64,000 bases of DNA from Bacillota bacterium (GTDB lineage Bacteria > Bacillota > Sulfobacillia > Sulfobacillales > Sulfobacillaceae). The position numbers and the translations under genes are program-made. Positions 1 through 64,000 of this stretch are shown one piece after another (within the stretch, counting starts at the first letter, position 1; each line of letters opens with the position of its first letter). Location of the stretch: positions 1-64,000 of the forward strand of contig JAKACM010000014.1 in NCBI GenBank assembly GCA_021821465.1. The letters are read 5' to 3'. Below the pieces are notes generated by a model. It searched no databases. It saw only the letters and a program-made list of their open reading frames with translations, and was not told where the DNA came from.

Positions 1-427
1 CAGCGAAAAGGATGCAACAGTCGATAATGTCTTCATGCCGCCATGATATCCCATCGGGGAGAATTTGTCCACCCCCTATGCAATGCGCTCACCGTGCGGC
101 TTAGCGGAACTATGCCGAAACCCTGGTCCCCCCTATGGCCTTGAGGACCAGGAGACGGCGGGCTTCCGCCAAATGGCGGAAGGGGTTTTTGGTTATACTG
201 CCATTCATCCTGATTATTGGCCCACAGCTTGCTGCTTATACTGTAAAGCTATTGAAAAAAGTTTGAAAATGAAAAGTATTTATGCTCTGCATAACCTGAT
301 GGAATGAGAATGGAGCATAGGATACAATAACGGTGAAAAAGCAGGGCACCTCTTTTTGGGCTGAGGTGTGTTCTGTGCAGAATTGGAGAGGGGGAAAGGG
401 CTTTTCGCCTCGGGGAAAGTTCTGTGA
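1..427. other. Gene-poor start of window
   Basis: I see no convincing gene here. An 80-codon frame at 65-307 has no ribosome site and no family resemblance. The only clear structure is a terminator-like hairpin at 163-190, listed separately. The last 60 bases form the upstream region of the LysR gene. Confidence 0.5.
163..190 (+). terminator. Intrinsic terminator
   Basis: CTTCCGCC and GGCGGAAG form a perfect 8-bp stem with the loop AAAT, followed by GGG and five T. It probably ends a transcript entering from before the window. Confidence 0.7.
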
Positions 428-1417
428 ATGCCGATGATGCTCTCACATTTGAAGACTTTTATCCGCATCATTGATGCCGGGAGCCTGACTAGGGCGGCCG
501 AACAGCTATCTCTCACGCAACCGGCGGTAACCAAGCAACTGGCTGCTTTGGAAGAATCGTTCGACACTCGTCTGGTTATTCGACAAGGGAGAAAATTGCG
601 TCTGACTGCGAGCGGTGAGGTTTTGTACCATTATGCCAAACGCATCTTGGTTTTAGTCGATCAAACCTATGAAGCCATATCCGAAATTGAGCGTCCGGGT
701 CAAGGCGAAATTCATTTGGGAGCGGTATCTACCATCGCCGTGTTTTCACTGCCGAAAGTGCTGGCGACTTTTACCAGAAATTTTCCCTCTCTGCGAGTCC
801 GTGTTCATATCGGGGAAATTCAAGACACCTTGGATCGGGTTATTCGCCAAGATATTGCCGTCGGAATGGTTACAGTGCCCATCGTTCATTCGCAAATTGA
901 TTCCGTGCCTTTGTTTCAGGATCCTGTGCGTTTGGTGGTGAGTCCCGACAGGGCTAAGAGACTCCCGGCTTCCTTGGATTTGCAGGAATTGTCTCATATG
1001 GAATTTATTTCATATCAAACACCATCCCGGTTTAGGGCTTTTATGGACGGTATCTTGGAACAACATGGGATAATACCCCATGTTCTCATGGAATTCAACA
1101 GCCACGACTTGGTTAAAAGCATGGTCAAAGTCGGGCTGGGGATGGCATTTGTACCCGAATCGGTAGTGGCTGAGGATTTGACGGCGGGAAGTCTTGAGGC
1201 CATTGAGGTAAAGGATCTGCCCCCTTTGACCAGGACTACCTCGTTGATTTTGTCGAAAGACCCTCCTCGCAGCGGAGGACTGGTGGCTCTATTGACCACA
1301 TTTTTTGATTATTATCAGGTGGAGCCCAGGCTTTGGCCGGCGTGGTATTGGGAGACACGGGCCTACGAGTCGGCACTGCCTTGGAATTTAGGCCGAGATA
1401 GCAAAGATAAAGACTGA
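428..1417 (+). CDS. LysR-family transcriptional regulator
   Basis: A 329-residue DNA-binding regulator. The N-terminal winged helix-turn-helix spans about residues 5-64, with the typical pattern SLTRAAEQLSLTQPAVTKQL and the following LxxSGE wing segment. The rest matches a LysR periplasmic-binding-like effector domain, including the GLGMAFVPE stretch near residue 240 that is common in this family. LysR proteins usually bind a small-molecule inducer and control a neighbouring or divergent gene; none is obvious here, so the target is unknown. The start follows a GGGGAAAG segment. The length is slightly above the usual 300 because of a C-terminal tail. Confidence 0.9.
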   Translation: MPMMLSHLKTFIRIIDAGSLTRAAEQLSLTQPAVTKQLAALEESFDTRLVIRQGRKLRLTASGEVLYHYAKRILVLVDQTYEAISEIERPGQGEIHLGAVSTIAVFSLPKVLATFTRNFPSLRVRVHIGEIQDTLDRVIRQDIAVGMVTVPIVHSQIDSVPLFQDPVRLVVSPDRAKRLPASLDLQELSHMEFISYQTPSRFRAFMDGILEQHGIIPHVLMEFNSHDLVKSMVKVGLGMAFVPESVVAEDLTAGSLEAIEVKDLPPLTRTTSLILSKDPPRSGGLVALLTTFFDYYQVEPRLWPAWYWETRAYESALPWNLGRDSKDKD

Positions 1418-1842
1418 ACCTGAACCCTGACTGTTCAAGAGATGTTGCCTTACCGGGAGCATACGCCTTCGAATTTCATAACGCCTTGGCATTTGCCTTT
1501 TCCTTGCAAAAGGTGGATGTCAAGAAGGTGGAAACGGGGTGAAGAGGCTTTTTAACACGGGCCTTCGCACGGTGGACTGGCAGAGAGATTTTTTGGAAAT
1601 TGCGATAAACTTTGGCATCGCAAGGCGATTGGCAAATCCTCTGCTTGGGACCTTCTTCCTTGCCTGTTTTCCGATGAGATGGGTCCATTAGGATCGCAGC
1701 CAAGAGGAAAAGGCCCGCACCTTGCTTGTGAATATTCATGATGGCAGGCAGAAGATTCCCAACAAAGCTCCCAATTCTTTCATTGTATCTCTTTCCGCGG
1801 ACCCAATATAAGGTTCCGGGATGATGCACCGTAACGAGCATG
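1418..1842. other. Gap without a convincing gene
   Basis: A reverse-strand frame (1476-1841, 121 codons) is open but resembles no family I know and lacks a good ribosome site. I see no RNA gene or strong hairpin. It may be decayed coding DNA. Confidence 0.4.
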
Positions 1843-2490
1843 TCATTTGCTTAAGGCCTCACTGGGAACCGCCCCCACATAAAGAGGCGACAAATGGACG
1901 ACGGCATTGTAACACCGTGTAATGAGTTCGGCTTTGCCTACCACGGGGTCGGTTCTAGGCAAAGTGACACCTAAAGTAAATCCATGACTTTTGATGGCCG
2001 TATGTTGGATAATTGCGGGAACAATGTTGTCGGTAATCTGGTCGATTGGCAAGGGATCCACCCCGTGGTCATCTCTATACCAGTAGACGGGAAGAGGATC
2101 TTGCAGTCGGAACGATTCCGTTCCGTTATTTTGGAGATATTTCAGCAGCCGCGGTTTATCGTCCTCTCCCTCCGGCTTGACGACAAAGCGGACAAACACA
2201 TAATCTAAGGTAATGCCAACTTCGAAATGAGCAAAGCGTTTATATCCTCGTTCATTTCGCGAAAAGGACACCCAGGTGTCATCGGGAGGATTTACACGCC
2301 GTCTCGCATGGGAGGCGGTATGAGGATAAATGGAATGCGGCAGGAAATCTGACAATTTGGGAGCCAAATCGTCGCCTATCATGGCCAGTTTGGGACGAAT
2401 ATGCGTTCTTAGGGCGCTCATGCGGTCGTGAAATTCGGGAATGAGAAAAACATCAAAATCGTCTTGCGTAAAGCCGGCAAATTGATACAT
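1843..2490 (-). CDS. UPF0637 / DUF1054 family protein (YktB-like)
   Basis: A 215-residue protein matching the YktB family of Firmicutes. Recognisable features are the N-terminal FTQDDFDVF segment, the central HARRRVNPPDDTWVSFSRNE block and GYKRFAHFEVG. The length agrees with the usual 205-215 residues. The biochemical role of this family is not established. The start ATG has an AAAGGA site seven bases upstream. It is transcribed away from the next gene, and the short divergent spacer should carry promoters for both. Confidence 0.88.
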   Translation of the reverse strand: MYQFAGFTQDDFDVFLIPEFHDRMSALRTHIRPKLAMIGDDLAPKLSDFLPHSIYPHTASHARRRVNPPDDTWVSFSRNERGYKRFAHFEVGITLDYVFVRFVVKPEGEDDKPRLLKYLQNNGTESFRLQDPLPVYWYRDDHGVDPLPIDQITDNIVPAIIQHTAIKSHGFTLGVTLPRTDPVVGKAELITRCYNAVVHLSPLYVGAVPSEALSK

Positions 2491-2673
2491 GTTTAATCCT
2501 TTCCACTATTAGTAATTTTATACGGTTATGGTAGCACAGCTTCGACGATGAACCAAACTCTAAGAGTTGGTCAGGATTTAACAAATTGCGACAGCATCCG
2601 CCAGCCTATGTCAATATATGATGCCGGATACGAGACAAAAGGTGGAGGATGGCAGACAATGGGGAGGAAGAAT

Positions 2674-3456
2674 GTGGATTCGTGGCATGAAATTGCGTGG
2701 CGGAAATGGCATGACGAAGGGGGGCGGGGATTGCCCGAAAATCTCGTTAAGGCTCTCGGGAGCCTGACTCAGGCGCAACAAGCAATTTGGCTGCTGCGAT
2801 TCAGCCGTCCCCTGAGCCCATGTGCCAAGGCCATCGTAGAATACCTTAAGCCCGACCAATCGCATTGGTATGTCGCTCCGTCACTAGAATGGGATATCAT
2901 GGAAAATGATGATGATGTGTTGATAGCCTACCCGGATCCTTGGGGAGAAGACCCTTTAGCCATGGCGGCCATTGGCCTCATCTGGGCAGGAAACGCCAGA
3001 CCGCGTGTTGAATTTATGGCACAAAAGCTCGGCACAGCCGCTCTTTTGGCGTGTTATGAAGGACAGTTGCCATATACTTTAGATATTCCGTATAGTTTAC
3101 TATGGCAAAGTTATGTTCATAAATTTGGACTTGAAGGGATTACCCCTGCGGTGCAACAATTCTTTACACAAGCTCCGTCATCGGCTGTGGCGGACGCCGG
3201 GTTTATTGATTGGGGAACCCGGCACTCTTATGAGGTGTATCTCGACGAACTGAACCATGGAGTTGTGCCCCATGAGACTTCCGGAGAAAGCCCCGAAAGT
3301 ATTTCTTCCGTCTTGCAGGCACTACATTATGTTCCGGGGCCATTAAGGCAGGGCGCGGCACTTTTGGCTTATAAAGCGATTGAGGGGCGGATTTTGACGG
3401 ACTTGTGGCGAAAGGCGGCGGTCATGACCAGACAAAACGAGGTGGACTCATGGTAA
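2674..3456 (+). CDS. Hypothetical protein
   Basis: About 260 residues, acidic and tryptophan-rich, with no family I recognise. The frame is open from 2548, but the best start is GTG at 2674, seven bases after GGGGAGG; ATG at 2659 is an alternative. The stop overlaps the start of the dCTP-deaminase-like gene (ATGGTAA), so the two are probably translationally coupled. The middle has an acidic stretch (ENDDDVL) and an alternating helix pattern suggesting a soluble helical protein. Confidence 0.7.
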   Translation: MDSWHEIAWRKWHDEGGRGLPENLVKALGSLTQAQQAIWLLRFSRPLSPCAKAIVEYLKPDQSHWYVAPSLEWDIMENDDDVLIAYPDPWGEDPLAMAAIGLIWAGNARPRVEFMAQKLGTAALLACYEGQLPYTLDIPYSLLWQSYVHKFGLEGITPAVQQFFTQAPSSAVADAGFIDWGTRHSYEVYLDELNHGVVPHETSGESPESISSVLQALHYVPGPLRQGAALLAYKAIEGRILTDLWRKAAVMTRQNEVDSW

Positions 3457-4067
3457 TAGGCGAAGAGGGTTTAAGAGAACGCATGCAAAGATCTTTGGAA
3501 CAACGCTTGATTGTTACTCCCCTGTTAAGTCCCGGGCAGATCACCGGGGGGTCCGTGGATGTTCGATTGGGAACGGAATTCATTTTGATGAAACGCTCCG
3601 CCAAAGGACCCATCGATCCCATGCATATGGGCTCGGAGTCCTCTCAAGACTATCAAGAACGCGTTCACGTGGATGTGGGCGACAAGATAATTCTTCACCC
3701 TAACCAATTGGTTTTAGGGGTAACTCTGGAATTCATTCAGGTTCCCCGAGATCTAATGGCTTACGTGATTGGACGTTCATCATGGGGACGATTGGGGCTG
3801 ATGGTGGCTACCGCGGTCATGGTTTCCCCTGGGTATCGAGGCAGTCTGACTTTGGAATTGGCCAATTTGGCGGACACCCCGGTTTATTTATATCCGGGCA
3901 CACGGGTTGCACAATTGGTGTTTCATCAGGTAGAAGGCACTCACGAGTCGTATGCTAACCGAGGAGGGAAGTACACAGGGCCGGTAGGACCCGAGTTTTC
4001 CAAACTCTCCTTGGATCAAGATTGGCAGGCCATTAAGTTTATTGGCCAGGATCGGGTTCTTCGATGA
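3450..4067 (+). CDS. dCTP deaminase / dUTPase-family protein
   Basis: A 205-residue member of the trimeric dUTPase/dCTP-deaminase fold. The GRSSWGRLGL segment matches the phosphate-binding GRSS motif. SLTLELAN carries the Glu that is catalytic in dCTP deaminases, and YLYPGTRVAQLVF matches the conserved C-terminal block. Such enzymes convert dCTP to dUTP, or directly to dUMP, for thymidylate synthesis. Which activity this one has cannot be read from sequence alone. The start is the ATG overlapping the previous stop. The 3' end overlaps the next gene by four bases, so the three genes form an operon. Confidence 0.82.
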   Translation: MVIGEEGLRERMQRSLEQRLIVTPLLSPGQITGGSVDVRLGTEFILMKRSAKGPIDPMHMGSESSQDYQERVHVDVGDKIILHPNQLVLGVTLEFIQVPRDLMAYVIGRSSWGRLGLMVATAVMVSPGYRGSLTLELANLADTPVYLYPGTRVAQLVFHQVEGTHESYANRGGKYTGPVGPEFSKLSLDQDWQAIKFIGQDRVLR

Positions 4068-5206
4068 GGATGATACCACGGCAACAACGAGCGGCAGTTT
4101 GGTTGACTTTTGCGGCGTTTAGCATCGTCGCCGTTTGGATCGCCATGGCTATTCCCCAATACGATGTCTCTGAATATCACCAATATGCCCTGCTGGCCAT
4201 GACCCCGCCGATATTACATCATTGGCCGAGGGAATATCCGGCACTCTCACAATTGGTGTTCTTGCTTCCCTTGCTCCTTCCCTTTTCCTACCGGTTCAGC
4301 TTTGCGATTTTAACCATTGCGGCTTTGGCCTTGCTTTTGAATATCGGCATGAAACGACATGGAACTCTTTGGGGACTCAAAGTGGTGGGATATCTGAGTT
4401 TGGGAGTCATAGGACTCTTCTCCCAACGCTATGATATTTTTGCGTCTCTTTTTGGGTTTTTGGCCATAGACCAGGCTATACAACGGAAATGGTCTTGGGC
4501 TTGGCTATTTTCCGTCGTGGGCTTCTTGCTGAAACTGTTTCCCGCGGTGTTTTGGCCTGTGTTTCTCATTGAGGAATGGCGAGAGACAAAACGTCTGAGA
4601 TGGGACCGCCTCCTTCTGAGTTTATTTACGGGACTGGTTATCATCGGACTTCAGGCTTTGACGGCGGCCCATCAGGCTTTTACGTCATTTCGATATCTGC
4701 TCGACAGGCCCGTGGAAATCGGGTCGCTGGCGGCCAGTTTGACCGCTCTCGTGACGCACCCTCATTTATTTTCGGCTTTTGGCTCGATTGATGTTAGAGC
4801 ACACGGAATGGCCCATCTCATTGGCGACGTTGTCACTGCCTTGGGGATTATCAGTTGGCTCAGTGTATTTTGGGCGCAATGGAAGGGGCGGTTGCAGTTT
4901 GTGGATGCGGCTATACTTACCCTCGGAATTTTGCTGTTGGCCACTAAAGTGTTTTCCGCCCAGTATCTTATCTGGCTGTCGCCATTGCTGGCACTCAAAA
5001 AAGGCAATTGGGGTTTTGTGCTAGCCTTTTTTCTGACCACTGTCGGATATCCTGTCGCATACGCCGTTCCCGGAATGTTAAAATGGGTCATTTACATCTT
5101 CACCGCGAGAAATTTGCTCCTGGCTGCGGGATTGGCGTTTTTTGTCTGGTACCAATCGAGATCTGTGTACACTTCTCGAGTCCTTAAAGAAGGGGTAGGC
5201 CATTAA
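4064..5206 (+). CDS. GT87-like (DUF2029) polytopic membrane glycosyltransferase
   Basis: A 380-residue membrane protein with about ten hydrophobic segments. KLFPAVFWP near residue 165 and KVFSAQYLIWLSPL near residue 295 are typical of the GT87/DUF2029 group, which transfers sugars from polyprenyl-phosphate donors outside the membrane. An early Asp in the first outer loop (PQYDVSEYHQY) fits the catalytic acidic residue of GT-C enzymes. Substrate and product are unknown. The start overlaps the previous stop as ATGA. Confidence 0.72.
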   Translation: MRMIPRQQRAAVWLTFAAFSIVAVWIAMAIPQYDVSEYHQYALLAMTPPILHHWPREYPALSQLVFLLPLLLPFSYRFSFAILTIAALALLLNIGMKRHGTLWGLKVVGYLSLGVIGLFSQRYDIFASLFGFLAIDQAIQRKWSWAWLFSVVGFLLKLFPAVFWPVFLIEEWRETKRLRWDRLLLSLFTGLVIIGLQALTAAHQAFTSFRYLLDRPVEIGSLAASLTALVTHPHLFSAFGSIDVRAHGMAHLIGDVVTALGIISWLSVFWAQWKGRLQFVDAAILTLGILLLATKVFSAQYLIWLSPLLALKKGNWGFVLAFFLTTVGYPVAYAVPGMLKWVIYIFTARNLLLAAGLAFFVWYQSRSVYTSRVLKEGVGH

Positions 5207-5659
5207 GATGATTGGTGAAAGAGAAATTCGCCTACCATATGTCTTTCTCGTTCTGTTTGACTGAGCGTGATGGATTCAGGTTAAAGAGATCACACGGAGT
5301 GCAAAATTCAAGCGAGGCCGTCTACAAAGCCATAATGACTTTCGTAAAGTGTCCGGAAAGTTGTTTGTATAGCCTTGCGCGAATCTCAATTGAAGATTGC
5401 GTATGCCGATTTAGGCGTGGGTTACCTTATCCAACATGAGTTGGGAAGGCCTCGACTATCAGGTAACGCATCTCGCATCGGTTAAGACGTTTTCTAGGCG
5501 AGCCTCTTCTGTTACCTCAGAGATCTTGCGGGTTCGGGATTCCCACTTCTTCTTAAACGTGCTGAAATGAGTAGCGGTATGTGGCATCTAGGAGTCCTGG
5601 GGGTCGTGTTGTCTCGACTCTACGTCTGCCGACAAATCAGTTCGGAACAAGGATTCACT
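5207..5659. other. Intergenic, no gene seen
   Basis: A short open frame at 5212-5439 has no ribosome site and a composition unlike the neighbours. I see no tRNA-like fold or strong terminator. It separates convergent transcripts ending at 5206 (+) and 5660 (-). Confidence 0.4.
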
Positions 5660-6706
5660 TTACCCGGAAAGCATCGTCTTATGCTGTGATTTGGACGAAT
5701 GGTCTTGTTGCCAGACCATCCCCGGGACAAGTCGAGCATACGCAATTAATCCGCCGAGCACGATGGCACCACTATTGGGGTCTGTCCCCATGCCGCCCAA
5801 TACTCCGAAATCCTGGCCAAGCCACCAAGTGGCCACCGCAACAAAAACTGTTAGCCACCAAGTCATCGGAGCACGGGGTTTGGCGAGCCATAGGACGCCC
5901 AGAGCGGTGAAGACCATGGTTAACACAGCGTTCCAGAGCAACGGATGGATATTGAGCACGTGAGCCCAGATATACAAGGGAGCGGACAAGAACCCTGGCT
6001 GGGCCATCTCTGCCATGCTCTCGACATAAGCCGATAAAGTGCTGGGATTCCACCACCCGGAAGACGGAAGAACTTGCAAGAACGCAGATAAAAACCAAAG
6101 AGCGGCAAAGGACCATTGAAACGCCCGCCTGGCTCGCCCGGAGATCCAAAACCTCGCAGGCTGAAGAAGACTTATAGCAGCCAGCGCATACAAAAATGCT
6201 GAACCGGGTGAACCCACGAGCCAGCTTCCGTGAACAAAGATACTGCCCAAGGCCTCACCGGATATCCAGACGATCAATCCCCACACCAACGATAGGTAGA
6301 GTCCCATACGCCGAGTCCGTCCGCTTCTCCCCAATAAGATGGCCAAACCGATCCCGATTTGGATCCATGTGGCAAATTCGTCCCATAACACGGGATTTAA
6401 CGACCATAATTTTATGCCCCAGATGACGATCACTTTCAAAAATATAGGCTCAGCCGAAACTAATGGGTTCAGTATATTGTTGGCAAAATGGTCAATCATG
6501 GAAGGCTGCGTCTGCAATAAGCCATCCAGCACCCATAGACCCCCTAATAATCTGGCCAGCCATTCGTGGGCTGGGGAAAGAGGAGAGCGACAAGACGAAG
6601 AAGTCACAGTGGATTCGGAATTACGCCGAAGAATGACCACTGTAACCAGAGTGACGATGCTTATCGCGGCAAACAGGCCATAAAACTCCGATTGAAAGAA
6701 ATTCAT
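5660..6706 (-). CDS. Polytopic membrane protein, paralogue of 10349-11278
   Basis: A 348-residue protein with about nine membrane-spanning segments and no family I can name with certainty. It is clearly related to the 309-residue protein at 10349-11278: both share a WVLDGLLQ/WIFDALLK segment near the start, GLYLSLVWGLIVW, LQVLPSSGWW and a late G-G/T-GTDP motif. The overall look recalls DoxX/DoxD-type membrane proteins, which act with quinones or in redox stress, but this is only a resemblance. GGGAGG precedes the ATG by eight bases. Confidence 0.6.
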   Translation of the reverse strand: MNFFQSEFYGLFAAISIVTLVTVVILRRNSESTVTSSSCRSPLSPAHEWLARLLGGLWVLDGLLQTQPSMIDHFANNILNPLVSAEPIFLKVIVIWGIKLWSLNPVLWDEFATWIQIGIGLAILLGRSGRTRRMGLYLSLVWGLIVWISGEALGSIFVHGSWLVGSPGSAFLYALAAISLLQPARFWISGRARRAFQWSFAALWFLSAFLQVLPSSGWWNPSTLSAYVESMAEMAQPGFLSAPLYIWAHVLNIHPLLWNAVLTMVFTALGVLWLAKPRAPMTWWLTVFVAVATWWLGQDFGVLGGMGTDPNSGAIVLGGLIAYARLVPGMVWQQDHSSKSQHKTMLSG

Positions 6707-7747
6707 GCTTTAACCTCCCACCTGATTCTTCTGTCATGATCGTATTATATCTGCACCAATCTGGGGTAGTGGTCCTGACGGAAGAGGCAATGGACTCGCG
6801 ATTAAATCCGCGAAGGGGAAAATCCCCGAAAGCTCTTGACCAAAGAGGGCATTTTCTGGATCGTTTTTTTCTTCGCTAGAGGTGACTTTGTGTTGAACGG
6901 CTGATCATTGGCTCGACATATGGGTTGCGGTTAATGGACTATCATGGAAAAGTCGCGCGACAAAAGTCTGACATCCCTTTAATTATTTGACCCGGAACAG
7001 AGAAAATGTATCGACCTCGTTGCCCAAAATTTGGCACGGTGTTAATAACGCATGATAGATCTAAGCACGCCTCTCATAATTATCCACCCTCCTCGACTAA
7101 GGGTTTACCTCACTCCAAAAAATCTGTTGTAATCTTTTTGAACATAGCAACTTCGTGTATCCGTCATATATCTTCCGTGAAAACAAAACCGTAACAGGGA
7201 AAGAGGGGATGAGACAGACGCCACGGTCCCATTTCTAGATGCCGCTCGGAAGTTTGGATCTTACTTCTCATATCGTATTCTTGGCCCCCTTCATATCCGA
7301 CGGGAATTGTGGATCATGAGAATTCTTTTTGGGGAGTCGTGGCGAGTGATTCAGAGTGGCTATAAGAAGTCCGTATTAAATTTGGCAAGAACTCCTCACA
7401 TTTCTTCGAGAATATCTGTCGATTACACTCGAAAGAGGAGCATTTGGTGGGAGTGTTGGGCGAGGCCCATTCGTGAAACGGCACAAAAACGTGGGGATCA
7501 CGCTTTATAAAAATGTCAAAGCTCCGGTTCCAATCCGATCCTTCCGGAGCCTTGACAACCACTGTGTTCTGTGAAGATCCAAGGAAGGGGTCCCCTAGGA
7601 TCCGATTACTGAGACATGGTTACGAACATGGATACCGTCAATCGTTCCCTCTTTGGTTGCCTGTAAGAGAACCTTGCGATGCGGTGGATGGTCACGAATT
7701 CATTTCAGACAATTGACTGACTTTACGGACAAGAGAACGACAGTCGT
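6707..7747. other. Gene-free kilobase
   Basis: No supported gene in about 1 kb. Frames of 62-82 codons at 7006-7194, 7307-7510 and 7513-7716 lack ribosome sites and family resemblance. A GCTCCGG/CCGGAGC inverted repeat (7521-7527 and 7544-7550) is present without a T tract. The region may be decayed coding DNA. The 6707-6760 part should hold the promoter of the reverse gene ending at 5660. Confidence 0.4.
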
Positions 7748-8053
7748 TTAATTTTGGCCGACATTGATGACGCTGTCGACCATACCTTCCATATGAGTTG
7801 GGGAGTCGTGGCGCTCATCAATGGTGATAGTGGTCACAACCCGTGCGCATCCTTGGTGGAAGGGTGCTTGATGCATAGATTGGGCTACCATGAATAGATC
7901 GGACAATTCTCCCTCTAATATCGTGGAAGTTGGGGTGAGAACCGCTTCAATACTGTTGTTCTCTTCGGCAATCTCAAAACATTCGCGAATATAAGAGGAA
8001 ATCGACGGGTCCTCAGTGCCAACCGGCCAGACTTTGATTTCGGCAATAGCCAT
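7748..8053 (-). CDS. MTH1187 / YkoF-type thiamine-binding protein (DUF77)
   Basis: A 101-residue protein. The start MAIAEIKVWPVGT, the central LTPTSTILEGELSDLF and the closing CARVVTTITIDERHD match the MTH1187 family, small ferredoxin-like proteins that bind thiamine or related molecules. The frame is open further upstream, but ATG at 8053 lies six bases after AAGGAGG and is the likely start. It reads away from the gene at 8258. Confidence 0.85.
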   Translation of the reverse strand: MAIAEIKVWPVGTEDPSISSYIRECFEIAEENNSIEAVLTPTSTILEGELSDLFMVAQSMHQAPFHQGCARVVTTITIDERHDSPTHMEGMVDSVINVGQN

Positions 8054-8257
8054 GATCATCCTCCTTCGTCTCGCATCGTCATGGGATTCTTGGGACGCGT
8101 GCATTAGGATGCCCAGAACTCTAAGGACCAATCTGGAAAATACAGGATTAACCGGCGTATGAGTTCTGCCCCGGGAGAACATAATAGCTTTGAATGATAT
8201 AGAATCGGCAGAAGACACAAACCGAATCGGACAATCGCAATTGAGGGAGGAATGGAC

Positions 8258-8605
8258 ATGAGCGATGAAGAAAAAGGCAGAGAAGAACAAAGACAAAAAG
8301 GAAATATCAACGACAACGGTGATTTCAGCGGGGATCAACCCCGCCCCATAGAAAGAGGTGAAAAGGATTTTGTGAGTGTGCCTGTCAATTCTTTTAATGA
8401 AGCCATTCGCAGAGAATTACAATATTTAGATAGGGTGGTGGCCATACCCTTTCGCGTTGTGAGGCGCCGTGTCGGGGAAAATCAGACATCATGGGCCCAA
8501 GGTCTGGAAGAACTGACATGGGCTGCGGAAGGAATGGCCCGAGTTCCCGTGAAAATGTTGCAAGCCGCATTTGGAGAAGATTTTTCCAAATCAGATCAGA
8601 AATAA
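8258..8605 (+). CDS. Hypothetical protein
   Basis: About 115 residues. The first 35 are charged and probably disordered; the rest is helical (SFNEAIRRELQYLDRVVAIPFRVVRRRV, read in parts). I recognise no family. Two ATGs are possible; 8258 sits seven bases after GGGAGG, while 8252 is only one base away, so 8258 is preferred. The spacer to the thiamine-binding gene is a divergent promoter region. Confidence 0.62.
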   Translation: MSDEEKGREEQRQKGNINDNGDFSGDQPRPIERGEKDFVSVPVNSFNEAIRRELQYLDRVVAIPFRVVRRRVGENQTSWAQGLEELTWAAEGMARVPVKMLQAAFGEDFSKSDQK

Positions 8606-8710
8606 TTCGTGTGGTCTAGCCTAAGTTGTCCTTGCGTAGAGGTGTAAGGATTACCATTACACTCTCAAGCCCCGACGATACCTTATGTCAGAAAAAAAGG
8701 GGGGACAGAC

Positions 8711-9892
8711 GTGAGGAAGAGACTCGGCATGACCCATGACTTGTGGTGGTTGACTCTCTCCATGGGATTATGGGGCCTGGGATTTGGCCTCTACGGCATT
8801 TTATGGCCACTCTATATCGAAAAACTGGGAGGCAATGCGCTGTCCGTGGGCATTCTTTCCACAATAGCGGGAATTGCCACGGCCTTAGTGGTCTTTCCCG
8901 GGGGATATATGGCCGATCGTATAGATCGACGCACTATTGTTCTTTGGGGCTGGATACTGGGTGTTCCCGTGCCTTTCTTATTTGCATGGGCTCCGTCATG
9001 GCACTGGCTGATACCCGGTGTTCTGTTATATTTCGGCTCGGCTTTTTCCACCCCGGCTCTTCAGGCCATGGTGGTGGAGGAGGCGCAAGGTGAACATTTG
9101 TCGACGGCTTATAACATTGTGATGAGTGTCTTTGGTGCGGGAATGGTGATGGGCCCTCCCATTGGAGCCTATCTGGCTACTCACTGGTCTTATCGGATGG
9201 TATTTATTATCAGTGGGTTTTTGTATCTGATTTCCACCGTGACTCTCCTTCCGGTCAAAAATCATCCTCCCCAAAAAGCACAGCGTAGAACGAGGCCCGA
9301 ATGGACACCCAAAGGCCGACCCAGACTCTTTCAATGGATGATGTTTGCGGCAGGACTGGCGATTGTGCAGGGAATGGCTTTCCCCTATGTTGTGCCCTTT
9401 TGGAAATCGGTGAGTCATTTTTCATTGCAAACGATCGGATATCTGGGCAGTATAGGAATTTTATGCGGTACTCTCAGCGGGCCCATTTGGGGAAAAATCG
9501 GCGAAAAATTCGGTGTTACGACAACCATTGGATGGGGCTTGGGGTTGGTGACAATCGGATGGCTCGCTATTTTATGGGCGCCGGTGAGTGTCAAATGGGC
9601 CGTGATATCAGGAGTTTTGCGTGGAATAGGGGAGTCAGCCCGGGGATTACAGGGCGTGGCGGTAGGAAAGGTGGTGCGAAGAGAGGAGGCGGGTACGGCC
9701 TATGGCTTGTTCAATCTGGTGACCGAAAGTGCGGGAGCCTTGGCTCCTTTGCCTGGGGGGATTCTTTACTCCCAGTGGCCCTACGCTCCTTTGGTTGTAG
9801 CGTCCTTTTTTACCGGGTTGATTGCCTGGTGGCTTGTGAACGGATTGCCGGGCCGTCCTATCCCTCCACCTCCCCCTGCCACCGAGCCTTAG
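8711..9892 (+). CDS. MFS transporter
   Basis: A 393-residue transporter with about twelve membrane segments. The loop between segments 2 and 3 carries the MFS signature as GGYMADRIDRRT, and the second half repeats it as GPIWGKIGEKFG. There is a long cytoplasmic loop with basic residues near residue 190. The substrate is unknown. GTG at 8711 lies about seven bases after a G-run; ATG at 8729 is an alternative start. The C-terminus is proline-rich. Confidence 0.88.
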   Translation: MRKRLGMTHDLWWLTLSMGLWGLGFGLYGILWPLYIEKLGGNALSVGILSTIAGIATALVVFPGGYMADRIDRRTIVLWGWILGVPVPFLFAWAPSWHWLIPGVLLYFGSAFSTPALQAMVVEEAQGEHLSTAYNIVMSVFGAGMVMGPPIGAYLATHWSYRMVFIISGFLYLISTVTLLPVKNHPPQKAQRRTRPEWTPKGRPRLFQWMMFAAGLAIVQGMAFPYVVPFWKSVSHFSLQTIGYLGSIGILCGTLSGPIWGKIGEKFGVTTTIGWGLGLVTIGWLAILWAPVSVKWAVISGVLRGIGESARGLQGVAVGKVVRREEAGTAYGLFNLVTESAGALAPLPGGILYSQWPYAPLVVASFFTGLIAWWLVNGLPGRPIPPPPPATEP

Positions 9893-9971
9893 CCGTGGTA
9901 CACTAAGAGCAGGATGAAATCATGGCTGATTTGGCATCTGTCGGAGCGGAGTGTGAAAGGAGAGATAGGCG

Positions 9972-10352
9972 ATGCTCAAACGGCTTTTAGCCCTCTTTCT
10001 GGTAGTTCCGTTAGTGGAACTCTCGCTATTATTTCTTATTGCCCATTTTTGGGGATGGGGATGGACCATCGGCATTACTATTGTGTCCTCTCTTGTTGGG
10101 GCTTATTTGGCTAAAGTCAGCGGCAAACAATGGTGGGAAACCGTCAAGCGGGAATGGGCAACAGAAGGCTTTCCCGTGCACCGTCTCGGTGAGGGCGCCT
10201 TGCTGTTGATTTCAATGGCCTTCATGATTACACCCGGGCCTTTGACCGGTATTATCGGCCTCTTGTTTATGATTCCCAAGGTTCGAAGTGGAGCCGCCCG
10301 AGGGCTGAGTCGATGGGTTTCGAACCGGTTCATGGAAAAATTATGGCCCTAA
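9972..10352 (+). CDS. fxsA: FxsA family membrane protein
   Basis: A 126-residue protein with PLVELSLLFLI near the N-terminus and the TPGPLTGIIGLLFMIP segment near residue 85, both standard for FxsA. In Escherichia coli its overproduction relieves phage F exclusion; its normal role is unclear. AAAGGAGA lies upstream of the ATG. The 3' end overlaps the converging membrane-protein gene by four bases. Confidence 0.85.
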   Translation: MLKRLLALFLVVPLVELSLLFLIAHFWGWGWTIGITIVSSLVGAYLAKVSGKQWWETVKREWATEGFPVHRLGEGALLLISMAFMITPGPLTGIIGLLFMIPKVRSGAARGLSRWVSNRFMEKLWP

Positions 10353-11278
10353 GAAGCTCGTTCGGACTCGGCTTGACGCGAGTGCATAAAGGGAAATTGT
10401 GAGCCTAATAATGTCCAAAACAATAGCCCAAAAGGCAAAATCATTCCGGGATCTGTTCCCGTCCCGCTTAAAAGAGTGCCGAAGGCCTGAGGGATGGCCC
10501 ATAAAAAGATCATCCACGCACCGGTGATGACGGCGGTCCACCGCGATTTGGGCCGGAAAAAACTTATGAGGCTCAGGATTAAAAGAATAGCACTATAGAT
10601 TCCGTTATCTAAGACAGGATGCAATTGGCTTGACATGACCATAGCATTAATGGCCATTTGCAAGAACGTGGGTTCATTGCCATTCATGGTGATGTCGCCA
10701 AATTGAGCGGCCAGTCCGTTGGCTGTCCAAGCCCCGGAAGAAGGCAAAACCTCCCAGATGAAGGCAATGAACCACAAAATGGCGAGTCCGTAACGGGCCG
10801 CTTGATAAATGTGTTCTTCTGTCCACCAGTCTTTGTGTATGAGGAGCAATATGGCCGCTATCGCATAAAACGGAATGGAACCCGGCGAGCCCTGAATGAT
10901 GCTGGGTGAACCGGTGACCAAACCGCCCAATCCTTCCGCTCCTACCCAGACAATCATTCCCCACACGAGAGAAATCCATAGCCCCAAACGTCCCCAAGTT
11001 GAATCAGGACCTTTAAGAATAAGAATGCCAATGATGACTTCGATGAGGAAATTAAGGATATTTGAGACAAATCCTAAATGAATCCAGAGTCTGGCACCAT
11101 TCATCATCAGATGAAACAGCCATGGCGGCTGAGAATTTGTGGCCGCAGGGCCGAGAACATTAACGATCAAGAGGGAATGAAACATATCGGGTTGGACCTT
11201 TAAGAGGGCATCGAAAATCCACAAAATGCCCAGTCCATAAGCTAAGGACCGCCTGCGATCGAACGGCATCGTCAACAA
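10349..11278 (-). CDS. Polytopic membrane protein, paralogue of 5660-6706
   Basis: A 309-residue protein with about eight membrane segments. It shares with the protein at 5660-6706 the segments LWIFDALLKVQP, GLWISLVWGMIVW, WEVLPSSGAW and GTGTDPG. The function is unknown. The start may be TTG at 11278, six bases after AGGGGG, or ATG at 11269. Two diverged copies 4 kb apart, both on the reverse strand, suggest an old duplication. Confidence 0.6.
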   Translation of the reverse strand: MLTMPFDRRRSLAYGLGILWIFDALLKVQPDMFHSLLIVNVLGPAATNSQPPWLFHLMMNGARLWIHLGFVSNILNFLIEVIIGILILKGPDSTWGRLGLWISLVWGMIVWVGAEGLGGLVTGSPSIIQGSPGSIPFYAIAAILLLIHKDWWTEEHIYQAARYGLAILWFIAFIWEVLPSSGAWTANGLAAQFGDITMNGNEPTFLQMAINAMVMSSQLHPVLDNGIYSAILLILSLISFFRPKSRWTAVITGAWMIFLWAIPQAFGTLLSGTGTDPGMILPFGLLFWTLLGSQFPFMHSRQAESERAS

Positions 11279-11837
11279 AAATCCCCCTCTCGTTGGTATT
11301 CATTTCATTGCACGCGAAAAATCGGGCCGAGAAGGGATAGCGCGACAGACTCGGCGCCGGGACTTGCGTTCCATTCTCTTTGGGAATGTCTGCAATCGCC
11401 TTTAGCTTTCGGCGACCGCAGAAACCTTCGGTTTTTCCATCGCCAGCATAATTCAAAGCATTCTGGTGTCCGCACCCAAAAAAATCCCAGGATTGATCCC
11501 TTTCTCTGATCAGTTTAAGCCTCGGGGTCCTTATGCTCCCCCCGTGAGGACGGGGTAGCTGACGACGTTTACGCAATCTTGGGATCAATAATTATGTCCG
11601 GCCTCTTTTTTGGCTCCGGGATACCTTTTGCAAACGGTACAAAAATTTCGGCACAATTTTCCTCGGCCGATAAGACTTCACCAGTGTCATTGTAGCAAAT
11701 GCCTAGGTCGGCGGGAAAGAAGAAATGGGCGTGACATAAATTTACCACACGAAAAAAAGGAGTTTGTCGAATCGGGTGGAAGTACTTTACATTGCAATAC
11801 AAAGCAGAACCCATCCAGTTTACGGGAAGGCGAGATC
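11279..11837. other. Divergent regulatory region with possible structured leader
   Basis: No gene supported. Read on the reverse strand, 11300-11470 can form nested hairpins: GGCGA with TCGCC around AAACC with GGTTT, then CATTC with GAATG, and GCCGAG with CTCGGC. This would be the leader of the membrane protein ending at 10349. It matches no riboswitch I can name. The right half must contain the promoter of the flagellar operon that starts at 11838; I could not pick a convincing one. Confidence 0.35.
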
Positions 11838-12287
11838 ATGGGCGAAGAACCGCTGTCACAAGAGGAAATTGACAAACTGTTGCAGGCAGTTATTGCCAAA
11901 GAATCAATCAAGGCTGAAGCGGTCCAAGAGCCTCTTGCGGCAAAAGGAGCCGAAAGAAGTCGGGAGACGGGCGACTCTTCCTCCTCTGGGCCGCAAGCAA
12001 AAAATCGGAGCGGTGCCCAAAATCCACCCGCTACTTCGGATGCTTTGCGGAAAAAATGGGCTGCCTATGGAGAATTGCAATTGCGTTTTACGGCGGAAAT
12101 CGGCATGGCTTCTTTAAAATTGGGCGATGTTCTGCAAGTAGGTGTCGGATCGAGGCTACCGGTTAAGGCACGCTGGATGGAGCCTTTGGTTTTGCGCTTG
12201 AACGGCAAAACCGTAGGTTACGGGCGGGTGGTTTTAGTCGGAAACAAATTTGGTGTAGAGGTGACACGCTGGGGGCGAATTGGCTGA
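11838..12287 (+). CDS. FliN/FliY-like motor switch protein with N-terminal CheY-docking motif
   Basis: A 149-residue protein. Residues 6-15 (LSQEEIDKLL) match the EIDxLL motif that, in FliM and FliY, binds phosphorylated CheY or related partners. A polar linker of about 60 residues follows. The C-terminal 75 residues form a SpoA (FliN-type) domain: LKLGDVLQVG, LVLRLNGKTVGYGRVVLVGNKFGVEVT. It probably joins the C-ring of the flagellar motor. The real start is ATG 11838 after GGGAAGG; the frame is open further upstream. It is the first gene of the flagellar locus and distinct from the fliN at 39587. Confidence 0.78.
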   Translation: MGEEPLSQEEIDKLLQAVIAKESIKAEAVQEPLAAKGAERSRETGDSSSSGPQAKNRSGAQNPPATSDALRKKWAAYGELQLRFTAEIGMASLKLGDVLQVGVGSRLPVKARWMEPLVLRLNGKTVGYGRVVLVGNKFGVEVTRWGRIG

Positions 12288-12298
12288 AAGGCTAAGTT

Positions 12299-13465
12299 AT
12301 GGGAACGCCGTGGATTGTGATTATAAATACGTGGCCTTACTCTGGGGAAGACATCGAGAGAGCGGTGGCTTCATTGATAGGGTGGGCGGAGAAGGTTATC
12401 GGGGCAGAATTGGGAACATGGCACCGGTCTTTACCGGAGTTGGCCTCTTCGGGACTGGAAATCTCGACGAGTGAATGGACGGGATCGTTTCGCGCGCAAT
12501 ATGACCACTTGGTAAGTGAGGAGAAAAGGGGCGAGTTCCCCAGAGTGCTGTTCTTGGAAGGCAATGAAGTCATTCGGCGCATGGATTTGCACCGACTCGA
12601 GGCGTTGACGAATGGTCAAGAGTCGGCATATCGGATGAGTATTGTCTGTGGAGAAGATCAAGAGAGAAAAGAGATTCGCGTTCTCAAGCCGGTGGCTTGG
12701 CACGGATTTTCCGGGATTTATAAGCCCGATCCGTATCCGGAACTCGCAGCATTTTGTCAAGACATCAAAGACATCGACATCAGCCTCTTCACAGGGCCGA
12801 ATCCGAGCGGGCCCAAAAAGGACCAACTGGAAGACATTCTCTTGGAAAGTCCCGTGAGCCCTTTAATTAGGGCCAGGTGGCTTATAGAAAGGCGAAAATT
12901 TGCGGAGGCGCTGCGGTATTTAAAGAAGGACGCATTGTTAAGTATCGACAGCACTCCTACGCAGATACACTGGCAAACTTTAGTAGCAGAGACGTTGATG
13001 GGCATGAACAGACCCTTGGCCGCTTTGGAGGTCTTGACCCCATTAATCTCCCTCTCGCCCAGTGCCGACCGTGGGTATTTAATGGGCCGGGCATTATATG
13101 ACCTCCAACGCTATGAACAAGCGTCAACCTACTTTTTTCAGTCCGGGACAGGCATGTTCGGCGAGAGAGAGTATCAGGAACCGGGGTCGGACAGTTACCG
13201 ATCCTTATGGTGGGCCGCTCACTCGTTGATTATGGGCAAACGACCCAAAGACAGTTTTTTAATCGTCAAACGCCTTTTGGAAAACTACCCATTCTTCCAA
13301 GATGCCTGGCCTCTGTTTTTCCGGTTATTTGCGGGAGCCAAGGTTGAAGAACTTTATGAAATTTTAACTCAGTTCATGTCACCCAAAGACCTTCATGAAG
13401 TGTTTGAGCGTCTTCACGGCATGGATATAGACGCCGAACGCTTTCGCAGTTGGGTTTTGCGTTAG
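12299..13465 (+). CDS. Probable GT-A-like domain plus TPR-like repeats
   Basis: A 388-residue protein in the flagellar operon. The first half (IVIINTWPYSGEDIERAVASL, in parts, and VLFLEGNEVIRR) resembles a family 2 glycosyltransferase fold but lacks a clear DxD motif. The second half has TPR-like helical repeats (RKFAEALRYLKKD, MNRPLAALEVLTPLI, YDLQRYEQASTYFFQSG). This layout recalls SunS-type glycosyltransferases. A role in glycosylating flagellar proteins is an inference from position only. Confidence 0.45.
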   Translation: MGTPWIVIINTWPYSGEDIERAVASLIGWAEKVIGAELGTWHRSLPELASSGLEISTSEWTGSFRAQYDHLVSEEKRGEFPRVLFLEGNEVIRRMDLHRLEALTNGQESAYRMSIVCGEDQERKEIRVLKPVAWHGFSGIYKPDPYPELAAFCQDIKDIDISLFTGPNPSGPKKDQLEDILLESPVSPLIRARWLIERRKFAEALRYLKKDALLSIDSTPTQIHWQTLVAETLMGMNRPLAALEVLTPLISLSPSADRGYLMGRALYDLQRYEQASTYFFQSGTGMFGEREYQEPGSDSYRSLWWAAHSLIMGKRPKDSFLIVKRLLENYPFFQDAWPLFFRLFAGAKVEELYEILTQFMSPKDLHEVFERLHGMDIDAERFRSWVLR

Positions 13466-13614
13466 GCAGATCCAAAGCGCAACTTCTTGTCGGTAAAAGA
13501 AGGAGATGGCCGTAATATGTCGAAGATGGCAAAAAGTAGAGAATGAACAAAGTGGCTGAAGTGGAAAGAATCGGAAGAGGCGATTATGGTGGAAAATGGA
13601 GAGGGGGAATAGCA

Positions 13615-14190
13615 TTGGTTAATAAAACGCTGGCCTTTTTCCAAAATGGACAAATCGTGCCTGTGACTACCCCGATTTTTCAGGGCCCGAAAGCGAGACG
13701 GCGGGGACGCAGACGCGAAGTGGACCGGTATTTTCCGAACGGAGAACTTATTCCGGGCCGAGAAGAACTGATTCACTTTATTCTGACGCATATTTTATAC
13801 CAAATTGACCCCGTTTTGGGAGAACCGGTCTTCTGCAAACATCTGATCAAACCCAATCGTGAGCGCAATCGCGACAGCATGTATCATGTGGTGTTGGGCC
13901 CGGCATCTTGGACAGGAGTCTGGGAGGTTATCGGCAATCGGCGCATGTTTGATATTCATGCGGAATATGTCAAGGAAGAAGCCACCTGGCTTCCTCAAAT
14001 TACAGTCTCTCCCGGGAATTTTATCGGAGTCGAAAATCTGAACGGGATTGAACTCCCTTCGGAATATCTCCGCAATGAAATCATTGAGAGAAATTTTGTG
14101 ACGGCTGATGAATACGATTGGTTTGCCAGCCCTCATGCCTCTGTCAGGCGTCTGGCCATGGCCCAGGCCGAACGGGGAATATGGATGTAG
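13615..14190 (+). CDS. Hypothetical protein in flagellar operon
   Basis: About 191 residues from TTG 13615, which lies eight bases after GAGAGGGGGA; ATG at 13543 gives 215 residues but has no ribosome site. The sequence has a basic patch (KARRRGRRREVDRYF) and several aromatic residues. I recognise no family. It lies between the GT-like gene and motA with short spacers, so it is probably co-transcribed. Confidence 0.55.
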   Translation: MVNKTLAFFQNGQIVPVTTPIFQGPKARRRGRRREVDRYFPNGELIPGREELIHFILTHILYQIDPVLGEPVFCKHLIKPNRERNRDSMYHVVLGPASWTGVWEVIGNRRMFDIHAEYVKEEATWLPQITVSPGNFIGVENLNGIELPSEYLRNEIIERNFVTADEYDWFASPHASVRRLAMAQAERGIWM

Positions 14191-14236
14191 TGAGAACCTT
14201 TATGGATATCCAGGAAGATGACCTCAAGGAGGAGCT

Positions 14237-15073
14237 ATGCGCTTAGATGTCACGGCAATAGGCGGCATTATCTTTGGCGTGTTGGCTTTGGTTGCCGGAT
14301 TCGTGCTGGAAGGCGGCCGGGCGGGAGCTTTGGTTCAAGGCACAGCGGCTTTGATCGTATTCGGCGGCACTATCGGAGCTACGGCGGTATCCTTTTCGGT
14401 TGATGAGTTAAAGAAAGTCCCGGCCTTATTTCGTATGGGTCTGACCCGAAGAAAATTCGACCCGATTGTTCTCATCGACCAATTGGCACGCTATGCCGAT
14501 ATTGCCCGCAGGCAACAGCCTTTAGCCTTAGAACCCGAAATTGAATTGACGCAGGATGAATTTTTGGGCAAGGGACTACAACTCATTGTGGATAATCAGG
14601 ATCCGACATTAATGCGACAAATGCTCGAATCCGACATTTATGCCCGGTATTCGCAACAGAAAATGGGTGCCAGCATTTTTGAATCGGCCGGCGGTTATGC
14701 TCCGACTATGGGTATTGTCGGCACGGTGATGGGACTGGTGCATGTGTTGGGAGAATTGTCGGGCAATCCCAGTGACTTGGCATCCGCCATTGGATTGGCG
14801 TTTATTGCCACCTTATATGGTGTCTCCAGTGCCAATTTATTGTGGTTGCCGATGGCCAGTAATCTCAAGAATAAGGCCAAACACGATCTGCTGATGCGAC
14901 AGATGAGTCTGGAAGGACTGTTGGCTATCAGCGAAGGGATGGCTCCCAGCTTGTTAAGGGACAAATTGATGACCATGATTCGCCCGTCCGCCTCTCCCGC
15001 ACCGCAAGGAGTGGCGGAACGAGACGCGGCCGTATCTCCGGGACAGAAGGCCGGAACCCAGGAGGCGTCATAA
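14237..15073 (+). CDS. motA: Flagellar motor stator protein MotA
   Basis: A 278-residue inner-membrane protein with four membrane segments. The pattern GGYAPTMGIVGTVMGLVHVL near residue 155 is the conserved MotA/TolQ/ExbB channel helix, followed by AIGLAFIATLYGV. With MotB it forms the ion-driven stator. GGAGGAGCT precedes the ATG. The C-terminal tail is rich in Ala and Pro. The sequence does not settle whether protons or sodium are used. Confidence 0.93.
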   Translation: MRLDVTAIGGIIFGVLALVAGFVLEGGRAGALVQGTAALIVFGGTIGATAVSFSVDELKKVPALFRMGLTRRKFDPIVLIDQLARYADIARRQQPLALEPEIELTQDEFLGKGLQLIVDNQDPTLMRQMLESDIYARYSQQKMGASIFESAGGYAPTMGIVGTVMGLVHVLGELSGNPSDLASAIGLAFIATLYGVSSANLLWLPMASNLKNKAKHDLLMRQMSLEGLLAISEGMAPSLLRDKLMTMIRPSASPAPQGVAERDAAVSPGQKAGTQEAS

Positions 15074-15078
15074 AATAG

Positions 15079-15813
15079 ATGTGGGACGAGGATAATGAAG
15101 AAGGAAAAAATGACGGAGCAGGAATGATGCGTTGGTTGATCACCTATGCGGATCTCATTACGCTCTTGCTGGCCTTCTTTATTGTATTGTATGCGATGAA
15201 TCGGACACAGCAGATTAAATTTGCCTTAGTCTCGCAAGCTTTGGCTCAGCAGTTCGATTCCCAGAGCATTATCGGGCGCTCTCCCGGTCCTTCCATTATC
15301 AACGGACTCTCGGGAACACGTCAGGAACAAGCGAGTTTGAATCGATTGGCACAGGAACTTCAACAAAAAATCAATCAATCCAACTTGGCCTCCCAAGTTT
15401 CGGTAGCTACGACGATGCGGGGGGTTGAAGTCAGTCTTAATGCCTCTTTATTGTTTGCCTCCGGCTCGGCCCGCATTTCGCCCAATGCCCAGAGCCTTCT
15501 CGTTCATTTAGGCACGGTCTTGCGCAGTGTGCCCAATGACATTGAGGTGGCGGGATATACCGATTCCGTGCCTATTCGCACCTCAAAGTATCCAAGCAAC
15601 TGGCAACTTTCGGCCCAAAGGGCGGCCAACGTAGTTTATGTTTTAGCTCATGTTCCTCAAATTAATCCGTCCCGTCTGTCTATTGCGGCGTTCGGACACT
15701 ATCATCCCATTGCCAGTAATCAAACTTCCTTGGGGCGAAAACAAAACCGGCGGGTGAACATTTTGGTGCTTCGCGCGGCGGTGGCACAAGTGGCGATTGG
15801 CCATGGTCCGTAG
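15079..15813 (+). CDS. motB: Flagellar motor stator protein MotB
   Basis: A 244-residue protein. A single membrane helix at residues 18-40 contains the ion-binding Asp25 in TYADLITLLLAFF. The C-terminal OmpA-like peptidoglycan-binding domain shows VEVAGYTDSVPI, NWQLSAQRAANV and LGRKQNRRVNILV. It anchors the stator to the cell wall. The start is five bases after the motA stop. Confidence 0.93.
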   Translation: MWDEDNEEGKNDGAGMMRWLITYADLITLLLAFFIVLYAMNRTQQIKFALVSQALAQQFDSQSIIGRSPGPSIINGLSGTRQEQASLNRLAQELQQKINQSNLASQVSVATTMRGVEVSLNASLLFASGSARISPNAQSLLVHLGTVLRSVPNDIEVAGYTDSVPIRTSKYPSNWQLSAQRAANVVYVLAHVPQINPSRLSIAAFGHYHPIASNQTSLGRKQNRRVNILVLRAAVAQVAIGHGP

Positions 15814-15882
15814 AACAGCTCAAGTCAACATTTTCACTCGGGATTTTGACAGCAAAGACGAAGCGAAAAGGAGAGTTTTGTA

Positions 15883-16239
15883 TTGTTTAACACTCTTAGC
15901 AGTCAAAGCGTGATTACGACATTAAACTTATCGGCCAAATCCGAGGCCATGATTGCCAATAATTTGGCTAATTATGACACCCCCGGATATAAGAGCACGA
16001 GCCTTTCCTTCCAGCACCAATTGAAGCAGGCTCTGGCCCAAGGCCCTCAGGCGGTGGCGCAGGTGAAAGGACGGGAAAGCGTGAATACCCTCTCCATGCA
16101 GCCCGATTTAAACAGCGTATCCTTGACACAACAAACGACGGATTTAGCCAAAATGCAACTGCTTTATCAAACAGCCGTCCAAGCATTCAACTACAAAGAC
16201 ACCGAGATCAAAATTGTCAGTGAAGGGAGGGCTATGTAA
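15883..16239 (+). CDS. flgB: Flagellar basal-body rod protein FlgB
   Basis: A 118-residue proximal-rod protein. The N-terminal block LSAKSEAMIANNLANYDTPG is the standard rod motif. The C-terminus ends with the axial-protein helix AFNYKDTEIKIVSEGRAM. The start is TTG 15883, eight bases after AAAAGGAGAG. It begins the flgB-flgC-fliE-fliF series. Confidence 0.92.
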   Translation: MFNTLSSQSVITTLNLSAKSEAMIANNLANYDTPGYKSTSLSFQHQLKQALAQGPQAVAQVKGRESVNTLSMQPDLNSVSLTQQTTDLAKMQLLYQTAVQAFNYKDTEIKIVSEGRAM

Positions 16240-16241
16240 AA

Positions 16242-16655
16242 ATGTTTGATGCCTTAAATATCACTTCCACTGCGCTGACGGCAGAATCCTTGCGGCTTGA
16301 TTTGGTGGCGAATAATCTGGCTAATGCTACGACCACCAAAACCGTTACTGGTTTTCCTTATCAAAGTGAATCCGCGGTTTTGTCCTCGGTTCCGGCTCCC
16401 GCCCGAGGGAGCTATAAAGGCGTGGGGCAAGGAGTGACGGTCAGGTCCATTGTGGCCAGTCAAGCCCCTTTTCCCAAAGTCTATGATCCGACCAGTGCTT
16501 TGGCCAATAAACAAGGATATGTTTTGCAGTCAAATGTGAGTCTCTCTACGCAAATGGTGGACATGGCCGAAGCCTCTCAGGCCTATCAGGCCAATGCCAA
16601 CGCTTTTACGGCAGATAAGAACATGATTTTGAAAGCCTTGACATTAGGAGCGTGA
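16242..16655 (+). CDS. flgC: Flagellar basal-body rod protein FlgC
   Basis: A 137-residue rod protein. It has the N-terminal LRLDLVANNLANATTT motif, a central YDPTSALANKQGYVL block and the C-terminal MVDMAEASQAYQANANAFTA helix that is diagnostic of FlgC. GGGAGG lies inside the end of flgB, and only two bases separate the genes. Confidence 0.93.
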   Translation: MFDALNITSTALTAESLRLDLVANNLANATTTKTVTGFPYQSESAVLSSVPAPARGSYKGVGQGVTVRSIVASQAPFPKVYDPTSALANKQGYVLQSNVSLSTQMVDMAEASQAYQANANAFTADKNMILKALTLGA

Positions 16656-16662
16656 TGACATC

Positions 16663-16953
16663 ATGAACCCAATTGGATTGACATTGCCGAATTCTCTTGC
16701 GATGCATACGGCCCAAGGATCTTCTCGCGGCGGCGGAACGTTTGGTCAATTGTTAAACCAAGCCGTGAGTCAACTGGAAAATAGCCAAAATCAGGCGAAC
16801 CAGGCTATTACCGGAGCCATGACGGGACAGATGACCGTGACTCAAGCGATGGTATCAATGAGCGAGGCTCAAAGCACTTTGGATGTGGCAACTTCCATCC
16901 GCAATAATGTGGTGCAGGCTTATCAAAGCATTATGAATATGCCTGTCGGATAA
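16663..16953 (+). CDS. fliE: Flagellar hook-basal body protein FliE
   Basis: A 96-residue protein linking the MS ring to the rod. The C-terminal half, VTQAMVSMSEAQSTLDVATSIRNNVVQAYQSIMNMPVG (read in parts), matches the FliE consensus ending in IMxMPVG. It lies directly between flgC and fliF, as in other Firmicutes. Confidence 0.93.
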   Translation: MNPIGLTLPNSLAMHTAQGSSRGGGTFGQLLNQAVSQLENSQNQANQAITGAMTGQMTVTQAMVSMSEAQSTLDVATSIRNNVVQAYQSIMNMPVG

Positions 16954-16971
16954 AGATCTGAGGCGGGGAAA

Positions 16972-18531
16972 ATGAACCAACGGGTCAAAGAATTCGGGCA
17001 AAAGATTCTTCAGTGGTGGAAACGCCAAACCTTAACTCAACGTCTGCGTTTCGGAGTGCTGGCAGCACTCTCTTTGAGTGTGCTTTTGGTGCTGATTAAC
17101 TGGGTGACGAGTCCCAATTGGCAACCTTTGTATACCAATTTGAGTCCCCGCTCTGCCGGGCAGATTACTACCCAGCTAACGCAGATGAAAGTGCCGTATC
17201 AACTGGCTAATCAGGGGCGCACGGTTTTAGTGCCGAAAAGTCACGTGGACCAAGTGCGCGTGGATCTGGCGGATTTGAATATTCCCTCCTCCACGGTAGG
17301 GATGCCGCAACCTTTGAATTTTAGTTTGGGGGAGACCAATCAGGAAATTACGCTGACTCAATTGGCTGATTTGGAAGCAACTTTGGCCCAGACCATTAAC
17401 TCGATCCAAGGTGTGCACACCTCACGTGTTTTGATAAATCAGCCTCCCCCTCAACTGTTCGGGGAAAGTGCGGCGAATCCTACGGCTTCGGTATTTTTGA
17501 ACTTAAATCCCGGGGTGTCTTTAAGTCCTTCCCAAGTCCGGGGGATTATGAACCTGGTGGCTCATTCCGTTGCCGGGTTAACACCCAAAGAAGTCACGGT
17601 GGTGGATCAAGCGGGCACGCTTTTGTCGCAAAATGTGTTAAACAGCCAGCCGGGGTCGACTATTACCGGTACTAATCAGGCGGAATTAACCGCGGAAGAT
17701 CAAGTAGACAATCAGATTGCGCAAAATGTGACTTCCATGCTGGATCAAGTGCTGGGACCGGGAGCTGCCGTGGTGCGCGTGAATGCGTCTTTGAATTTTA
17801 ATCAGTCCACGATTCATTCCACCCAATACGGCAAATCCGTACTGTCGTCCCAGCAAGTGAACACCAAGACTTCTTCTCAAACGGGGACCGCGGCCACTGG
17901 GGGGGCCGGGGGCAATACTCCCGCTTATCCGGTAACCACAGGGGCAGTCGGCCCCTCCAAATCACAGAGCAATACCACCACATCCCATTGGCTGGTGGAC
18001 ACCACCTCGACCCGTCAAGTGGTCCCCAGCGGCAGCATTAACCGCATGACCGTGGCGGTGGCGGTGGACAAGCCTTTAAGCACCGCGCAAAGTGCGTCGC
18101 TTAAGAGTTTGGTGTCTTCGGCCGCGGGTGTGAATGCCGCACGGGGAGATGTGGTGACTATTCTGGGACAGCCTTTTAACCGCTCCCAGGTTAATCAAGC
18201 GTTAAAGCAAATGGCTCAAGCCCAAAGAATGCAACAGATTCACCGCGATATTTTGGAGGGTGTGCTGGCGTTATTGGGCGTGATTTTAGCCGTTTTGCTC
18301 TGGCGGGGGTTATCCCGACTGCGTCGATCGTCCCCGGCCCCAACCTTTGAACCGGCCATGGCCGGAGCCCCTTCCCAGTCTTTGTCGGTGAGTGATCTCT
18401 TGAATGAAATTCGTCAGTCCAAAGAACCTACCGCCGCCGAAGCCGCCAAAGGGCATTTGGAGGAGATGCTGCAAAAAGACCCCGAGAGTGCCGCACGCCT
18501 GATCAGAGCTTGGATTCAGGAGGATGAGTAA
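16972..18531 (+). CDS. fliF: Flagellar MS-ring protein FliF
   Basis: A 519-residue MS-ring protein with an N-terminal membrane helix (residues 25-46) and a C-terminal one (about 430-450). The ring-building motif regions YTNLSPRSAGQITTQL and the VLINQPPPQLF segment are present. There is a low-complexity Gly/Thr/Ser loop around residues 300-335. The C-terminus (LNEIRQSKE to the end) would bind FliG. Confidence 0.94.
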   Translation: MNQRVKEFGQKILQWWKRQTLTQRLRFGVLAALSLSVLLVLINWVTSPNWQPLYTNLSPRSAGQITTQLTQMKVPYQLANQGRTVLVPKSHVDQVRVDLADLNIPSSTVGMPQPLNFSLGETNQEITLTQLADLEATLAQTINSIQGVHTSRVLINQPPPQLFGESAANPTASVFLNLNPGVSLSPSQVRGIMNLVAHSVAGLTPKEVTVVDQAGTLLSQNVLNSQPGSTITGTNQAELTAEDQVDNQIAQNVTSMLDQVLGPGAAVVRVNASLNFNQSTIHSTQYGKSVLSSQQVNTKTSSQTGTAATGGAGGNTPAYPVTTGAVGPSKSQSNTTTSHWLVDTTSTRQVVPSGSINRMTVAVAVDKPLSTAQSASLKSLVSSAAGVNAARGDVVTILGQPFNRSQVNQALKQMAQAQRMQQIHRDILEGVLALLGVILAVLLWRGLSRLRRSSPAPTFEPAMAGAPSQSLSVSDLLNEIRQSKEPTAAEAAKGHLEEMLQKDPESAARLIRAWIQEDE

Positions 18532-18532
18532 A

Positions 18533-19531
18533 GTGCGTATGTCCGGTGCGCGCAAAGCAGCTGTATTGCTCATGGCCATAGGCAGCCAGCAGGCCGCTTC
18601 TTTGCTTCGCTATCTCAGACGTTCCGAAGTGGAATCCATTACCATGGAGATTGCCAATCTCAAACGGGTTGACGCTCAGGTTGTGGATGATGTCGTTACC
18701 GAGTTCTATGAAATGTCCAAAGCCGAAAAGAAATTGGCGGAAGGCGGTATCGATATGGCTCGGGACATGTTGGAACGGGCCTTTGACGGACCCAGAGCCC
18801 AAGAAATTCTGCAGCGGCTGACCGGATTTTTGCAGCGTCGGCCTTTTGAGGTTTTGCGCAAGGCCGATCCCAGCCAGGTGATGACGTTAATGATTAATGA
18901 ACATCCCCAGACGATTGCGGTGGTTTTAGCTTATATGGATCCGACCCAGGCTTCTTCCGTGCTTTCTTCTTTGGATCCCGAATTGCAAAGCGAAGTGGCC
19001 CGGCGTATAGCCGTGATGGGCCGAGCGGCACCGGAGGTAATCAAAGAAATCGAACACCTCATGGAAAAGAAGCTGTCTAATTTGGCGGCCGAGGAAATTT
19101 CCGGAGCGGGAGGGATTAACGCCATTGTTCCGATTTTAAACAACACGGATCGCACATCTGAACGTCTCATTTTACAGCGTTTACAAGAATTTGACCCGGA
19201 ACTGGCGGATGAAATCAAGAATCGGATGTTTGTCTTTGAGAATATCGTGCAGATCGACGATCGAGCCATGCAAAAGGTCTTGCGCCGTGTGGACAATAAG
19301 ACGTTGTCTATGGCCCTGAAAGGAACCCCTTCGGATGTCTCGCAAAAGGTCATGCGCAATCTGTCCCAAAAGGCAGCCGATCTGTTACGGGAGGATATTG
19401 AGGTTTTGGGGCCGGTGAGGATCCGGGACGTAGAACAGGCACAAAGAGAAATCGTGAATGTGATCCGCCAACTGGAGGATCAGGGAGAACTGGTGATTTC
19501 TCGCGGGGAGCGTGATGATTTTGTCGTCTAA
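18533..19531 (+). CDS. fliG: Flagellar motor switch protein FliG
   Basis: About 332 residues. The middle domain has the EHPQTIAVVLAYM motif and the C-terminal domain has the charged torque helix region (VRIRDVEQAQREIVNVIRQL, in parts). FliG sits on the MS ring and meets MotA. ATG 18524 abuts AGGAGG directly, so GTG 18533, nine bases after it, is the more likely start; ATG 18539 is also possible. The fliF stop lies at 18529-18531. Confidence 0.94.
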   Translation: MRMSGARKAAVLLMAIGSQQAASLLRYLRRSEVESITMEIANLKRVDAQVVDDVVTEFYEMSKAEKKLAEGGIDMARDMLERAFDGPRAQEILQRLTGFLQRRPFEVLRKADPSQVMTLMINEHPQTIAVVLAYMDPTQASSVLSSLDPELQSEVARRIAVMGRAAPEVIKEIEHLMEKKLSNLAAEEISGAGGINAIVPILNNTDRTSERLILQRLQEFDPELADEIKNRMFVFENIVQIDDRAMQKVLRRVDNKTLSMALKGTPSDVSQKVMRNLSQKAADLLREDIEVLGPVRIRDVEQAQREIVNVIRQLEDQGELVISRGERDDFVV

Positions 19532-20219
19532 TGTGCTTAAGGCGCGCTCCGTGAAAAAGAGCGGGCAACCTCTTTTGTTAATCTCGGGATCAAACGGGCA
19601 GGCACCTTCGGTGGAAATCGCCGTGCAAAGTGCCAAAGAGGCGGCCATGGATATCGTAACCAGAGCTAAAGAGGAAGCGCGGGCGATTATTGAAGAAGCC
19701 GAAGAACAAGCCCTTAGCATTCGCAATGAAGCCAAAAATCAAGGTTATGACGAAGGTCTTCGGGCAGGGGTTCGGGATGGGCAGGGAAGTGCCCAACAAG
19801 AATGGTCCGTGATTTCCGCCGGGATTTCGGGTGTTTTGGCCCGAATTGACCAACTTCGGGTCTATACTCACATTCTGGACACAGAAATGGTTCTGGCCCA
19901 GGCAGCGGCTATGACAGCCAAATTCCTCGACAAGGAAGCCGATTCTCACCCTGAGCGCCTCAAAACTTATTTAACCGCCTTATTGGAAAGCTTGGAAGAT
20001 GAAAAGGTTACGCTCTTTCTTTCCGAAGAATTTCACCATACGTTAGAAGGATTGACACGGGAGTGGGGCAGTTTGTGGGAACCGGTCCAATTGGCGGTTG
20101 ACCGGCAATTGGAGGGTTTAGCCGTACGTGTGGAAACGCAAGAGGGGGAAAGCTTTTTGGCCGGACCTTTGGCGGCTTTGACGCGAATATTGGACGAGGT
20201 GCTCTATGGAAGTGTGTGA
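19515..20219 (+). CDS. fliH: Flagellar assembly protein FliH
   Basis: A 234-residue regulator of the FliI ATPase. It has a long charged coiled coil (residues 35-85, EEARAIIEEAEEQALSI) with the FliH-type GYDEGLRAGVRDGQ repeat. The C-terminal domain resembles V-type ATPase subunit E. Its start overlaps the end of fliG by 17 bases; ATG 19515 follows GGGGAG. Confidence 0.85.
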   Translation: MILSSNVLKARSVKKSGQPLLLISGSNGQAPSVEIAVQSAKEAAMDIVTRAKEEARAIIEEAEEQALSIRNEAKNQGYDEGLRAGVRDGQGSAQQEWSVISAGISGVLARIDQLRVYTHILDTEMVLAQAAAMTAKFLDKEADSHPERLKTYLTALLESLEDEKVTLFLSEEFHHTLEGLTREWGSLWEPVQLAVDRQLEGLAVRVETQEGESFLAGPLAALTRILDEVLYGSV

Positions 20220-21552
20220 AGCCATCGAACGCATCCCTCTGGCCGCCACTTTGGTGCCGGTGGGGAAGATTACAGCCGTGCGTGGACAAAGTCTCATTGC
20301 TTCTCAAATTCGTATGGCCATCGGCGAAGTGGGAAAAATTCGCTTGTCCAAGGAAAAGTCGGTGGATGTGGAGTGTGTGGGATTTCTGGAAGATGACCGA
20401 GTTTTGTTGACGCCCTACCACGACGTATCGGGACTAAAGCCGGGACTTCAAGTCATCGGATTACGGAGGCCTTTTGGGATCGTCACGGGCGAGGGAGTAT
20501 TGGGACGATTATTGGATGCAATGGGACGGGCCTTGGACAATGGGCCGATTGCACTCGGCCCCAAGCGTCTTTTGAATGTTGCTCCTTTGTCTCCTTTGAG
20601 CCGCAGAAATATTCAGCGCATTATGTGGACTGGGATTAAAGCGATCGACGGATTTCTGACCTTGGGAGAAGGCCAACGGGTAGGAATTTTTGCCGGAGCC
20701 GGGTTTGGCAAGACCACGTTGTTGCAGGACATTCTTAACGGAGCCGTGGCGGATGTAGTGGTGGTCGGACTCATCGGCGAAAGGGGGCGTGAAGTTGCGG
20801 AATTTTATCGCAGTCTTTCCCCCAAAGCGTTAAAACGCACTGCCATAATTGCCGCCACGTCGGATACGCCGGCAATTATGCGCTTGAAGGCGGCGTGGTC
20901 CGCGACCTTGATAGCCGAAGCCTTTCGGGAGCAAGGCCATTCGGTTTTGTTGGTTATCGACTCTCTGACCCGAGTGGCTGCGGCACAACGTGAAATCGGG
21001 ATGGAAACCGGGGAACTTCCCTCGGCGCGGGGCTATACCCCTTCTGTGCTCCATTTACTGCCCAGGCTTTTGGAGCGAGTGGGTGCCACCGACAAGGGTT
21101 CGATCACCGGGATTTATACCGTGTTAGTGGACGGGACGGATGCTTATGAGGATCCCCTGTCCGATGTTCTCCGAGGGCTCTTGGACGGTCATATCATACT
21201 TTCCCGCGAACTTGCCGACTCGGGCCACTTTCCGGCTATTGATGTAGTGTCTTCTCTTTCTCGGCTCATGCCGGAAATTGTTTCGGCGGAACATATGACG
21301 ATGGCACGGACCTTGAAGACGGTACTTTCCCGAGTTCAGGACGCCAAAGACTTGTTGGAAGTTGGAGCCTATGTTAAAGGGCGGGATGAGGCGTTGGATC
21401 AGGCCATGGTGCTATATCCCGCCTTGAGGAAGTTTTTGGATCAAAACCGCAAAGACAAAGCAGAAGCCGAAGATGTCATTCGCGGCATGTCTCAGGTTAT
21501 TAATCAAGCCGAAGTGGCGGAAGATGACGGAAATCAGGAGGTTGAAGATTGA
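20206..21552 (+). CDS. fliI: Flagellum-specific ATPase FliI
   Basis: A 448-residue hexameric ATPase of the flagellar export system. The Walker A motif GAGFGKT is at residues 164-170 and Walker B at about 244 (VLLVIDSLTRVA). The ExxR region GERGREVAEF is present. The start overlaps the fliH stop by 14 bases. Confidence 0.96.
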   Translation: MEVCEAIERIPLAATLVPVGKITAVRGQSLIASQIRMAIGEVGKIRLSKEKSVDVECVGFLEDDRVLLTPYHDVSGLKPGLQVIGLRRPFGIVTGEGVLGRLLDAMGRALDNGPIALGPKRLLNVAPLSPLSRRNIQRIMWTGIKAIDGFLTLGEGQRVGIFAGAGFGKTTLLQDILNGAVADVVVVGLIGERGREVAEFYRSLSPKALKRTAIIAATSDTPAIMRLKAAWSATLIAEAFREQGHSVLLVIDSLTRVAAAQREIGMETGELPSARGYTPSVLHLLPRLLERVGATDKGSITGIYTVLVDGTDAYEDPLSDVLRGLLDGHIILSRELADSGHFPAIDVVSSLSRLMPEIVSAEHMTMARTLKTVLSRVQDAKDLLEVGAYVKGRDEALDQAMVLYPALRKFLDQNRKDKAEAEDVIRGMSQVINQAEVAEDDGNQEVED

Positions 21553-22067
21553 CCAAAAGAAGAACGATGCAGGTTTTCGAGCGGAGTTTAACTCTTAACA
21601 GGCAACGGCGTACGCGTGATCTCGAAGGGCTCTATCAAGATCTTGAGAATCTGCGCCAATCCCTCAAGGACCGTCATGCCATGCTGGAATCCGGATGGGG
21701 AGAAGAAAGCCCGATTTTGAACTCGTTCGAATTACACACCTATTACGATAATTATAATTTTACTGTCCAGCAAATTTCTTTGCTTAAAAAAGAGGAATTG
21801 GTGATATTAGGGCGAATTGGACAATGTCGGGAGGAAATTCTTGCCGTGCGTCAAAAAGAAAAGCAAATTCGTCTCCTTACCGCCAAGGTGGAACAACGCC
21901 GGGTTCGGCACCTTGGCCGGCGCAGTGATGAAGAGCTATTGACGCTCGGAATCTCCCGGACGCTATTACTGGGGGAGGCCAATTCATTCCGTGTCCCTGT
22001 TAGAATCCCATCAATCCGTCTATCTCGTCGTGCGTCCCGGGAAAATCGTGGGCACGCGCGTGATTAG
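21549..22067 (+). CDS. fliJ: Flagellar export protein FliJ
   Basis: A 172-residue protein, mostly an antiparallel coiled coil. The start RRTMQVFERSLTLNRQRRTRD and later heptads match FliJ in size and position after fliI, though sequence conservation in this family is low. The start is TTG 21549 (TTGA overlap with the fliI stop), seven bases after AGGAGG. The last 25 residues are basic and overlap the next gene by 77 bases. Confidence 0.75.
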   Translation: MTKRRTMQVFERSLTLNRQRRTRDLEGLYQDLENLRQSLKDRHAMLESGWGEESPILNSFELHTYYDNYNFTVQQISLLKKEELVILGRIGQCREEILAVRQKEKQIRLLTAKVEQRRVRHLGRRSDEELLTLGISRTLLLGEANSFRVPVRIPSIRLSRRASRENRGHARD

Positions 22068-22617
22068 ACGGGTTCGTCAGGAGATCTATCTTGATGCGTT
22101 AAAGGACCATGATTTGGAGTTGACGCCTTTGCCAGGCACGACTGTCGCGATTCGTTGGCCTTACGATGATTTGCTCTATGAGCAACACGGGATGATTACG
22201 GAAGTCATTGACCCTGTTCCCATCATGGTGGTGAGGTTGAAAGGAAATCCTCAGGTCATCGAACAGCGAGGCACTCTCAGGGTTAAGGTACAAGTTCCCT
22301 TGGAGTATGGATTAGTGCGACCTGACTCGGAAATTCTCATGACCACAACATTCGATTTGTCTGCGAGTGGTTTGCGTTTCCCGAGCGCCGTCGAACTCTG
22401 GAGTGGGCTTCATCTAAAATTGCGATTGATGATTGCCATGCAAGAAGTGATTGTGCTCGGGAAAGTCACCAGGGTGGCAACCAAATCCCGGGAAATCCGG
22501 GGAAAGAAAACCTGGGAAACCGCGGTGACGTTTCTGACCATCAATCCACCCGATCGCCGGCTTATCGAACAATTCGTCAAAAAACAGCATAGCCGCAACC
22601 AACTAAGAGAGGATTAA
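21991..22617 (+). CDS. YcgR-like PilZ-domain protein
   Basis: A 208-residue protein. The N-terminal half is a YcgR-N-like beta domain. The C-terminal half carries the PilZ c-di-GMP-binding motifs RGTLR (RxxxR) and DLSASG (DxSxxG). Such proteins slow flagellar rotation or signal motility status when c-di-GMP is high. GTG 21991 lies 12 bases after GGGGGAGG, giving a 77-base overlap with fliJ. Confidence 0.85.
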   Translation: MSLLESHQSVYLVVRPGKIVGTRVIRRVRQEIYLDALKDHDLELTPLPGTTVAIRWPYDDLLYEQHGMITEVIDPVPIMVVRLKGNPQVIEQRGTLRVKVQVPLEYGLVRPDSEILMTTTFDLSASGLRFPSAVELWSGLHLKLRLMIAMQEVIVLGKVTRVATKSREIRGKKTWETAVTFLTINPPDRRLIEQFVKKQHSRNQLRED

Positions 22618-22680
22618 GTGCTCAGGACACGTTTCGATTCCGACTCATTGAAAGACACGCCGAAAGGAGGTGAAAATGAC

Positions 22681-23991
22681 ATGACTTCAGGGCATGCTTT
22701 ATTGTCTGAACTGACTCCTAAGCCTTCCGTTAGAACTAAACCCTCGTCTTCGAATCCGAAAGGTCGCCGAAAAAAAGGTGCAGAGATCCATGTCGGCGCA
22801 TTTAGAGAACTTGTTCAAAGCAAAAAGAAAACCAAGGCTTCTCGCCTAAGCGGGGTATCTCTTACAACGCAAGGACTAGCGAGTGCCACACCTAAGAAAA
22901 AATTCGGTTCGGCTATGACACCAAGTGGACAAAAGATCAAAAGAGAGGGCAATAATCGCTCACATCCTACAGCCGGGGTTCGTCATACCAAAAAAACAGG
23001 GCCCAGACAAAAAACCGGGGTGGGTTCACGGATTCGCCGCTTATCCAGCTATAAAGGTTCATTGCCAGCCCTTTTGCCGATGGCTCTGGTGACAATACCG
23101 GAAGCGACACCAAAAGCCCGGCAAGAGGCAGTAACGGGGCACAATATTCCCGGGCAAAGGCAGGGGAGGGCCCTAGGTTTATCGGGGAATGCGAAAATCG
23201 GGTTTCTGGGGGCGAAAAGCGAACAATCTCTTGCGGCGCATCCGCCTATGCTTCTTTTAAGGTCGCGGAGCAAACAATCTCAAAATTCCGAGGCTGGTTC
23301 TACCCCAATCGACACAAAACCCAGGTTGGTTTTTGTTCACCATCTCCGAGTTAAGAGGCCAACCGTGTCCTCTTCGCAAACTTCTCGCAAAAAGTCTCAG
23401 TCTGTGGCAAAAACTTCGGCCATGACGAACCCAACATCTTGGGACGCACCGTTCACTGCCGTGGCAGAAGGGCGAAGTGGCCCGGTCTCTATGGTGAAGA
23501 GTTCCGAATCTCGTAGCCAACCCGTTCTTGGCCAAGCTGTTGCAAAAGGAATTTTGCAAAGACGATCCGGTAACTGGGTGATTAAACCCATCAATTGGCG
23601 GGCTCCTGCAGGAGTTAATGCGAGCAAATGGTCCTTAACCATGCCCAAGCAGGTGGGGGGATTGATTATGACACTGGTTCACATGCAAAAAAGTTGGAAG
23701 GTGGATCTCCAAGTCAATTCCGCGAGTGCCGCCGGGTCTTTGGCTGAAAATTTGAGTCAGGCTTCCTCCTTGACGGCCGCATCCCAGCCCGTCTCCCAAG
23801 TCTCGGTATTTTTGGGATTGGGGCACTCGCAGACAGGACAGGGCGGAGGATGGGAGGCAGGGGGGTTGCCGAATCAAAGGGATTCGGATCCCCAAACCCC
23901 ACCGGGAGGACCAGAGAGATCCCAGATCCGGTCCCAGAGCCAGGTTCACTCCGCTTCGATTCGGTATTCCCGTGTCGACTATCAAGCTTAA
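22681..23991 (+). CDS. fliK: Probable hook-length control protein FliK
   Basis: A 436-residue protein, lysine-, serine- and glutamine-rich with little predicted order over the first 300 residues. The assignment rests on position between fliJ and flgD and on composition and length; the C-terminal FliK export-switch domain is only weakly visible (LIMTLVHMQKSWKVDLQV). The start is ATG 22681, eight bases after AAAGGAGGTG. The frame is open back to GTG 22618. Confidence 0.65.
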   Translation: MTSGHALLSELTPKPSVRTKPSSSNPKGRRKKGAEIHVGAFRELVQSKKKTKASRLSGVSLTTQGLASATPKKKFGSAMTPSGQKIKREGNNRSHPTAGVRHTKKTGPRQKTGVGSRIRRLSSYKGSLPALLPMALVTIPEATPKARQEAVTGHNIPGQRQGRALGLSGNAKIGFLGAKSEQSLAAHPPMLLLRSRSKQSQNSEAGSTPIDTKPRLVFVHHLRVKRPTVSSSQTSRKKSQSVAKTSAMTNPTSWDAPFTAVAEGRSGPVSMVKSSESRSQPVLGQAVAKGILQRRSGNWVIKPINWRAPAGVNASKWSLTMPKQVGGLIMTLVHMQKSWKVDLQVNSASAAGSLAENLSQASSLTAASQPVSQVSVFLGLGHSQTGQGGGWEAGGLPNQRDSDPQTPPGGPERSQIRSQSQVHSASIRYSRVDYQA

Positions 23992-24078
23992 GACAAGATC
24001 ATGAATCGAAGAAAGGGATGAGGGGTGAACTGAATAGGGAATCCCGATCAAAACACCCAACCGAAAGGATGAAAAGCG

Positions 24079-24507
24079 ATGAGCATACCTTTGAATACTG
24101 TCTTGGGAACAAGTAATAGCGCGAGCATCCAGAGCACATCATCATCATCATCTTCACCGCCAGGGGGAAATCTCGGAGAATCGGCATTTCTTACCCTGCT
24201 TTCGGCGGAATTGCAGTACCAGAATCCGCTTCAGCCTATGAACAACACCCAATTTATCGCACAACTCGCCCAATTTTCGAATTTGGCAGCAGTGACCAAA
24301 CAGTCGACGACCTTAGGGCAGATTCTCTCCACCTTGCAACAGCAAAATCCGGTGGTGCAATTGTCACAACTCATCGGCAAGACGGTGACGACCTCTTCAG
24401 GCACAGGAGTGGTGACGGCGGTGGCTGATCAGGGAGGCGAGCAAATGGTGACGGTGCAGGGCCTGGGTAATGTCAAGGCATCGGAGATCACGGGGATTAA
24501 GGGCTGA
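24079..24507 (+). CDS. flgD: Flagellar hook assembly scaffold FlgD
   Basis: A 142-residue short FlgD. The N-terminal block FLTLLSAELQYQNPLQPMNNTQFIAQLAQFSNL (read in parts) is the diagnostic FlgD motif. The length is typical for the Firmicute form lacking the large C-terminal domain. It caps the growing hook. Confidence 0.93.
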   Translation: MSIPLNTVLGTSNSASIQSTSSSSSSPPGGNLGESAFLTLLSAELQYQNPLQPMNNTQFIAQLAQFSNLAAVTKQSTTLGQILSTLQQQNPVVQLSQLIGKTVTTSSGTGVVTAVADQGGEQMVTVQGLGNVKASEITGIKG

Positions 24508-25007
24508 TGGCGCCGGTTTCCGGACCCATCCGGCCATTAACGGGGCCCAGTGGATCGGAAAAGCCCGCAACCTCTTCTCCGCCCAGTGCTTCGCACGGTT
24601 TTGCGGAAGTTCTGCACGAACGGCTCGTCTTTAGTCAGCATGCCGCATCAAGGATGCAGACCAGAGGCATACGCTTGACCCAAAACCAGAGAAGTGAACT
24701 GAATCAGGCGGTGAATGCGGCCAAAGACAAAGGATCAAAAAAGGCGGCGGTCATTATGGGGTCCGATATCTTTATCGTGGCTCCTCAATCCAGAACAGTG
24801 ATAACCTCAGTCTCTTCCCCCCAAGACGGGATGAAAGTGATTACTCAGGTGGACGCGGTGGTCTATGTGGGCCGGACCTCAACAGATTCACAGAAAGTTA
24901 CGGAGGAAGCCCCAGGCATTCGACAGACTGCGAATGCTCCCTCCGCGCCACACTGGAGTTTGCTCTCATTGCCGAAAACGGGTGAAGATATGCCGCACAA
25001 TTCCTAA
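24507..25007 (+). CDS. TIGR02530-type flagellar operon protein
   Basis: A 166-residue protein with the family core FSQHAASRMQTRGIRL and AVIMGSDIFIVAPQSRTVIT. Proteins of this type are found between flgD and flgE in many Firmicutes and have no settled function. The ATG overlaps the last base of the flgD stop. The C-terminal tail is long and probably disordered. Confidence 0.8.
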   Translation: MAPVSGPIRPLTGPSGSEKPATSSPPSASHGFAEVLHERLVFSQHAASRMQTRGIRLTQNQRSELNQAVNAAKDKGSKKAAVIMGSDIFIVAPQSRTVITSVSSPQDGMKVITQVDAVVYVGRTSTDSQKVTEEAPGIRQTANAPSAPHWSLLSLPKTGEDMPHNS

Positions 25008-25084
25008 TTTCGTAACTCAGGTAAGCCTGAGTCAGTCAGGGAAGTGGGAATGGGTTCCCACCAGAAAAATTGGAGGAATGATCG

Positions 25085-26359
25085 ATGTCAGGAACGTTAT
25101 ATGGAGCGATTTCCGGACTCAATGCGGAACAAGAACTCCTGGGGGTCATCTCGCAAAACATTGCCAATGTGAATACAACCGGTTACAAAAGCAGCAATAT
25201 GAGTTTCGCGCAGATGATGCAGCAAACACTGTCGGGAGGAACGGCACCCACTGCCATCTTAGGCGGCACGAATCCTGAGCAGGTATCGGGCGGATCGGCG
25301 GTGGGTATTGGCGCAGTGGATGTGAATATGAGTCAGGGAAGTCTTCAAACAACCGGCATAAAGACCAATATGGCTATCTCGGGGCATGGTTTTTTCGTTA
25401 TTAAGACACCGAGTGGTTACGCTTACAGCCGCAGCGGCGATTTCACTTTGGATGCTCAAGGCCAGCTCGTGACCCCTCAGGGCAATTTTGTTATGGGGTG
25501 GATGGCTCAAAACGGGAAGCTTACGGGAGAGAGTCAAGGAAATATTTCGCCCATCACCATCCAGCCTAATATGACCATGACGCCCTCGGCCACGACAAGT
25601 ATGACCGTCACCGGTAATCTGAATGCCGCTTTGGCCACGACATCTTCCTCGACCACAACGGGATCCGGGACAACGACTCGCAGTGCGCCGGTTACCGTGT
25701 ATGACTCCTTGGGTGATCCGGTGACCTTGAATGTTAATTTTTCGAACCCGACGGCTACTGCCAACAGTGGGACATCATGGACGGTGACGGTAACTGAACC
25801 TCCCTCGACAACCTCCATCGGTTCGGGGACTGTGACATTCAGCAATACCGGGGCCCTTGCAAGCGGCAGTACCGTGACCGTCAATCTGCAAAACCAAAAC
25901 GGATCACAGACTCCCCAAAAAGTCACTTTGAATCTGGGATCCATGACGGCTGACGCCGCATCTACTTCTTTGTCCGGCACGGCCGACGGCTACGCTCAGG
26001 GAGTGTTGTCCAATTATACCGTGGGCAGCAACGGAGTGATTACCGGCACATTTTCGAATGGGCAAACTCAAGCCATTGCCCAGGTTTCCTTGGCCAACTT
26101 CAATAACGCTGCCGGATTATTGAATGTGGGTAATAATCTTTGGCAGCAATCGGCGAACTCCGGCACGGCAAAGATCGGGCAACCGGGTTCAGGGAGTCTT
26201 GGCAACATCTCATCCGGTTCCCTGGAGGAATCGAATGTGTCTCTGGCCAATCAATTTGTGAATATGATCCAGGCACAGCAAGGCTATCAGGCCAATGCCA
26301 AAGTGATTTCGGTGGCACAGGCATTAGATACGACCTTAGTCAATACGATTGCCCCTTAA
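25085..26359 (+). CDS. flgE: Flagellar hook protein FlgE
   Basis: A 424-residue hook protein. It has the N-terminal LLGVISQNIANVNTTGYK motif, the AISGHGFFVI segment, a Thr/Ser-rich central domain, and the C-terminal NMIQAQQGYQANAKVISVAQ helix. GGAGG lies six bases before the ATG. A strong hairpin follows the stop, so this gene ends the first flagellar transcription unit. Confidence 0.95.
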   Translation: MSGTLYGAISGLNAEQELLGVISQNIANVNTTGYKSSNMSFAQMMQQTLSGGTAPTAILGGTNPEQVSGGSAVGIGAVDVNMSQGSLQTTGIKTNMAISGHGFFVIKTPSGYAYSRSGDFTLDAQGQLVTPQGNFVMGWMAQNGKLTGESQGNISPITIQPNMTMTPSATTSMTVTGNLNAALATTSSSTTTGSGTTTRSAPVTVYDSLGDPVTLNVNFSNPTATANSGTSWTVTVTEPPSTTSIGSGTVTFSNTGALASGSTVTVNLQNQNGSQTPQKVTLNLGSMTADAASTSLSGTADGYAQGVLSNYTVGSNGVITGTFSNGQTQAIAQVSLANFNNAAGLLNVGNNLWQQSANSGTAKIGQPGSGSLGNISSGSLEESNVSLANQFVNMIQAQQGYQANAKVISVAQALDTTLVNTIAP

Positions 26360-26391
26360 TCTCGTTACAATGAAGTCCTGCAGTACTACGA

Positions 26392-26427
26392 GGCTTCGCG
26401 CTAGGGCCCTCCCTAGTATGCGAAGCC
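26392..26427 (+). terminator. Hairpin terminator after flgE
   Basis: GGCTTCGC (26392-26399) pairs with GCGAAGCC (26420-26427). An inner CTAGGG/CCCTAG stem with the loop CCCT continues the hairpin. A short pyrimidine-rich stretch follows. It marks the end of the flgE operon. Confidence 0.65.
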
Positions 26428-26506
26428 CCTTTGCGCTCTTGGGTGTGCTAGCGGGCGTGAAGGAAGAGATGATGAGCCTTGGGGATGTGACCTCGGGCAA
26501 GTTTCG

Positions 26507-27105
26507 TCAATCGCTTAAAGGTAGCGTACCGTAGCGGTAAAATGCGTGAAGGTGCTTGATTTGGCTAAGAACCGCATCCGTGTGAGGCCATGAGGGCAAT
26601 TCCCAGATGAGCATGAAATAGAATGCTCTGAGGACATGTTGCATATTTTGTGATCCAATAACCTCCGAAATTGTTCCGGAGGTTATTGGAAATTGTGCCA
26701 ACCATCTTGACCAATTCAACTGGTCGGCCTTATCTTTCTGGGCCAGTCGCAAAACTGCATAGGCTAATCGATCGTCCTCATGGTGCAAGAAAGGGGCCGG
26801 CCGAGTTGCCAGACGGAAAATCGCTTCCAAGATGGATTCTCGTTGAGTCGGTGTGATACGAGGATGTCGAGCACAAGATCCCAGGCAATCGGCTGTATGA
26901 GCCAGAGCATGGGCCCATCCCTTCTGATCGACAAATCCTCGGTAATCTTTTTCGAGCCGAGTATATGCTATGATTTTTTCGACGGTTTTTTCTATTTGAT
27001 CTGGGGGCAAATGAGGGTCATCACCATCCTCATCCATGATAGAAGCGACGATTAGGACGCTGAAGCTCCGAAGAAACACGCTGTCTGTGTCTTTTTCGCC
27101 AATTC
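26507..27105 (-). pseudogene. DUF2785 gene, 5'-truncated
   Basis: The last 190 or so codons of a DUF2785 protein: GEKDTDSVFLRSFSVL, YTRLEKDYRGFVDQKGWAHALAHTADCL (in parts) and the EDDRLAYAVLRLAQ segment. The frame continues to 27571, but the part beyond about 27105 is only the mirror of the Rpn fragment on the other strand. The N-terminal part of the family is missing, so this is a remnant joined at about 27105. It lies between two flagellar operons. Confidence 0.65.
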
Positions 27106-27106
27106 C

Positions 27107-27559
27107 AGAAAATCCAAACGTTTGGATTTTGTGGAACTGCGGAAACTGAAGACGCAATCGGTTGGACTGGATCGGCGGCTGGTGCGTTGGATGTTGTTTT
27201 TGACCACCCAGACACGAGAAGGATTGGAGGAATTGGCCATGCAGGAACCTGCCATTCAGAAGGCGATGACGACGCTGGAGTTTTTGAGCCAGGATGAACA
27301 GGCCCGTCAACTCTACGAGGAACGGCAAAAGGCATTGATGACCTACACGGCGGATGTTGAGGGGGCAAGAGAAGAAGGTCGCGAAGAAGGCCGAGAAGAA
27401 GGCCGAGAAGAAGGCCGAGAAGAAGGGGAGCATCGCCGCGCGGTCAGCACCGCCCGCAAGCTGATGGCTGCAGGAATGGACGTGAAGCAAATTGCCGCGT
27501 TTGTGGATTTGTCCGTCGACGAAGTGGACGCGATTCGGCGGAGCTTGAGCACAGATTGA
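27107..27559 (+). pseudogene. Rpn-family nuclease/transposase (PD-(D/E)XK) C-terminal remnant
   Basis: About 145-150 codons matching the C-terminal part of Rpn/PDDEXK transposase proteins: LDFVELRKL, the WMLFLTT segment, the repeated REEG coiled region and a final MLI-type helix (AAGMDVKQIAAFVDLSVDEV). The N-terminal nuclease domain is absent. Read backwards the frame reaches a stop at 27053. It abuts the truncated DUF2785 gene head to head. Confidence 0.68.
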
Positions 27560-28133
27560 GGATTCACCCATTCCCGGCCGGACATCTCCGCTGGCGGCGT
27601 TGTTCCCTGGCCGCGATACCCCGGATAATGGGCAACGACCTGGGGAGTCATGGCCTGTGTTCTCCTATGGCCTGTAAGAGAGTCGACAACGTGACGCGGC
27701 TCTGAGTGGGTGATGCTTTCACCTCGTCTCGGAGCCGGCTGTCATCCCCCCGACTCCACCATCCCATTCGGAAACTCGCAGGCTTCCTCACTGCCAGGAC
27801 AATCCATAAATGGATGTCCCGAGGATAGGAGCCATCTGTTTGCCGATGTTTTTTGATCTTTTTTGGGGAGCGACTGAGGGAAGATTCGCACGACCCCTCC
27901 GGTTCGTCGGCAATGAGGAATCATGTCCGTACGGAGAGATGGTTGTGTTTCTGCCGTCACCAGCCTATTGGTCGAGGGTATGGGCACATGGTATTGCTAT
28001 TCAATAACGTCGACGGGCCCAGAGTCAAGATTCGAGCACAAAGAAGTGATCCACCGAAAAATTGTAATCGGACCGGATCTTAGGCCAGAAGCGCGATAAA
28101 GCATAAGACCATGTCGAGATAATTTTGGGTGTT

Positions 28134-28167
28134 TCATCTCTTTCCACTCATCTCTTTCCACTCATCT
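28134..28167. repeat. 14-bp tandem repeat
   Basis: TCATCTCTTTCCAC occurs twice in tandem and a third partial copy TCATCT follows. It lies about 230 bases before fliO. The role is unknown. Confidence 0.6.
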
Positions 28168-28368
28168 GTTCGCTGTTGTCGGCGACGGCATGAATTTGTC
28201 AGAATTATTGTGAAAAATCCCTGCGTATTCAGCCTTCATTATCATGGCAAGCGGGCAGGACCACGGATCCGCCTCGGTTTTCGATAATCTTGTCACAGAT
28301 TCAGGAATAAAGAAAACTTTTTTGCGTTAAATACCCCTTGTTATTTCCTGTCGAAGAATGGAAATTTA

Positions 28369-28374
28369 TATAAT
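28369..28374 (+). promoter_or_regulatory. Candidate -10 box before fliO
   Basis: TATAAT lies 21 bases before the fliO start. A matching -35 is weak (TTCCTG with an 18-base spacer), so the promoter class is uncertain. Confidence 0.4.
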
Positions 28375-28395
28375 ACCCCCAGAGTTAGGGGGATT

Positions 28396-28761
28396 ATGAG
28401 CTTGAATTCCGTTGCTGTGTTTATGAACTTTTTGTGGGCTCTAGCTCTGGTCGTAGCTTTGGCTTATGCGGCGGCTCGCTTGCTGAAGAAAATCGGCTGG
28501 GGGCGCGTAAGCCAGGCTCAGTACTTGCAACAAATTGACTATTTGCCATTGGGGCCCAAACGGGGAATTGCACTGGTCCAAATTGCCGACAAGACCGTGG
28601 CTTTAGGTATTACGGACCAAACTATCTCTTTGTTGATGGAAGTCAATGAAGACGCCGTGACCCGCCAAGCCCGCGAGACAGCGGTTTTCCGTGAAACGAG
28701 CTTATCCCAATTCGCGGAGGAATTGTGGCGAAAAATTCGGCACACCGAGAATCCGTCATGA
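28396..28761 (+). CDS. fliO: Flagellar biosynthesis protein FliO
   Basis: A 121-residue membrane protein with one N-terminal helix (residues 8-28) and the FliO core YLQQIDYLPLGPKRGIALVQIADKTVALGIT (read in parts). It helps assemble the FliP ring of the export gate. The ATG follows TAGGGGG. It leads the export-gate operon. Confidence 0.85.
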   Translation: MSLNSVAVFMNFLWALALVVALAYAAARLLKKIGWGRVSQAQYLQQIDYLPLGPKRGIALVQIADKTVALGITDQTISLLMEVNEDAVTRQARETAVFRETSLSQFAEELWRKIRHTENPS

Positions 28762-29522
28762 AGCGGCGAATCGCGAAGGCTCTTTTGATTATTTCCACGG
28801 TTCTGGCTACGGTCTTAACCGGGCCCTTGGTATTTGCGCAAGGACTCACGGTGCCGCAAATATCCGTGAGTACTCACGGTGGCAATTCGCCGTCTCAAGT
28901 CGTAGGTATATTGGCGCTGCTCACGATCTTGTCTTTTCTTCCCGCTATTTTGTTGACCATGACGGCATTTACCCGTGTGATTACCGTTCTGGCTTTTGTT
29001 CGCAGCGCCCTGGGATTGCAGCAAACCCCTCCGAATCAAGTATTAATCGGCCTGGCACTTTTTCTTACGTTCTTTATCATGGCACCTACGTTTGGCCAAA
29101 TTGATCATCAGGCTTTGATTCCGTATTTGCATGGTCAAATGGGTCTGGAAGTAGCGGCCACGAAGGCATTAAATCCCCTTAGGGTCTTTATGTATCATCA
29201 GACGCGCCCCGAGGATTTGGCATTATTTTTGCATTTGGATCACGTGTCTCATCCCAAAAGCTTAGCGCAGGTGCCGACAGTGGCTTTAATGCCGGCGTTT
29301 GTGATTTCGGAATTGAAGACCGCGTTTGAAATCGGTGTCTACATTTTTATTCCTTTTATGATTGTAGATTTGGTGGTATCGACCATTCTGATGTCCCTGG
29401 GAATGATGATGGTGCCTCCCACGCTAATTTCTTTACCGTTGAAACTTTTGCTATTTGTTCTGGCCAATGGATGGGATTTGGTGGTGCAGTCCTTGGTGAT
29501 GTCATTTCATGGGGTGAGGTAA
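28758..29522 (+). CDS. fliP: Flagellar export gate protein FliP
   Basis: A 254-residue protein with a cleavable-type signal (KRRIAKALLIISTVLATVLTG, in parts), then the conserved FLPAILLTMTAFTRVITVLAFVR block and GLALFLTFFIM. The start is ATG 28758, overlapping the fliO stop as ATGA; the frame is open upstream. Confidence 0.95.
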   Translation: MKRRIAKALLIISTVLATVLTGPLVFAQGLTVPQISVSTHGGNSPSQVVGILALLTILSFLPAILLTMTAFTRVITVLAFVRSALGLQQTPPNQVLIGLALFLTFFIMAPTFGQIDHQALIPYLHGQMGLEVAATKALNPLRVFMYHQTRPEDLALFLHLDHVSHPKSLAQVPTVALMPAFVISELKTAFEIGVYIFIPFMIVDLVVSTILMSLGMMMVPPTLISLPLKLLLFVLANGWDLVVQSLVMSFHGVR

Positions 29523-29795
29523 ATGTTTGATCATGCGATCGCCTTAAGTCAATCCGCAATGACGACAGCGGGTTTGATTCTGGGACCGATATTGCTGGCT
29601 GCTTTGGTGGTTGGACTCTTAGTCGGGATTTTCCAGGCCACGACGCAAATCCAGGAGCTGACTCTGTCCTTCATGCCCAAGATTATCGTGGTCGGCATCA
29701 TGCTCTATTTGGCGGGTCCGTGGTTTTTGCGGATTCTCGTCGGGTTCACTCAAAATGACTTGTCCACTTTTTGGCATGTCGCTTATCTGCCGTGA
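29523..29795 (+). CDS. fliQ: Flagellar export gate protein FliQ
   Basis: A 90-residue protein with two membrane helices. GLLVGIFQATTQIQELTLSFMPKI (read in parts) is the FliQ signature. It starts directly after the fliP stop. Confidence 0.95.
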   Translation: MFDHAIALSQSAMTTAGLILGPILLAALVVGLLVGIFQATTQIQELTLSFMPKIIVVGIMLYLAGPWFLRILVGFTQNDLSTFWHVAYLP

Positions 29796-29851
29796 AGAAT
29801 AGGTGCGATTGCCCTCTTGTGGAATGATATGGTAAAAAGGTCCGTGAATTC

Positions 29852-30628
29852 ATGACCATAAATCTGGCACTGTCCGAATTAACCCAAGCATTTTTTTTGG
29901 TTGCCGCTCGTATAACGGGTATGGTTTTTACTGCCCCGGTCTTTGGATCGGCCTATGTGCCTAAAATGCTCAAAATCGGCCTCATTGTCGTGATATCCCT
30001 AGTATTGGCACCATCAGTGAAAATCACGGCCATGCCGACTTTTTTGTGGGTGTTGGCATTGATCATCCAATTCGCTTTGGGTGTATTGATAGGGCTCATT
30101 CTCTCTGTGTTTATGTCGGTGTTTGGCATGGCCGGCCAGGTGGTGACCTATGAACTGGGATTGGGGCTGGCCATTACGGCCAATCCGGCTTTGGAGGAAA
30201 GCGGATCGTTTTTGTCGGAATGGCAAACTCTTCTGGCCTTATTCGTTTTTGTGGTGTCGGGGGGACTGGAACTGAGTGTGATGGCTCTGCACGCCTCTTT
30301 TCAAGCCATTGGTCCCAATGTCATCACATTTCCTTTGTCCACTTTGTCATTTGTGACGGGACTCATGTCTAGTGCTTTAACGATGGCACTGCTCGTGGCC
30401 TTTCCTTTGCTGTTGTCGGGATTGGTCGTCAATCTGGCCGTAGGGTTCTTGTCACGGGCCTTTCCTCAAATGAATGCATACTTTATTGCCTTGCCCGTGA
30501 ATTTCGGGGTGAGCTTATTGGTCTTTGCGGCAATGATACCGGTGTTAATGGGCATCCTACCGAATTTTTGGAACAAGGCCTTTACCGACGTGAGCCGACT
30601 TTTGGCTCTATTGGAGGGGAAAGCATGA
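29852..30628 (+). CDS. fliR: Flagellar export gate protein FliR
   Basis: A 258-residue protein with about six membrane helices. ARITGMVFTAPVFGS near the N-terminus and the later ALPVNFGVSLLVFAAMIPVL segment match FliR. It overlaps flhB by four bases. Confidence 0.93.
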   Translation: MTINLALSELTQAFFLVAARITGMVFTAPVFGSAYVPKMLKIGLIVVISLVLAPSVKITAMPTFLWVLALIIQFALGVLIGLILSVFMSVFGMAGQVVTYELGLGLAITANPALEESGSFLSEWQTLLALFVFVVSGGLELSVMALHASFQAIGPNVITFPLSTLSFVTGLMSSALTMALLVAFPLLLSGLVVNLAVGFLSRAFPQMNAYFIALPVNFGVSLLVFAAMIPVLMGILPNFWNKAFTDVSRLLALLEGKA

Positions 30629-31728
30629 TTGCCTCGGCGATTTCTCTTCCCCAGCCATATTGTGCCACAGCGGGAGAAAAGAGTCAGAAGGCCACTCCCC
30701 ATCGAAAACAGCAGATGCAGAAACAGGGGCAGAATTGGAAAAGCCCGGATTTTCAGGCGGCATTTGCCCTAGCCGTCGGATTTGTGGTATTGCGCCGTCT
30801 TCTTCCTTGGGTCGGAACGCAATTTGGAGAGATGGAAGCAAATGTCCTTCAACTGGCGAGTGGATCGCAAAGTACGATCGCTTCGGCCTGGTTGCTCGCT
30901 TTTTCCGTGATGATCCGAACAGTTCTGCCATTGATCATTCCTCTGGTGCTGGCGGGACTTTTTGCCAGTAGCATCGAAAAAGGGTTTCGGTTTTCCATGA
31001 CCGGGATCAAAGCGGATTTTACACGTTTAAATCCTGTGGAAGGATTCAAACGGCTGTTTTCTCAGGACAGTGTCTGGCAACTGCTTAAGGGGCTCTTGAA
31101 GGTTGGCCTCATGGCCCTTGTGGGGGGGTGGGTCATACGCCGACAAATCCAAGATTATCCGGGTCTTATGGCCGAATCACTGGGCCAGGCTCTTTTGACG
31201 GCCTTGAATATGTTGAGTCAAATGGTATTGATGTTGGCCGCGGCGTTTTTCGTTATCGGGATAGCCGATATGTTCTATCAAATGCATGCTTTTCAGCAAA
31301 AGGCTCGCATGACGACGCAAGAAGTCAAAGACGAATTCAAGGAAACCGAAGGAAATCCTCAAGTCAAAGGAAAGCGCCGGGATTTGGCGAGATTTCTTTG
31401 GCGTTCCGGTGTTCGCCAGGTAAAAGATGCGCAGGTCGTCATTACCAACCCGACACACTATGCCATTGCTTTAAAGTGGGAGCAAAAAACTATGCCGGCT
31501 CCAATAATCATTGCCAAAGGCGCGGATGAGATGGCCCGTCATATTCGCCAGACGGCCATACGCCACGAAATACCCTTGGTAGAGAATCCGCCTTTGGCGC
31601 GTTCGTTGTACGAAGTGCCCATCGGCCACCAAATCCGGGAGGAGCATTACCAAGCGGTGGCAGATATTTTGGCATTTTTGATTCGCAAACAACAGCGACA
31701 TCGCAGCAGAAGGGAGCAAGAGCTATGA
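30625..31728 (+). CDS. flhB: Flagellar export switch protein FlhB
   Basis: About 367 residues with four membrane helices. The cytoplasmic domain holds the autocleavage NPTH motif (VITNPTHYAIAL) and KGADEMARHIR. It sets export specificity after the hook is complete. The start is ATG 30625 (ATGA overlap with fliR); the frame is open upstream. Confidence 0.95.
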   Translation: MIASAISLPQPYCATAGEKSQKATPHRKQQMQKQGQNWKSPDFQAAFALAVGFVVLRRLLPWVGTQFGEMEANVLQLASGSQSTIASAWLLAFSVMIRTVLPLIIPLVLAGLFASSIEKGFRFSMTGIKADFTRLNPVEGFKRLFSQDSVWQLLKGLLKVGLMALVGGWVIRRQIQDYPGLMAESLGQALLTALNMLSQMVLMLAAAFFVIGIADMFYQMHAFQQKARMTTQEVKDEFKETEGNPQVKGKRRDLARFLWRSGVRQVKDAQVVITNPTHYAIALKWEQKTMPAPIIIAKGADEMARHIRQTAIRHEIPLVENPPLARSLYEVPIGHQIREEHYQAVADILAFLIRKQQRHRSRREQEL

Positions 31729-33761
31729 TGAAAACGCGGGACTTGTTGAAGGACGCTTTTGTGCCCATTGCGGCAGTCATTGCCATCCTGATGCTGGTGA
31801 TTCCCATTCCCCCCTGGGCACTGGATTTTTTCCTTATTATTAATATTGCTTTGTCCATTGCGGTATTGGTGTCGACGATGTTTATCGATCAGGTGCTGGA
31901 TTTGTCCGTATTTCCTTCATTGCTTTTGCTTACCACGTTGTTTCGACTGGCTTTGGAAGTCACCGCGACCCGATTAATTCTTTTGTCGGCGGATCCGGGT
32001 TCGGTCATTCAAACTTTCGGGCGACTCGTGGTGGGAAACAATGTGGTTGTCGGGATTATCATTTTCATCATTCTCGTCGTCATTCAATTTATGGTCATTA
32101 CCCGCGGTGCGGAACGCGTTAGTGAGGTGGCTGCCCGTTTCACTTTGGACGCGATGCCCGGCAAGCAAATGGCTGTGGATGCCGAGTTAAATGCGGGACT
32201 CATCTCGGAGCAGGAAGCCAAGAAAAGACGGCATGACATTGAAAGGGAAGCGGATTTTTATGGAGCCATGGATGGGGCGTCGAAATTTGTGCGAGGGGAC
32301 GCCATTGCCGGAATCATTATCGTGTTTATTAACATCATCGGCGGGCTTATTATCGGCTTATCCGAAAGGCATCTGGCCTTAGGCACAGCTCTTTCGACGT
32401 ACACAATTCTGACCATCGGTGAAGGCATTACCACCCAGATCCCCGCACTGTTGCTTTCGACGGCCACGGGTCTTTTGGTTACTCGTTCCGGTTCTCAAGG
32501 CACTCTCAACAAAGATGTGCTGACCCAACTGACTCAATTGCCTCGGGCTCTTTATATTGTGGCCATTGTGCTTTTTTTGCTCGCCGCTTTAGGACTTCCT
32601 CCCCTGGTTCCTTTGATCTTGGGCTCTGTGGCGTTTTATGGCGGTTGGCAAATTGAACAGCGGCAAAAGGCGCAAAAGGCTGAAGAACAGGCACGAAGAG
32701 AGCAACAAATTCAAGACTCGGCACACAAACCGGAAGCGGTTATGCAATTGATTGGATTCGATGTGATCGAACTGGAAGTGGGTGTGGGACTGGTCCCCTT
32801 GGTAGGGGGACAGGCAGGGCAGGATCTCAAAGACCGGATTATGGCACTGAGACGGCAAATTACCGCCGAGATCGGTTTGGTCATTCCTCCGGTACGTGTC
32901 AGAGACAGTCTGGAGTTGACTTTAAACCAATATCGCATTCGCATTCATGGGGCCGGTGTGGCAATATCAGAAGTTCGACCCGACCGCTTTTTGGCCATGG
33001 GAGGACAGGATTTGGGCATAGACAATGCGATTCTCACCAAAGATCCGGTTTTCGGGCTGCCGGCCTACTGGATTCGGGAAGATTCCCGGGATCGGGCCGA
33101 ATTGGCGGGAGCGACGGTCATTGATGCGGGATCGATATTGGTGACCCATTTGGGCGAGGTCATTCGCGGCCATGCCCATGAGATTTTGGACCGGGAAGAA
33201 ACGAAGAAACTGGTTGACCACGTCAAACTCACTCATCCGGTCGTTGTCGGGGAACTCATTGGTGATCTGCTCACATTAGGGGAAGTCCAGCGAATTTTAG
33301 CCAATTTGCTCCGGGAAAAGGTTTCGATCCGGGATATGCCGGCCATTTTGGAGGCTTTGGCAGATTCCGCGCGCAACACGCGGGACATCGATTTGTTGAC
33401 GGAACAGGCGCGCCAGCACTTAGGCCGGCATATTACCGAACCTCTTATCAAACAAGGGTTTTTGCATGCGGTGATCCTCTCTCCACCCATTGAACAGCAG
33501 ATGAAAGAATCCTTGGAACAAACCGATCACGGCACCTATTTGAATTTGGATCCCACAGTCGCGCAGAAAGTCGTGAACGCCTTAAACCGCCAACTCGGCA
33601 ATCTGCCGCAAGGGGTGCCGCGGGTGGTCATTTCTTCTCCGTATGTGCGCTTGTATTTCAAGCGTTTGACGGAGCGGTTGTTTAAAGATTTGACGGTGTT
33701 ATCCTATGCCGAAATTACGAGTGATGTGGGGATCAAAACAGTAGGAGTGGTGGAAATATGA
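31725..33761 (+). CDS. flhA: Flagellar export gate protein FlhA
   Basis: A 678-residue export-gate protein with eight N-terminal membrane helices. The cytoplasmic FHIPEP-type loop is recognisable at KQMAVDAELNAGLISEQEAKKRR (in parts), and the C-terminal cargo-binding domain is complete. The ATGA overlap with flhB shows coupling. Confidence 0.96.
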   Translation: MMKTRDLLKDAFVPIAAVIAILMLVIPIPPWALDFFLIINIALSIAVLVSTMFIDQVLDLSVFPSLLLLTTLFRLALEVTATRLILLSADPGSVIQTFGRLVVGNNVVVGIIIFIILVVIQFMVITRGAERVSEVAARFTLDAMPGKQMAVDAELNAGLISEQEAKKRRHDIEREADFYGAMDGASKFVRGDAIAGIIIVFINIIGGLIIGLSERHLALGTALSTYTILTIGEGITTQIPALLLSTATGLLVTRSGSQGTLNKDVLTQLTQLPRALYIVAIVLFLLAALGLPPLVPLILGSVAFYGGWQIEQRQKAQKAEEQARREQQIQDSAHKPEAVMQLIGFDVIELEVGVGLVPLVGGQAGQDLKDRIMALRRQITAEIGLVIPPVRVRDSLELTLNQYRIRIHGAGVAISEVRPDRFLAMGGQDLGIDNAILTKDPVFGLPAYWIREDSRDRAELAGATVIDAGSILVTHLGEVIRGHAHEILDREETKKLVDHVKLTHPVVVGELIGDLLTLGEVQRILANLLREKVSIRDMPAILEALADSARNTRDIDLLTEQARQHLGRHITEPLIKQGFLHAVILSPPIEQQMKESLEQTDHGTYLNLDPTVAQKVVNALNRQLGNLPQGVPRVVISSPYVRLYFKRLTERLFKDLTVLSYAEITSDVGIKTVGVVEI

Positions 33762-34873
33762 TTGTCAAGCGCTTTAGCGGGCAAACGGTCGAGGAAGCAT
33801 TGATGCGGGCAAAGTGGGAATTAGGGGATGAGGCTGTTCTTTTGTCTTCGGGAGCGTCCAGGGACAAGTGGTGGAAGTTTTGGGAAAAGGGATACCATGT
33901 GTTGGCAGCCACGGACTATCCTTTGGGACCATCGGGCAAGGCCGAGCCGAATGAAGATTCGGGGCGGGAAATTGCCGTGAGCAGTGCCGCACAGAGTGTC
34001 AGAGAACCACGCAAAGATCGCTTGGAAGAAATGATGGAATTGTTGACGCGAATGGATGAAAAAATTGCCGCATCCCAGTTCTCACCCAAGAGCACTCACC
34101 GTAAGGCCAATGCGTTGGTATCCAGGCTTCTCGAGTGGGAATGGGAGGAGAAGTGGGCCAAAGAAATCACCCAAGACGTGCCGAAAGGCAGCGTGGAGAG
34201 TCAATTGGCGCAGGTAGAGGAAAGACTTAAGCAGAGGTTGGTCTTTTCCCCTCCTTTGTCCGCACTCCCCACTGGGAGACCTAGGATTGTGGCGGTAATA
34301 GGGCCAACCGGTGCCGGCAAAACCACCACCATTGCCAAACTGGCGGGGGGAATGATTACCCAAGAGATGCGGGTTTTATTAATCACCACCGATACCTTTC
34401 GGGTGGCGGCAGCCGATCAACTGGAGAGCTTTGGGGGTATCTTGGATCTGCCCGTGGCGGTGGCCAAAAAACCCCAGGATGTGCCGGAATTAATCCGCCG
34501 GCATGATGCCGATATTGTGCTCATTGATACCCCCGGGCATAGCATTCATGAAGCCGTGGGTCTTCGTTCCGCTCAGAGTGTGATTAAAAATGCAGGAACG
34601 ACCGATGTGCTCTTATGTATGCCGGCGACATATACTCGCTCTTTGTTTGTCGACACGGCACGCAAAATGAGCGGGAACACAAGAGTATCTTTATGTTTGA
34701 CGAAATTGGACGAAGCCTTTTGGCCCGGTTCCGTGTCTGGTGCCTTGCTGGAACTGAATTATCCGGTGATGTATGTCACCGCCGGGCAAAAAGTTCCCCA
34801 GGATATCGAAGGTGCAGGGCAAAGTCGTTATTTGGCTGAGTGGTTGGTTAAAGGAGGAACCTACCATGGCTGA
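33758..34873 (+). CDS. flhF: Flagellar SRP-like GTPase FlhF
   Basis: A 371-residue GTPase. The N-terminus has the short FlhF domain (IVKRFSGQTVEEALMRAKWELG). The G1 motif GPTGAGKTTTIAKL is near residue 185, DTFRVAAADQL follows, and DTPGH is the G3. It sets flagellar placement and number together with FlhG. Confidence 0.94.
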   Translation: MIVKRFSGQTVEEALMRAKWELGDEAVLLSSGASRDKWWKFWEKGYHVLAATDYPLGPSGKAEPNEDSGREIAVSSAAQSVREPRKDRLEEMMELLTRMDEKIAASQFSPKSTHRKANALVSRLLEWEWEEKWAKEITQDVPKGSVESQLAQVEERLKQRLVFSPPLSALPTGRPRIVAVIGPTGAGKTTTIAKLAGGMITQEMRVLLITTDTFRVAAADQLESFGGILDLPVAVAKKPQDVPELIRRHDADIVLIDTPGHSIHEAVGLRSAQSVIKNAGTTDVLLCMPATYTRSLFVDTARKMSGNTRVSLCLTKLDEAFWPGSVSGALLELNYPVMYVTAGQKVPQDIEGAGQSRYLAEWLVKGGTYHG

Positions 34874-35792
34874 GCAAGCCCAAGGGTTGCGCGAATGGAT
34901 AAAGGGGCAAAGCATCCAGGCGCAAAAAGAGGTGTTGGATGCCCGAACTGCAGGCAGTCGGGTAGTCGCGGTGACGTCTGGTAAAGGGGGCGTGGGGAAA
35001 AGCCAGATCACCTTAAACCTGGCTCTGGCCCTGCAAAAACTGGGTCAAAGGACCATTATTCTGGATGCGGATTTAGGATTGGCGAACATTAACATTCTGT
35101 TAGGCTACGAACCCAGCTATACATTGTGGGATGTGGTCCAAAAACACCTGAGCGTTCGCGATGTGATGCAACAGGGCCCTTTGGGTCTCTCTATCATTCC
35201 CGGGGGGTCTGGAATCAGTCAGCTGGCATCTTTGAACACGAAAGAAATCGATACCATCATAAAAGGATTTCAGGAGTTGGAGAGCGAATTTGATTGGTTA
35301 TTAGTCGATACTGCGGCCGGAATTTCTCCCGGGGTCCTGTCCTTTGTTTTGGCTGCCGATGAAGCACTTATCGTGACTAATCCGGAGCCGCCGGCTTTGG
35401 CTGATGCTTATGGATTAATTAAGTCCATTTGGCAGGTTCAGGGCCGTGTAAGCCTTGAACTGGTCATGAACCGCAGTGTCTCGCTTAAAAGCGGGGAGGA
35501 GATGGGAATGCGCGTGATCAATCTGACCAAGAAAATGTTGAATCAAAATGTCGGATTTTTTGGCGCCGTTCGGGAGGATACTCACAGTGCTCGGGCCATA
35601 TCCCGTCAAATACCTTTGGTTTTGTTATACCCTGCCTCCCCTGCTGCACAGGATATCGGGGACATGGCCGAACGCATGATTCACCGCATCAAACCGGCCA
35701 AAAGAGGGCGATGGGAGCAATTCATTTATCGCATGGGCAGGATGTGGTCATCATGGCCAAAGGCTGAGGACGGTCCAGAAGAATCGAAGTGA
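34866..35792 (+). CDS. flhG: MinD-like ATPase FlhG (YlxH)
   Basis: A 308-residue ParA/MinD-family ATPase. The deviant Walker A, KGGVGKS, is at residues 40-46, followed by DADLGLANINILLG. The N-terminal tail of 30 residues is the part that stimulates FlhF in other species. The start is ATG 34866 after AAGGAGGAACC, eight bases inside the flhF end. Confidence 0.93.
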   Translation: MAEQAQGLREWIKGQSIQAQKEVLDARTAGSRVVAVTSGKGGVGKSQITLNLALALQKLGQRTIILDADLGLANINILLGYEPSYTLWDVVQKHLSVRDVMQQGPLGLSIIPGGSGISQLASLNTKEIDTIIKGFQELESEFDWLLVDTAAGISPGVLSFVLAADEALIVTNPEPPALADAYGLIKSIWQVQGRVSLELVMNRSVSLKSGEEMGMRVINLTKKMLNQNVGFFGAVREDTHSARAISRQIPLVLLYPASPAAQDIGDMAERMIHRIKPAKRGRWEQFIYRMGRMWSSWPKAEDGPEESK

Positions 35793-35834
35793 TCGATAAA
35801 ATTCAAGTTTTCAGCCCAGAAAGGATGTGCGACA

Positions 35835-36560
35835 GTGAACGCGCTTTATACGGGTGCCTCCGGACTTTTGGCTCAACATCAGATTTTGCAGAGTGTGGCC
35901 GGCAATTTGGCCAATCAAAACTCAGCGGGATATCTCAGCCAAGAAAGCCAGGCAATAGGATTCTTGCCGCAGACGGTGATGGCACCTCGCTCCGGGAGTC
36001 TGGTTCCGATTGGGCAGGTGATTACCGAACCCGCAGTGCTTTCAGGGCTCAATTTGAACCCGGGACAGATAAAAAGCACGAATCTTTACACAGACTTGGC
36101 CATCTCCGGCCAGGGGTTCTTTACCGTCAAAACGCCTCAGGGGGTGGCCTATACTCAGGACGGACGGTTTAGCGTGAATTCCCGGGGTGAATTAATGACC
36201 CAGACGGGTGATCTGGTGTTGTCCTCGCAAGGGAGGCCTATCGTCTTAACAGCCAGTCCTTTTAGCGTGAATACTGCGGGGCAGATCATACAAAATGGCC
36301 GACCGGTGGCCACTTTGGGGCTAACCGATTTGGCGAATCAAGGTGTCAAGGCCATGGGCAATAGTGTATATCAGGCACCCAAAAGGCTCGCTTTTACCGG
36401 TCAAGTTGTACAGGGAGCGATTAATCTGTCCAACAGCAATATGACTCAGCAAACAATGACGATGATGCAGGCAGAACAAACGTATCAGGCGTTGACCACG
36501 CTCGTTAATGAAGAATCGAGCCGGCTTAAGACGGCGGGGTCTTTAAGCGTCATTGCTTAA
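35835..36560 (+). CDS. flgF: Flagellar hook-basal body protein (FlgF/FlgG family)
   Basis: A 241-residue rod/hook-type protein with ASGLLAQHQILQSVAGNLANQNSAGY (in parts), AISGQGFFTVKT and a C-terminal MMQAEQTYQAL helix. It may act as a distal-rod protein like Bacillus FlhO. The start is GTG 35835 after AAAGGATG. Naming it FlgF rather than FlgG is uncertain. Confidence 0.85.
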   Translation: MNALYTGASGLLAQHQILQSVAGNLANQNSAGYLSQESQAIGFLPQTVMAPRSGSLVPIGQVITEPAVLSGLNLNPGQIKSTNLYTDLAISGQGFFTVKTPQGVAYTQDGRFSVNSRGELMTQTGDLVLSSQGRPIVLTASPFSVNTAGQIIQNGRPVATLGLTDLANQGVKAMGNSVYQAPKRLAFTGQVVQGAINLSNSNMTQQTMTMMQAEQTYQALTTLVNEESSRLKTAGSLSVIA

Positions 36561-36585
36561 ACCGAAGAGAGGAGAGAGAATTAAA

Positions 36586-37362
36586 GTGTTTAGCATTATG
36601 ACGTCCGCGGCAAGCGGCCTTGAAAGCCAAAACTATTGGCTCAATGCGGTAGCAACGAACACGGCCAACAATCAGACACCCGGATTCGGTCGCCGTGTTA
36701 CCATGATAGCCTCGGCTTCGGGAAATACGATCAGATCAGCTGGGACAACTGTTGGCCGCCAAGTGATTCAACCCTCCTTAGGCGTAACTCCCGGCGCTTA
36801 TTTGGCTCAGGATTCGCCTATCTTTTCGAACCAGTTTATCAGCACCTCCAATGCTCATGACGTGGCGATTGTCGGCAATGGGTTCTTGGCCGTTAAAACG
36901 GGCAATGGGACAGTGGCTTATACCCGCGCCGGATTGCTGCAACAAGACAGTCAAGGTCATTTAGTGGTCCCGGGAGGGTATCTTCTGCAACCACCCGTGA
37001 ATATTCCATTGGGTGCCAGTTGGAACATCACCTCCGGTGGGAAGGTTATGGCGGCCTTGCCGGGTCAAAATGCCCGCCAGGTGGGACAGCTAAAATTAGC
37101 TCTCATTCCCAACCCCGGCGGTTTGAATGCGCTTGGGCAGAATCTTTATGGTCTCACTCCGGCGGCAGGAACTCCGGTTATGACCAATCCGGGACAAAAT
37201 GGGGCTCAACTCTTACAACCCTCCGCTTTAAATACCAGCGGGGTGAATATGGCTTCGGCTATGACGGATATGATCCAAGCTCAACAGGCCTATCAGATGA
37301 ATGCAAAAATGCTGGCCGTGTCCCAGAGTCTGGATAAGGGGCTGTCTCAAATTGTCACCTAA
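36586..37362 (+). CDS. flgG: Flagellar hook-basal body protein (FlgG/FlhP family)
   Basis: About 258 residues. It has the rod N-terminal motif (NYWLNAVATNTANNQTPGFG), VAIVGNGFLAVKT, and the closing MTDMIQAQQAYQMNAKML helix. Start GTG 36586 or ATG 36598; GAGAGGAGAG lies upstream. It pairs with the preceding rod protein as flhO-flhP do in Bacillus. Confidence 0.85.
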   Translation: MFSIMTSAASGLESQNYWLNAVATNTANNQTPGFGRRVTMIASASGNTIRSAGTTVGRQVIQPSLGVTPGAYLAQDSPIFSNQFISTSNAHDVAIVGNGFLAVKTGNGTVAYTRAGLLQQDSQGHLVVPGGYLLQPPVNIPLGASWNITSGGKVMAALPGQNARQVGQLKLALIPNPGGLNALGQNLYGLTPAAGTPVMTNPGQNGAQLLQPSALNTSGVNMASAMTDMIQAQQAYQMNAKMLAVSQSLDKGLSQIVT

Positions 37363-37386
37363 ACCCGATTAAAGGGCTTAGGTGAC
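37354..37386. terminator. Bidirectional terminator spanning two stop codons
   Basis: GTCACCTAA (37354-37362) pairs perfectly with TTAGGTGAC (37378-37386). The stop of flgG and the stop of the converging transglycosylase gene both lie in the arms, and CC/GG pairs extend the stem. Confidence 0.7.
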
Positions 37387-37935
37387 TTCTGGTGTCGAGG
37401 AGCAGAGAGTTTGATACTGAGACAGAACTTTTTGCACGTAGTTTTGGGTTTGGCGGTAAGGGGGAATGCCTCCAAAGTGTTGTACGGCTCCCGGACCCGC
37501 GTTATAGGCGGCAAGCGCCAGAGGCAGATCACCTTGAAACGTGTCTAAAAGACTCTTGAGGTATTCCGCGCCCCCGAGAACATTTTGCCCGGCGTTATAG
37601 GGATCCACATGCAATGACTCGGCAGTTTGCGGCATGAGCTGCATCACGCCGACGGCTCCCGCCGAACTTACAGCCAAGGGATTCAAAGACGATTCCACTG
37701 TAGCCACGGCTTTAAGGAGTGCCGGGGACAGTCCCGTCTGTTGGGCCGCCAGTTGGATTGACTTTTCGATGGGCGTATTCGGGGAAGAAGCTTGGGAGGG
37801 AGCCGAAGCCGATGAATTGCCGGTCATGGCAGTCTTAGTGGCCAACAGATTTTGAAACAAAGGCGCTGAATTGGGTTGAGGGGCGAAATCATTCAAGAAC
37901 AAGGTTTCCAGTGCCCAGAACAATAATGGTTCCAT
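37378..37935 (-). CDS. Lytic transglycosylase (SLT domain)
   Basis: A 185-residue enzyme. The catalytic Glu81 is in VATVESSLNP, with GVMQLMP at 96-102 and AYNAGPGAV near 144: the standard slt-type lysozyme motifs. It cleaves peptidoglycan glycan strands, which would let the rod pass through the wall. The first 55 residues are a Pro/Ser-rich linker and show no classical signal peptide. It lies on the opposite strand inside the flagellar locus. Confidence 0.88.
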   Translation of the reverse strand: MEPLLFWALETLFLNDFAPQPNSAPLFQNLLATKTAMTGNSSASAPSQASSPNTPIEKSIQLAAQQTGLSPALLKAVATVESSLNPLAVSSAGAVGVMQLMPQTAESLHVDPYNAGQNVLGGAEYLKSLLDTFQGDLPLALAAYNAGPGAVQHFGGIPPYRQTQNYVQKVLSQYQTLCSSTPEVT

Positions 37936-38024
37936 GAGTTAGTGAATCCTCCTTGGTTTCAGTGTACAGGGAGTCAGAACGGAACCTGTCAATTTTAGAA
38001 GGATTTTTAGGAGGATTTTTCCCC

Positions 38025-38501
38025 ATGAAGAAAGTGTTGATTTTTTTGCTGATTTTCGTATTGGGCGCGGGAAGCGGGGCAGCCGCCCTGATATTGGGAG
38101 CGCCCTCGCTCTTAAGTCACAAGCCCAGCCCCATCGTCGCCTCCTTGCCTTATAATCCGTCCCAGGCTATCGGTGTCACAGAAACGGGTATTGAAAGCAA
38201 CTTGTCCACCTCAGGCCATTATGTGCGGTTCGATCTGGAATTTAGTGTCACTAAAGAAGCCTTGCGGGCCCAAGGAGGATCTGCTACTCAGGCCCAGGGA
38301 GGTGCGGGAACAGGTTCTCCGGAACTTGATGCCAAAATCCGCAATGATTTAATAAGTTTAGCACGGAGTCTTCCATACGGAGAATTCAGTTCATCGGGAG
38401 GACTCTCGACCTTCAAAACTCAGGTTAAAGGGGTGCTCGAATCGATTTTCGGGCCCGGCACCATTGGCCCGATCTACTTTTCGTCTCTTATGACGCAGTA
38501 A
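38025..38501 (+). CDS. fliL: Flagellar basal body-associated protein FliL
   Basis: A 158-residue protein with one N-terminal membrane helix (KKVLIFLLIFVLGAGSGAAA) and an outer domain with VRFDLEFSVTKEAL. Its position just before fliM and the layout match FliL, which supports the stators. The start is ATG 38025 after TAGGAGG; the frame is open upstream. Confidence 0.82.
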   Translation: MKKVLIFLLIFVLGAGSGAAALILGAPSLLSHKPSPIVASLPYNPSQAIGVTETGIESNLSTSGHYVRFDLEFSVTKEALRAQGGSATQAQGGAGTGSPELDAKIRNDLISLARSLPYGEFSSSGGLSTFKTQVKGVLESIFGPGTIGPIYFSSLMTQ

Positions 38502-38606
38502 CCAAGTATCCGGGACATTATGATTCGAGCTTGGTGTGCTTAAGACGCAAAAGTTAAGGTAGTCCTTATGAGATAGTGGAAGACGGAGCAAGACGAAGGG
38601 AAAGGA

Positions 38607-39587
38607 ATGAACTCTATGGGGCTAATCAAAGATTTAAGAGAGGTGCGTCCCTATGACTTTCAAAGACCGCACCAGCTGAGCCGACTGCAGTTGGACGCGA
38701 TTACATTGATGATGGAATCATATTTGCGTTTAGCATCGAATTTTTTGTCCACGTATCTGAGAACTCCGGTGCAGATTCAGCATCTTAGCACGGAACAGAT
38801 GTCCTATGAGCAATACGTCGAAGGAGTGACCATTCCCAGCGTACTGGCCTTATTCACGATTAATCAGTCGGGGTCGGGACTCTTGGAAAGCTCGCCCGAG
38901 GTCACTTTGGCTATTATCGACAGAGCTTTGGGGGGGCCGGGGCTTGGCCACTTTGCCCGACGTGAGCTGACGGAAATCGAGCAGACCATTTACCGGCGGA
39001 TTATGGAACGTCTGTTGAGCTTGTTGACCCAGAGTTGGTCTTCGGTCATGCCATTTGAAACGGCCGTCGATACCATTGAATATAATCCGGCCTTTACCCA
39101 AGTGTCTGCGGAAGGGGACTTGGTTGTCGTGCAACAGCAGCAGATTTCGATTGACAGGCATACAGGGACGTTGTCATGGGTCTGGCCCTATTTGTCAATT
39201 GAGCCCTTTGCGCTGATGTTGGGACGTCATGCTTTGGGACGCGAGGATGATCAAGATGTGAAACCCGAATCCCAGGAAATGTTGCGGCATTTAGGCAGAA
39301 GCAAGGTGCAGGCTGAAGTCATATTGGGACGTACCACCATCTCGTTGGGAGAATTCCGCCACTTGCGGGCGGGCGATGTGGTCGTGCTGAAAAATCGCTA
39401 TGATAAGCCTATGATTTTGTCCGTGGCGAAACAAGAAAAGTTTCAGGTTTTGGCGGGGAAGGTGGGGGGTCATTTGGCTGTTCGCGTTATCGGACGCATC
39501 GACGAGGAGCCAAAACACCCGGGAGGTGCTCTCAAGGCATTGCAACCGAATGTTACACCTAAGGGAAAAGAAGGGATGGAATCGTGA
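38607..39587 (+). CDS. fliM: Flagellar motor switch protein FliM (no N-terminal EIDxLL)
   Basis: A 326-residue C-ring protein. YDFQRPHQLS and the middle-domain GGPG segment (RALGGPGLGHF) match FliM, and a C-terminal SpoA domain (VILGRTTISLGEF) follows. The usual N-terminal EIDxLL motif that binds CheY-P is absent: the protein begins only 16 residues before YDF. The stop overlaps the fliN start. Confidence 0.93.
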   Translation: MNSMGLIKDLREVRPYDFQRPHQLSRLQLDAITLMMESYLRLASNFLSTYLRTPVQIQHLSTEQMSYEQYVEGVTIPSVLALFTINQSGSGLLESSPEVTLAIIDRALGGPGLGHFARRELTEIEQTIYRRIMERLLSLLTQSWSSVMPFETAVDTIEYNPAFTQVSAEGDLVVVQQQQISIDRHTGTLSWVWPYLSIEPFALMLGRHALGREDDQDVKPESQEMLRHLGRSKVQAEVILGRTTISLGEFRHLRAGDVVVLKNRYDKPMILSVAKQEKFQVLAGKVGGHLAVRVIGRIDEEPKHPGGALKALQPNVTPKGKEGMES

Positions 39588-39985
39588 TGGAGGATCGCCA
39601 GGGACATTTAACCCCGGACGAATTGCAAGAATTAACACAAGGGTTAAGCGACACATCGGAAGAGGAAGCGCGGGGCGTGGAATTTGCGGACCTTGGTGGG
39701 CCCGAGACGTCAAAAGGCCGGGTATCTGACGTAGACTTTCTGTGGGATCTGCCCATGAATGTTGAAGTGATTTTGGGATATACCGATTTGTCGGTTCAAG
39801 ATGTTCTGGAAATTGGCCCAGGCTCCGTAGTGGAGTTGGAACGGGCCTATGGCGAGCCTGTCGATATTTATCTGAATGATCGTCTTGTGGCTAAAGGAGA
39901 GGTTGTCATTATCGGTGAACAATTCGGCGTCAAGATTACGGAGATTTTGGCTTCTTTTCCGGAGGAAGAGGCTTCTTCGGATTAG
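39587..39985 (+). CDS. fliN: Flagellar motor switch protein FliN
   Basis: A 132-residue protein with an acidic N-terminal 45 residues and a SpoA domain (LPMNVEVILGYTDLSVQDVL, PVDIYLNDRLVAKGEVVII, EQFGVKITEI). It is the conserved C-ring component. The start is ATG 39587, overlapping the fliM stop by one base. The 3' end overlaps the converging csrA by 50 bases. Confidence 0.93.
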   Translation: MEDRQGHLTPDELQELTQGLSDTSEEEARGVEFADLGGPETSKGRVSDVDFLWDLPMNVEVILGYTDLSVQDVLEIGPGSVVELERAYGEPVDIYLNDRLVAKGEVVIIGEQFGVKITEILASFPEEEASSD

Positions 39986-40202
39986 GCGGCTTTAAATTGT
40001 CCAGTTCTTGAGGGGGAACGGATATGGCTGCCAGTTGGTTTTGCTGCTGGGCTTCAAAAAGTTCCTCGCGCATCACAGTGATGTGGCGAGGAGCATCTAT
40101 TCCCAATTTGACCTGGTCTCCTTGGATACCTAACACAACAATGCGGATTTCACCATTGCCAATTATTAGTGATTCATCGATTTTACGGCTCAGTACCAGC
40201 AT
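39936..40202 (-). CDS. csrA: Carbon storage regulator CsrA
   Basis: An 88-residue RNA-binding protein. The core MLVLSRKIDESLIIGNGEIRI (in parts), KLGIDAPRHITVMREE matches CsrA, including the Arg44-region RNA-binding face. CsrA represses flagellin translation and is held by FliW in Bacillus. The C-terminal 25 residues are a Lys/Pro-rich tail longer than usual. It overlaps fliN antisense by 50 bases and fliW by 20. Confidence 0.94.
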   Translation of the reverse strand: MLVLSRKIDESLIIGNGEIRIVVLGIQGDQVKLGIDAPRHITVMREELFEAQQQNQLAAISVPPQELDNLKPPNPKKPLPPEKKPKSP

Positions 40203-40644
40203 CGTTTTGGGCCTCCACGATCAAGGGATATTCGAATGAGTACGGTAAGGACAAGACAAATTGCCCTCCCCGCCGTGTTTGGCGGTTAATGACCAAAGGA
40301 CTTCTGAGGTTGGCGGTGGCATATAAGCCGTCTTTGCCGCGCACACGACCTACCGTACATATACATAGGATAGCCCAAAATTCCGAATTTCCCAATCCCG
40401 TGACGTCATCTTGAGGAATCCGGTAGTCTGGTTTGAAGGTTAAGGGATCAATCACGATAAATGCGAGTTCCGGGTCGGAAACTGACTGGAGGTAAAGAAA
40501 GGGGCTGTCTTGATGGTGCGGCAGTAACACGAATTGGCGGTGTTTGGGAAATCCCAGAATTTCCTGATCGAGGATTAGAATGTCCCGAGACGAAATGGTG
40601 ATCTCCCCATGAAACCGGGTTTGGATGGTATCTTTTGTCATCAT
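40183..40644 (-). CDS. fliW: Flagellar assembly factor FliW
   Basis: A 153-residue CsrA antagonist. The blocks ILGFPKHRQFVLLP, SPFLYLQSV and AFIVIDPLTFKPDY match FliW. It binds CsrA and flagellin to couple flagellin synthesis to secretion. The downstream csrA overlaps it by 20 bases. Confidence 0.93.
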   Translation of the reverse strand: MMTKDTIQTRFHGEITISSRDILILDQEILGFPKHRQFVLLPHHQDSPFLYLQSVSDPELAFIVIDPLTFKPDYRIPQDDVTGLGNSEFWAILCICTVGRVRGKDGLYATANLRSPLVINRQTRRGGQFVLSLPYSFEYPLIVEAQNDAGTEP

Positions 40645-40683
40645 GAGATGAGTATTCTCCTTGATTTGGTTTCTTCAGTTTTC

Positions 40684-41583
40684 TTAGGGGTGAATAAAAT
40701 TGAGCAAGGACATAGGTAAAATCTGTGCGCCGCTTTGCAAAGCGGCTTGATAGGCTTGTTCTTCCTGAGCGAGTTGAATGGTGACTTGCGCGATATTCGC
40801 ACCGGAGATTTGAGCAACGGTCTGGTTAAGATTCAAAGCCAGGCTTTTCAATTGCGTTTGGGTTTGGCTTACCCGTTCTAAACGCCCGCCTACGATGCTC
40901 TCAGCGGTGGAAAGATAATTTTGATCGGTTTTCAAGGTGCTAATAGCCGACTCGGTCGGTTGAGCACCGGAAGTCAGTTGGCCCGCCAAATTTCCTAAAT
41001 CCGTGTAGAGTTGCGCCAGATAATTTTGTCCCGTAGGCTGACCGACATTTTCTTCTCCGGTTAAGTTCACTGTCACCGTGGCGCTCGACCCTATTTGAAA
41101 GGACTGGGTTTGAGCAGAGGAAGGAAAATTCGTGGTTCCCTGTGACGTAATGACCGGATTTTGGGTATCATAGCCTCCAAACAGATAGCTTCCTTGGTAA
41201 CGGGTATTCAACAATTGTCCCAGTGCTTTTTGTGCTTGGGTGACCTGTTGCGCCAATGCCTGGCGATCGGTGGCGGTCAGGGTATTGCTAGATCCCTGGA
41301 CCGCCACGGATAACATGTTTTGCCAAATCTGTTGCATATTTTGCAAAACACCGGCCGTCGTATTTAGCCAGTTTTGAGCTTGGGTGGCGGCTTGTTCATA
41401 AGTTTGGGTATTGGCTAATGCGCTATTCAAATTCATGGTGGCAGTGACTCGGGCGGGGCTATCCTCCGGTTCTTGGAAACGTTGTCCGGTTGAAATTTGT
41501 TCTTGCAGCTGACCAATCTGCTGATACTGCGACTGAACATTTTGAAGCAGATTATTCATTAGGACTTGCGGCGTAATTTCCAC
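40684..41583 (-). CDS. flgL: Hook-filament junction protein FlgL
   Basis: About 299 residues. The N-terminal flagellin-like helix (NNLLQNVQSQYQQIGQLQEQ), ISTGQRFQEPEDSPA motif and C-terminal QEEQAYQAALQSGAQI match FlgL. The start is GTG 41583, eight bases after GAGGAGG; the frame is open upstream. Confidence 0.93.
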   Translation of the reverse strand: MEITPQVLMNNLLQNVQSQYQQIGQLQEQISTGQRFQEPEDSPARVTATMNLNSALANTQTYEQAATQAQNWLNTTAGVLQNMQQIWQNMLSVAVQGSSNTLTATDRQALAQQVTQAQKALGQLLNTRYQGSYLFGGYDTQNPVITSQGTTNFPSSAQTQSFQIGSSATVTVNLTGEENVGQPTGQNYLAQLYTDLGNLAGQLTSGAQPTESAISTLKTDQNYLSTAESIVGGRLERVSQTQTQLKSLALNLNQTVAQISGANIAQVTIQLAQEEQAYQAALQSGAQILPMSLLNFIHP

Positions 41584-41653
41584 TGGTAGTGCCTCCTCAG
41601 ATATGAAGTGCCGAGTCATTGTGTGATCTCAAAAAAGCCGGGGTATATGACGG

Positions 41654-43030
41654 TTATCCCACGGCTTGCAAAAGACTTGACATGAGACTCTGTTCGACGC
41701 CGATTAATTGGGCGGCGGCCTGATAACTTTGCTGTTCGGAAATAAGGTGAGCGGAAGATTGATTGATGTCCACTCCCGTAGCCGACTGGCGAGCATTTCT
41801 CAGAGATTGGAGTGTCTGATTGGCGCTGTTATACAAATCTTGAGCATGTTGTCCTTGATTTCCGACTTCACCTACCAGGTTTGTGTAATACTGGCCGAAT
41901 GTGTATTGACCGAGAGAAGGGCGGTTGGTTTGGATCAAATCCGCAATGGCCTTAGCATTGCTGCCGTCTCCCGGGGCATTGGCACTGGAGGCGGCAGCGA
42001 TATTTTGGGTGCTCAGCTGGGAAAAGACATGGATGGTACCGGCACTCAGTCCGGACGTGGAGAAAAAGGGACCGCCCGGGGTTGAACTGTCGAGCTGATA
42101 GCCTTGGGCCTGCTGACTGTTGACCGCATTCACCACAGAACCGGCCAAGGTATTCAGTTGCGACAAATAGCCCGCCATGTCCGTGCCGGCTTGCAAGAGA
42201 CCGGATAATTCACCGTTTTTCAACCCGGTCAGTGGTTGGCCGGCGAAGTTGATCTGAAGGGTACCGGAGGAAGACGAAGGGGGGCTGACAGACAAGGAAT
42301 AGGACTTGTTATTAGAGACTAGAAGATTGTTGCCCATATAGATGTTGACACTCTGATCAGGGTTAACGGTATAAGAGATATTGACCAGCTGACTCAGTTG
42401 GTCCATGAACAACCCTCGCTGGTCCAAGAGCGCATTAGCGCTGCTTCCCGAAGTACTGGCGCCCGTGATTTGAGTATTGAGTTGAGCAATTTCACTGCTC
42501 AGGGTGTTGATTTGATTGACGGTGCTGTTGAGGGATTGGTTCACGTTCTGAATGGTGGAGTACAGTGCCTGGCTCATGCCGTTAAATGTGCCCGCTAAGG
42601 ATTTTCCTTGTTCCAGCACGGCCTCGCGTGAGGATAGGCTGTTGGGTGTTTGTGACAAGGTTTGCCAGGTGCTGAAAAATTTGCTTATTGCTTCTTGGAG
42701 TCCGCTGGAGGAGGGTTCCTGAAAAACATTTTGGATTTGAGATAAGACGGAGCTGAGACTTTTCCACCGCCCCATGGATCCGTATTGCGTGCGGACACTG
42801 CGGGAGAGAAATGCGTTTTGTGCGCGTGAAATGGCCGAAACACTCACCCCCTGACCCTCTAGGGTGCCACTCAAATTGGGGGACGGGATGGGGGGTGTTT
42901 CCACCAGGTCGGCACTTTCCCGGCGGTAGCCCGGGGTCGTTGCATTGGCCATGTTATTGCCCGTAACTTCCATGGCCAGTTGTTCTGCGGCCAAACTGCG
43001 ACCGGCAATATTGAGAATCGTAAACGCCAT
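41654..43030 (-). CDS. flgK: Hook-filament junction protein FlgK
   Basis: About 458 residues. It has the rod-type N-terminus (ILNIAGRSLAAEQLAMEVTG, NNMANATTPGYRRE) and the C-terminal LISEQQSYQAAAQLIGVEQS helix. It joins hook to filament. The start is ATG 43030; the frame is open upstream. Confidence 0.94.
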   Translation of the reverse strand: MAFTILNIAGRSLAAEQLAMEVTGNNMANATTPGYRRESADLVETPPIPSPNLSGTLEGQGVSVSAISRAQNAFLSRSVRTQYGSMGRWKSLSSVLSQIQNVFQEPSSSGLQEAISKFFSTWQTLSQTPNSLSSREAVLEQGKSLAGTFNGMSQALYSTIQNVNQSLNSTVNQINTLSSEIAQLNTQITGASTSGSSANALLDQRGLFMDQLSQLVNISYTVNPDQSVNIYMGNNLLVSNNKSYSLSVSPPSSSSGTLQINFAGQPLTGLKNGELSGLLQAGTDMAGYLSQLNTLAGSVVNAVNSQQAQGYQLDSSTPGGPFFSTSGLSAGTIHVFSQLSTQNIAAASSANAPGDGSNAKAIADLIQTNRPSLGQYTFGQYYTNLVGEVGNQGQHAQDLYNSANQTLQSLRNARQSATGVDINQSSAHLISEQQSYQAAAQLIGVEQSLMSSLLQAVG

Positions 43031-43047
43031 GTTTAAGATTGCCCCTT

Positions 43048-43380
43048 TTATAAATCTAAATTGATTGCCGTATGTTGATTGGTGCCAATCAGCGTCCGAA
43101 CAAAGTCGCAATAACCGAGCTGCGTGCCCAGGATTTCGTGAAGAAACTCAGTCCGTTCCTGCCACATGATTGCATGTTGCCTAACGATTTGACGCTTTTC
43201 GGCACTGAGTTGAGAAATGTCCGGCAGATGCTCAGTGATCCAGTTTAACGGGTCCAGTTCGTCTTGCAACAATTGGATCAGACGGTTGGCATTACGCGTC
43301 GTCGCTGCTTCAATTTTCTGTTCGGTTAAGGTTTCTAATGCCAGCAAATGGCCCATGGCAATATCGAATATGTCGTTCAT
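43048..43380 (-). CDS. flgN: FlgN-like export chaperone
   Basis: A 110-residue helical protein just upstream of flgK: LLALETLTEQKIEAATTRN and LIQLLQDELDPL fit the FlgN chaperone of FlgK and FlgL. Sequence conservation in this family is low, so the call leans on position. The start is ATG 43380 after ACAGGAG. Confidence 0.75.
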   Translation of the reverse strand: MNDIFDIAMGHLLALETLTEQKIEAATTRNANRLIQLLQDELDPLNWITEHLPDISQLSAEKRQIVRQHAIMWQERTEFLHEILGTQLGYCDFVRTLIGTNQHTAINLDL

Positions 43381-43400
43381 TTTTCTCCTGTCCCGGCGGA

Positions 43401-43793
43401 TCATATTAACAGGTCGCACAATAAACCGCGAATCAATTCCATTCGTTTCATGACCTCATGTACCGCCGAGGGTTTGGTCAAACTTTGCCGCAATGCCTCG
43501 AGTTCGGTATTCACACGGTGAAGATAGACCAGATAACGGAAGTGTCCCGAAGGAGAAAAATAGCCTTCCGTCTTGGCTTGATGTGTCCTTAAGGCCTGTT
43601 GCAAAATGTCTTTAACGGTCCTGATATATCCTTGGGCACTACCGATACTGGGATGATCGGCCACGGTCTTTTCTTGTTGACCCAGACGTCTCCACAGATC
43701 TTTTAATTCGCCTGCCGCCGGATGTTTCGCGGTCAAGTGGTTTCGGGTGACGGTCGGCATGGCACCCAATTCTGTCACTCTTTTAGCCTGCAT
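43401..43793 (-). CDS. DUF327 (YaaR-like) protein
   Basis: A 130-residue helical protein. YIRTVKDILQQALRTHQAK in the middle and RMELIRGLLCDLLI at the end match the DUF327/YaaR family, often linked to flagellar or sporulation loci. No biochemical role is established. It begins the reverse operon that ends with csrA. Confidence 0.72.
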   Translation of the reverse strand: MQAKRVTELGAMPTVTRNHLTAKHPAAGELKDLWRRLGQQEKTVADHPSIGSAQGYIRTVKDILQQALRTHQAKTEGYFSPSGHFRYLVYLHRVNTELEALRQSLTKPSAVHEVMKRMELIRGLLCDLLI

Positions 43794-43977
43794 AGCTGTA
43801 TTGTACGTGGGTAATCAAATCGGAGTCGAAGATTAGAAGGTATTTTATGAAGAAAAAATTTGAGGATCAGGCTATCCAAGAAGGATATCGCTACAAAATC
43901 GCGAATACTTTAACATTGAAATAATTAATAGCACTCATGATGTATTAACTTGATCATGCCTAAAGAGGGTAATTCTT

Positions 43978-44178
43978 ATGAACGATATAGATTATGATAT
44001 CTTAAAACGTGTCGCCGAACTTCAACGTGAATTGGACCGAATTTATGCCGCAACACTGGATATAACCGATCCGCTATTATTGGCTGTCAGTTGTGAAATC
44101 AATGACTTGGTTGTGGAATATTTACGCCAACAACCTATTGTCGTCGAACCACCTGAGTCTTTGGCAAATGATTCTTAA
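43978..44178 (+). CDS. Spo0E-like small protein
   Basis: A 66-residue two-helix protein. Helix 1 is AELQRELDRIYAATLDI and helix 2 carries LLAVSCEINDLVVEYL, where SCEIND aligns with the SQxLD motif of Spo0E phosphatases that dephosphorylate Spo0A-P. The canonical second residue Gln is Cys here. AGAGGG lies before the ATG. The match is by pattern, not strong homology. Confidence 0.6.
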   Translation: MNDIDYDILKRVAELQRELDRIYAATLDITDPLLLAVSCEINDLVVEYLRQQPIVVEPPESLANDS

Positions 44179-44189
44179 TGAAGCTAAAT

Positions 44190-44390
44190 TCATCGCGAAA
44201 TTTCTCCGCAATTATGCTCATGCCAATACTGTTGAACCGACACAACATATTCGTCAATTTCCTGACTTACTGTGAGCACATCAGGGTCTAAGGTACCTTT
44301 GATTCTGGCCAGGGTGGTCAGTACTCTTTGCAGCAAGCGGATTCTTTCCACGGCCCTGCGGTAATCGGTGGCGCTTTGGAGGTAAATCAC
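44190..44390 (-). CDS. Spo0E-like small protein
   Basis: A 66-residue two-helix protein with VERIRLLQRVLTTLARI and the motif LTVSQEIDEYVVSVQQYW, matching SQxLD as SQEID. GTG 44390 lies after AAAGGAGAG. It converges on the other Spo0E-like gene of the same length, 11 bases away. A Spo0A-P phosphatase role is inferred from the motif. Confidence 0.65.
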   Translation of the reverse strand: MIYLQSATDYRRAVERIRLLQRVLTTLARIKGTLDPDVLTVSQEIDEYVVSVQQYWHEHNCGEISR

Positions 44391-44418
44391 AGCTTGTCTC
44401 TCCTTTCGAAATGGCAGC

Positions 44419-44460
44419 AAAAAAAGTATACCACGATCCGGTTTATAAACAAGATCGTGG
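44419..44460 (-). terminator. Terminator of the reverse gene at 44484
   Basis: CCACGATC (44431-44438) pairs with GATCGTGG (44453-44460). On the reverse strand the hairpin is followed by TATAC and seven T. Confidence 0.75.
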
Positions 44461-44483
44461 CAGTTATGGCATAATGTGTTATT

Positions 44484-44699
44484 TTATTTCATCCCCAACT
44501 GCTTTTTCACCCAATAAGTCAGAATTTCGCCGGTGCCAACGCCATTTTGACGGGCTGTTTTACGGAATTGGTCGAACATCTGAAACACTTCTTGTTGAGC
44601 CTCAGCATGTCCTTCAGTCGCTTTGACTGAGACATGAATACCTTCGCTGTTTTTTTCAATACTAAAGTCATAACCGGCTAAGCGCGCTTTTCGGGCCAT
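44484..44699 (-). CDS. Small hypothetical protein
   Basis: A 71-residue basic protein with no family I recognise: an N-terminal beta-like stretch (GYDFSIEKNSEGIHVSVKA) followed by two helices. GGGGGG lies upstream of the ATG and a clear terminator follows, so it is probably a real single gene. Confidence 0.65.
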   Translation of the reverse strand: MARKARLAGYDFSIEKNSEGIHVSVKATEGHAEAQQEVFQMFDQFRKTARQNGVGTGEILTYWVKKQLGMK

Positions 44700-45117
44700 T
44701 TGGATCCCCCCTTTCCGAAATTACTTGACGTTCACGATTTTAGTGTAGCATAGAAGCTTGAAGTGCGTCTAAAGCAGAACTTTTACGGGGTTAAGCCTTG
44801 TTTTGGGTGTCGGCTGTATTCATAACATAGGAAATGACGCGGGTTTCAAGAAATTTTGCCGTAAAAGGATGAAGGGCAAAGTCCATGATAATATTTATGA
44901 CGATGAAGTGGTATCATATTGTTGTAGTCCATGAGATCGGATGATCAGGGGTTTAATTCGAAGATTAGATGAACGTCTAGGGAATGGTGCAGAGGCTTGT
45001 AATATGGTAGTTCGGTCGCATCTTTGGCTTCGCTGACCGACATATTAAATTCTGGTCTGGGAGCAATCGGTGTTATTAGGATTTCACAGTATTGAAAGGG
45101 CTGTATTATATTGTGTA
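44700..45117. other. Intergenic before the tRNA cluster
   Basis: AT-rich, with no supported gene; a 61-codon reverse frame at 44945-45130 overlaps the tRNA promoter and has no ribosome site. I see no stable RNA fold of note. Confidence 0.45.
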
Positions 45118-45146
45118 TTGACAGTGGCACAGCCGGCTTTTATAAT
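45118..45146 (+). promoter_or_regulatory. Consensus sigma-A promoter of the tRNA cluster
   Basis: TTGACA (45118-45123) and TATAAT (45141-45146) are separated by exactly 17 bases. The tRNA-fMet begins 27 bases after the -10 box. Confidence 0.9.
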
Positions 45147-45173
45147 ATCCTTTGTGCACTGGTGAGATATCAC

Positions 45174-45250
45174 CGCGGGGTAGAGCAGCCAGGTAGCTCG
45201 TCGGGCTCATAACCCGGAGGCCGCAGGTTCAAATCCTGCCCCCGCAACCA
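45174..45250 (+). tRNA. Initiator tRNA-fMet (CAT)
   Basis: A 77-base tRNA with encoded CCA. C1 faces A72, and the anticodon stem carries the three G-C pairs typical of initiators (CGGG CTCATAA CCCG). The anticodon is CAT. Confidence 0.96.
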
Positions 45251-45251
45251 T

Positions 45252-45328
45252 GGCGGTGTAGCTCAGTTGGTTAGAGCACACGGTTCATACCCGTGATGTC
45301 GGTGGTTCGAATCCACCCGCCGCTACCA
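45252..45328 (+). tRNA. Elongator tRNA-Met (CAT)
   Basis: A 77-base tRNA with encoded CCA. The acceptor stem is GGCGGTG with CGCCGCT, containing two G-U pairs, and the anticodon loop is TTCATAC. The sequence is close to the elongator tRNA-Met of Bacillus. An Ile-2 tRNA is less likely. Confidence 0.9.
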
Positions 45329-45338
45329 AAAATATCAT

Positions 45339-45414
<76 letters not shown>

Positions 45415-45452
45415 CCGCAAAGCCTTCCACCGTAAGCGATGGCGGGTTTTTT
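45415..45452 (+). terminator. Terminator of the tRNA cluster
   Basis: An imperfect hairpin (CCACCG with CGATGG, and outer CCGC with GCGG) is followed by six T after tRNA-Lys. Confidence 0.6.
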
Positions 45453-45663
45453 ATTTTGCGTGACAGAGCCACCCAGGGGTCATAGGCCACCCGTCAGGCC
45501 ACTGATTAATTCGCGGACCATTCCAGGACACCCTCGGACGCTTCGTGATAGTTTCTCTTCGAAAAGTATTTCAGACTACGGCTGTCGTCATCCAGACGCG
45601 ATGACCAGGCAATAAAAAAGTTGGGCCGGAATTCCCGTCACAACCCTATCCCCTGAAGGGGAC
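45453..45663. other. Gene-free boundary region of the mobile element
   Basis: No gene seen. The left end of the element probably lies between tRNA-Lys and here, but no integrase or direct repeat can be shown because the far end is outside the window. Confidence 0.35.
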
Positions 45664-45698
45664 AAAAAAATTCCGGCGAAGAGGGCTCCGTAAGCCGG
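45664..45698 (-). terminator. Terminator of the first XRE gene
   Basis: On the reverse strand CCGGC and GCCGG form a stem followed by AATTTTTTTG. It lies just downstream of the regulator ending at 45726. Confidence 0.6.
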
Positions 45699-45710
45699 TG
45701 ACAAACCCAA

Positions 45711-45719
45711 CGGGCCGCA
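45711..45719. repeat. CGGGCCGCA repeat, copy 1 of 5
   Basis: This 9-mer occurs at 45711, 50108, 50120, 50222 and 50235. The first lies at the 3' end of the first XRE gene and the last two at the 3' end of the second, so it is part of the duplicated cassette. Confidence 0.6.
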
Positions 45720-45725
45720 GGTGAA

Positions 45726-46514
45726 TTAGACGTGCGATTGTTGCGCCAATGTAACTAGTGCTTGCCGAGTGGGAAGAGGCAACCGTGGCCATAAAGTTTT
45801 TAGATCCTCCCATAGCGGATCTTCCGGGGCTTCCACCTTATCATGGCGTTGGCTGTGAATGGGCAACGACCCATTCAGAACCCATACTGCATCTACGAGC
45901 CAGACCCAGACAATACTTTTTACCTCAACCGAGTCATCTGGGAGCGGGTTGTCCCGATCCAGCAAATGACGCACCGATGCGGCATACACGGTCGGATCCG
46001 CGAGACGGAACATCGAAAACCATGCCGCTTGAGCTGCCTCCGCCGCCGCAGAGCCTTGTAGAGCCGAGATAAACCGTGGATAGCGCCGGCGGCCGACGTG
46101 TTTGTAATTAGCCGCCGCCACAGCGACTGCTGGGGCAGGATCCGACACGTGCTCAATCATCGTATGCAAAGCCACTGCCTGGCACGCGAGTGCCCAGCAC
46201 GTGTCCGGATCGTGAACAGGATCACTGTATCGAACGAGCAGAAATTGGGCTTCTTCAGGCCATGCCGCGTTGGCGGCATAGATCGCTGTGGTCCAAAGTT
46301 CGGGATCAGGTTGACCATCATGGATACCCGCGGACCACTTAAACAAGATATCGACCGAAGGCATGATCAACCCGCGTTCAGTCCGGGATAGCACTGACGT
46401 GCTGATCCCGGAGCTCCGCGACAGTTCACGCAGACTGTGTAGGCCGTACAATACTCGAACTCCGCGGCAAAAGGCCGGAAGTGCAGCGTCTGGAGGGATT
46501 AAGGGAAGATCCAT
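45726..46514 (-). CDS. XRE-family transcriptional regulator
   Basis: About 262 residues. The helix-turn-helix lies near residues 20-55 (LRELSRSSGISTSVLSRTERG). The C-terminal 200 residues are Ala- and Trp-rich helices of unknown function, perhaps a ligand or protein sensor. The start ATG 46514 follows GGCGGTGA. It is divergent from an excisionase-like gene with an operator between them, as in phage and ICE control regions. Confidence 0.8.
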   Translation of the reverse strand: MDLPLIPPDAALPAFCRGVRVLYGLHSLRELSRSSGISTSVLSRTERGLIMPSVDILFKWSAGIHDGQPDPELWTTAIYAANAAWPEEAQFLLVRYSDPVHDPDTCWALACQAVALHTMIEHVSDPAPAVAVAAANYKHVGRRRYPRFISALQGSAAAEAAQAAWFSMFRLADPTVYAASVRHLLDRDNPLPDDSVEVKSIVWVWLVDAVWVLNGSLPIHSQRHDKVEAPEDPLWEDLKTLWPRLPLPTRQALVTLAQQSHV

Positions 46515-46610
46515 GAGGTCACCGCCTTTGTCTTGCTGTTGCGACAAAAGTAACACACTACGTAATATTGCGCAACTCGTATGAAGACGAGGAATTTATT
46601 TTTACGTGGT

Positions 46611-46626
46611 GTTGTGTATACACAAC
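46611..46626. promoter_or_regulatory. Palindromic operator
   Basis: A perfect 16-bp palindrome made of GTTGTGTA and TACACAAC. It overlaps the -35 region of a promoter whose -10 box is TATAAT at 46636-46641. The divergent XRE protein is the obvious candidate to bind it. Confidence 0.65.
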
Positions 46627-46662
46627 ATAAGGACATATAATAAGAAACGGGAGGTGATGATA

Positions 46663-46851
46663 ATGGCACGTAAGATAAAACCCATCAATCCCGCGCAAAA
46701 GTATTGTTCGCCGCGGCAAGCGGCTTGGGTAATGGGTATTAGTGAATATTTACTATATCGGATGTACCATGTGGGACAGATTCCCGGAGCACGAGAAATA
46801 GGCGGCAGGATTCTCATTCCGGTTTCGTGGGTGATGGGTGAAGTTTCTTAG
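46663..46851 (+). CDS. Excisionase-like MerR/HTH_17 protein
   Basis: A 62-residue DNA-binding protein with the excisionase-type pattern SPRQAAWVMGISEYLLYRM and the wing GGRILIPVSWV. It may act as excision factor or as a regulator of the downstream helicase. The start follows GGGAGGTGAT. A related 65-residue copy is at 51034. The two share ARKxKPIxPxQKY at the start. Confidence 0.82.
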   Translation: MARKIKPINPAQKYCSPRQAAWVMGISEYLLYRMYHVGQIPGAREIGGRILIPVSWVMGEVS

Positions 46852-47104
46852 CGTTATAACTAAGTATAACCGGATCGACCGCGCTGGGGGGTTAATGTGG
46901 CGCCGGAACGCGGAGTAGCCGTTGGGGATGAATGGTTACTCTGCCGGGCGTTTTGATGAAAAAGGAAGATTTCATTTTCATCAATATTTGACACCGCGGA
47001 ACTGCCTTGATGTTCGCACCAAGGACTTAAAAAGTGCCCCGGGCGGATGGGTGACCGCAGCCCAGCATCCCCGATCCTTCTTTCTTTAGAAAAAGGAGGA
47101 TCAC
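46852..47104 (+). ncRNA. Structured leader A before the DnaB-like gene
   Basis: A 253-base untranslated region. GGGGATG (46924-46930) can pair with CATCCCC (47066-47072). Between them CCTTG...CAAGG (47005-47009, 47020-47024) forms a hairpin with a TTCG tetraloop. GATCCTTCTTT (47073-47083) pairs with AAAGGAGGATC (47092-47102), which contains the ribosome site; the stem is 11 bp with one G-U and the loop 8 bases. The conserved start CGGATCGACC is at 46871. A 7-codon frame from 46895 may be a leader peptide. Leader B at 51232 has the same plan, which supports a real cis-acting RNA. The regulator is unknown. Confidence 0.7.
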
Positions 47105-48481
47105 ATGAACGAGAACGATGAAAAAAACACCCCCGTATCAGCGGGAGTGAGCGAGTCGAACAACTCTACCGAAACCATAGCACAAGCCCAACAAAATCGC
47201 AAGAAGCATGCGCTGGAAACTCTCGCCATTGGGCTGCTAAACCAAGCAGCCCAGCCGGACGGCGGCGATCCCCAAGTCGCCCGGCGGGCGATCCAAAAAG
47301 CGCAACTCCTGTTAAAATCCCAGCCTCAGCCACTCCCCCGAGGCCAAACCATCCAAGAAATTTGGGCGGCGATGGCCCAAGTGCCGGCGGCAATTCCAAC
47401 AATAAAGGCATTACAAGGAGTGTTGGCGACAATTCAGTACGAACCAGGCTTGAACATTATTGCCGCCCCAACAAGCGCAGGTAAAACCTCTTTGATTATC
47501 CAGCAAGTGTTGGAATGGCTGTTGGATCCACAAAGCATAGGTACCATCCTGTTCTGGTCCGCCGAAACGTCGCGATCCAAGGTGTGGGCTAAACTCTGGG
47601 CTAGCCAGGCTAGCACATTGCAAACGACCGGAAGAGCGCCGATCGGCATGCACACTGTGCTGGATGCCGCTCGCGGCAAGTGGCAAGGGGCAGTGCCTTT
47701 CGAAATTTTACAGGCGCAAAAAATGATGGATCCCGTGTCCAAACGGTTAATCGTGCTGGACGAAACCGTGACGGCTTGGGAACTTATCGAGATGGCACGA
47801 CGCTTTGCAGACGAAAGCCCGGACGGGCTCTATGCACTCGTGATCGACTATATCCAAGAATTGCCCGCTGTGCCGGAGAATCACCCTATGTATATGCGTT
47901 TGCAGAGCTCACGGGAGTTAGAGGTGGGGATTGTCGCACGAATGTTTCGTGAGTTTGGGCATGAGTATGGAGTACCCGTACTGTCGGCGGCCCAATTTAA
48001 CCGGACCGTGAACAAAAACACGGACTATGTCCCGGATCTGCAACAATTAAGGGAAAGCGGGCGGATTGAGCAAAATGCCACACTGGTATTGGGATTAAGA
48101 AACGAAACGATGTCGGGTACCAATGGCGATCAAGCTCAGCACAACGGCAGTGTAGCCTCAACCAAAACGTACACCATGTTTGACGCCAAACAGTTAGACG
48201 CCGCAAGGGGCGGGGCCATGGCAACGGTGCGGACGGAACTGGGTCAGGATTGGATCCTGCTCGAAGCGTTCGTGCTAAAAAACCGCGAGTGGGGCGGGGT
48301 GGGCACGGTGATTCCCATGGGTTTTCAGCCCGCATCAGGACGGATTGAGCCGTTGCCATTTCGACTGCTATCAGGAGGAGGAAAGGGTGGGAACAAGAGC
48401 AAGGGTAGCAATAATGGCCCCACAGCAAAGACACAACCGCAGGAGGATCACGATGATGACGACTACTTCGGGCGCGCGTAA
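47105..48481 (+). CDS. DnaB-like RecA-fold helicase
   Basis: A 458-residue protein with a disordered N-terminal 110 residues and a RecA-fold core. Walker A APTSAGKTS is at 121-129, the Walker B Asp is at 248 (ALVIDYIQEL), AAQFNR at 295-300 and RESGRIEQNA at 316-325 match the DnaB H4 region. It would unwind the element's DNA during replication. The usual N-terminal DnaB domain is replaced by a different region. Its ribosome site is inside the SD-covering hairpin of leader A. Confidence 0.8.
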   Translation: MNENDEKNTPVSAGVSESNNSTETIAQAQQNRKKHALETLAIGLLNQAAQPDGGDPQVARRAIQKAQLLLKSQPQPLPRGQTIQEIWAAMAQVPAAIPTIKALQGVLATIQYEPGLNIIAAPTSAGKTSLIIQQVLEWLLDPQSIGTILFWSAETSRSKVWAKLWASQASTLQTTGRAPIGMHTVLDAARGKWQGAVPFEILQAQKMMDPVSKRLIVLDETVTAWELIEMARRFADESPDGLYALVIDYIQELPAVPENHPMYMRLQSSRELEVGIVARMFREFGHEYGVPVLSAAQFNRTVNKNTDYVPDLQQLRESGRIEQNATLVLGLRNETMSGTNGDQAQHNGSVASTKTYTMFDAKQLDAARGGAMATVRTELGQDWILLEAFVLKNREWGGVGTVIPMGFQPASGRIEPLPFRLLSGGGKGGNKSKGSNNGPTAKTQPQEDHDDDDYFGRA

Positions 48482-49343
48482 ACAAGGCCGCGGCAAAAAC
48501 CTCAAATTTTATCGCAACTTTTACAAAAATCCTCGGAAACGGCAAGTACCTGTGGGACCCGCGATTGCCCCTGCGCTTATATCCCGTACAGCGGTATTCC
48601 AACCCAAATTTAAAAACATCCAAAACGGTACCTGGACTTGGGCAACAGCTTGGGGGACGGTGACCGTAAGCGGTAGGCTGGGAGCTTTGCATCGCAAGGT
48701 GCTCGACGCGATTTTCGCGTCGGCGATCAAAACTAAACGGATCCCCGAAACCGGCGGACAAATGATGGTGATTGATCCTTATCGTGTTGCCAAACTCACG
48801 GGCACGTCCAAAAGTCATCCGCAATGGCTCAAGACCATACTCCAAGACATGCAAAATGCGACCGTGACGATTGTCAACAAAACCAATGGCGATCAATATT
48901 GGAGACACATCATTTCAGACATTTGGCTGTCTCAACACCCGGCGGAGATGCCGGGTGGAGCCCTGACGGGCCAACGTGCGTTATTTGTCGTGACGATCAG
49001 CCCAGGCTGGATGCAAATTTATGACACCTCCCTAGTAATGCGGTATCGCAACGTACTGCCGATCTTGGCCGCAATTGAAAGCGGAGCAACCTATGCGCTA
49101 GCACTTCACGTTTTAACGCACTCGGGCGGTTGCTTTGCTGTCGATAACCTTTTGCAAACCGTAGGGGTGGAGTGGGCGGAGATGTCCCGCCAACGGCGGC
49201 ACACCATCTTGCAGGAAATAAAAAACGCCGAACCCCAACTGAAAAAGCTGGGCATGGAGCTTTACACCCAATCGGATGGACAACTCATGGTTAGCTACCA
49301 TCCCACCGGTGACGTGTCGTTTGCTAGTCCAACGAAAAAATAA
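48453..49343 (+). CDS. Probable replication initiator (winged-helix)
   Basis: About 296 residues from ATG 48453, six bases after AGGAGG and 29 bases inside the helicase gene. VSGRLGALHRKVLDAIF and VLTHSGGCFAVDNLLQTVGV resemble the winged-helix domains of RepA/TrfA-type initiators. No catalytic motif is visible. The position after a helicase and before a gene-free area with a hairpin supports a replication role. This is the least certain replication gene. Confidence 0.5.
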   Translation: MMTTTSGARKQGRGKNLKFYRNFYKNPRKRQVPVGPAIAPALISRTAVFQPKFKNIQNGTWTWATAWGTVTVSGRLGALHRKVLDAIFASAIKTKRIPETGGQMMVIDPYRVAKLTGTSKSHPQWLKTILQDMQNATVTIVNKTNGDQYWRHIISDIWLSQHPAEMPGGALTGQRALFVVTISPGWMQIYDTSLVMRYRNVLPILAAIESGATYALALHVLTHSGGCFAVDNLLQTVGVEWAEMSRQRRHTILQEIKNAEPQLKKLGMELYTQSDGQLMVSYHPTGDVSFASPTKK

Positions 49344-49355
49344 GGAGGAACCCAT

Positions 49356-49412
49356 ATGAGCGGGATGTCAACCCATATGAGCGGGTTTGTAGTAGTAACT
49401 AGCAATAGCTAG
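49356..49412 (+). CDS. Possible 18-residue small protein or leader peptide
   Basis: ATG 49356 lies seven bases after AGGAGG, directly after the initiator stop. The frame encodes MSGMSTHMSGFVVVTSNS and stops at 49410-49412, one base before an 11-bp hairpin. Its first half repeats itself (ATGAGCGGG twice). The strong ribosome site is the only support. Confidence 0.35.
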   Translation: MSGMSTHMSGFVVVTSNS

Positions 49413-49444
49413 GGGCCTCCGGCTTCTAAAGTCGCCGGAGGCCC
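49413..49444. repeat. 11-bp perfect hairpin
   Basis: GGGCCTCCGGC (49413-49423) and GCCGGAGGCCC (49434-49444) are separated by ten bases. No T tract follows, so it may be an attenuator or replication hairpin rather than a standard terminator. Confidence 0.6.
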
Positions 49445-50188
49445 AGGACCAAGACCCCCAAAAGGGGAAGAAGAAATGTGGCCTGCTACTTTCTTTCCTC
49501 ATATAGGTATGGTTTGCCAGGACGGAAAAACCTTGCGATTGCGAGATTTTTTTCTGCCCTGTTGGCCGATGGGGCATCTCTGCCCTGTCACCCTGAGGTG
49601 TCCTGATGTCACTGTGGAGTGACAGCATGACTTACGCTGCAGCCGTCATCCAGGCACAAGACGCGATGGACACGTGGCTATATGGACATCGGGCGTTGGG
49701 GTATGCCATTCCGCAACCCGATTGGTATCAGGCTACGGAGAATGGACCACGGCACCCACTACGGCACGCCGAGAGACCATGATATCAATGTTGAGGCGGT
49801 CGTCGCGTACCAGCAAGTTTGGTTATTTAACACCAACCAACCAAGACATGCAGACAGAGGTCACGATCGATGACTGCGACGAAGCGGGTTACCTCACCGC
49901 CCAAACGGTCTGGATGTTCCCCTTGCCACCGCGGCCGAAGCCACCGTGGCTCGTCTAAGTCTAAGCGCATGGTTCGCATGGTTTCCCCAGAGGATTTTGA
50001 GAAAACCATGCACCAAACCATGCGGCCGGAAAGCGGCCACTGGAGCGAGTTTCAGAGGTCGTTAGCACTACTACGCATGGTTTGCATGGTTTTGTTAAAA
50101 TAGCCCACGGGCCGCAGAACGGGCCGCAGGAAATCGGCCAACGTTCACAGCATGCCCCAGGACGGAACCTGACCACCCTTACGTGGAA
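49445..50188. other. Gene-poor stretch in the mobile element
   Basis: A 51-codon frame at 49627-49782 and continuing similar stretches in the other two frames up to 49958 suggest a decayed gene. Two CGGGCCGCA repeats lie at 50108 and 50120. No other gene is supported. Confidence 0.4.
49627..49782 (+). CDS. Possible small or decayed gene
   Basis: ATG 49627 with GGAG ten bases upstream gives 51 residues (AAVIQAQDAMDTWLYGHRAL in part). Protein-like stretches then shift frame (YGTPRDHDINVEAVVAYQQ), so the full gene may be frameshifted. No family is recognised. Confidence 0.3.
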   Translation: MTYAAAVIQAQDAMDTWLYGHRALGYAIPQPDWYQATENGPRHPLRHAERP

Positions 50189-50216
50189 TAAAAAAGCAGC
50201 CCGGAATCCTTCCGGG
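50189..50216 (-). terminator. Terminator of the second XRE gene
   Basis: On the reverse strand CCCGGAA and TTCCGGG form a 7-bp stem with a three-base loop, followed by CTGC and T-rich sequence. Confidence 0.75.
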
Positions 50217-50251
50217 CCTCACGGGCCGCAATGACGGGCCGCAGGAAAGAT

Positions 50252-50836
50252 CTAGTTCCGGAGCGCCAACGCCAAGGGCACAGCCACCCATTCCGTATCG
50301 CTGCCCCCGCGTAAATGACCGCGAAGCAAGCCCACTATCTCTAAACCGCCCGGCGCCGGGGACTGAGGCAATGCCTGCGCAAGCTCGGGCTCCATAGGTT
50401 CCGGTTGCGCAAAGTCCAAGTGGAGACCATCAGTCGCCACCAATAGCCAATCCACCAGGAGGCCGTCTTCTGCCGCAACCGCCCATTCAAACCGTTCAGA
50501 CCGACTTTTTGGACCCCAAATACCTTCCCATGTTTCTGCGTCCATGCCTTTCTGTTCCCATGCAGTCGCAGTATGTAACACCAATTGCAACATGGACGTG
50601 CGGTAAGCATAGATTAAATCCCAATACACTTGCTCTTGGGCTGATGGGGCCTCCCCGACCAAACTCAGAAGTTGCGGTGAGAGCTTTTGTGGAGGTCGGC
50701 GTCGTCCAGTTTCCACCGCCAAAATACTGCTCGCAGACATGGCTCCTTGCAGCAGTCGTGCGGACGATACAGCAGAAAGACCTTGGGACTCTCGAGCTGT
50801 TCGCAGTACGTGCCCCCAAAATCGATGTAGTGTCAC
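50252..50836 (-). CDS. XRE-like transcriptional regulator
   Basis: A 194-residue protein with an N-terminal helix-turn-helix (residues 5-50: LSAVSSARLLQGAMSASSIL, ETGRRRPPQ). The C-terminal half is unrecognised. It is divergent from an excisionase-like gene, repeating the arrangement at 45726-46851. The two XRE proteins are alike in layout but not clearly related outside the HTH. Confidence 0.7.
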   Translation of the reverse strand: MTLHRFWGHVLRTARESQGLSAVSSARLLQGAMSASSILAVETGRRRPPQKLSPQLLSLVGEAPSAQEQVYWDLIYAYRTSMLQLVLHTATAWEQKGMDAETWEGIWGPKSRSERFEWAVAAEDGLLVDWLLVATDGLHLDFAQPEPMEPELAQALPQSPAPGGLEIVGLLRGHLRGGSDTEWVAVPLALALRN

Positions 50837-50903
50837 GAATCATCGTCTCCTTTGCGTTGTGTTCGATAAAATATCGTTCAACTACACCAACAATATCACA
50901 CAC

Positions 50904-50980
50904 ATACTTACTATGAAAGTACTTGACACAATTACTGTGACATTATATTATGAATAAGGACGCACGCACAAAGTAAGTAT
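50904..50980. promoter_or_regulatory. Promoter flanked by an inverted operator pair
   Basis: TTGACA (50923-50928) and TATTAT (50946-50951) have a 17-base spacer. ATACTTAC (50904-50911) and GTAAGTAT (50973-50980) flank the promoter as an 8-bp inverted pair and may bind the divergent XRE protein. Confidence 0.6.
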
Positions 50981-51033
50981 CGGACTTTGACAACTAAATC
51001 GTTCTAACAAAATCCCCCGGGAGGTGCAAAAAA

Positions 51034-51231
51034 ATGGCACGCAAACCGAAACCGATCGACCCTGAACAAAAATACCTCAGTCCACGTCAGGCCGCGAGAG
51101 TGTTAGGAATTAGCGAATTCTTGATTTACCGGGAAGTTGCGGCCGGCACTGTGCCGCACCGCAAAATTGGTACGCGAATTTTGATTCCCGTGAGTTGGGT
51201 GTCCGGTGAGTTGGGAAATAAGGTTATTTAA
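51034..51231 (+). CDS. Excisionase-like MerR/HTH_17 protein, second copy
   Basis: A 65-residue homologue of the protein at 46663. SPRQAARVLGISEFLIYREV and TRILIPVSWVSGEL cover the helix-turn-helix and wing. GGGAGGTG precedes the ATG. It may control excision or the downstream primase-helicase. Confidence 0.82.
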   Translation: MARKPKPIDPEQKYLSPRQAARVLGISEFLIYREVAAGTVPHRKIGTRILIPVSWVSGELGNKVI

Positions 51232-51462
51232 TCAATGTCGAAACATTCGGATCGACCCGGCGGGGGATATGTGTATGCGTCAATCGGGGCGGAAGCTGTG
51301 GGGATGAACAGCACCAAACCGGACGCATTTTTTAAACACGCGGGACTGCCTTGCTTGTGATGTGAAAAGCGAGGACTTTTATAGAAGACGCCCCACCGGG
51401 AAGTGCGGCCGCCGCAGCCGTCGCATCCCCGATCCTCTTTTTTTAAACAAAAGGAGGATCCT
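51232..51462 (+). ncRNA. Structured leader B before the primase-helicase gene
   Basis: A 231-base region homologous in plan to leader A. CGGATCGACC is at 51248. GGGGATG (51300-51306) can pair with CATCCCC (51424-51430). CCTTGCTT (51349-51356) pairs with AAGCGAGG (51367-51374), whose sequence differs from leader A but keeps pairing. GATCCTCTTTT (51431-51441) pairs with AAAGGAGGATC (51450-51460), covering the ribosome site with an 11-bp stem and 8-base loop. A 12-codon frame from 51269 ends at 51307, inside the GGGGATG arm, so a translating ribosome could open the long-range pairing. The mechanism is inferred. Confidence 0.7.
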
Positions 51463-53223
51463 ATGAAGAACGAAAACGAACAGCAAAAGCAAAACGCTCC
51501 CGTGATGGCGGGGGTGGACGAGCAGAAGATTCCTATTGAGAACAGTACCGCACAAGACCAGGAATCAGGCAAGAATGCTGATGAGCAGCGCGACGTGACT
51601 CAAAATAATGTGGCTCAGGTGACGTTGCCGGGCGACACCAAACCCGACTGGCTTCAGTCGCTCAGAGCGCATATGGACGAGATGATTCACTGGTCCGGTG
51701 AGAAAAATCCCAAACCTGCGCTGGTGCCCGTGGCCGCCGGACAAATCCTTAATCAAATCGCCCCGGTCCGATGGTTAGGCGACAATGTCATGGTGTACAT
51801 TGCGGCAATAGGGCACTGGACGCCGGCACGTTATTTGCTTACGCAAACATTGACCGAATTTGTGCCGGAGCTTTACCCTACATGGGGACTTAAACAAGCC
51901 AAAGAGATTCTGGAACATGCCGGGGTGCTGAGCGGAGACTATGTTCACCGCGATCAACCGAATCGAGCCGAACTGATCGCGAAAACCTGGGATGCTCAAC
52001 CGTACATTACTTTCCAGAATGGAGATTTGTATGTGCCGGACCTGAAACTGGTCGATCACGACCCCGGACACCTCACCACATGGGCTGTACCATGCGACTG
52101 GGATCCGAACGCACACAGTGCTAAGGTGGATCAGTTTCTTCGGAGTGCCATTCCGGATCGTGTAGGGCGGCGGAATTATTTGGCTTTTCTCGGCTATGCG
52201 CTCGCACGATATGACACCTCTCAACACATGTTCATTTATCTGAAAGGACACGGCAGTAACGGAAAATCTCTCGCACTAAAACTGAATCGCCGGTTGTTCG
52301 GCGCGTACTGGTCGAACACCAGCCTCGAAAAACTCGTAGGCAGCCGGTTTGGGGCAGCGAACCTCGTGTTCAGCGCCCTCAATTTCGTCGGGGATCAAGA
52401 CGCGGTGTTTTTATCGAATACTTCGCTGCTTAAGGAGCTCACGGGGTTCGACGCAATTGAAACCGAGAAGAAATTTCGCGATGCTTTTGCGTTCATCGCC
52501 AAAACCAAGCTGATGTTCGCCGTGAACGGCTTGCCGAAAACCAAAGATGTGAGCCATGGTTTTTTCCGCCGTCCCCTTATTATTGAATTCCCCATCATCT
52601 TTCGCCAGAATGACGCCTATGAAGAAAACTTGCTGTCAGACGACACGGTAGTGCAAGCGCTAGCGGTGCAAGCGATCCGAGACTACCGTGCCATGCTAAA
52701 ACATGGGGGATTTTGGATGGAGGGACGGACCCAACAACTCCTCGAAGAATACCGAGCCGACAACGATGTGGTATATGCTGCGGTCAAAGATGGCTTGATC
52801 TCTGGAGATCCGGATGGACAAATAGAGCGCTGGGCACTTACGCTTTTGATAAATTTCTACGGAGCTGAGCGCGAAAACCAAAAACTCAGCCAATCCGTGA
52901 TCAAAGAACGGTTGGGCCACGCCGGGCTGTCGGTGGTCGCAAAACGGGCCGCCACGGGAGACCGCGCATGGTATGTTCACGGAATCAGCATTGATGGCCA
53001 ACAAGCTCGTGCCTTGGTGGATCGCGCAGCCACCACGGGCATCGATGGACAGCCAACGGTAAACACCGGGAACGGGAAACGCAAATCCGTCGCGGAATTT
53101 CTGAAAGCGTTGAGAGTGGATCTGAAAGCATTGAGAGCCGATGATCCGGATCAAGTAACCGACCCCGAAATTGCGTCGGCCTTGGGAGGCCGCGGGAAGG
53201 GAGGAGACAGCACATGGATATAA
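51463..53223 (+). CDS. P4/D5-type primase-helicase (SF3)
   Basis: A 586-residue replication protein. The SF3 helicase core has Walker A GHGSNGKS at 262-269, FVGDQDA near 308-314, the sensor Asn355 in FAVNGLPKTKD and arginines in GFFRRPLIIEFP. The region before it matches the D5_N domain of phage and plasmid primases. The first 20 residues (NENEQQKQNAPVMAGVDE) resemble the start of the DnaB-like protein at 47105. The start is ATG 51463 in the SD-hairpin of leader B. Confidence 0.88.
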   Translation: MKNENEQQKQNAPVMAGVDEQKIPIENSTAQDQESGKNADEQRDVTQNNVAQVTLPGDTKPDWLQSLRAHMDEMIHWSGEKNPKPALVPVAAGQILNQIAPVRWLGDNVMVYIAAIGHWTPARYLLTQTLTEFVPELYPTWGLKQAKEILEHAGVLSGDYVHRDQPNRAELIAKTWDAQPYITFQNGDLYVPDLKLVDHDPGHLTTWAVPCDWDPNAHSAKVDQFLRSAIPDRVGRRNYLAFLGYALARYDTSQHMFIYLKGHGSNGKSLALKLNRRLFGAYWSNTSLEKLVGSRFGAANLVFSALNFVGDQDAVFLSNTSLLKELTGFDAIETEKKFRDAFAFIAKTKLMFAVNGLPKTKDVSHGFFRRPLIIEFPIIFRQNDAYEENLLSDDTVVQALAVQAIRDYRAMLKHGGFWMEGRTQQLLEEYRADNDVVYAAVKDGLISGDPDGQIERWALTLLINFYGAERENQKLSQSVIKERLGHAGLSVVAKRAATGDRAWYVHGISIDGQQARALVDRAATTGIDGQPTVNTGNGKRKSVAEFLKALRVDLKALRADDPDQVTDPEIASALGGRGKGGDSTWI

Positions 53224-53690
53224 TACAGTCTCGAAAATTGGACTGGACGGAGCTCGGTGCGGGCTCCGTCCCTTGTCGGACCTGCCGCGCCTTTTTAAGG
53301 CAGCTGCGCGAAAACGGGCATACCCTCGCCCTGCACGAAGATTTCGCGCATACTGTGCATTTAGAAATTCGCCCCCAGGTGCGGCCCGCCATGAAACACG
53401 CTTTGGAACAGCACAAGGACCATCTCATCGCCACTTTAATTATGATCAGCATCCCCCAAACACTGTCCGTCGAACGAGGACGATTGGCGCTGAACGGAAG
53501 TTGGCAGTGGGAAGTCATTCAAGAACACACCACGACTTATGCCACCGCGGACAGCGAATGGGATACGTTATTGCGGCAGATCGGTCACTGGGGGGATGGA
53601 CACACAGCCTACCGGGCTGTGTGGGCCGCTGCCGGCGAAACGCGCCGATCCGCCAATTTTCCTCCGGTGTCCCAAAAGTCCCATGCGTAG
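53214..53690 (+). CDS. Hypothetical protein after the primase-helicase
   Basis: A 158-residue protein of no recognised family. It begins CRTCRAFLRQL near residue 22, a CxxC pair that might bind metal. The start overlaps the primase stop by ten bases, so it is translationally coupled. The last codons run into the repeat region. Confidence 0.6.
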   Translation: MDIIQSRKLDWTELGAGSVPCRTCRAFLRQLRENGHTLALHEDFAHTVHLEIRPQVRPAMKHALEQHKDHLIATLIMISIPQTLSVERGRLALNGSWQWEVIQEHTTTYATADSEWDTLLRQIGHWGDGHTAYRAVWAAAGETRRSANFPPVSQKSHA

Positions 53691-53696
53691 ATTGTC

Positions 53697-53966
53697 CGTC
53701 CCAGGATTCGTATCCGTCCTGGGATTCGTCCCCGGATCCGTCCCCGGATTTAAATCGCGCAAAGGCGCACGGTGTAACGGATACAGCCGATCCGTCCTGA
53801 CGTCCCAGGATTTTCGGGCTTTCTTATTGATTTTTTTTCGGACCCACGACTGAAAAATTTTCTAACCCCTCCCAAAATCCTAGGACGGCCTGGGACGGCC
53901 ACAGGACAAGGGTTTCGGCCAGGACGGATCCCGGGACGAATCCTGGGACGAGTGAATCCTGGGACG
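53697..53966. repeat. Iteron-like repeat cluster, candidate origin
   Basis: Units of CGTCCCAGGATTCGT type occur at 53697, 53715, 53727, 53739 and 53801. The reverse orientation (AATCCTGGGACG type) occurs at 53876, 53928, 53939 and 53955, with shorter CCTGGGACG/CCAGGACG copies between. The two sets flank an AT-rich stretch at 53820-53880. The layout next to a replication gene suggests an origin, but function is inferred. Confidence 0.6.
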
Positions 53967-54386
53967 TGAGCCGCTGAGAACCTGGACCAGGGACACCTAA
54001 AAGGGGAAAAGATCTGTCTTAACGAGGGATCCGTCGTAGAAAGTCAGGATCCTGCGAATAGAAAAACCCCCACGGGAGCCCGGATAGATTCTTGTCCCCT
54101 TGCAGGAGGTCTTTTATGCTCGGAACCCTCGATGCTCTGTCAGGGTTTCAGGGTATCGGGCCGTTGGCGCATTATGGCGCATTCTGCGCCGACAAAGGCA
54201 CCTGATGGTCATTGTGACGGGTTTTTCCTTGACCTGGTGTGATCGATTGGACGACCTGGGGTCATGGACGTGCATCTTCTGACCGTGACGACATCCCGGG
54301 TTCTATGAAGTTTCCTTCACAAGGCATCCTCGAAGGGGAGACAGAAGGTGGGCAGGTGCCGGGTTCTTACGAACAGCAAAAGTGCC
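53967..54386. other. Region between the repeats and the HEPN operon
   Basis: Apart from the possible 29-codon gene at 54116 no gene is supported. The remaining sequence has no strong hairpin. The HEPN gene ends at 54387 from the other strand. Confidence 0.4.
54116..54205 (+). CDS. Possible 29-residue small protein
   Basis: ATG 54116 lies seven bases after GCAGGAGG. The frame encodes 29 residues (LDALSGFQGIGPLAHYGAFC inside). Its stop overlaps a further ATG at 54205. The evidence is the ribosome site only. Confidence 0.3.
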   Translation: MLGTLDALSGFQGIGPLAHYGAFCADKGT

Positions 54387-54794
54387 TTATGGATTGGAGC
54401 CCCATATTCCCGGCAATTTTTCGATTTCGCCTATGGTTTTTTGCGCCAGGGATACGGTGCCAGCGGCCGCGGCCGCTGTAATCCGTTTTGAATCGTGGTA
54501 GTCAGCATGGACTCGCCTGGTCTTGAGCGTGGCGAGAGATTGACCGATGGTATTGACCGGGGGTTGTGTCTTCGTTTGGTACCAATCAATTACCGCTTGA
54601 TGCTGGCTTTTTGTAGGTTTGAATGAGGGGTCCAGTTGCTTAGCTATTTTGAACGCCACATGATAGGTGGCATAATAAGCCCGACTGATGGCCGTTCTGT
54701 AGGTGCTTTCCATAGAAACACCCTGGATGGTGAGCGCTTGGTTGATCATTTTATCGGCCAGGTTGAGAAACTCATTCCAGTCAAACTTCGGCAT
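54387..54794 (-). CDS. HEPN-domain protein, possible RNase
   Basis: A 135-residue helical protein. YRTAISRAYYATYHVAFKIA (residues 32-51) is the HEPN core, and R94 to H100 (RVHADYH) fits the Rx4-6H motif of HEPN ribonucleases. HEPN proteins act as RNA-cleaving toxins or in defence. It is the third gene of a reverse operon and overlaps the middle gene by 14 bases. Confidence 0.75.
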   Translation of the reverse strand: MPKFDWNEFLNLADKMINQALTIQGVSMESTYRTAISRAYYATYHVAFKIAKQLDPSFKPTKSQHQAVIDWYQTKTQPPVNTIGQSLATLKTRRVHADYHDSKRITAAAAAGTVSLAQKTIGEIEKLPGIWGSNP

Positions 54795-55368
54795 TAGAAG
54801 GATACTCCAGCATTAAGATTATGGGTAGAGACGAGACGTCTTGCGGCTGCTCTGTGCTCCGCCAAGTCATTAACTCCCACAACAAGTCCGTATCTCTTTC
54901 CGGATTGTCCGTGCTGGGAATACTGAGGATAAGCGTCATCTGATCGTCCTCGTTTTCTGCGGTGATTCTGAGAGGCAAGGCGTTGCAACCGGTTTTGGCC
55001 CACAGATGTTGGGCTTGTCGCGCAATCTCTTCGATGACACGAGGCAGGCGCGGATGGTCCTCAAACCATTGCGACACAACTGAGCGGGATTCCGAATCGA
55101 TGGTATACAACTGGTGAGGGCTCTTCATCGATATCCCTTCTTTCTCTCCAGGCATCCTTAATGCATTATGATATGCGACAATGGTGCGATTTGACATGTG
55201 ACGAATCATCTCAAGCCAGTAAGCCACTGGACCATTCGCCAGCTTCTCGGAATTGGGTGATCCTGTGCTTAGTATGGCTCCAGACTCCGGAAACGATACC
55301 GTTTCGGTCGTTTGTGTCATCCACACCACCGCGGTGTTATTCTCAGAATTAAGAGTCTGCTGCGGCAT
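54781..55368 (-). CDS. Hypothetical protein in HEPN operon
   Basis: A 195-residue protein of no recognised family. The first half is low-complexity; the second has DDQMTLILSIP and DLLWELMTWRS stretches. The ATG 55368 follows AGGAGGAC; upstream codons are not needed. It overlaps the first gene by 20 bases and the HEPN gene by 14, so the three are translated together. Confidence 0.6.
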   Translation of the reverse strand: MPQQTLNSENNTAVVWMTQTTETVSFPESGAILSTGSPNSEKLANGPVAYWLEMIRHMSNRTIVAYHNALRMPGEKEGISMKSPHQLYTIDSESRSVVSQWFEDHPRLPRVIEEIARQAQHLWAKTGCNALPLRITAENEDDQMTLILSIPSTDNPERDTDLLWELMTWRSTEQPQDVSSLPIILMLEYPSNAEV

Positions 55369-55828
55369 GATTCGAGTCCTCCTGGGGCAAAATACGTACC
55401 GGGATCTCTTGCGAAGCAACGCGCTCGCCATCAATAGTGACCGTGAGGCGATAGTGACCTTGAACCGGTAGCCGGACATTTTGAATGTTGGCACCCACAA
55501 TAGCATTGGCTTCTTCCGGAGGAAGCGGGGGACTGTGGGGCGGGGGTGAGGTCATCTTCAAGGAGACCGGCGGGGCCTGAAATACCACCTCGCCCTCGGG
55601 TGAGGTGAGGGTCCACGCTAATGCCGGCGGGGTGTCCCGAAACAAGTCAAGTCCCCGAATACCGATGACTACAGAGAAACTAAATTCCGTAGGAACCTGA
55701 CGAGGGCGCAACAATAGCGTCGGGCCCAGAATAGCCATGGGATTAGGGCTGCTCAAAATAGCCGAATTATTATTAGAGGGCAAAGAAATGGCTTGCATGC
55801 ACGGAACAATAAAGGCCACCTCGAACAT
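55349..55828 (-). CDS. DUF6941-like protein
   Basis: A 159-residue protein with a beta-rich layout: FSFSVVIGIRGLDLF, ALAWTLTSPEGEVVF and the closing HYRLTVTIDGERVASQEIPV. This resembles the DUF6941 family, whose role is unknown. GAGGGA precedes the ATG. It leads the HEPN operon; a candidate promoter lies at 55875-55902. Confidence 0.6.
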   Translation of the reverse strand: MFEVAFIVPCMQAISLPSNNNSAILSSPNPMAILGPTLLLRPRQVPTEFSFSVVIGIRGLDLFRDTPPALAWTLTSPEGEVVFQAPPVSLKMTSPPPHSPPLPPEEANAIVGANIQNVRLPVQGHYRLTVTIDGERVASQEIPVRILPQEDSNHAAADS

Positions 55829-56045
55829 AATAATCCCTCATTTCGATGTATCATCCAGGACGATCAACACCTTAATTGTATAGATAGTATAACTGAAGGC
55901 AAAAGCCTGCGGTAACCTTTTCGTTGAGTTTTCCCCCAAATTTTTTGGGTAAGAACATTAGTCACGATATGATGAAACAAACCCTCATCACGAAATCCCC
56001 CGCTTGCCGGATCTCGGAATGTCTACTTGTTCTTTGATGGTGAAT
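55829..56045. promoter_or_regulatory. Promoter region of the HEPN operon
   Basis: On the reverse strand TTGCCT (55897-55902) and TACAAT (55875-55880) have a 16-base spacer and would drive the operon. The remaining bases hold the end of the third XRE gene's transcript. Confidence 0.45.
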
Positions 56046-56942
56046 TTACATTTCCTGGTGTTGTGACAGATCCGATACAATCGCCACGACGTGTTCTTGC
56101 TGCTCTCTGGACAGCGACTCCCAAACCGTAGCAATGCGGGACAAACGCTGAGCCGCCGTTTCGATCCCAGCTGCCTCGCGCATGGCTTGGGCGACATTCA
56201 TGGCGACGGCAAAATATTTGGCGTCGTCGAACCCTTCGGGATTCTTGGTGTAGCTTAGACGGTAGGCGTCCAGTAATTGATCCCAAGCGGCCTTTTCATC
56301 CATTTTCTGGGCGCTGGCGATCACAGCTTCACCTGTTACTACAGCCAGTCCGGGGACCAAGTAAAAGGCTGTCGCACTGTCGCCGGCAGCGGCATCCAAG
56401 AGGGCCCACCACCAAGCACCGTCGAGCTTGCCGAGATTGCGTGCCGGAGTGGCTTGGAATGCGGTCGGAGGGGCAGGAAGCGGGGGGACCACTCCCTCAG
56501 ACTCTATGATTCGCCAAGCTACGACCGATCCCAAAGCCGGGATGGCAGGCCAACGCTCTTGCCATCGCTTTACGACAGATTCGTAATCTCGTTCGGCGGA
56601 TTTGCGAACGAGGCGGATGAAAGCCCCGGCCCGCAGGTTCCACCATGGTGCTTGGGGGAGGCGATCCGTAATTAATCCGCCGATCTGGCTGAGAGTTGAT
56701 CCTCTGACGGCAGCGATGATGGCTAACGGCCAGGGCCGGATGCCGAGTACGCGGGCAATGGCGTGGAGTTTTGCGGCTGAGGGCCGGGGAAATCGGCCGC
56801 TTTCCAAGGAAGCCCAACTGGTGGCCGGAAATCCGGCGGCAATGGACGCTTTTTGGACGCTGTAGTCGGACGTTTCAATACGCGTGAGACGCACAAAGGA
56901 TGCAAAACTGGGATAGTCATGGACTCGAATGGCGCTAGGCAT
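56046..56942 (-). CDS. XRE-family regulator, third copy
   Basis: About 298 residues with a helix-turn-helix near residues 27-60 (SVQKASIAAGFPATSWASLE). The rest is Ala- and Trp-rich. ATG 56942 is preferred; ATG 56951 sits one base from the G-run. It lies divergent from the gene at 57320 with a 378-base spacer, matching the other two modules in part. Confidence 0.75.
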   Translation of the reverse strand: MPSAIRVHDYPSFASFVRLTRIETSDYSVQKASIAAGFPATSWASLESGRFPRPSAAKLHAIARVLGIRPWPLAIIAAVRGSTLSQIGGLITDRLPQAPWWNLRAGAFIRLVRKSAERDYESVVKRWQERWPAIPALGSVVAWRIIESEGVVPPLPAPPTAFQATPARNLGKLDGAWWWALLDAAAGDSATAFYLVPGLAVVTGEAVIASAQKMDEKAAWDQLLDAYRLSYTKNPEGFDDAKYFAVAMNVAQAMREAAGIETAAQRLSRIATVWESLSREQQEHVVAIVSDLSQHQEM

Positions 56943-57319
56943 GGTAACCATTCCCCCCTCTCAATTTCTAGTGAATCTCTATGAGCCCATCATAGCATGT
57001 TGACTGTTAATGCAACAGAGGCAACGATAAAATACCCAGTAACATTCCTATAAATTATTAATTAAGATGTATATGTATAAAAAACTTTCATGAATAGGTG
57101 GAAGAAAATATAGGGATTCTCTATATCTTCATGGTATAATGTTCTTAGAACAGGACCTTGAAAACTTAGAGCTGCGATCAAATCGTAAATCCTTGCCGGC
57201 CGGCCATCGTGTCGATGTCGGAGGTGATCGGAGTATACATACGAAGCTGAGGTAGGGCTTCGGTGTCGGTGGGGTAACCACTGTAACCACTGTAACCACC
57301 AAACGGGGGACACTAAAAC
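56943..57319. other. Divergent control region
   Basis: A TATAAT at 57135-57140 lies in AT-rich DNA without a clear -35. A GTAACCACY unit repeats three times in tandem at 57274-57300, just before the next gene. The leader has a GAAGC/GCTTC hairpin. It lacks the GGGGATG/CATCCCC pairing of leaders A and B. Confidence 0.5.
57274..57300. repeat. Three 9-bp tandem repeats
   Basis: GTAACCACT, GTAACCACT and GTAACCACC lie in tandem twenty bases before the gene at 57320. They may be binding sites. Confidence 0.6.
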
Positions 57320-57655
57320 ATGCGCATGTCCACGTTGCGGGAATTGGTACAAAATTACCGAAAAGTCGGGACAACAGACAAAATTCAAATCATTTTGAAA
57401 GTGTGGCAAAGCGATGGCATCGACGGGATAGAAACGCTGGCGTTTCTAGTACACGAACCCGTGGATCAATTGGCCGCGCGGGCGGCAATCAGTGCGAAGG
57501 TGGCCCGGGGACGAGCCCGGCGGGATCAGGCCGAAAAACGGCGTGGGCGGCAGCCCGTCCCCAAAGGGTTTCGCCGACAGGTGCGAGATGAAGCCACCCG
57601 AGCTGGGCACGGCCGGGGGTTCCTTCCGAAGCGTCGTTGGGATCCGTTGCATTAA
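57320..57655 (+). CDS. Small basic protein
   Basis: A 111-residue protein with an acidic-neutral N-terminal half and a strongly basic C-terminal half (RGRARRDQAEKRRGRQPV, RRQVRDEATRAGHGRGF), suggesting nucleic-acid binding. No family is recognised. ATG 57320 or 57326 both follow GGGGGA. Confidence 0.6.
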   Translation: MRMSTLRELVQNYRKVGTTDKIQIILKVWQSDGIDGIETLAFLVHEPVDQLAARAAISAKVARGRARRDQAEKRRGRQPVPKGFRRQVRDEATRAGHGRGFLPKRRWDPLH

Positions 57656-57668
57656 TTAGGAGACATTA

Positions 57669-57697
57669 CCCTGGCTTTCGAGCCGGGGTTTTTTTAT
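57669..57697 (+). terminator. Intrinsic terminator
   Basis: CCCTGGCT and AGCCGGGG form an 8-bp stem with one T-G pair and a TTCG loop, followed by a T run. Confidence 0.85.
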
Positions 57698-57736
57698 TTA
57701 TGTCTTTATGGCTTGCAAGCCGGAAAGGGGATTAAT

Positions 57737-58762
57737 ATGTCAAATCAAGATGAGATGTATTTTCCTACGGACTTTAGCGCAGCAGAGCTCGATCAGCTGA
57801 GCCGGAACGATGCCGTCGGTATTGTGATCGGCGAATTGGAACGGATTGCCAGTCGTCCCGCGAGCGAAAATGCGGCGAATCTGAGTCTGCTGGCCGCATC
57901 GCCGGTGGTGAAAAAAGCGGCGGTGACCGGCGCGTGGCTGCGGGAAATGTGCGCTACGCTACGCCACCAGGCTGAGAAAAAAGCCCGCGAACAAGCGATT
58001 GTGGCCGTCAGCCAAAACGGCACGCTGTCCGTGTCCAACCAATTATGGGCGAAGCAAGCGATAGGTGCACAGTATGCGCTGCCGGAGGGAATTATGTTCG
58101 AGGAATACGGCGAGGGGTACCGGTTTACGGATGTTGTCTTTGGCCCAATTGGGCCGGCGATTTATCCCACTGAAGAAATGGAAAATGGTACCATTCGATT
58201 CCGGGGGTGGGATCGATGGGGTCGAATTGTCGAAAATTTGACGTTGTCTTTCGCGAATTTGACGAAACCGACCAAATGCGACACCAAACTGCAACACAGC
58301 GGATGCCGGATGGATGCACCGGGACTGTGGTGTGCGCTGGTGAATGAAATCCTGGCAGCGAACGATCTCCGGGTTCCGGATCCTGAGCCAACCGAAACCG
58401 AAGAAGAAGAGAGGGAACGGATCCGTGACGCATTAAAACGATCGGATTGGTTCTTGAATCGAGATCAATGTCCATGCACCGATCCAACCCAATTTGAACG
58501 CGAGTTCGGCAAACTTGAACTGGCGGTCAAGCGCAGATGGGTAGAAAACGGTTGGTTATTACGAGGGGATGACAAGCACTTCACTCAAACCCAGCGTCGT
58601 GGGCGGGTTCGACGGGTGTATGTGTTTGCTCCTGAAATCGTTGCGCCGCCACCAGAGCAAGAACGAAGCGACGTCCAGGCCGGCTTAGATGCCCTCACCG
58701 AAGCGGAGTCGGAGGTAATTCACGATCTGAACGGGAAGTCACATGCTCCCCTGCCGAATTGA
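57737..58762 (+). CDS. Hypothetical protein
   Basis: A 341-residue protein with an N-terminal helical region and a central beta-rich region with three Cys (KPTKCDTKLQHSGCRMDAP). An acidic stretch (EPTETEEEERERI) follows. No family is recognised. ATG 57737 follows AAAGGGG. It is followed by a terminator, so it is probably a single transcript. Confidence 0.65.
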   Translation: MSNQDEMYFPTDFSAAELDQLSRNDAVGIVIGELERIASRPASENAANLSLLAASPVVKKAAVTGAWLREMCATLRHQAEKKAREQAIVAVSQNGTLSVSNQLWAKQAIGAQYALPEGIMFEEYGEGYRFTDVVFGPIGPAIYPTEEMENGTIRFRGWDRWGRIVENLTLSFANLTKPTKCDTKLQHSGCRMDAPGLWCALVNEILAANDLRVPDPEPTETEEEERERIRDALKRSDWFLNRDQCPCTDPTQFEREFGKLELAVKRRWVENGWLLRGDDKHFTQTQRRGRVRRVYVFAPEIVAPPPEQERSDVQAGLDALTEAESEVIHDLNGKSHAPLPN

Positions 58763-58776
58763 AAATGTAGCTGTCG

Positions 58777-58811
58777 ATGCCCCGGACAAAACGGCCGGGG
58801 CTGTCTTTATT
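58777..58811 (+). terminator. Intrinsic terminator
   Basis: GCCCCGG and CCGGGGC form a 7-bp stem followed by TGTCTTTATTCTTT. Confidence 0.75.
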
Positions 58812-58832
58812 CTTTATGGGAGGTATTAGCAC

Positions 58833-59333
58833 ATGATTAACACAGAAATCCCCGCAATCACCGAAGCTGAATGGGAACAGTTGGCGGACGCATGGCCGCC
58901 GGTGGTCGAACGCGAAGATGGATCGTTGTTGGTAATTGCCGGCATTTGGAGCAATGGGCATCGATCTTATGCTTACGCCAGCGCGGAAATTGCACAGAAA
59001 TGGCCAGAAGAGGCAGCAGGGATGGGTTTGGTTAAAATAATCGATCGCGCCCGCGGCAAAGATGTCGAGGATTATCGCCGGGATGCCGACACTGACTTTG
59101 ACGGTAACGGCTATCATCTTTCAGGGAAAACGAGCCGCATCAGCGTTTTGTGGATTCCATCAAGCGTGCCGATCCGGGTAAAGATCGGCTCTACGTATCA
59201 TTCTTCGCAGGGGACTCCGCGCGGACAGTCGACTGTGCATTTTTATGGTGGTGCCAGGACCGCAGCAGCTTACCGCACGAAAAGCCAAACGTTTCAGCGG
59301 GATCATGAGGATGAATACGAACCTGGGGAATGA
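58833..59333 (+). CDS. Hypothetical protein
   Basis: A 166-residue protein with ITEAEWEQLADAWPPV at the start and a Ser/Thr-rich end. No family. GGGAGG precedes the ATG by ten bases. Confidence 0.6.
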   Translation: MINTEIPAITEAEWEQLADAWPPVVEREDGSLLVIAGIWSNGHRSYAYASAEIAQKWPEEAAGMGLVKIIDRARGKDVEDYRRDADTDFDGNGYHLSGKTSRISVLWIPSSVPIRVKIGSTYHSSQGTPRGQSTVHFYGGARTAAAYRTKSQTFQRDHEDEYEPGE

Positions 59334-59386
59334 GCGCTATGCGCTCGCCCCCTTTCTTTCCTTACTATATAGGAGGTGCTACAAAA

Positions 59387-59605
59387 ATGACAATGACGGA
59401 ACTCGAACAATTAATGCCGCAGGTGGATGTGCGTGTGAACCAATTAGCTCGCACCCCATTTTGGAACGAGGAACTAAACGATCCCGATCAATATGCCGAC
59501 ACCAGTTTTGAAATCGAATGTGTCGCACTGAGCCAGATCGCGCAAATCGACATCAATACCGCATACTCTCTTTTGTGCCAATACTACGAAAACGAAACGT
59601 TATGA
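59387..59605 (+). CDS. Small hypothetical protein
   Basis: A 72-residue acidic protein (ELEQLMPQVDVRVNQLA at the start). ATG 59387 follows TAGGAGGTG. No family. It is followed by the terminator inside the repeat array. Confidence 0.6.
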   Translation: MTMTELEQLMPQVDVRVNQLARTPFWNEELNDPDQYADTSFEIECVALSQIAQIDINTAYSLLCQYYENETL

Positions 59606-59618
59606 ATTTGCCCGCAAA

Positions 59619-60046
59619 CCCGGAACATTTCCCGGAAGCCTCAAAGCCAAGCGTCATGCGGCTTTGAGGTCATTTTTATCGGGTCGAACTGGAACATTTC
59701 CCGGAAGAGTACTGCCGGTGACGGCAAAATGACCCATCTTCCGGCAAATGTTCCGGGAAGACAACCTCAAAAAGGCCTTAAAGTCGTGCGCCGTAAGCCC
59801 TGAGGCATTCCGGCAATTGTTCCGGGAATGATGCAGAATTCCGGCAAAAATTCCGGAGTCTGAAAGCCACTCGGCGGGCGGGTTTGAGGGCAAAAAAGTC
59901 GCCCAATTCCGGCAAAAATTCCGGAATTGGCCTTTTTAGCGAGTAAATTCATCGAATTCCGGAGAAATTGCCGGAATTCCGCCGCAAAAATGGCCGCTAA
60001 ACCTTATGCCGTGGGGGTTTGTCCCTCCGGAATTTTTGCCGGAATT
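59619..60046. repeat. Eight-copy CCGG-pair repeat array
   Basis: Eight repeats each consist of two CCGG-centred hexamers (TTCCGG type) spaced 12 bases apart, starting near 59620, 59689, 59739, 59808, 59839, 59907, 59957 and 60025. The start-to-start distances are 69, 50, 69, 31, 68, 50, 68. The orientations are two reverse, four forward, two reverse. Inverted repeats lie between members of some pairs. The unit is too short and too symmetric for CRISPR. It may be a centromere, iteron cluster or regulatory array. Confidence 0.7.
59639..59669 (+). terminator. Terminator-like hairpin inside the array
   Basis: CCTCAAAGCC (59639-59648) pairs perfectly with GGCTTTGAGG (59660-59669), followed by TCATTTTTA. 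It ends the 58833-59605 transcript. Confidence 0.7.
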
Positions 60047-60169
60047 CATGGCCTCGACGACGATTAGAACCCCATTCCCCCCGACCGTCTCGTGCCTCGA
60101 CCGTCTCCCCCCTTTCCCCGTAGACCGGGGAACGGGCGTGGACTCATGAAATCTAAGGAGGTCAGTACC

Positions 60170-60601
60170 ATGCGTCATCACACCCCCAAGCCGTCTCCCC
60201 CGCGCCGGAACAAATTGCCGGCAGCGCTCACGGCATGGCTCAACCACACCATTTATCCGCACCTCACCCACGTCCAAATCTTCGGTCAATTACCGGGCTA
60301 TACGGATCGCGACGGAGACTTTTACGCCGATTGTCCGGTGTGCCATCGCCCCGGAGTTTTCTATGGCTTTAAAGGCCGCCATGTGGGCCAATGTAAATCC
60401 TGTATGCGGATCATCGGTTGGTTCGGTTTTGTTCGGTTCCGATATGACGGGGATGAGGACAGGGCTATTGCCTCCCTTGCTGAGTTAGCGGGGGTCACCA
60501 TCGGACCAGACGGGCAGCCTCTGGGTCTGGAAACCCTAGGTGATGGCGATATTCTTGGCCTGTTCACTTTGCCGCTTAGCCTCGATGATCCCCCACCTTA
60601 A
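60170..60601 (+). CDS. CHC2-like zinc-finger protein
   Basis: A 143-residue protein with four cysteines at 55, 58, 75 and 78 (CPVC and CKSC) in a primase-like zinc-ribbon layout: GDFYADCPVCHRPGVFY, CKSCMRIIGWFGFVRF. Primase zinc fingers recognise DNA, but the catalytic primase domain is absent, so its role is unknown. AAGGAGG precedes the ATG. Confidence 0.65.
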   Translation: MRHHTPKPSPPRRNKLPAALTAWLNHTIYPHLTHVQIFGQLPGYTDRDGDFYADCPVCHRPGVFYGFKGRHVGQCKSCMRIIGWFGFVRFRYDGDEDRAIASLAELAGVTIGPDGQPLGLETLGDGDILGLFTLPLSLDDPPP

Positions 60602-60838
60602 AAACTACACACACAGGATAAGGGGAAAGTTATACACACACGCGGCAGTGCCGCGTGGAAAACCTTTAAGCCGGGCGGTTTATAGGCATGTCACCGAGTT
60701 CCCACACTCTATATAGAGGTGTCATTTCCCAGCCAAAAGTGGGAAGATATATTGCCAAGAATTCGCACAACCACGCCACATTTGCGTGTTCCCACACCTG
60801 TTCCCCTGTTCCCACACCAAAGAAAGGAGCATCCAATT
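60602..60838. other. Upstream region of the mobilisation genes, possible oriT
   Basis: A 17-bp palindrome ACGCGGC-AGT-GCCGCGT lies at 60640-60656. The TTCCCACAC motif repeats three times before the RHH gene. Such features occur at transfer origins, but no nick site can be shown. Confidence 0.4.
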
Positions 60839-61285
60839 ATGCCAAACAATGCCAACGAACGTCATGTCGGCCACAAGGTGCAATTATGGGTGCCGGACGC
60901 CTTGTATGCGGCTTTGAAAGCGCGAGCCGTGCGCCATGATACCTCCCTCGCGGAAGAACTGCGCAAGGCCGCCAGCGCCGGACTGGACCCGTTAAATGGT
61001 CTGGACACCATCCAGGACATGCTGATCGACTTGCGCCAATTCGAAAAGCTGCACCTCGAACCGTTGGCTTATATCGCCGCCATGGATTCCGCGTTTAACG
61101 CCGAAAACTGGCAACAGCAAACATGGATCGTGCATGAACGGCAACACAACGGGGACAAGGAGAAAGCCGCGAAACCCTACCAAGAATACCAGCGGATGCT
61201 GCGGGAACGCGCGGCGAAACGCCTGCAACGGAAGTTGCGAGATATTGATGAAGCAGAATGCGACACGGAAGGAGAAACCTCATGA
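60839..61285 (+). CDS. Ribbon-helix-helix mobilisation accessory protein (MobC-like)
   Basis: A 148-residue protein with an RHH-type start (GHKVQLWVPDALYAALKARA) and a helical C-terminus. RHH proteins commonly bind oriT near relaxases. AAAGGAG precedes the ATG. The stop overlaps the next ATG. Confidence 0.65.
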   Translation: MPNNANERHVGHKVQLWVPDALYAALKARAVRHDTSLAEELRKAASAGLDPLNGLDTIQDMLIDLRQFEKLHLEPLAYIAAMDSAFNAENWQQQTWIVHERQHNGDKEKAAKPYQEYQRMLRERAAKRLQRKLRDIDEAECDTEGETS

Positions 61286-61776
61286 AAACCGACGCCACCT
61301 ATTTGCTCAATTGGCCGCAAAGCATGGCCCAAGCTGTCAGCACCCTCGCCCAAACCCGGGGGCAGTCTGTGGCGGACTATATTCGCCAAGCCATCCAGCG
61401 CCAACTAATTTGGGATGGGGCGCAAATGGATTACAACGCCCTACGGCAAGCTATTGAGCACGCCACCGAAAAAACGACCGTGGCAGCCAATTTTGCCGCC
61501 ATTCACAGTCAAGCCGTGTTGATTCTGTTGAAAGAATGGATGAAAGCCCAGATCATGCGGACGGAAGGCTTGCCCGAAAACTTGGCTCGACAACGCATCC
61601 AATTGGCTGTCGAAGACGCGCTGGCCGAATCTCTTCGGACTTTTGAAGATCCGCGGGTTCGGCAGCAATATGCCTGGGTGGAACGGCCGGAGAGTGCAGA
61701 CGATTTGCCGGATTGGCTGACGGAGGATGAGGCCGGCGATGTTTATGACGATCTCACCAACGGCGACGGTTCGTAA
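61282..61776 (+). CDS. Ribbon-helix-helix protein
   Basis: A 164-residue protein with the RHH pattern LNWPQSMAQAVSTLAQTRGQ (in parts) at the N-terminus and an acidic tail. It overlaps the MobC-like gene as ATGA. It may bind oriT or regulate the operon. Confidence 0.65.
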   Translation: MKTDATYLLNWPQSMAQAVSTLAQTRGQSVADYIRQAIQRQLIWDGAQMDYNALRQAIEHATEKTTVAANFAAIHSQAVLILLKEWMKAQIMRTEGLPENLARQRIQLAVEDALAESLRTFEDPRVRQQYAWVERPESADDLPDWLTEDEAGDVYDDLTNGDGS

Positions 61777-61817
61777 TTCTTGTCCCCTTCAAGGGGAGAG
61801 AGAAAGGCGGTGACACC

Positions 61818-63632
61818 ATGCCCCAAAAACCGTTCATTATGCGGGTGCATTTTTATCTGCCGGGGGGAGAAAGTCTCCACAGTTTGCAGTCGGGAGCCCA
61901 TCATGTGGCCTATATGGGTTCTCGTGAGAAAGATGAACTCTTGGTGGATAGTCCGGAAGAAACACCAAACCGGGATACGCTGCAAAGCGCCGCCATTCAC
62001 GTGCAATATGCGGGAGAACGGGAAGGCTCTTTGGCTTTGGGCTACTTCGGCAATCTGGCCGACCGGCCTCAAGTTGCACAACAATCTATCTTACAGGCCC
62101 AAGGCCCGGTTTGGCGTATTATTGCCAGTGTTGGTGAAGAAGACGCCATCGCCATGGGCGGAGGACTGTTCACCAAAGCCGGTTGGGACCAAGCTTCTCA
62201 GCCGGTCGTCACCAAAATGATTACCGAATTAGGCTTGGATCCCGCAAAAGTCCAATGGATTGCGGCGGTCCACCGGCATCAACACCATGAGAATAATCCG
62301 CATGTCCACCTGCTCTTGTGGGAACAGGGGGAGCCCAGCCGCAAAACCGGAGAATGGACGAAACAGGAACTGCGAGCCATTAAACAGGCAGCCGTTTCCC
62401 AATTGTACCAACCGGAACGGGCGCAACTGGGACAAGCAAAAACCACAGTCCGGGCTGAGATTCGCGAGACCGTCCAAACCTTAGTGACCCGAGGCAACAC
62501 ACAGCAAGGTTTCCAACAGGCCCTCAGCCAACGCCTGCAAGCCCTGGGCCAAATGCTGCCGGGGAAAGGCCGGTTGGCCTATGCGTATATGCCCGAAGAG
62601 GTAAAGGCTCAGGTCGCAGACACGATTCGGTGGCTATGGACTCAGGATCCGACTCTGAAAATGCTGCATGACCGGTATTTGGCCGCGGCGGAAAAGATGA
62701 CGACGTTCTACTGGCATGTGGATGAAGACAAGTCGCAAGATGCCAAAGGCCGAGAAGCGGCCCTCGCCACAGCGCGGCAGAATGCCGAGAGGGATCTGAT
62801 CCAACGGCTTGCCGGTCCCGTCTTGAAAGCTGCGCATACGGAAGCCTGGCGCGCCCAATGGCAGACGGAGCATGAGGCCATTCATAGAGTGTTGTCGGAT
62901 GACAGGATTCGCCAGGTTATGCAGGGGAAATTGTCCTTAGCAGAATTGGTGGCGTCAACGCCGGCCTTGCTGAAAATGCGGCAGGAAGCGGCATTCCGGA
63001 TCTTTGAGCCTTTCTCGGAGCCTTCCCCTCCGAGTCGGTTTGCTGGGACGATCTATCATCCGCCGGAACCGTTATCGTCCCGGTTGACGTTCTCCTTTTC
63101 CCGGACGGAGCGGTTAGATCCATCGCGATCCGGGGTATCATCGGGATTACAGGCTACGACGTGGACGCCCGGATCTTCTCCATCCGTCAGGAGATTTTCC
63201 GTGGACAGTCTGAACCCGCGGTTTCCGCTGACGGCTCCGAATACGGTACTGCCCGCTACGCTGTGGACCCCGCCCCCGAAAACTTGGACGTTTTTATTGC
63301 CGAAAGTCACCAGGTCGGCGCAATCCCGAGCCAGTGATCACATCTTAGCGACCCCCTTTGATCCGGCGGCCTTCGCAAAGCGTCAGGACCAGGCCACAGA
63401 TCGCTTTATGCAACGGCTCGACAAACATGTGCGAAATTTGGCTTGGGAACGCGGTTTGATGTCTTCCCGCCACGCTCTCACCCCCAATCTGCATGCGGCG
63501 TTGATGCGCGCGATGCATCAAGCCGAACGGGATGCCCATCGGACAGCTACGTGGTTAGCGGAGAGTCAATATCAGCGCCAGCAGGCCGAAATGGCGATAG
63601 CCCGGAACACCGGCCAAGACATTGCTTTGTAG
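61818..63632 (+). CDS. MobP-type relaxase
   Basis: A 604-residue relaxase. Tyr32 is the candidate nicking residue, and HRHQHHENNPHVH at residues 152-164 is the histidine motif III that binds the metal. The C-terminal part includes helical domains. It would nick oriT to start conjugal transfer of the element. The ATG 61818 is followed by a short N-terminal extension. Confidence 0.85.
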   Translation: MPQKPFIMRVHFYLPGGESLHSLQSGAHHVAYMGSREKDELLVDSPEETPNRDTLQSAAIHVQYAGEREGSLALGYFGNLADRPQVAQQSILQAQGPVWRIIASVGEEDAIAMGGGLFTKAGWDQASQPVVTKMITELGLDPAKVQWIAAVHRHQHHENNPHVHLLLWEQGEPSRKTGEWTKQELRAIKQAAVSQLYQPERAQLGQAKTTVRAEIRETVQTLVTRGNTQQGFQQALSQRLQALGQMLPGKGRLAYAYMPEEVKAQVADTIRWLWTQDPTLKMLHDRYLAAAEKMTTFYWHVDEDKSQDAKGREAALATARQNAERDLIQRLAGPVLKAAHTEAWRAQWQTEHEAIHRVLSDDRIRQVMQGKLSLAELVASTPALLKMRQEAAFRIFEPFSEPSPPSRFAGTIYHPPEPLSSRLTFSFSRTERLDPSRSGVSSGLQATTWTPGSSPSVRRFSVDSLNPRFPLTAPNTVLPATLWTPPPKTWTFLLPKVTRSAQSRASDHILATPFDPAAFAKRQDQATDRFMQRLDKHVRNLAWERGLMSSRHALTPNLHAALMRAMHQAERDAHRTATWLAESQYQRQQAEMAIARNTGQDIAL

Positions 63633-63663
63633 CCCTGTCTATATATAAAGGAAGTGAAATCTC

Positions 63664-64000
63664 ATGCGCGATCCTCAAAAAACGGGCCGGATCCTGACAG
63701 CGGGCCTCTTCGGCGCCATTCCCGGCTGGCTGATCGGATTAGAGGGAGCCGATTTCCTCTACGGTGTCGGAGAACCCGTCTACCGGCAACTCCAACAAGC
63801 CCGACTCCATCATACGCCCGGATCCATCCATCCCGGGCCCGTTTGGCATCAATGGGTGAGCCAACACGCCTATCTGCCCACCCATTGGCTCACCTTGCTC
63901 CATCAGCCCGACCTGCTGTTCGGCGCGACGGCCCTAGGCCTCATGACCGGCGGGTTTCTGGCTTATCAAGCGAATAAAGCGGGTCGCCTAGCCGAGTGGG
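63664..64000 (+). CDS. Start of probable coupling protein (VirD4/TraG-like), partial
   Basis: A frame open to the window end from ATG 63664, with AAGGAAG upstream. It encodes about 112 residues with two hydrophobic segments: ILTAGLFGAIPGWLIGL and LLFGATALGLMTGGFLAY. The position after the relaxase and the two-membrane-helix start fit type IV coupling proteins, but no ATPase motif is in view yet. Confidence 0.45.
   Translation, partial: MRDPQKTGRILTAGLFGAIPGWLIGLEGADFLYGVGEPVYRQLQQARLHHTPGSIHPGPVWHQWVSQHAYLPTHWLTLLHQPDLLFGATALGLMTGGFLAYQANKAGRLAEW

Follow-up and report, generated by a model that had tools for sequence, protein, structure and literature searches.

Two replication genes of different kinds, both on one integrated element, are each preceded by a leader in which the ribosome site (SD) is buried in a hairpin, and this raises the question of whether the leaders are one kind of regulatory RNA and what such an RNA might do there. 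The DNA analyzed, here called the window, consists of bases 1-64000 of a 68,456-base contig from a 4.96 Mb genome. Between about 12 and 43 kb the sampled genes are mostly chromosomal, with flagellar genes among them, and the integrated element starts right of three tRNA genes (Met, Met, and Lys; 45174-45414). The far end of the contig encodes a type IV coupling protein (T4SS-DNA_transf 6.8e-54), TrbL, and an ArdC-like anti-restriction protein and also has a weak T4SS pilin match. We read the element, from its sequence, as an integrative conjugative element (ICE) adjoining tRNA-Lys, an assignment that stays a reading since the contig yielded no second att copy. In a related genome, the same Met-Met-Lys tRNA trio adjoins an HTH/D5 module; the idea that the element itself carries the tRNA array was rejected, as the tRNA genes beside several modules make better sense as integration sites.

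Both replication modules sit on this element. Module A consists, in order, of a divergent HTH_3 repressor-like gene (45726..46556, minus strand), a small HTH_17/excisionase-like ORF of 62 aa (46663..46851, plus strand; Pfam HTH_17 at E 0.00025, which is below the curated cut-off), leader A, a DnaB-like helicase gene (47105..48481, plus strand; Pfam DnaB_C 3.4e-25, phrog_19 4.6e-29), and a gene for a 295-aa protein. Module B has a divergent HTH_31 repressor-like gene (50252..50836, minus strand), a small HTH_17/excisionase-like ORF of 65 aa (51034..51231, plus strand; Pfam HTH_17 6.5e-7) that is 67% identical to its counterpart in module A, leader B, and a D5-like primase-helicase gene (51463..53223, plus strand; Pfam DUF5906 6.7e-13, D5_N 5.9e-5, phrog_864 1.1e-44). 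The original prediction, made from the letters of the window, had placed the leaders before different helicase genes, which is right in substance, one being DnaB-like and the other D5-like by Pfam and phrog matches. Each leader begins directly after the HTH stop codon and lies between the HTH ORF and the replication gene of its module, and it is therefore probably located within an operon.

Leaders A (46852..47104) and B (51232..51462), both structured intergenic RNA candidates on the plus strand, have five sequence blocks in common. CGGATCGACC is found at 46871 in A and 51248 in B, and further conserved blocks upstream are GGGGATGA, GCGG(A/G)ACTGCCTTG, and CATCCCC. Elsewhere, the two leaders have diverged strongly, with indels of 1, 1, 31, 6, 4, and 4 bases. 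The motif CATCCCCGATCC-N-AGGAGG occurs twice in the window, where 0.00 occurrences are expected, and nowhere else in 61 related genomes. A stretch of A, GGGTGACCGC, resembled a T-box, a candidate that was set aside, as it is absent from B and has no Rfam match.

The pairing elements described in the original prediction were confirmed at the level of sequence. GGGGATG (starting at 46924 in A and 51300 in B) and CATCCCC (47066..47072 in A and 51424..51430 in B) are separated by 135 bases in A and 117 bases in B, as had been claimed. In A, GGGGATG is the apical loop (46924-46930) of the P5 hairpin, GAGTAGCCGTT-[GGGGATG]-AATGGTTACTC (46913..46941; pair probability 1.00); in B, it occupies 51300-51306 within a P4-P5 arm in which ATGCGTC/GACGCAT encloses GCTGT-GGGGATGA-ACAGC (51275..51328; pair probability 0.99-1.00). 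The inner hairpin between ACTG and ACTT, P6, is likewise as described: CCTTG...CAAGG in A (47005..47024; 0.02 in A's thermodynamic ensemble) and an 8-bp CCTTGCTT/AAGCGAGG helix in B (51349..51374; 0.97). The SD is covered in both leaders by an 11-bp GATCC.../AAAGGAGGATC stem with an 8-base loop, formed by GATCCTTCTTT/AAAGGAGGATC in A (47073..47102) and by GATCCTCTTTT/AAAGGAGGATC in B (51431..51460; 0.98). In A as in B, CATCCCC, the complement of the P5 loop and thus a candidate pseudoknot strand, directly abuts GATCC in the 5' arm of this SD hairpin. One feature had escaped the earlier description: GGATCG at the 5' end (46872..46877 in A and 51249..51254 in B) is complementary to CGATCC in the 5' arm of the SD hairpin (47072-47077 in A and 51430-51435 in B), and we call this possible pairing P1. 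The strands of P1 and of the pseudoknot are invariant between A and B and therefore offer no covariation test of either.

The burial of the ribosome site is pronounced, as the SD, in the absence of added factors, has an unpaired probability of 0.03 in A and 0.00 in B, compared to a mean of 0.39 over 77 genes of these contigs. Hairpins of 11 bp are not rare by themselves, with 16 in the window versus 7-14 in shuffled windows. RNAalifold on the two leaders gives -39.2 kcal/mol versus -24.3 ± 4.2 for column shuffles (z = -3.6), a signal that derives largely from the SD hairpin, and the z-scores of the single-sequence folds are -4.0 (A) and -2.0 (B). The stems that carry GGGGATG as their apical loop are unrelated in the two leaders, with 14 bp including flanking bases in A (p = 0.0001) and 5 bp in B (GCTGT/ACAGC; p = 0.03). 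The claim that changed bases keep pairing did not hold on a plain, unbiased sequence alignment, where 6 of the 29 variable pairs of B's fold are canonical in A versus a null of 10.8, no more often than in shuffles. We also compared the folding ensembles in a slip-tolerant test, in which helices may slip by up to 2 positions and the shuffles keep conserved blocks of at least 5 bases. Here the shared-pair score is 30.1 versus 10.7 ± 5.5 in shuffles and, with the SD hairpin excluded, 21.2 versus 3.9 ± 3.7, a score reached by none of 150 shuffles; judging from inspection of the pair probabilities, this signal probably comes mainly from the P4-P5 arm. The structural argument for a conserved RNA thus holds only in this slip-tolerant form, as structure shared beyond the shared sequence, and not as simple covariation.

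These results lead us to take the modeled P4-P5 arm and SD hairpin as real and P6 as a likely conserved helix, while P2, P3, and P7 are proposals. In the computed ensemble of A, P2, P3, P6, and P7 are improbable (about 0.02), which counts against our preferred explanation, and the consensus fold of A lies 24 kcal/mol above the pseudoknot-free minimum (-94.4), which uses other pairings. The P2/P3/P7 consensus meets a competing GCUGGG/CCCAGC alternative in A, and two sequences cannot settle between them. It might be argued that the likeness of A and B is mainly descent from a recent-enough duplication and that the fold they have in common is a leftover likeness with no function; only two copies exist, on one element, and the column covariation is not significant, as such a history would have it, but the P4-P5 arm and the SD hairpin persist despite strong divergence and many indels outside the conserved blocks, and we give this explanation only a slim chance.

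That the leaders are DNA elements (a replication origin, a single-strand initiation site, or a protein-binding region) acting as DNA hairpins and standing before rep genes by coincidence would agree with their position next to replication genes, their strong hairpins, and their conserved GATC-containing blocks. We nevertheless regard this as very unlikely, since the conserved 3' end matches the SD and start codon exactly, it would be odd for one element to have two origins at a distance of 4 kb, and no iterons were seen. In addition, there are G.U pairs in P5 of A, in P6 of B, and in the SD hairpin, and these favor a plus-strand RNA, as the opposite strand would have A.C. A protein-coding leader was considered and rejected as well: no frame pair across A and B stands out as a conserved reading frame, several frame pairs score alike, there is no family match, and indels of the sizes listed above separate the two sequences. 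A 52-codon open frame in B has a faint R-N/D-C-L..D-V likeness to a 53-codon ORF in A.

The closest parallels to this arrangement come from plasmids of the IncI, IncB, and IncL/M types, in which the SD lies in a stem, a hairpin loop pairs with a strand beside that stem, and the resulting pseudoknot exposes the SD. The leaders resemble these systems in preceding replication genes, in having the SD in a stem, and in having a loop complementary to the stem-adjacent strand, the GGGGATG loop and the CATCCCC abutting GATCC making up a candidate pairing of the same layout. Where PMC10724649 touches on the pseudoknot translation switch in the rep leaders of IncI-alpha (ColIb-P9 repZ), IncB, and IncL/M, it cites Asano and Mizobuchi 1998 and Athanasopoulos 1999, and an antisense RNA and the repB leader peptide are described for such plasmids (PMC10286972). 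In contrast to those systems, A and B are two copies before two genes, on an ICE and not a plasmid, without sequence similarity to the plasmid leaders, and their genes are DnaB-like and D5-like and do not encode an IncI/FII-type RepA/RepZ initiator.

Antisense-RNA control of copy number of this type, in which a counter-transcript on the P5 loop would block the SD-exposing pairing between the loop and CATCCCC, could make use of the same loop-to-SD-proximal pseudoknot layout, and an ORF of A, which runs from the loop AUG (46928) to a stop in the SD hairpin loop (47087-47089), resembles a coupled leader peptide. In B, however, the ORF from the same AUG runs for 18 codons and stops well short of the SD, so that an SD-opening leader peptide is suggested by A only and the frame is not conserved. 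Moreover, no minus-strand (sigma-70-like) promoter-like site was found in either leader region, and the Rep protein families differ, and we consider such antisense control quite unlikely. Translational riboswitches with an SD-controlling pseudoknot are another point of comparison, as A and B are predicted to share with them a compact multi-helix domain, a pseudoknot, and an anti-SD strand exchange, but differ from them in having no Rfam match, no metabolic genes downstream, and no indicated ligand.

P1 and the full SD hairpin are mutually exclusive. We imposed each of the two states on the consensus fold and left the pseudoknot out of the figures. In A, the state with the SD hidden comes to -70.0 kcal/mol and the state with P1 and a weak, slipped SD register to -70.7 kcal/mol; in B, the corresponding values are -69.4 and -67.7 kcal/mol. 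The two folds differ by less than 2 kcal/mol in each leader, and the pseudoknot, if formed, would favor the P1 side. These modeled, near-equal energies fit a switch and are not proof of one; the slipped register of the P1 state still covers the SD in part, which counts against it.

A covariance model built from A and B, which recovers B at 254 bits and A at 196 bits, found no convincing third copy in 154 class and 398 phylum genomes, sets that overlap in part; the lone phylum match, when inspected as sequence, looked to be a piece of a Rieske-type protein gene and was rejected. Exact patterns sought in the relatives, in IMG/VR, and in 84,980 species genomes returned only A and B as full leaders, the 21 pattern matches in IMG/VR all being without the upstream half, and the covariance model run on loci fetched by such patterns from the species genomes and IMG/VR recovered nothing beyond A and B. 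No further copy was detected by blastn with leader A in the 61 relatives or with A or B in plasmid and phage collections, and no Rfam 15 family matched at the gathering threshold, relaxed thresholds giving only chance matches far below the cut-off. On the matter of homologues, by which the original prediction had proposed to be judged, the outcome is divided: a third copy was found nowhere searched, and A and B are themselves homologous and structured. The case for conservation consequently comes from two paralogues of a single element.

HTH ORFs of the same family as those of modules A and B occur in 13 of the 61 related genomes, mostly of the same family, and an A/B-type leader is absent from the stretches read downstream of these ORFs. 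Among rep leaders of relatives that lack the A/B sequence, four have an SD accessibility of 0.00-0.20 and one (G021:C211) is open at 0.94. The rep leaders at G000:C64, G005:C102, and G032:C90 have three strands around the SD that can pair with one another, in the order GGAGC, GCTCCC, and (A)GGAGG. They are like A and B in combining an HTH/rep module with an SD-pairing logic, and unlike them in being short, local, and different in sequence. Taken together, the leaders of the relatives suggest that replication genes of such elements habitually bury their SD, while a common descent with A and B is conjectural. The nearest relative of helicase A, from the same genome (82% identity over 428 residues), is preceded by a quite different leader, from which it follows that the RNA is dispensable for such helicases, and this counts against the explanation that we prefer.

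Simple repression, in which the SD-hiding hairpin keeps synthesis of the replication proteins low and the remainder is a spacer or a stable scaffold with no second state, would agree with the SD hairpin being the best-supported helix and with other rep leaders of the family burying the SD by means of different sequences in short leaders. It would leave the far-upstream blocks CGGATCGACC, GGGGATGA, GCGG(A/G)ACTGCCTTG, and CATCCCC, as well as the shared structure outside the SD hairpin, without a reason to persist, and we think it possible but unlikely that this is all the leaders do.

We conclude that the pair is real: A and B are paralogous leaders on an ICE, both structured and both burying the SD. 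They seem to be new but are not proven, the evidence being thin with only two copies known, and their anatomy makes a translational switch plausible. Our preferred reading, that these paralogues are cis-acting RNAs of about 220 nt that act as a translational switch on two ICE replication modules, is supported by the presence of two copies at the same position in modules with different rep genes, and we regard the case for it as evenly balanced. In the resting state, which the calculations support, CGATCC and the pyrimidine tract would pair with AAAGGAGGATC and exclude the ribosome. In the active state that we infer, the upstream domain would fold, the P5 loop GGGGAUG would pair with CAUCCCC, and the 5' GGAUCG would capture CGAUCC, thereby removing the five strongest pairs of the SD hairpin and leaving a weak U/C-rich register that a ribosome could open. 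With the same RNA in front of replication genes that are unrelated, a single signal would raise both, and we speculate that this signal (a protein of the element, a small molecule, or simply cotranscriptional folding) might raise the helicase and the primase-helicase jointly upon excision and replication of the element.

Transcription factors are the usual explanation for how ICE replication is controlled after excision. A bolder possibility, which we hold only tentatively and consider doubtful, is that the leaders represent a new riboregulator class, pseudoknotted and SD-exchanging, which coregulates two unrelated ICE replication proteins via a shared trans signal and couples replication to excision. 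A shared RNA switch before two different replication genes, if real, would be a new cis-regulatory RNA outside Rfam and would provide a posttranscriptional tie between helicase and primase output.

In three loci with short rep leaders of related elements (L259, L260 and L051), the region 5' of the start codon holds GGAGC...GCTCCC...(A)GGAGG, three strands with complementarity to one another, an arrangement that would be the Shine-Dalgarno exchange in compact form. A second locus of the genome that carries leaders A and B (L091, contig C164) encodes a helicase 82% identical to that of module A together with a copy of the 295-aa protein (80% identical), and the leader that precedes this helicase homologue is long, carries several hairpins and is quite unlike leader A. 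Leader A itself contains a 53-codon open reading frame (46928-47089) that is not conserved in leader B; it starts at the AUG of the P5 loop and stops at a UAG within the loop of the Shine-Dalgarno hairpin.

Among the rep genes of these elements, several that are unrelated to each other share the coding potential for K-N-T-P-V-x-x-G-V in their first 15 codons. The underlying DNA, AAAAAAACACCCCCGT.....CGGGAGTG, lies at 47128-47149 inside the helicase gene of module A, and similar DNA is present in loci L259, L260 and L261. Read on the minus strand, the module A site has the score of an intrinsic terminator, its tail being T7, and it is possibly either an antisense terminator protecting the leader or a common N-terminal peptide.

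The window carries a Met-Met-Lys tRNA trio (45174-45414), and in a second genome an HTH/D5-type module likewise adjoins such a trio (L098, 4278-4522). Further modules were found close to other tRNA genes. Since the remainder of the contig (L112, contig bases 64001-68456) holds genes for a T4SS coupling protein, TrbL, an ArdC-like protein and a pilin-like protein, the element looks conjugative.
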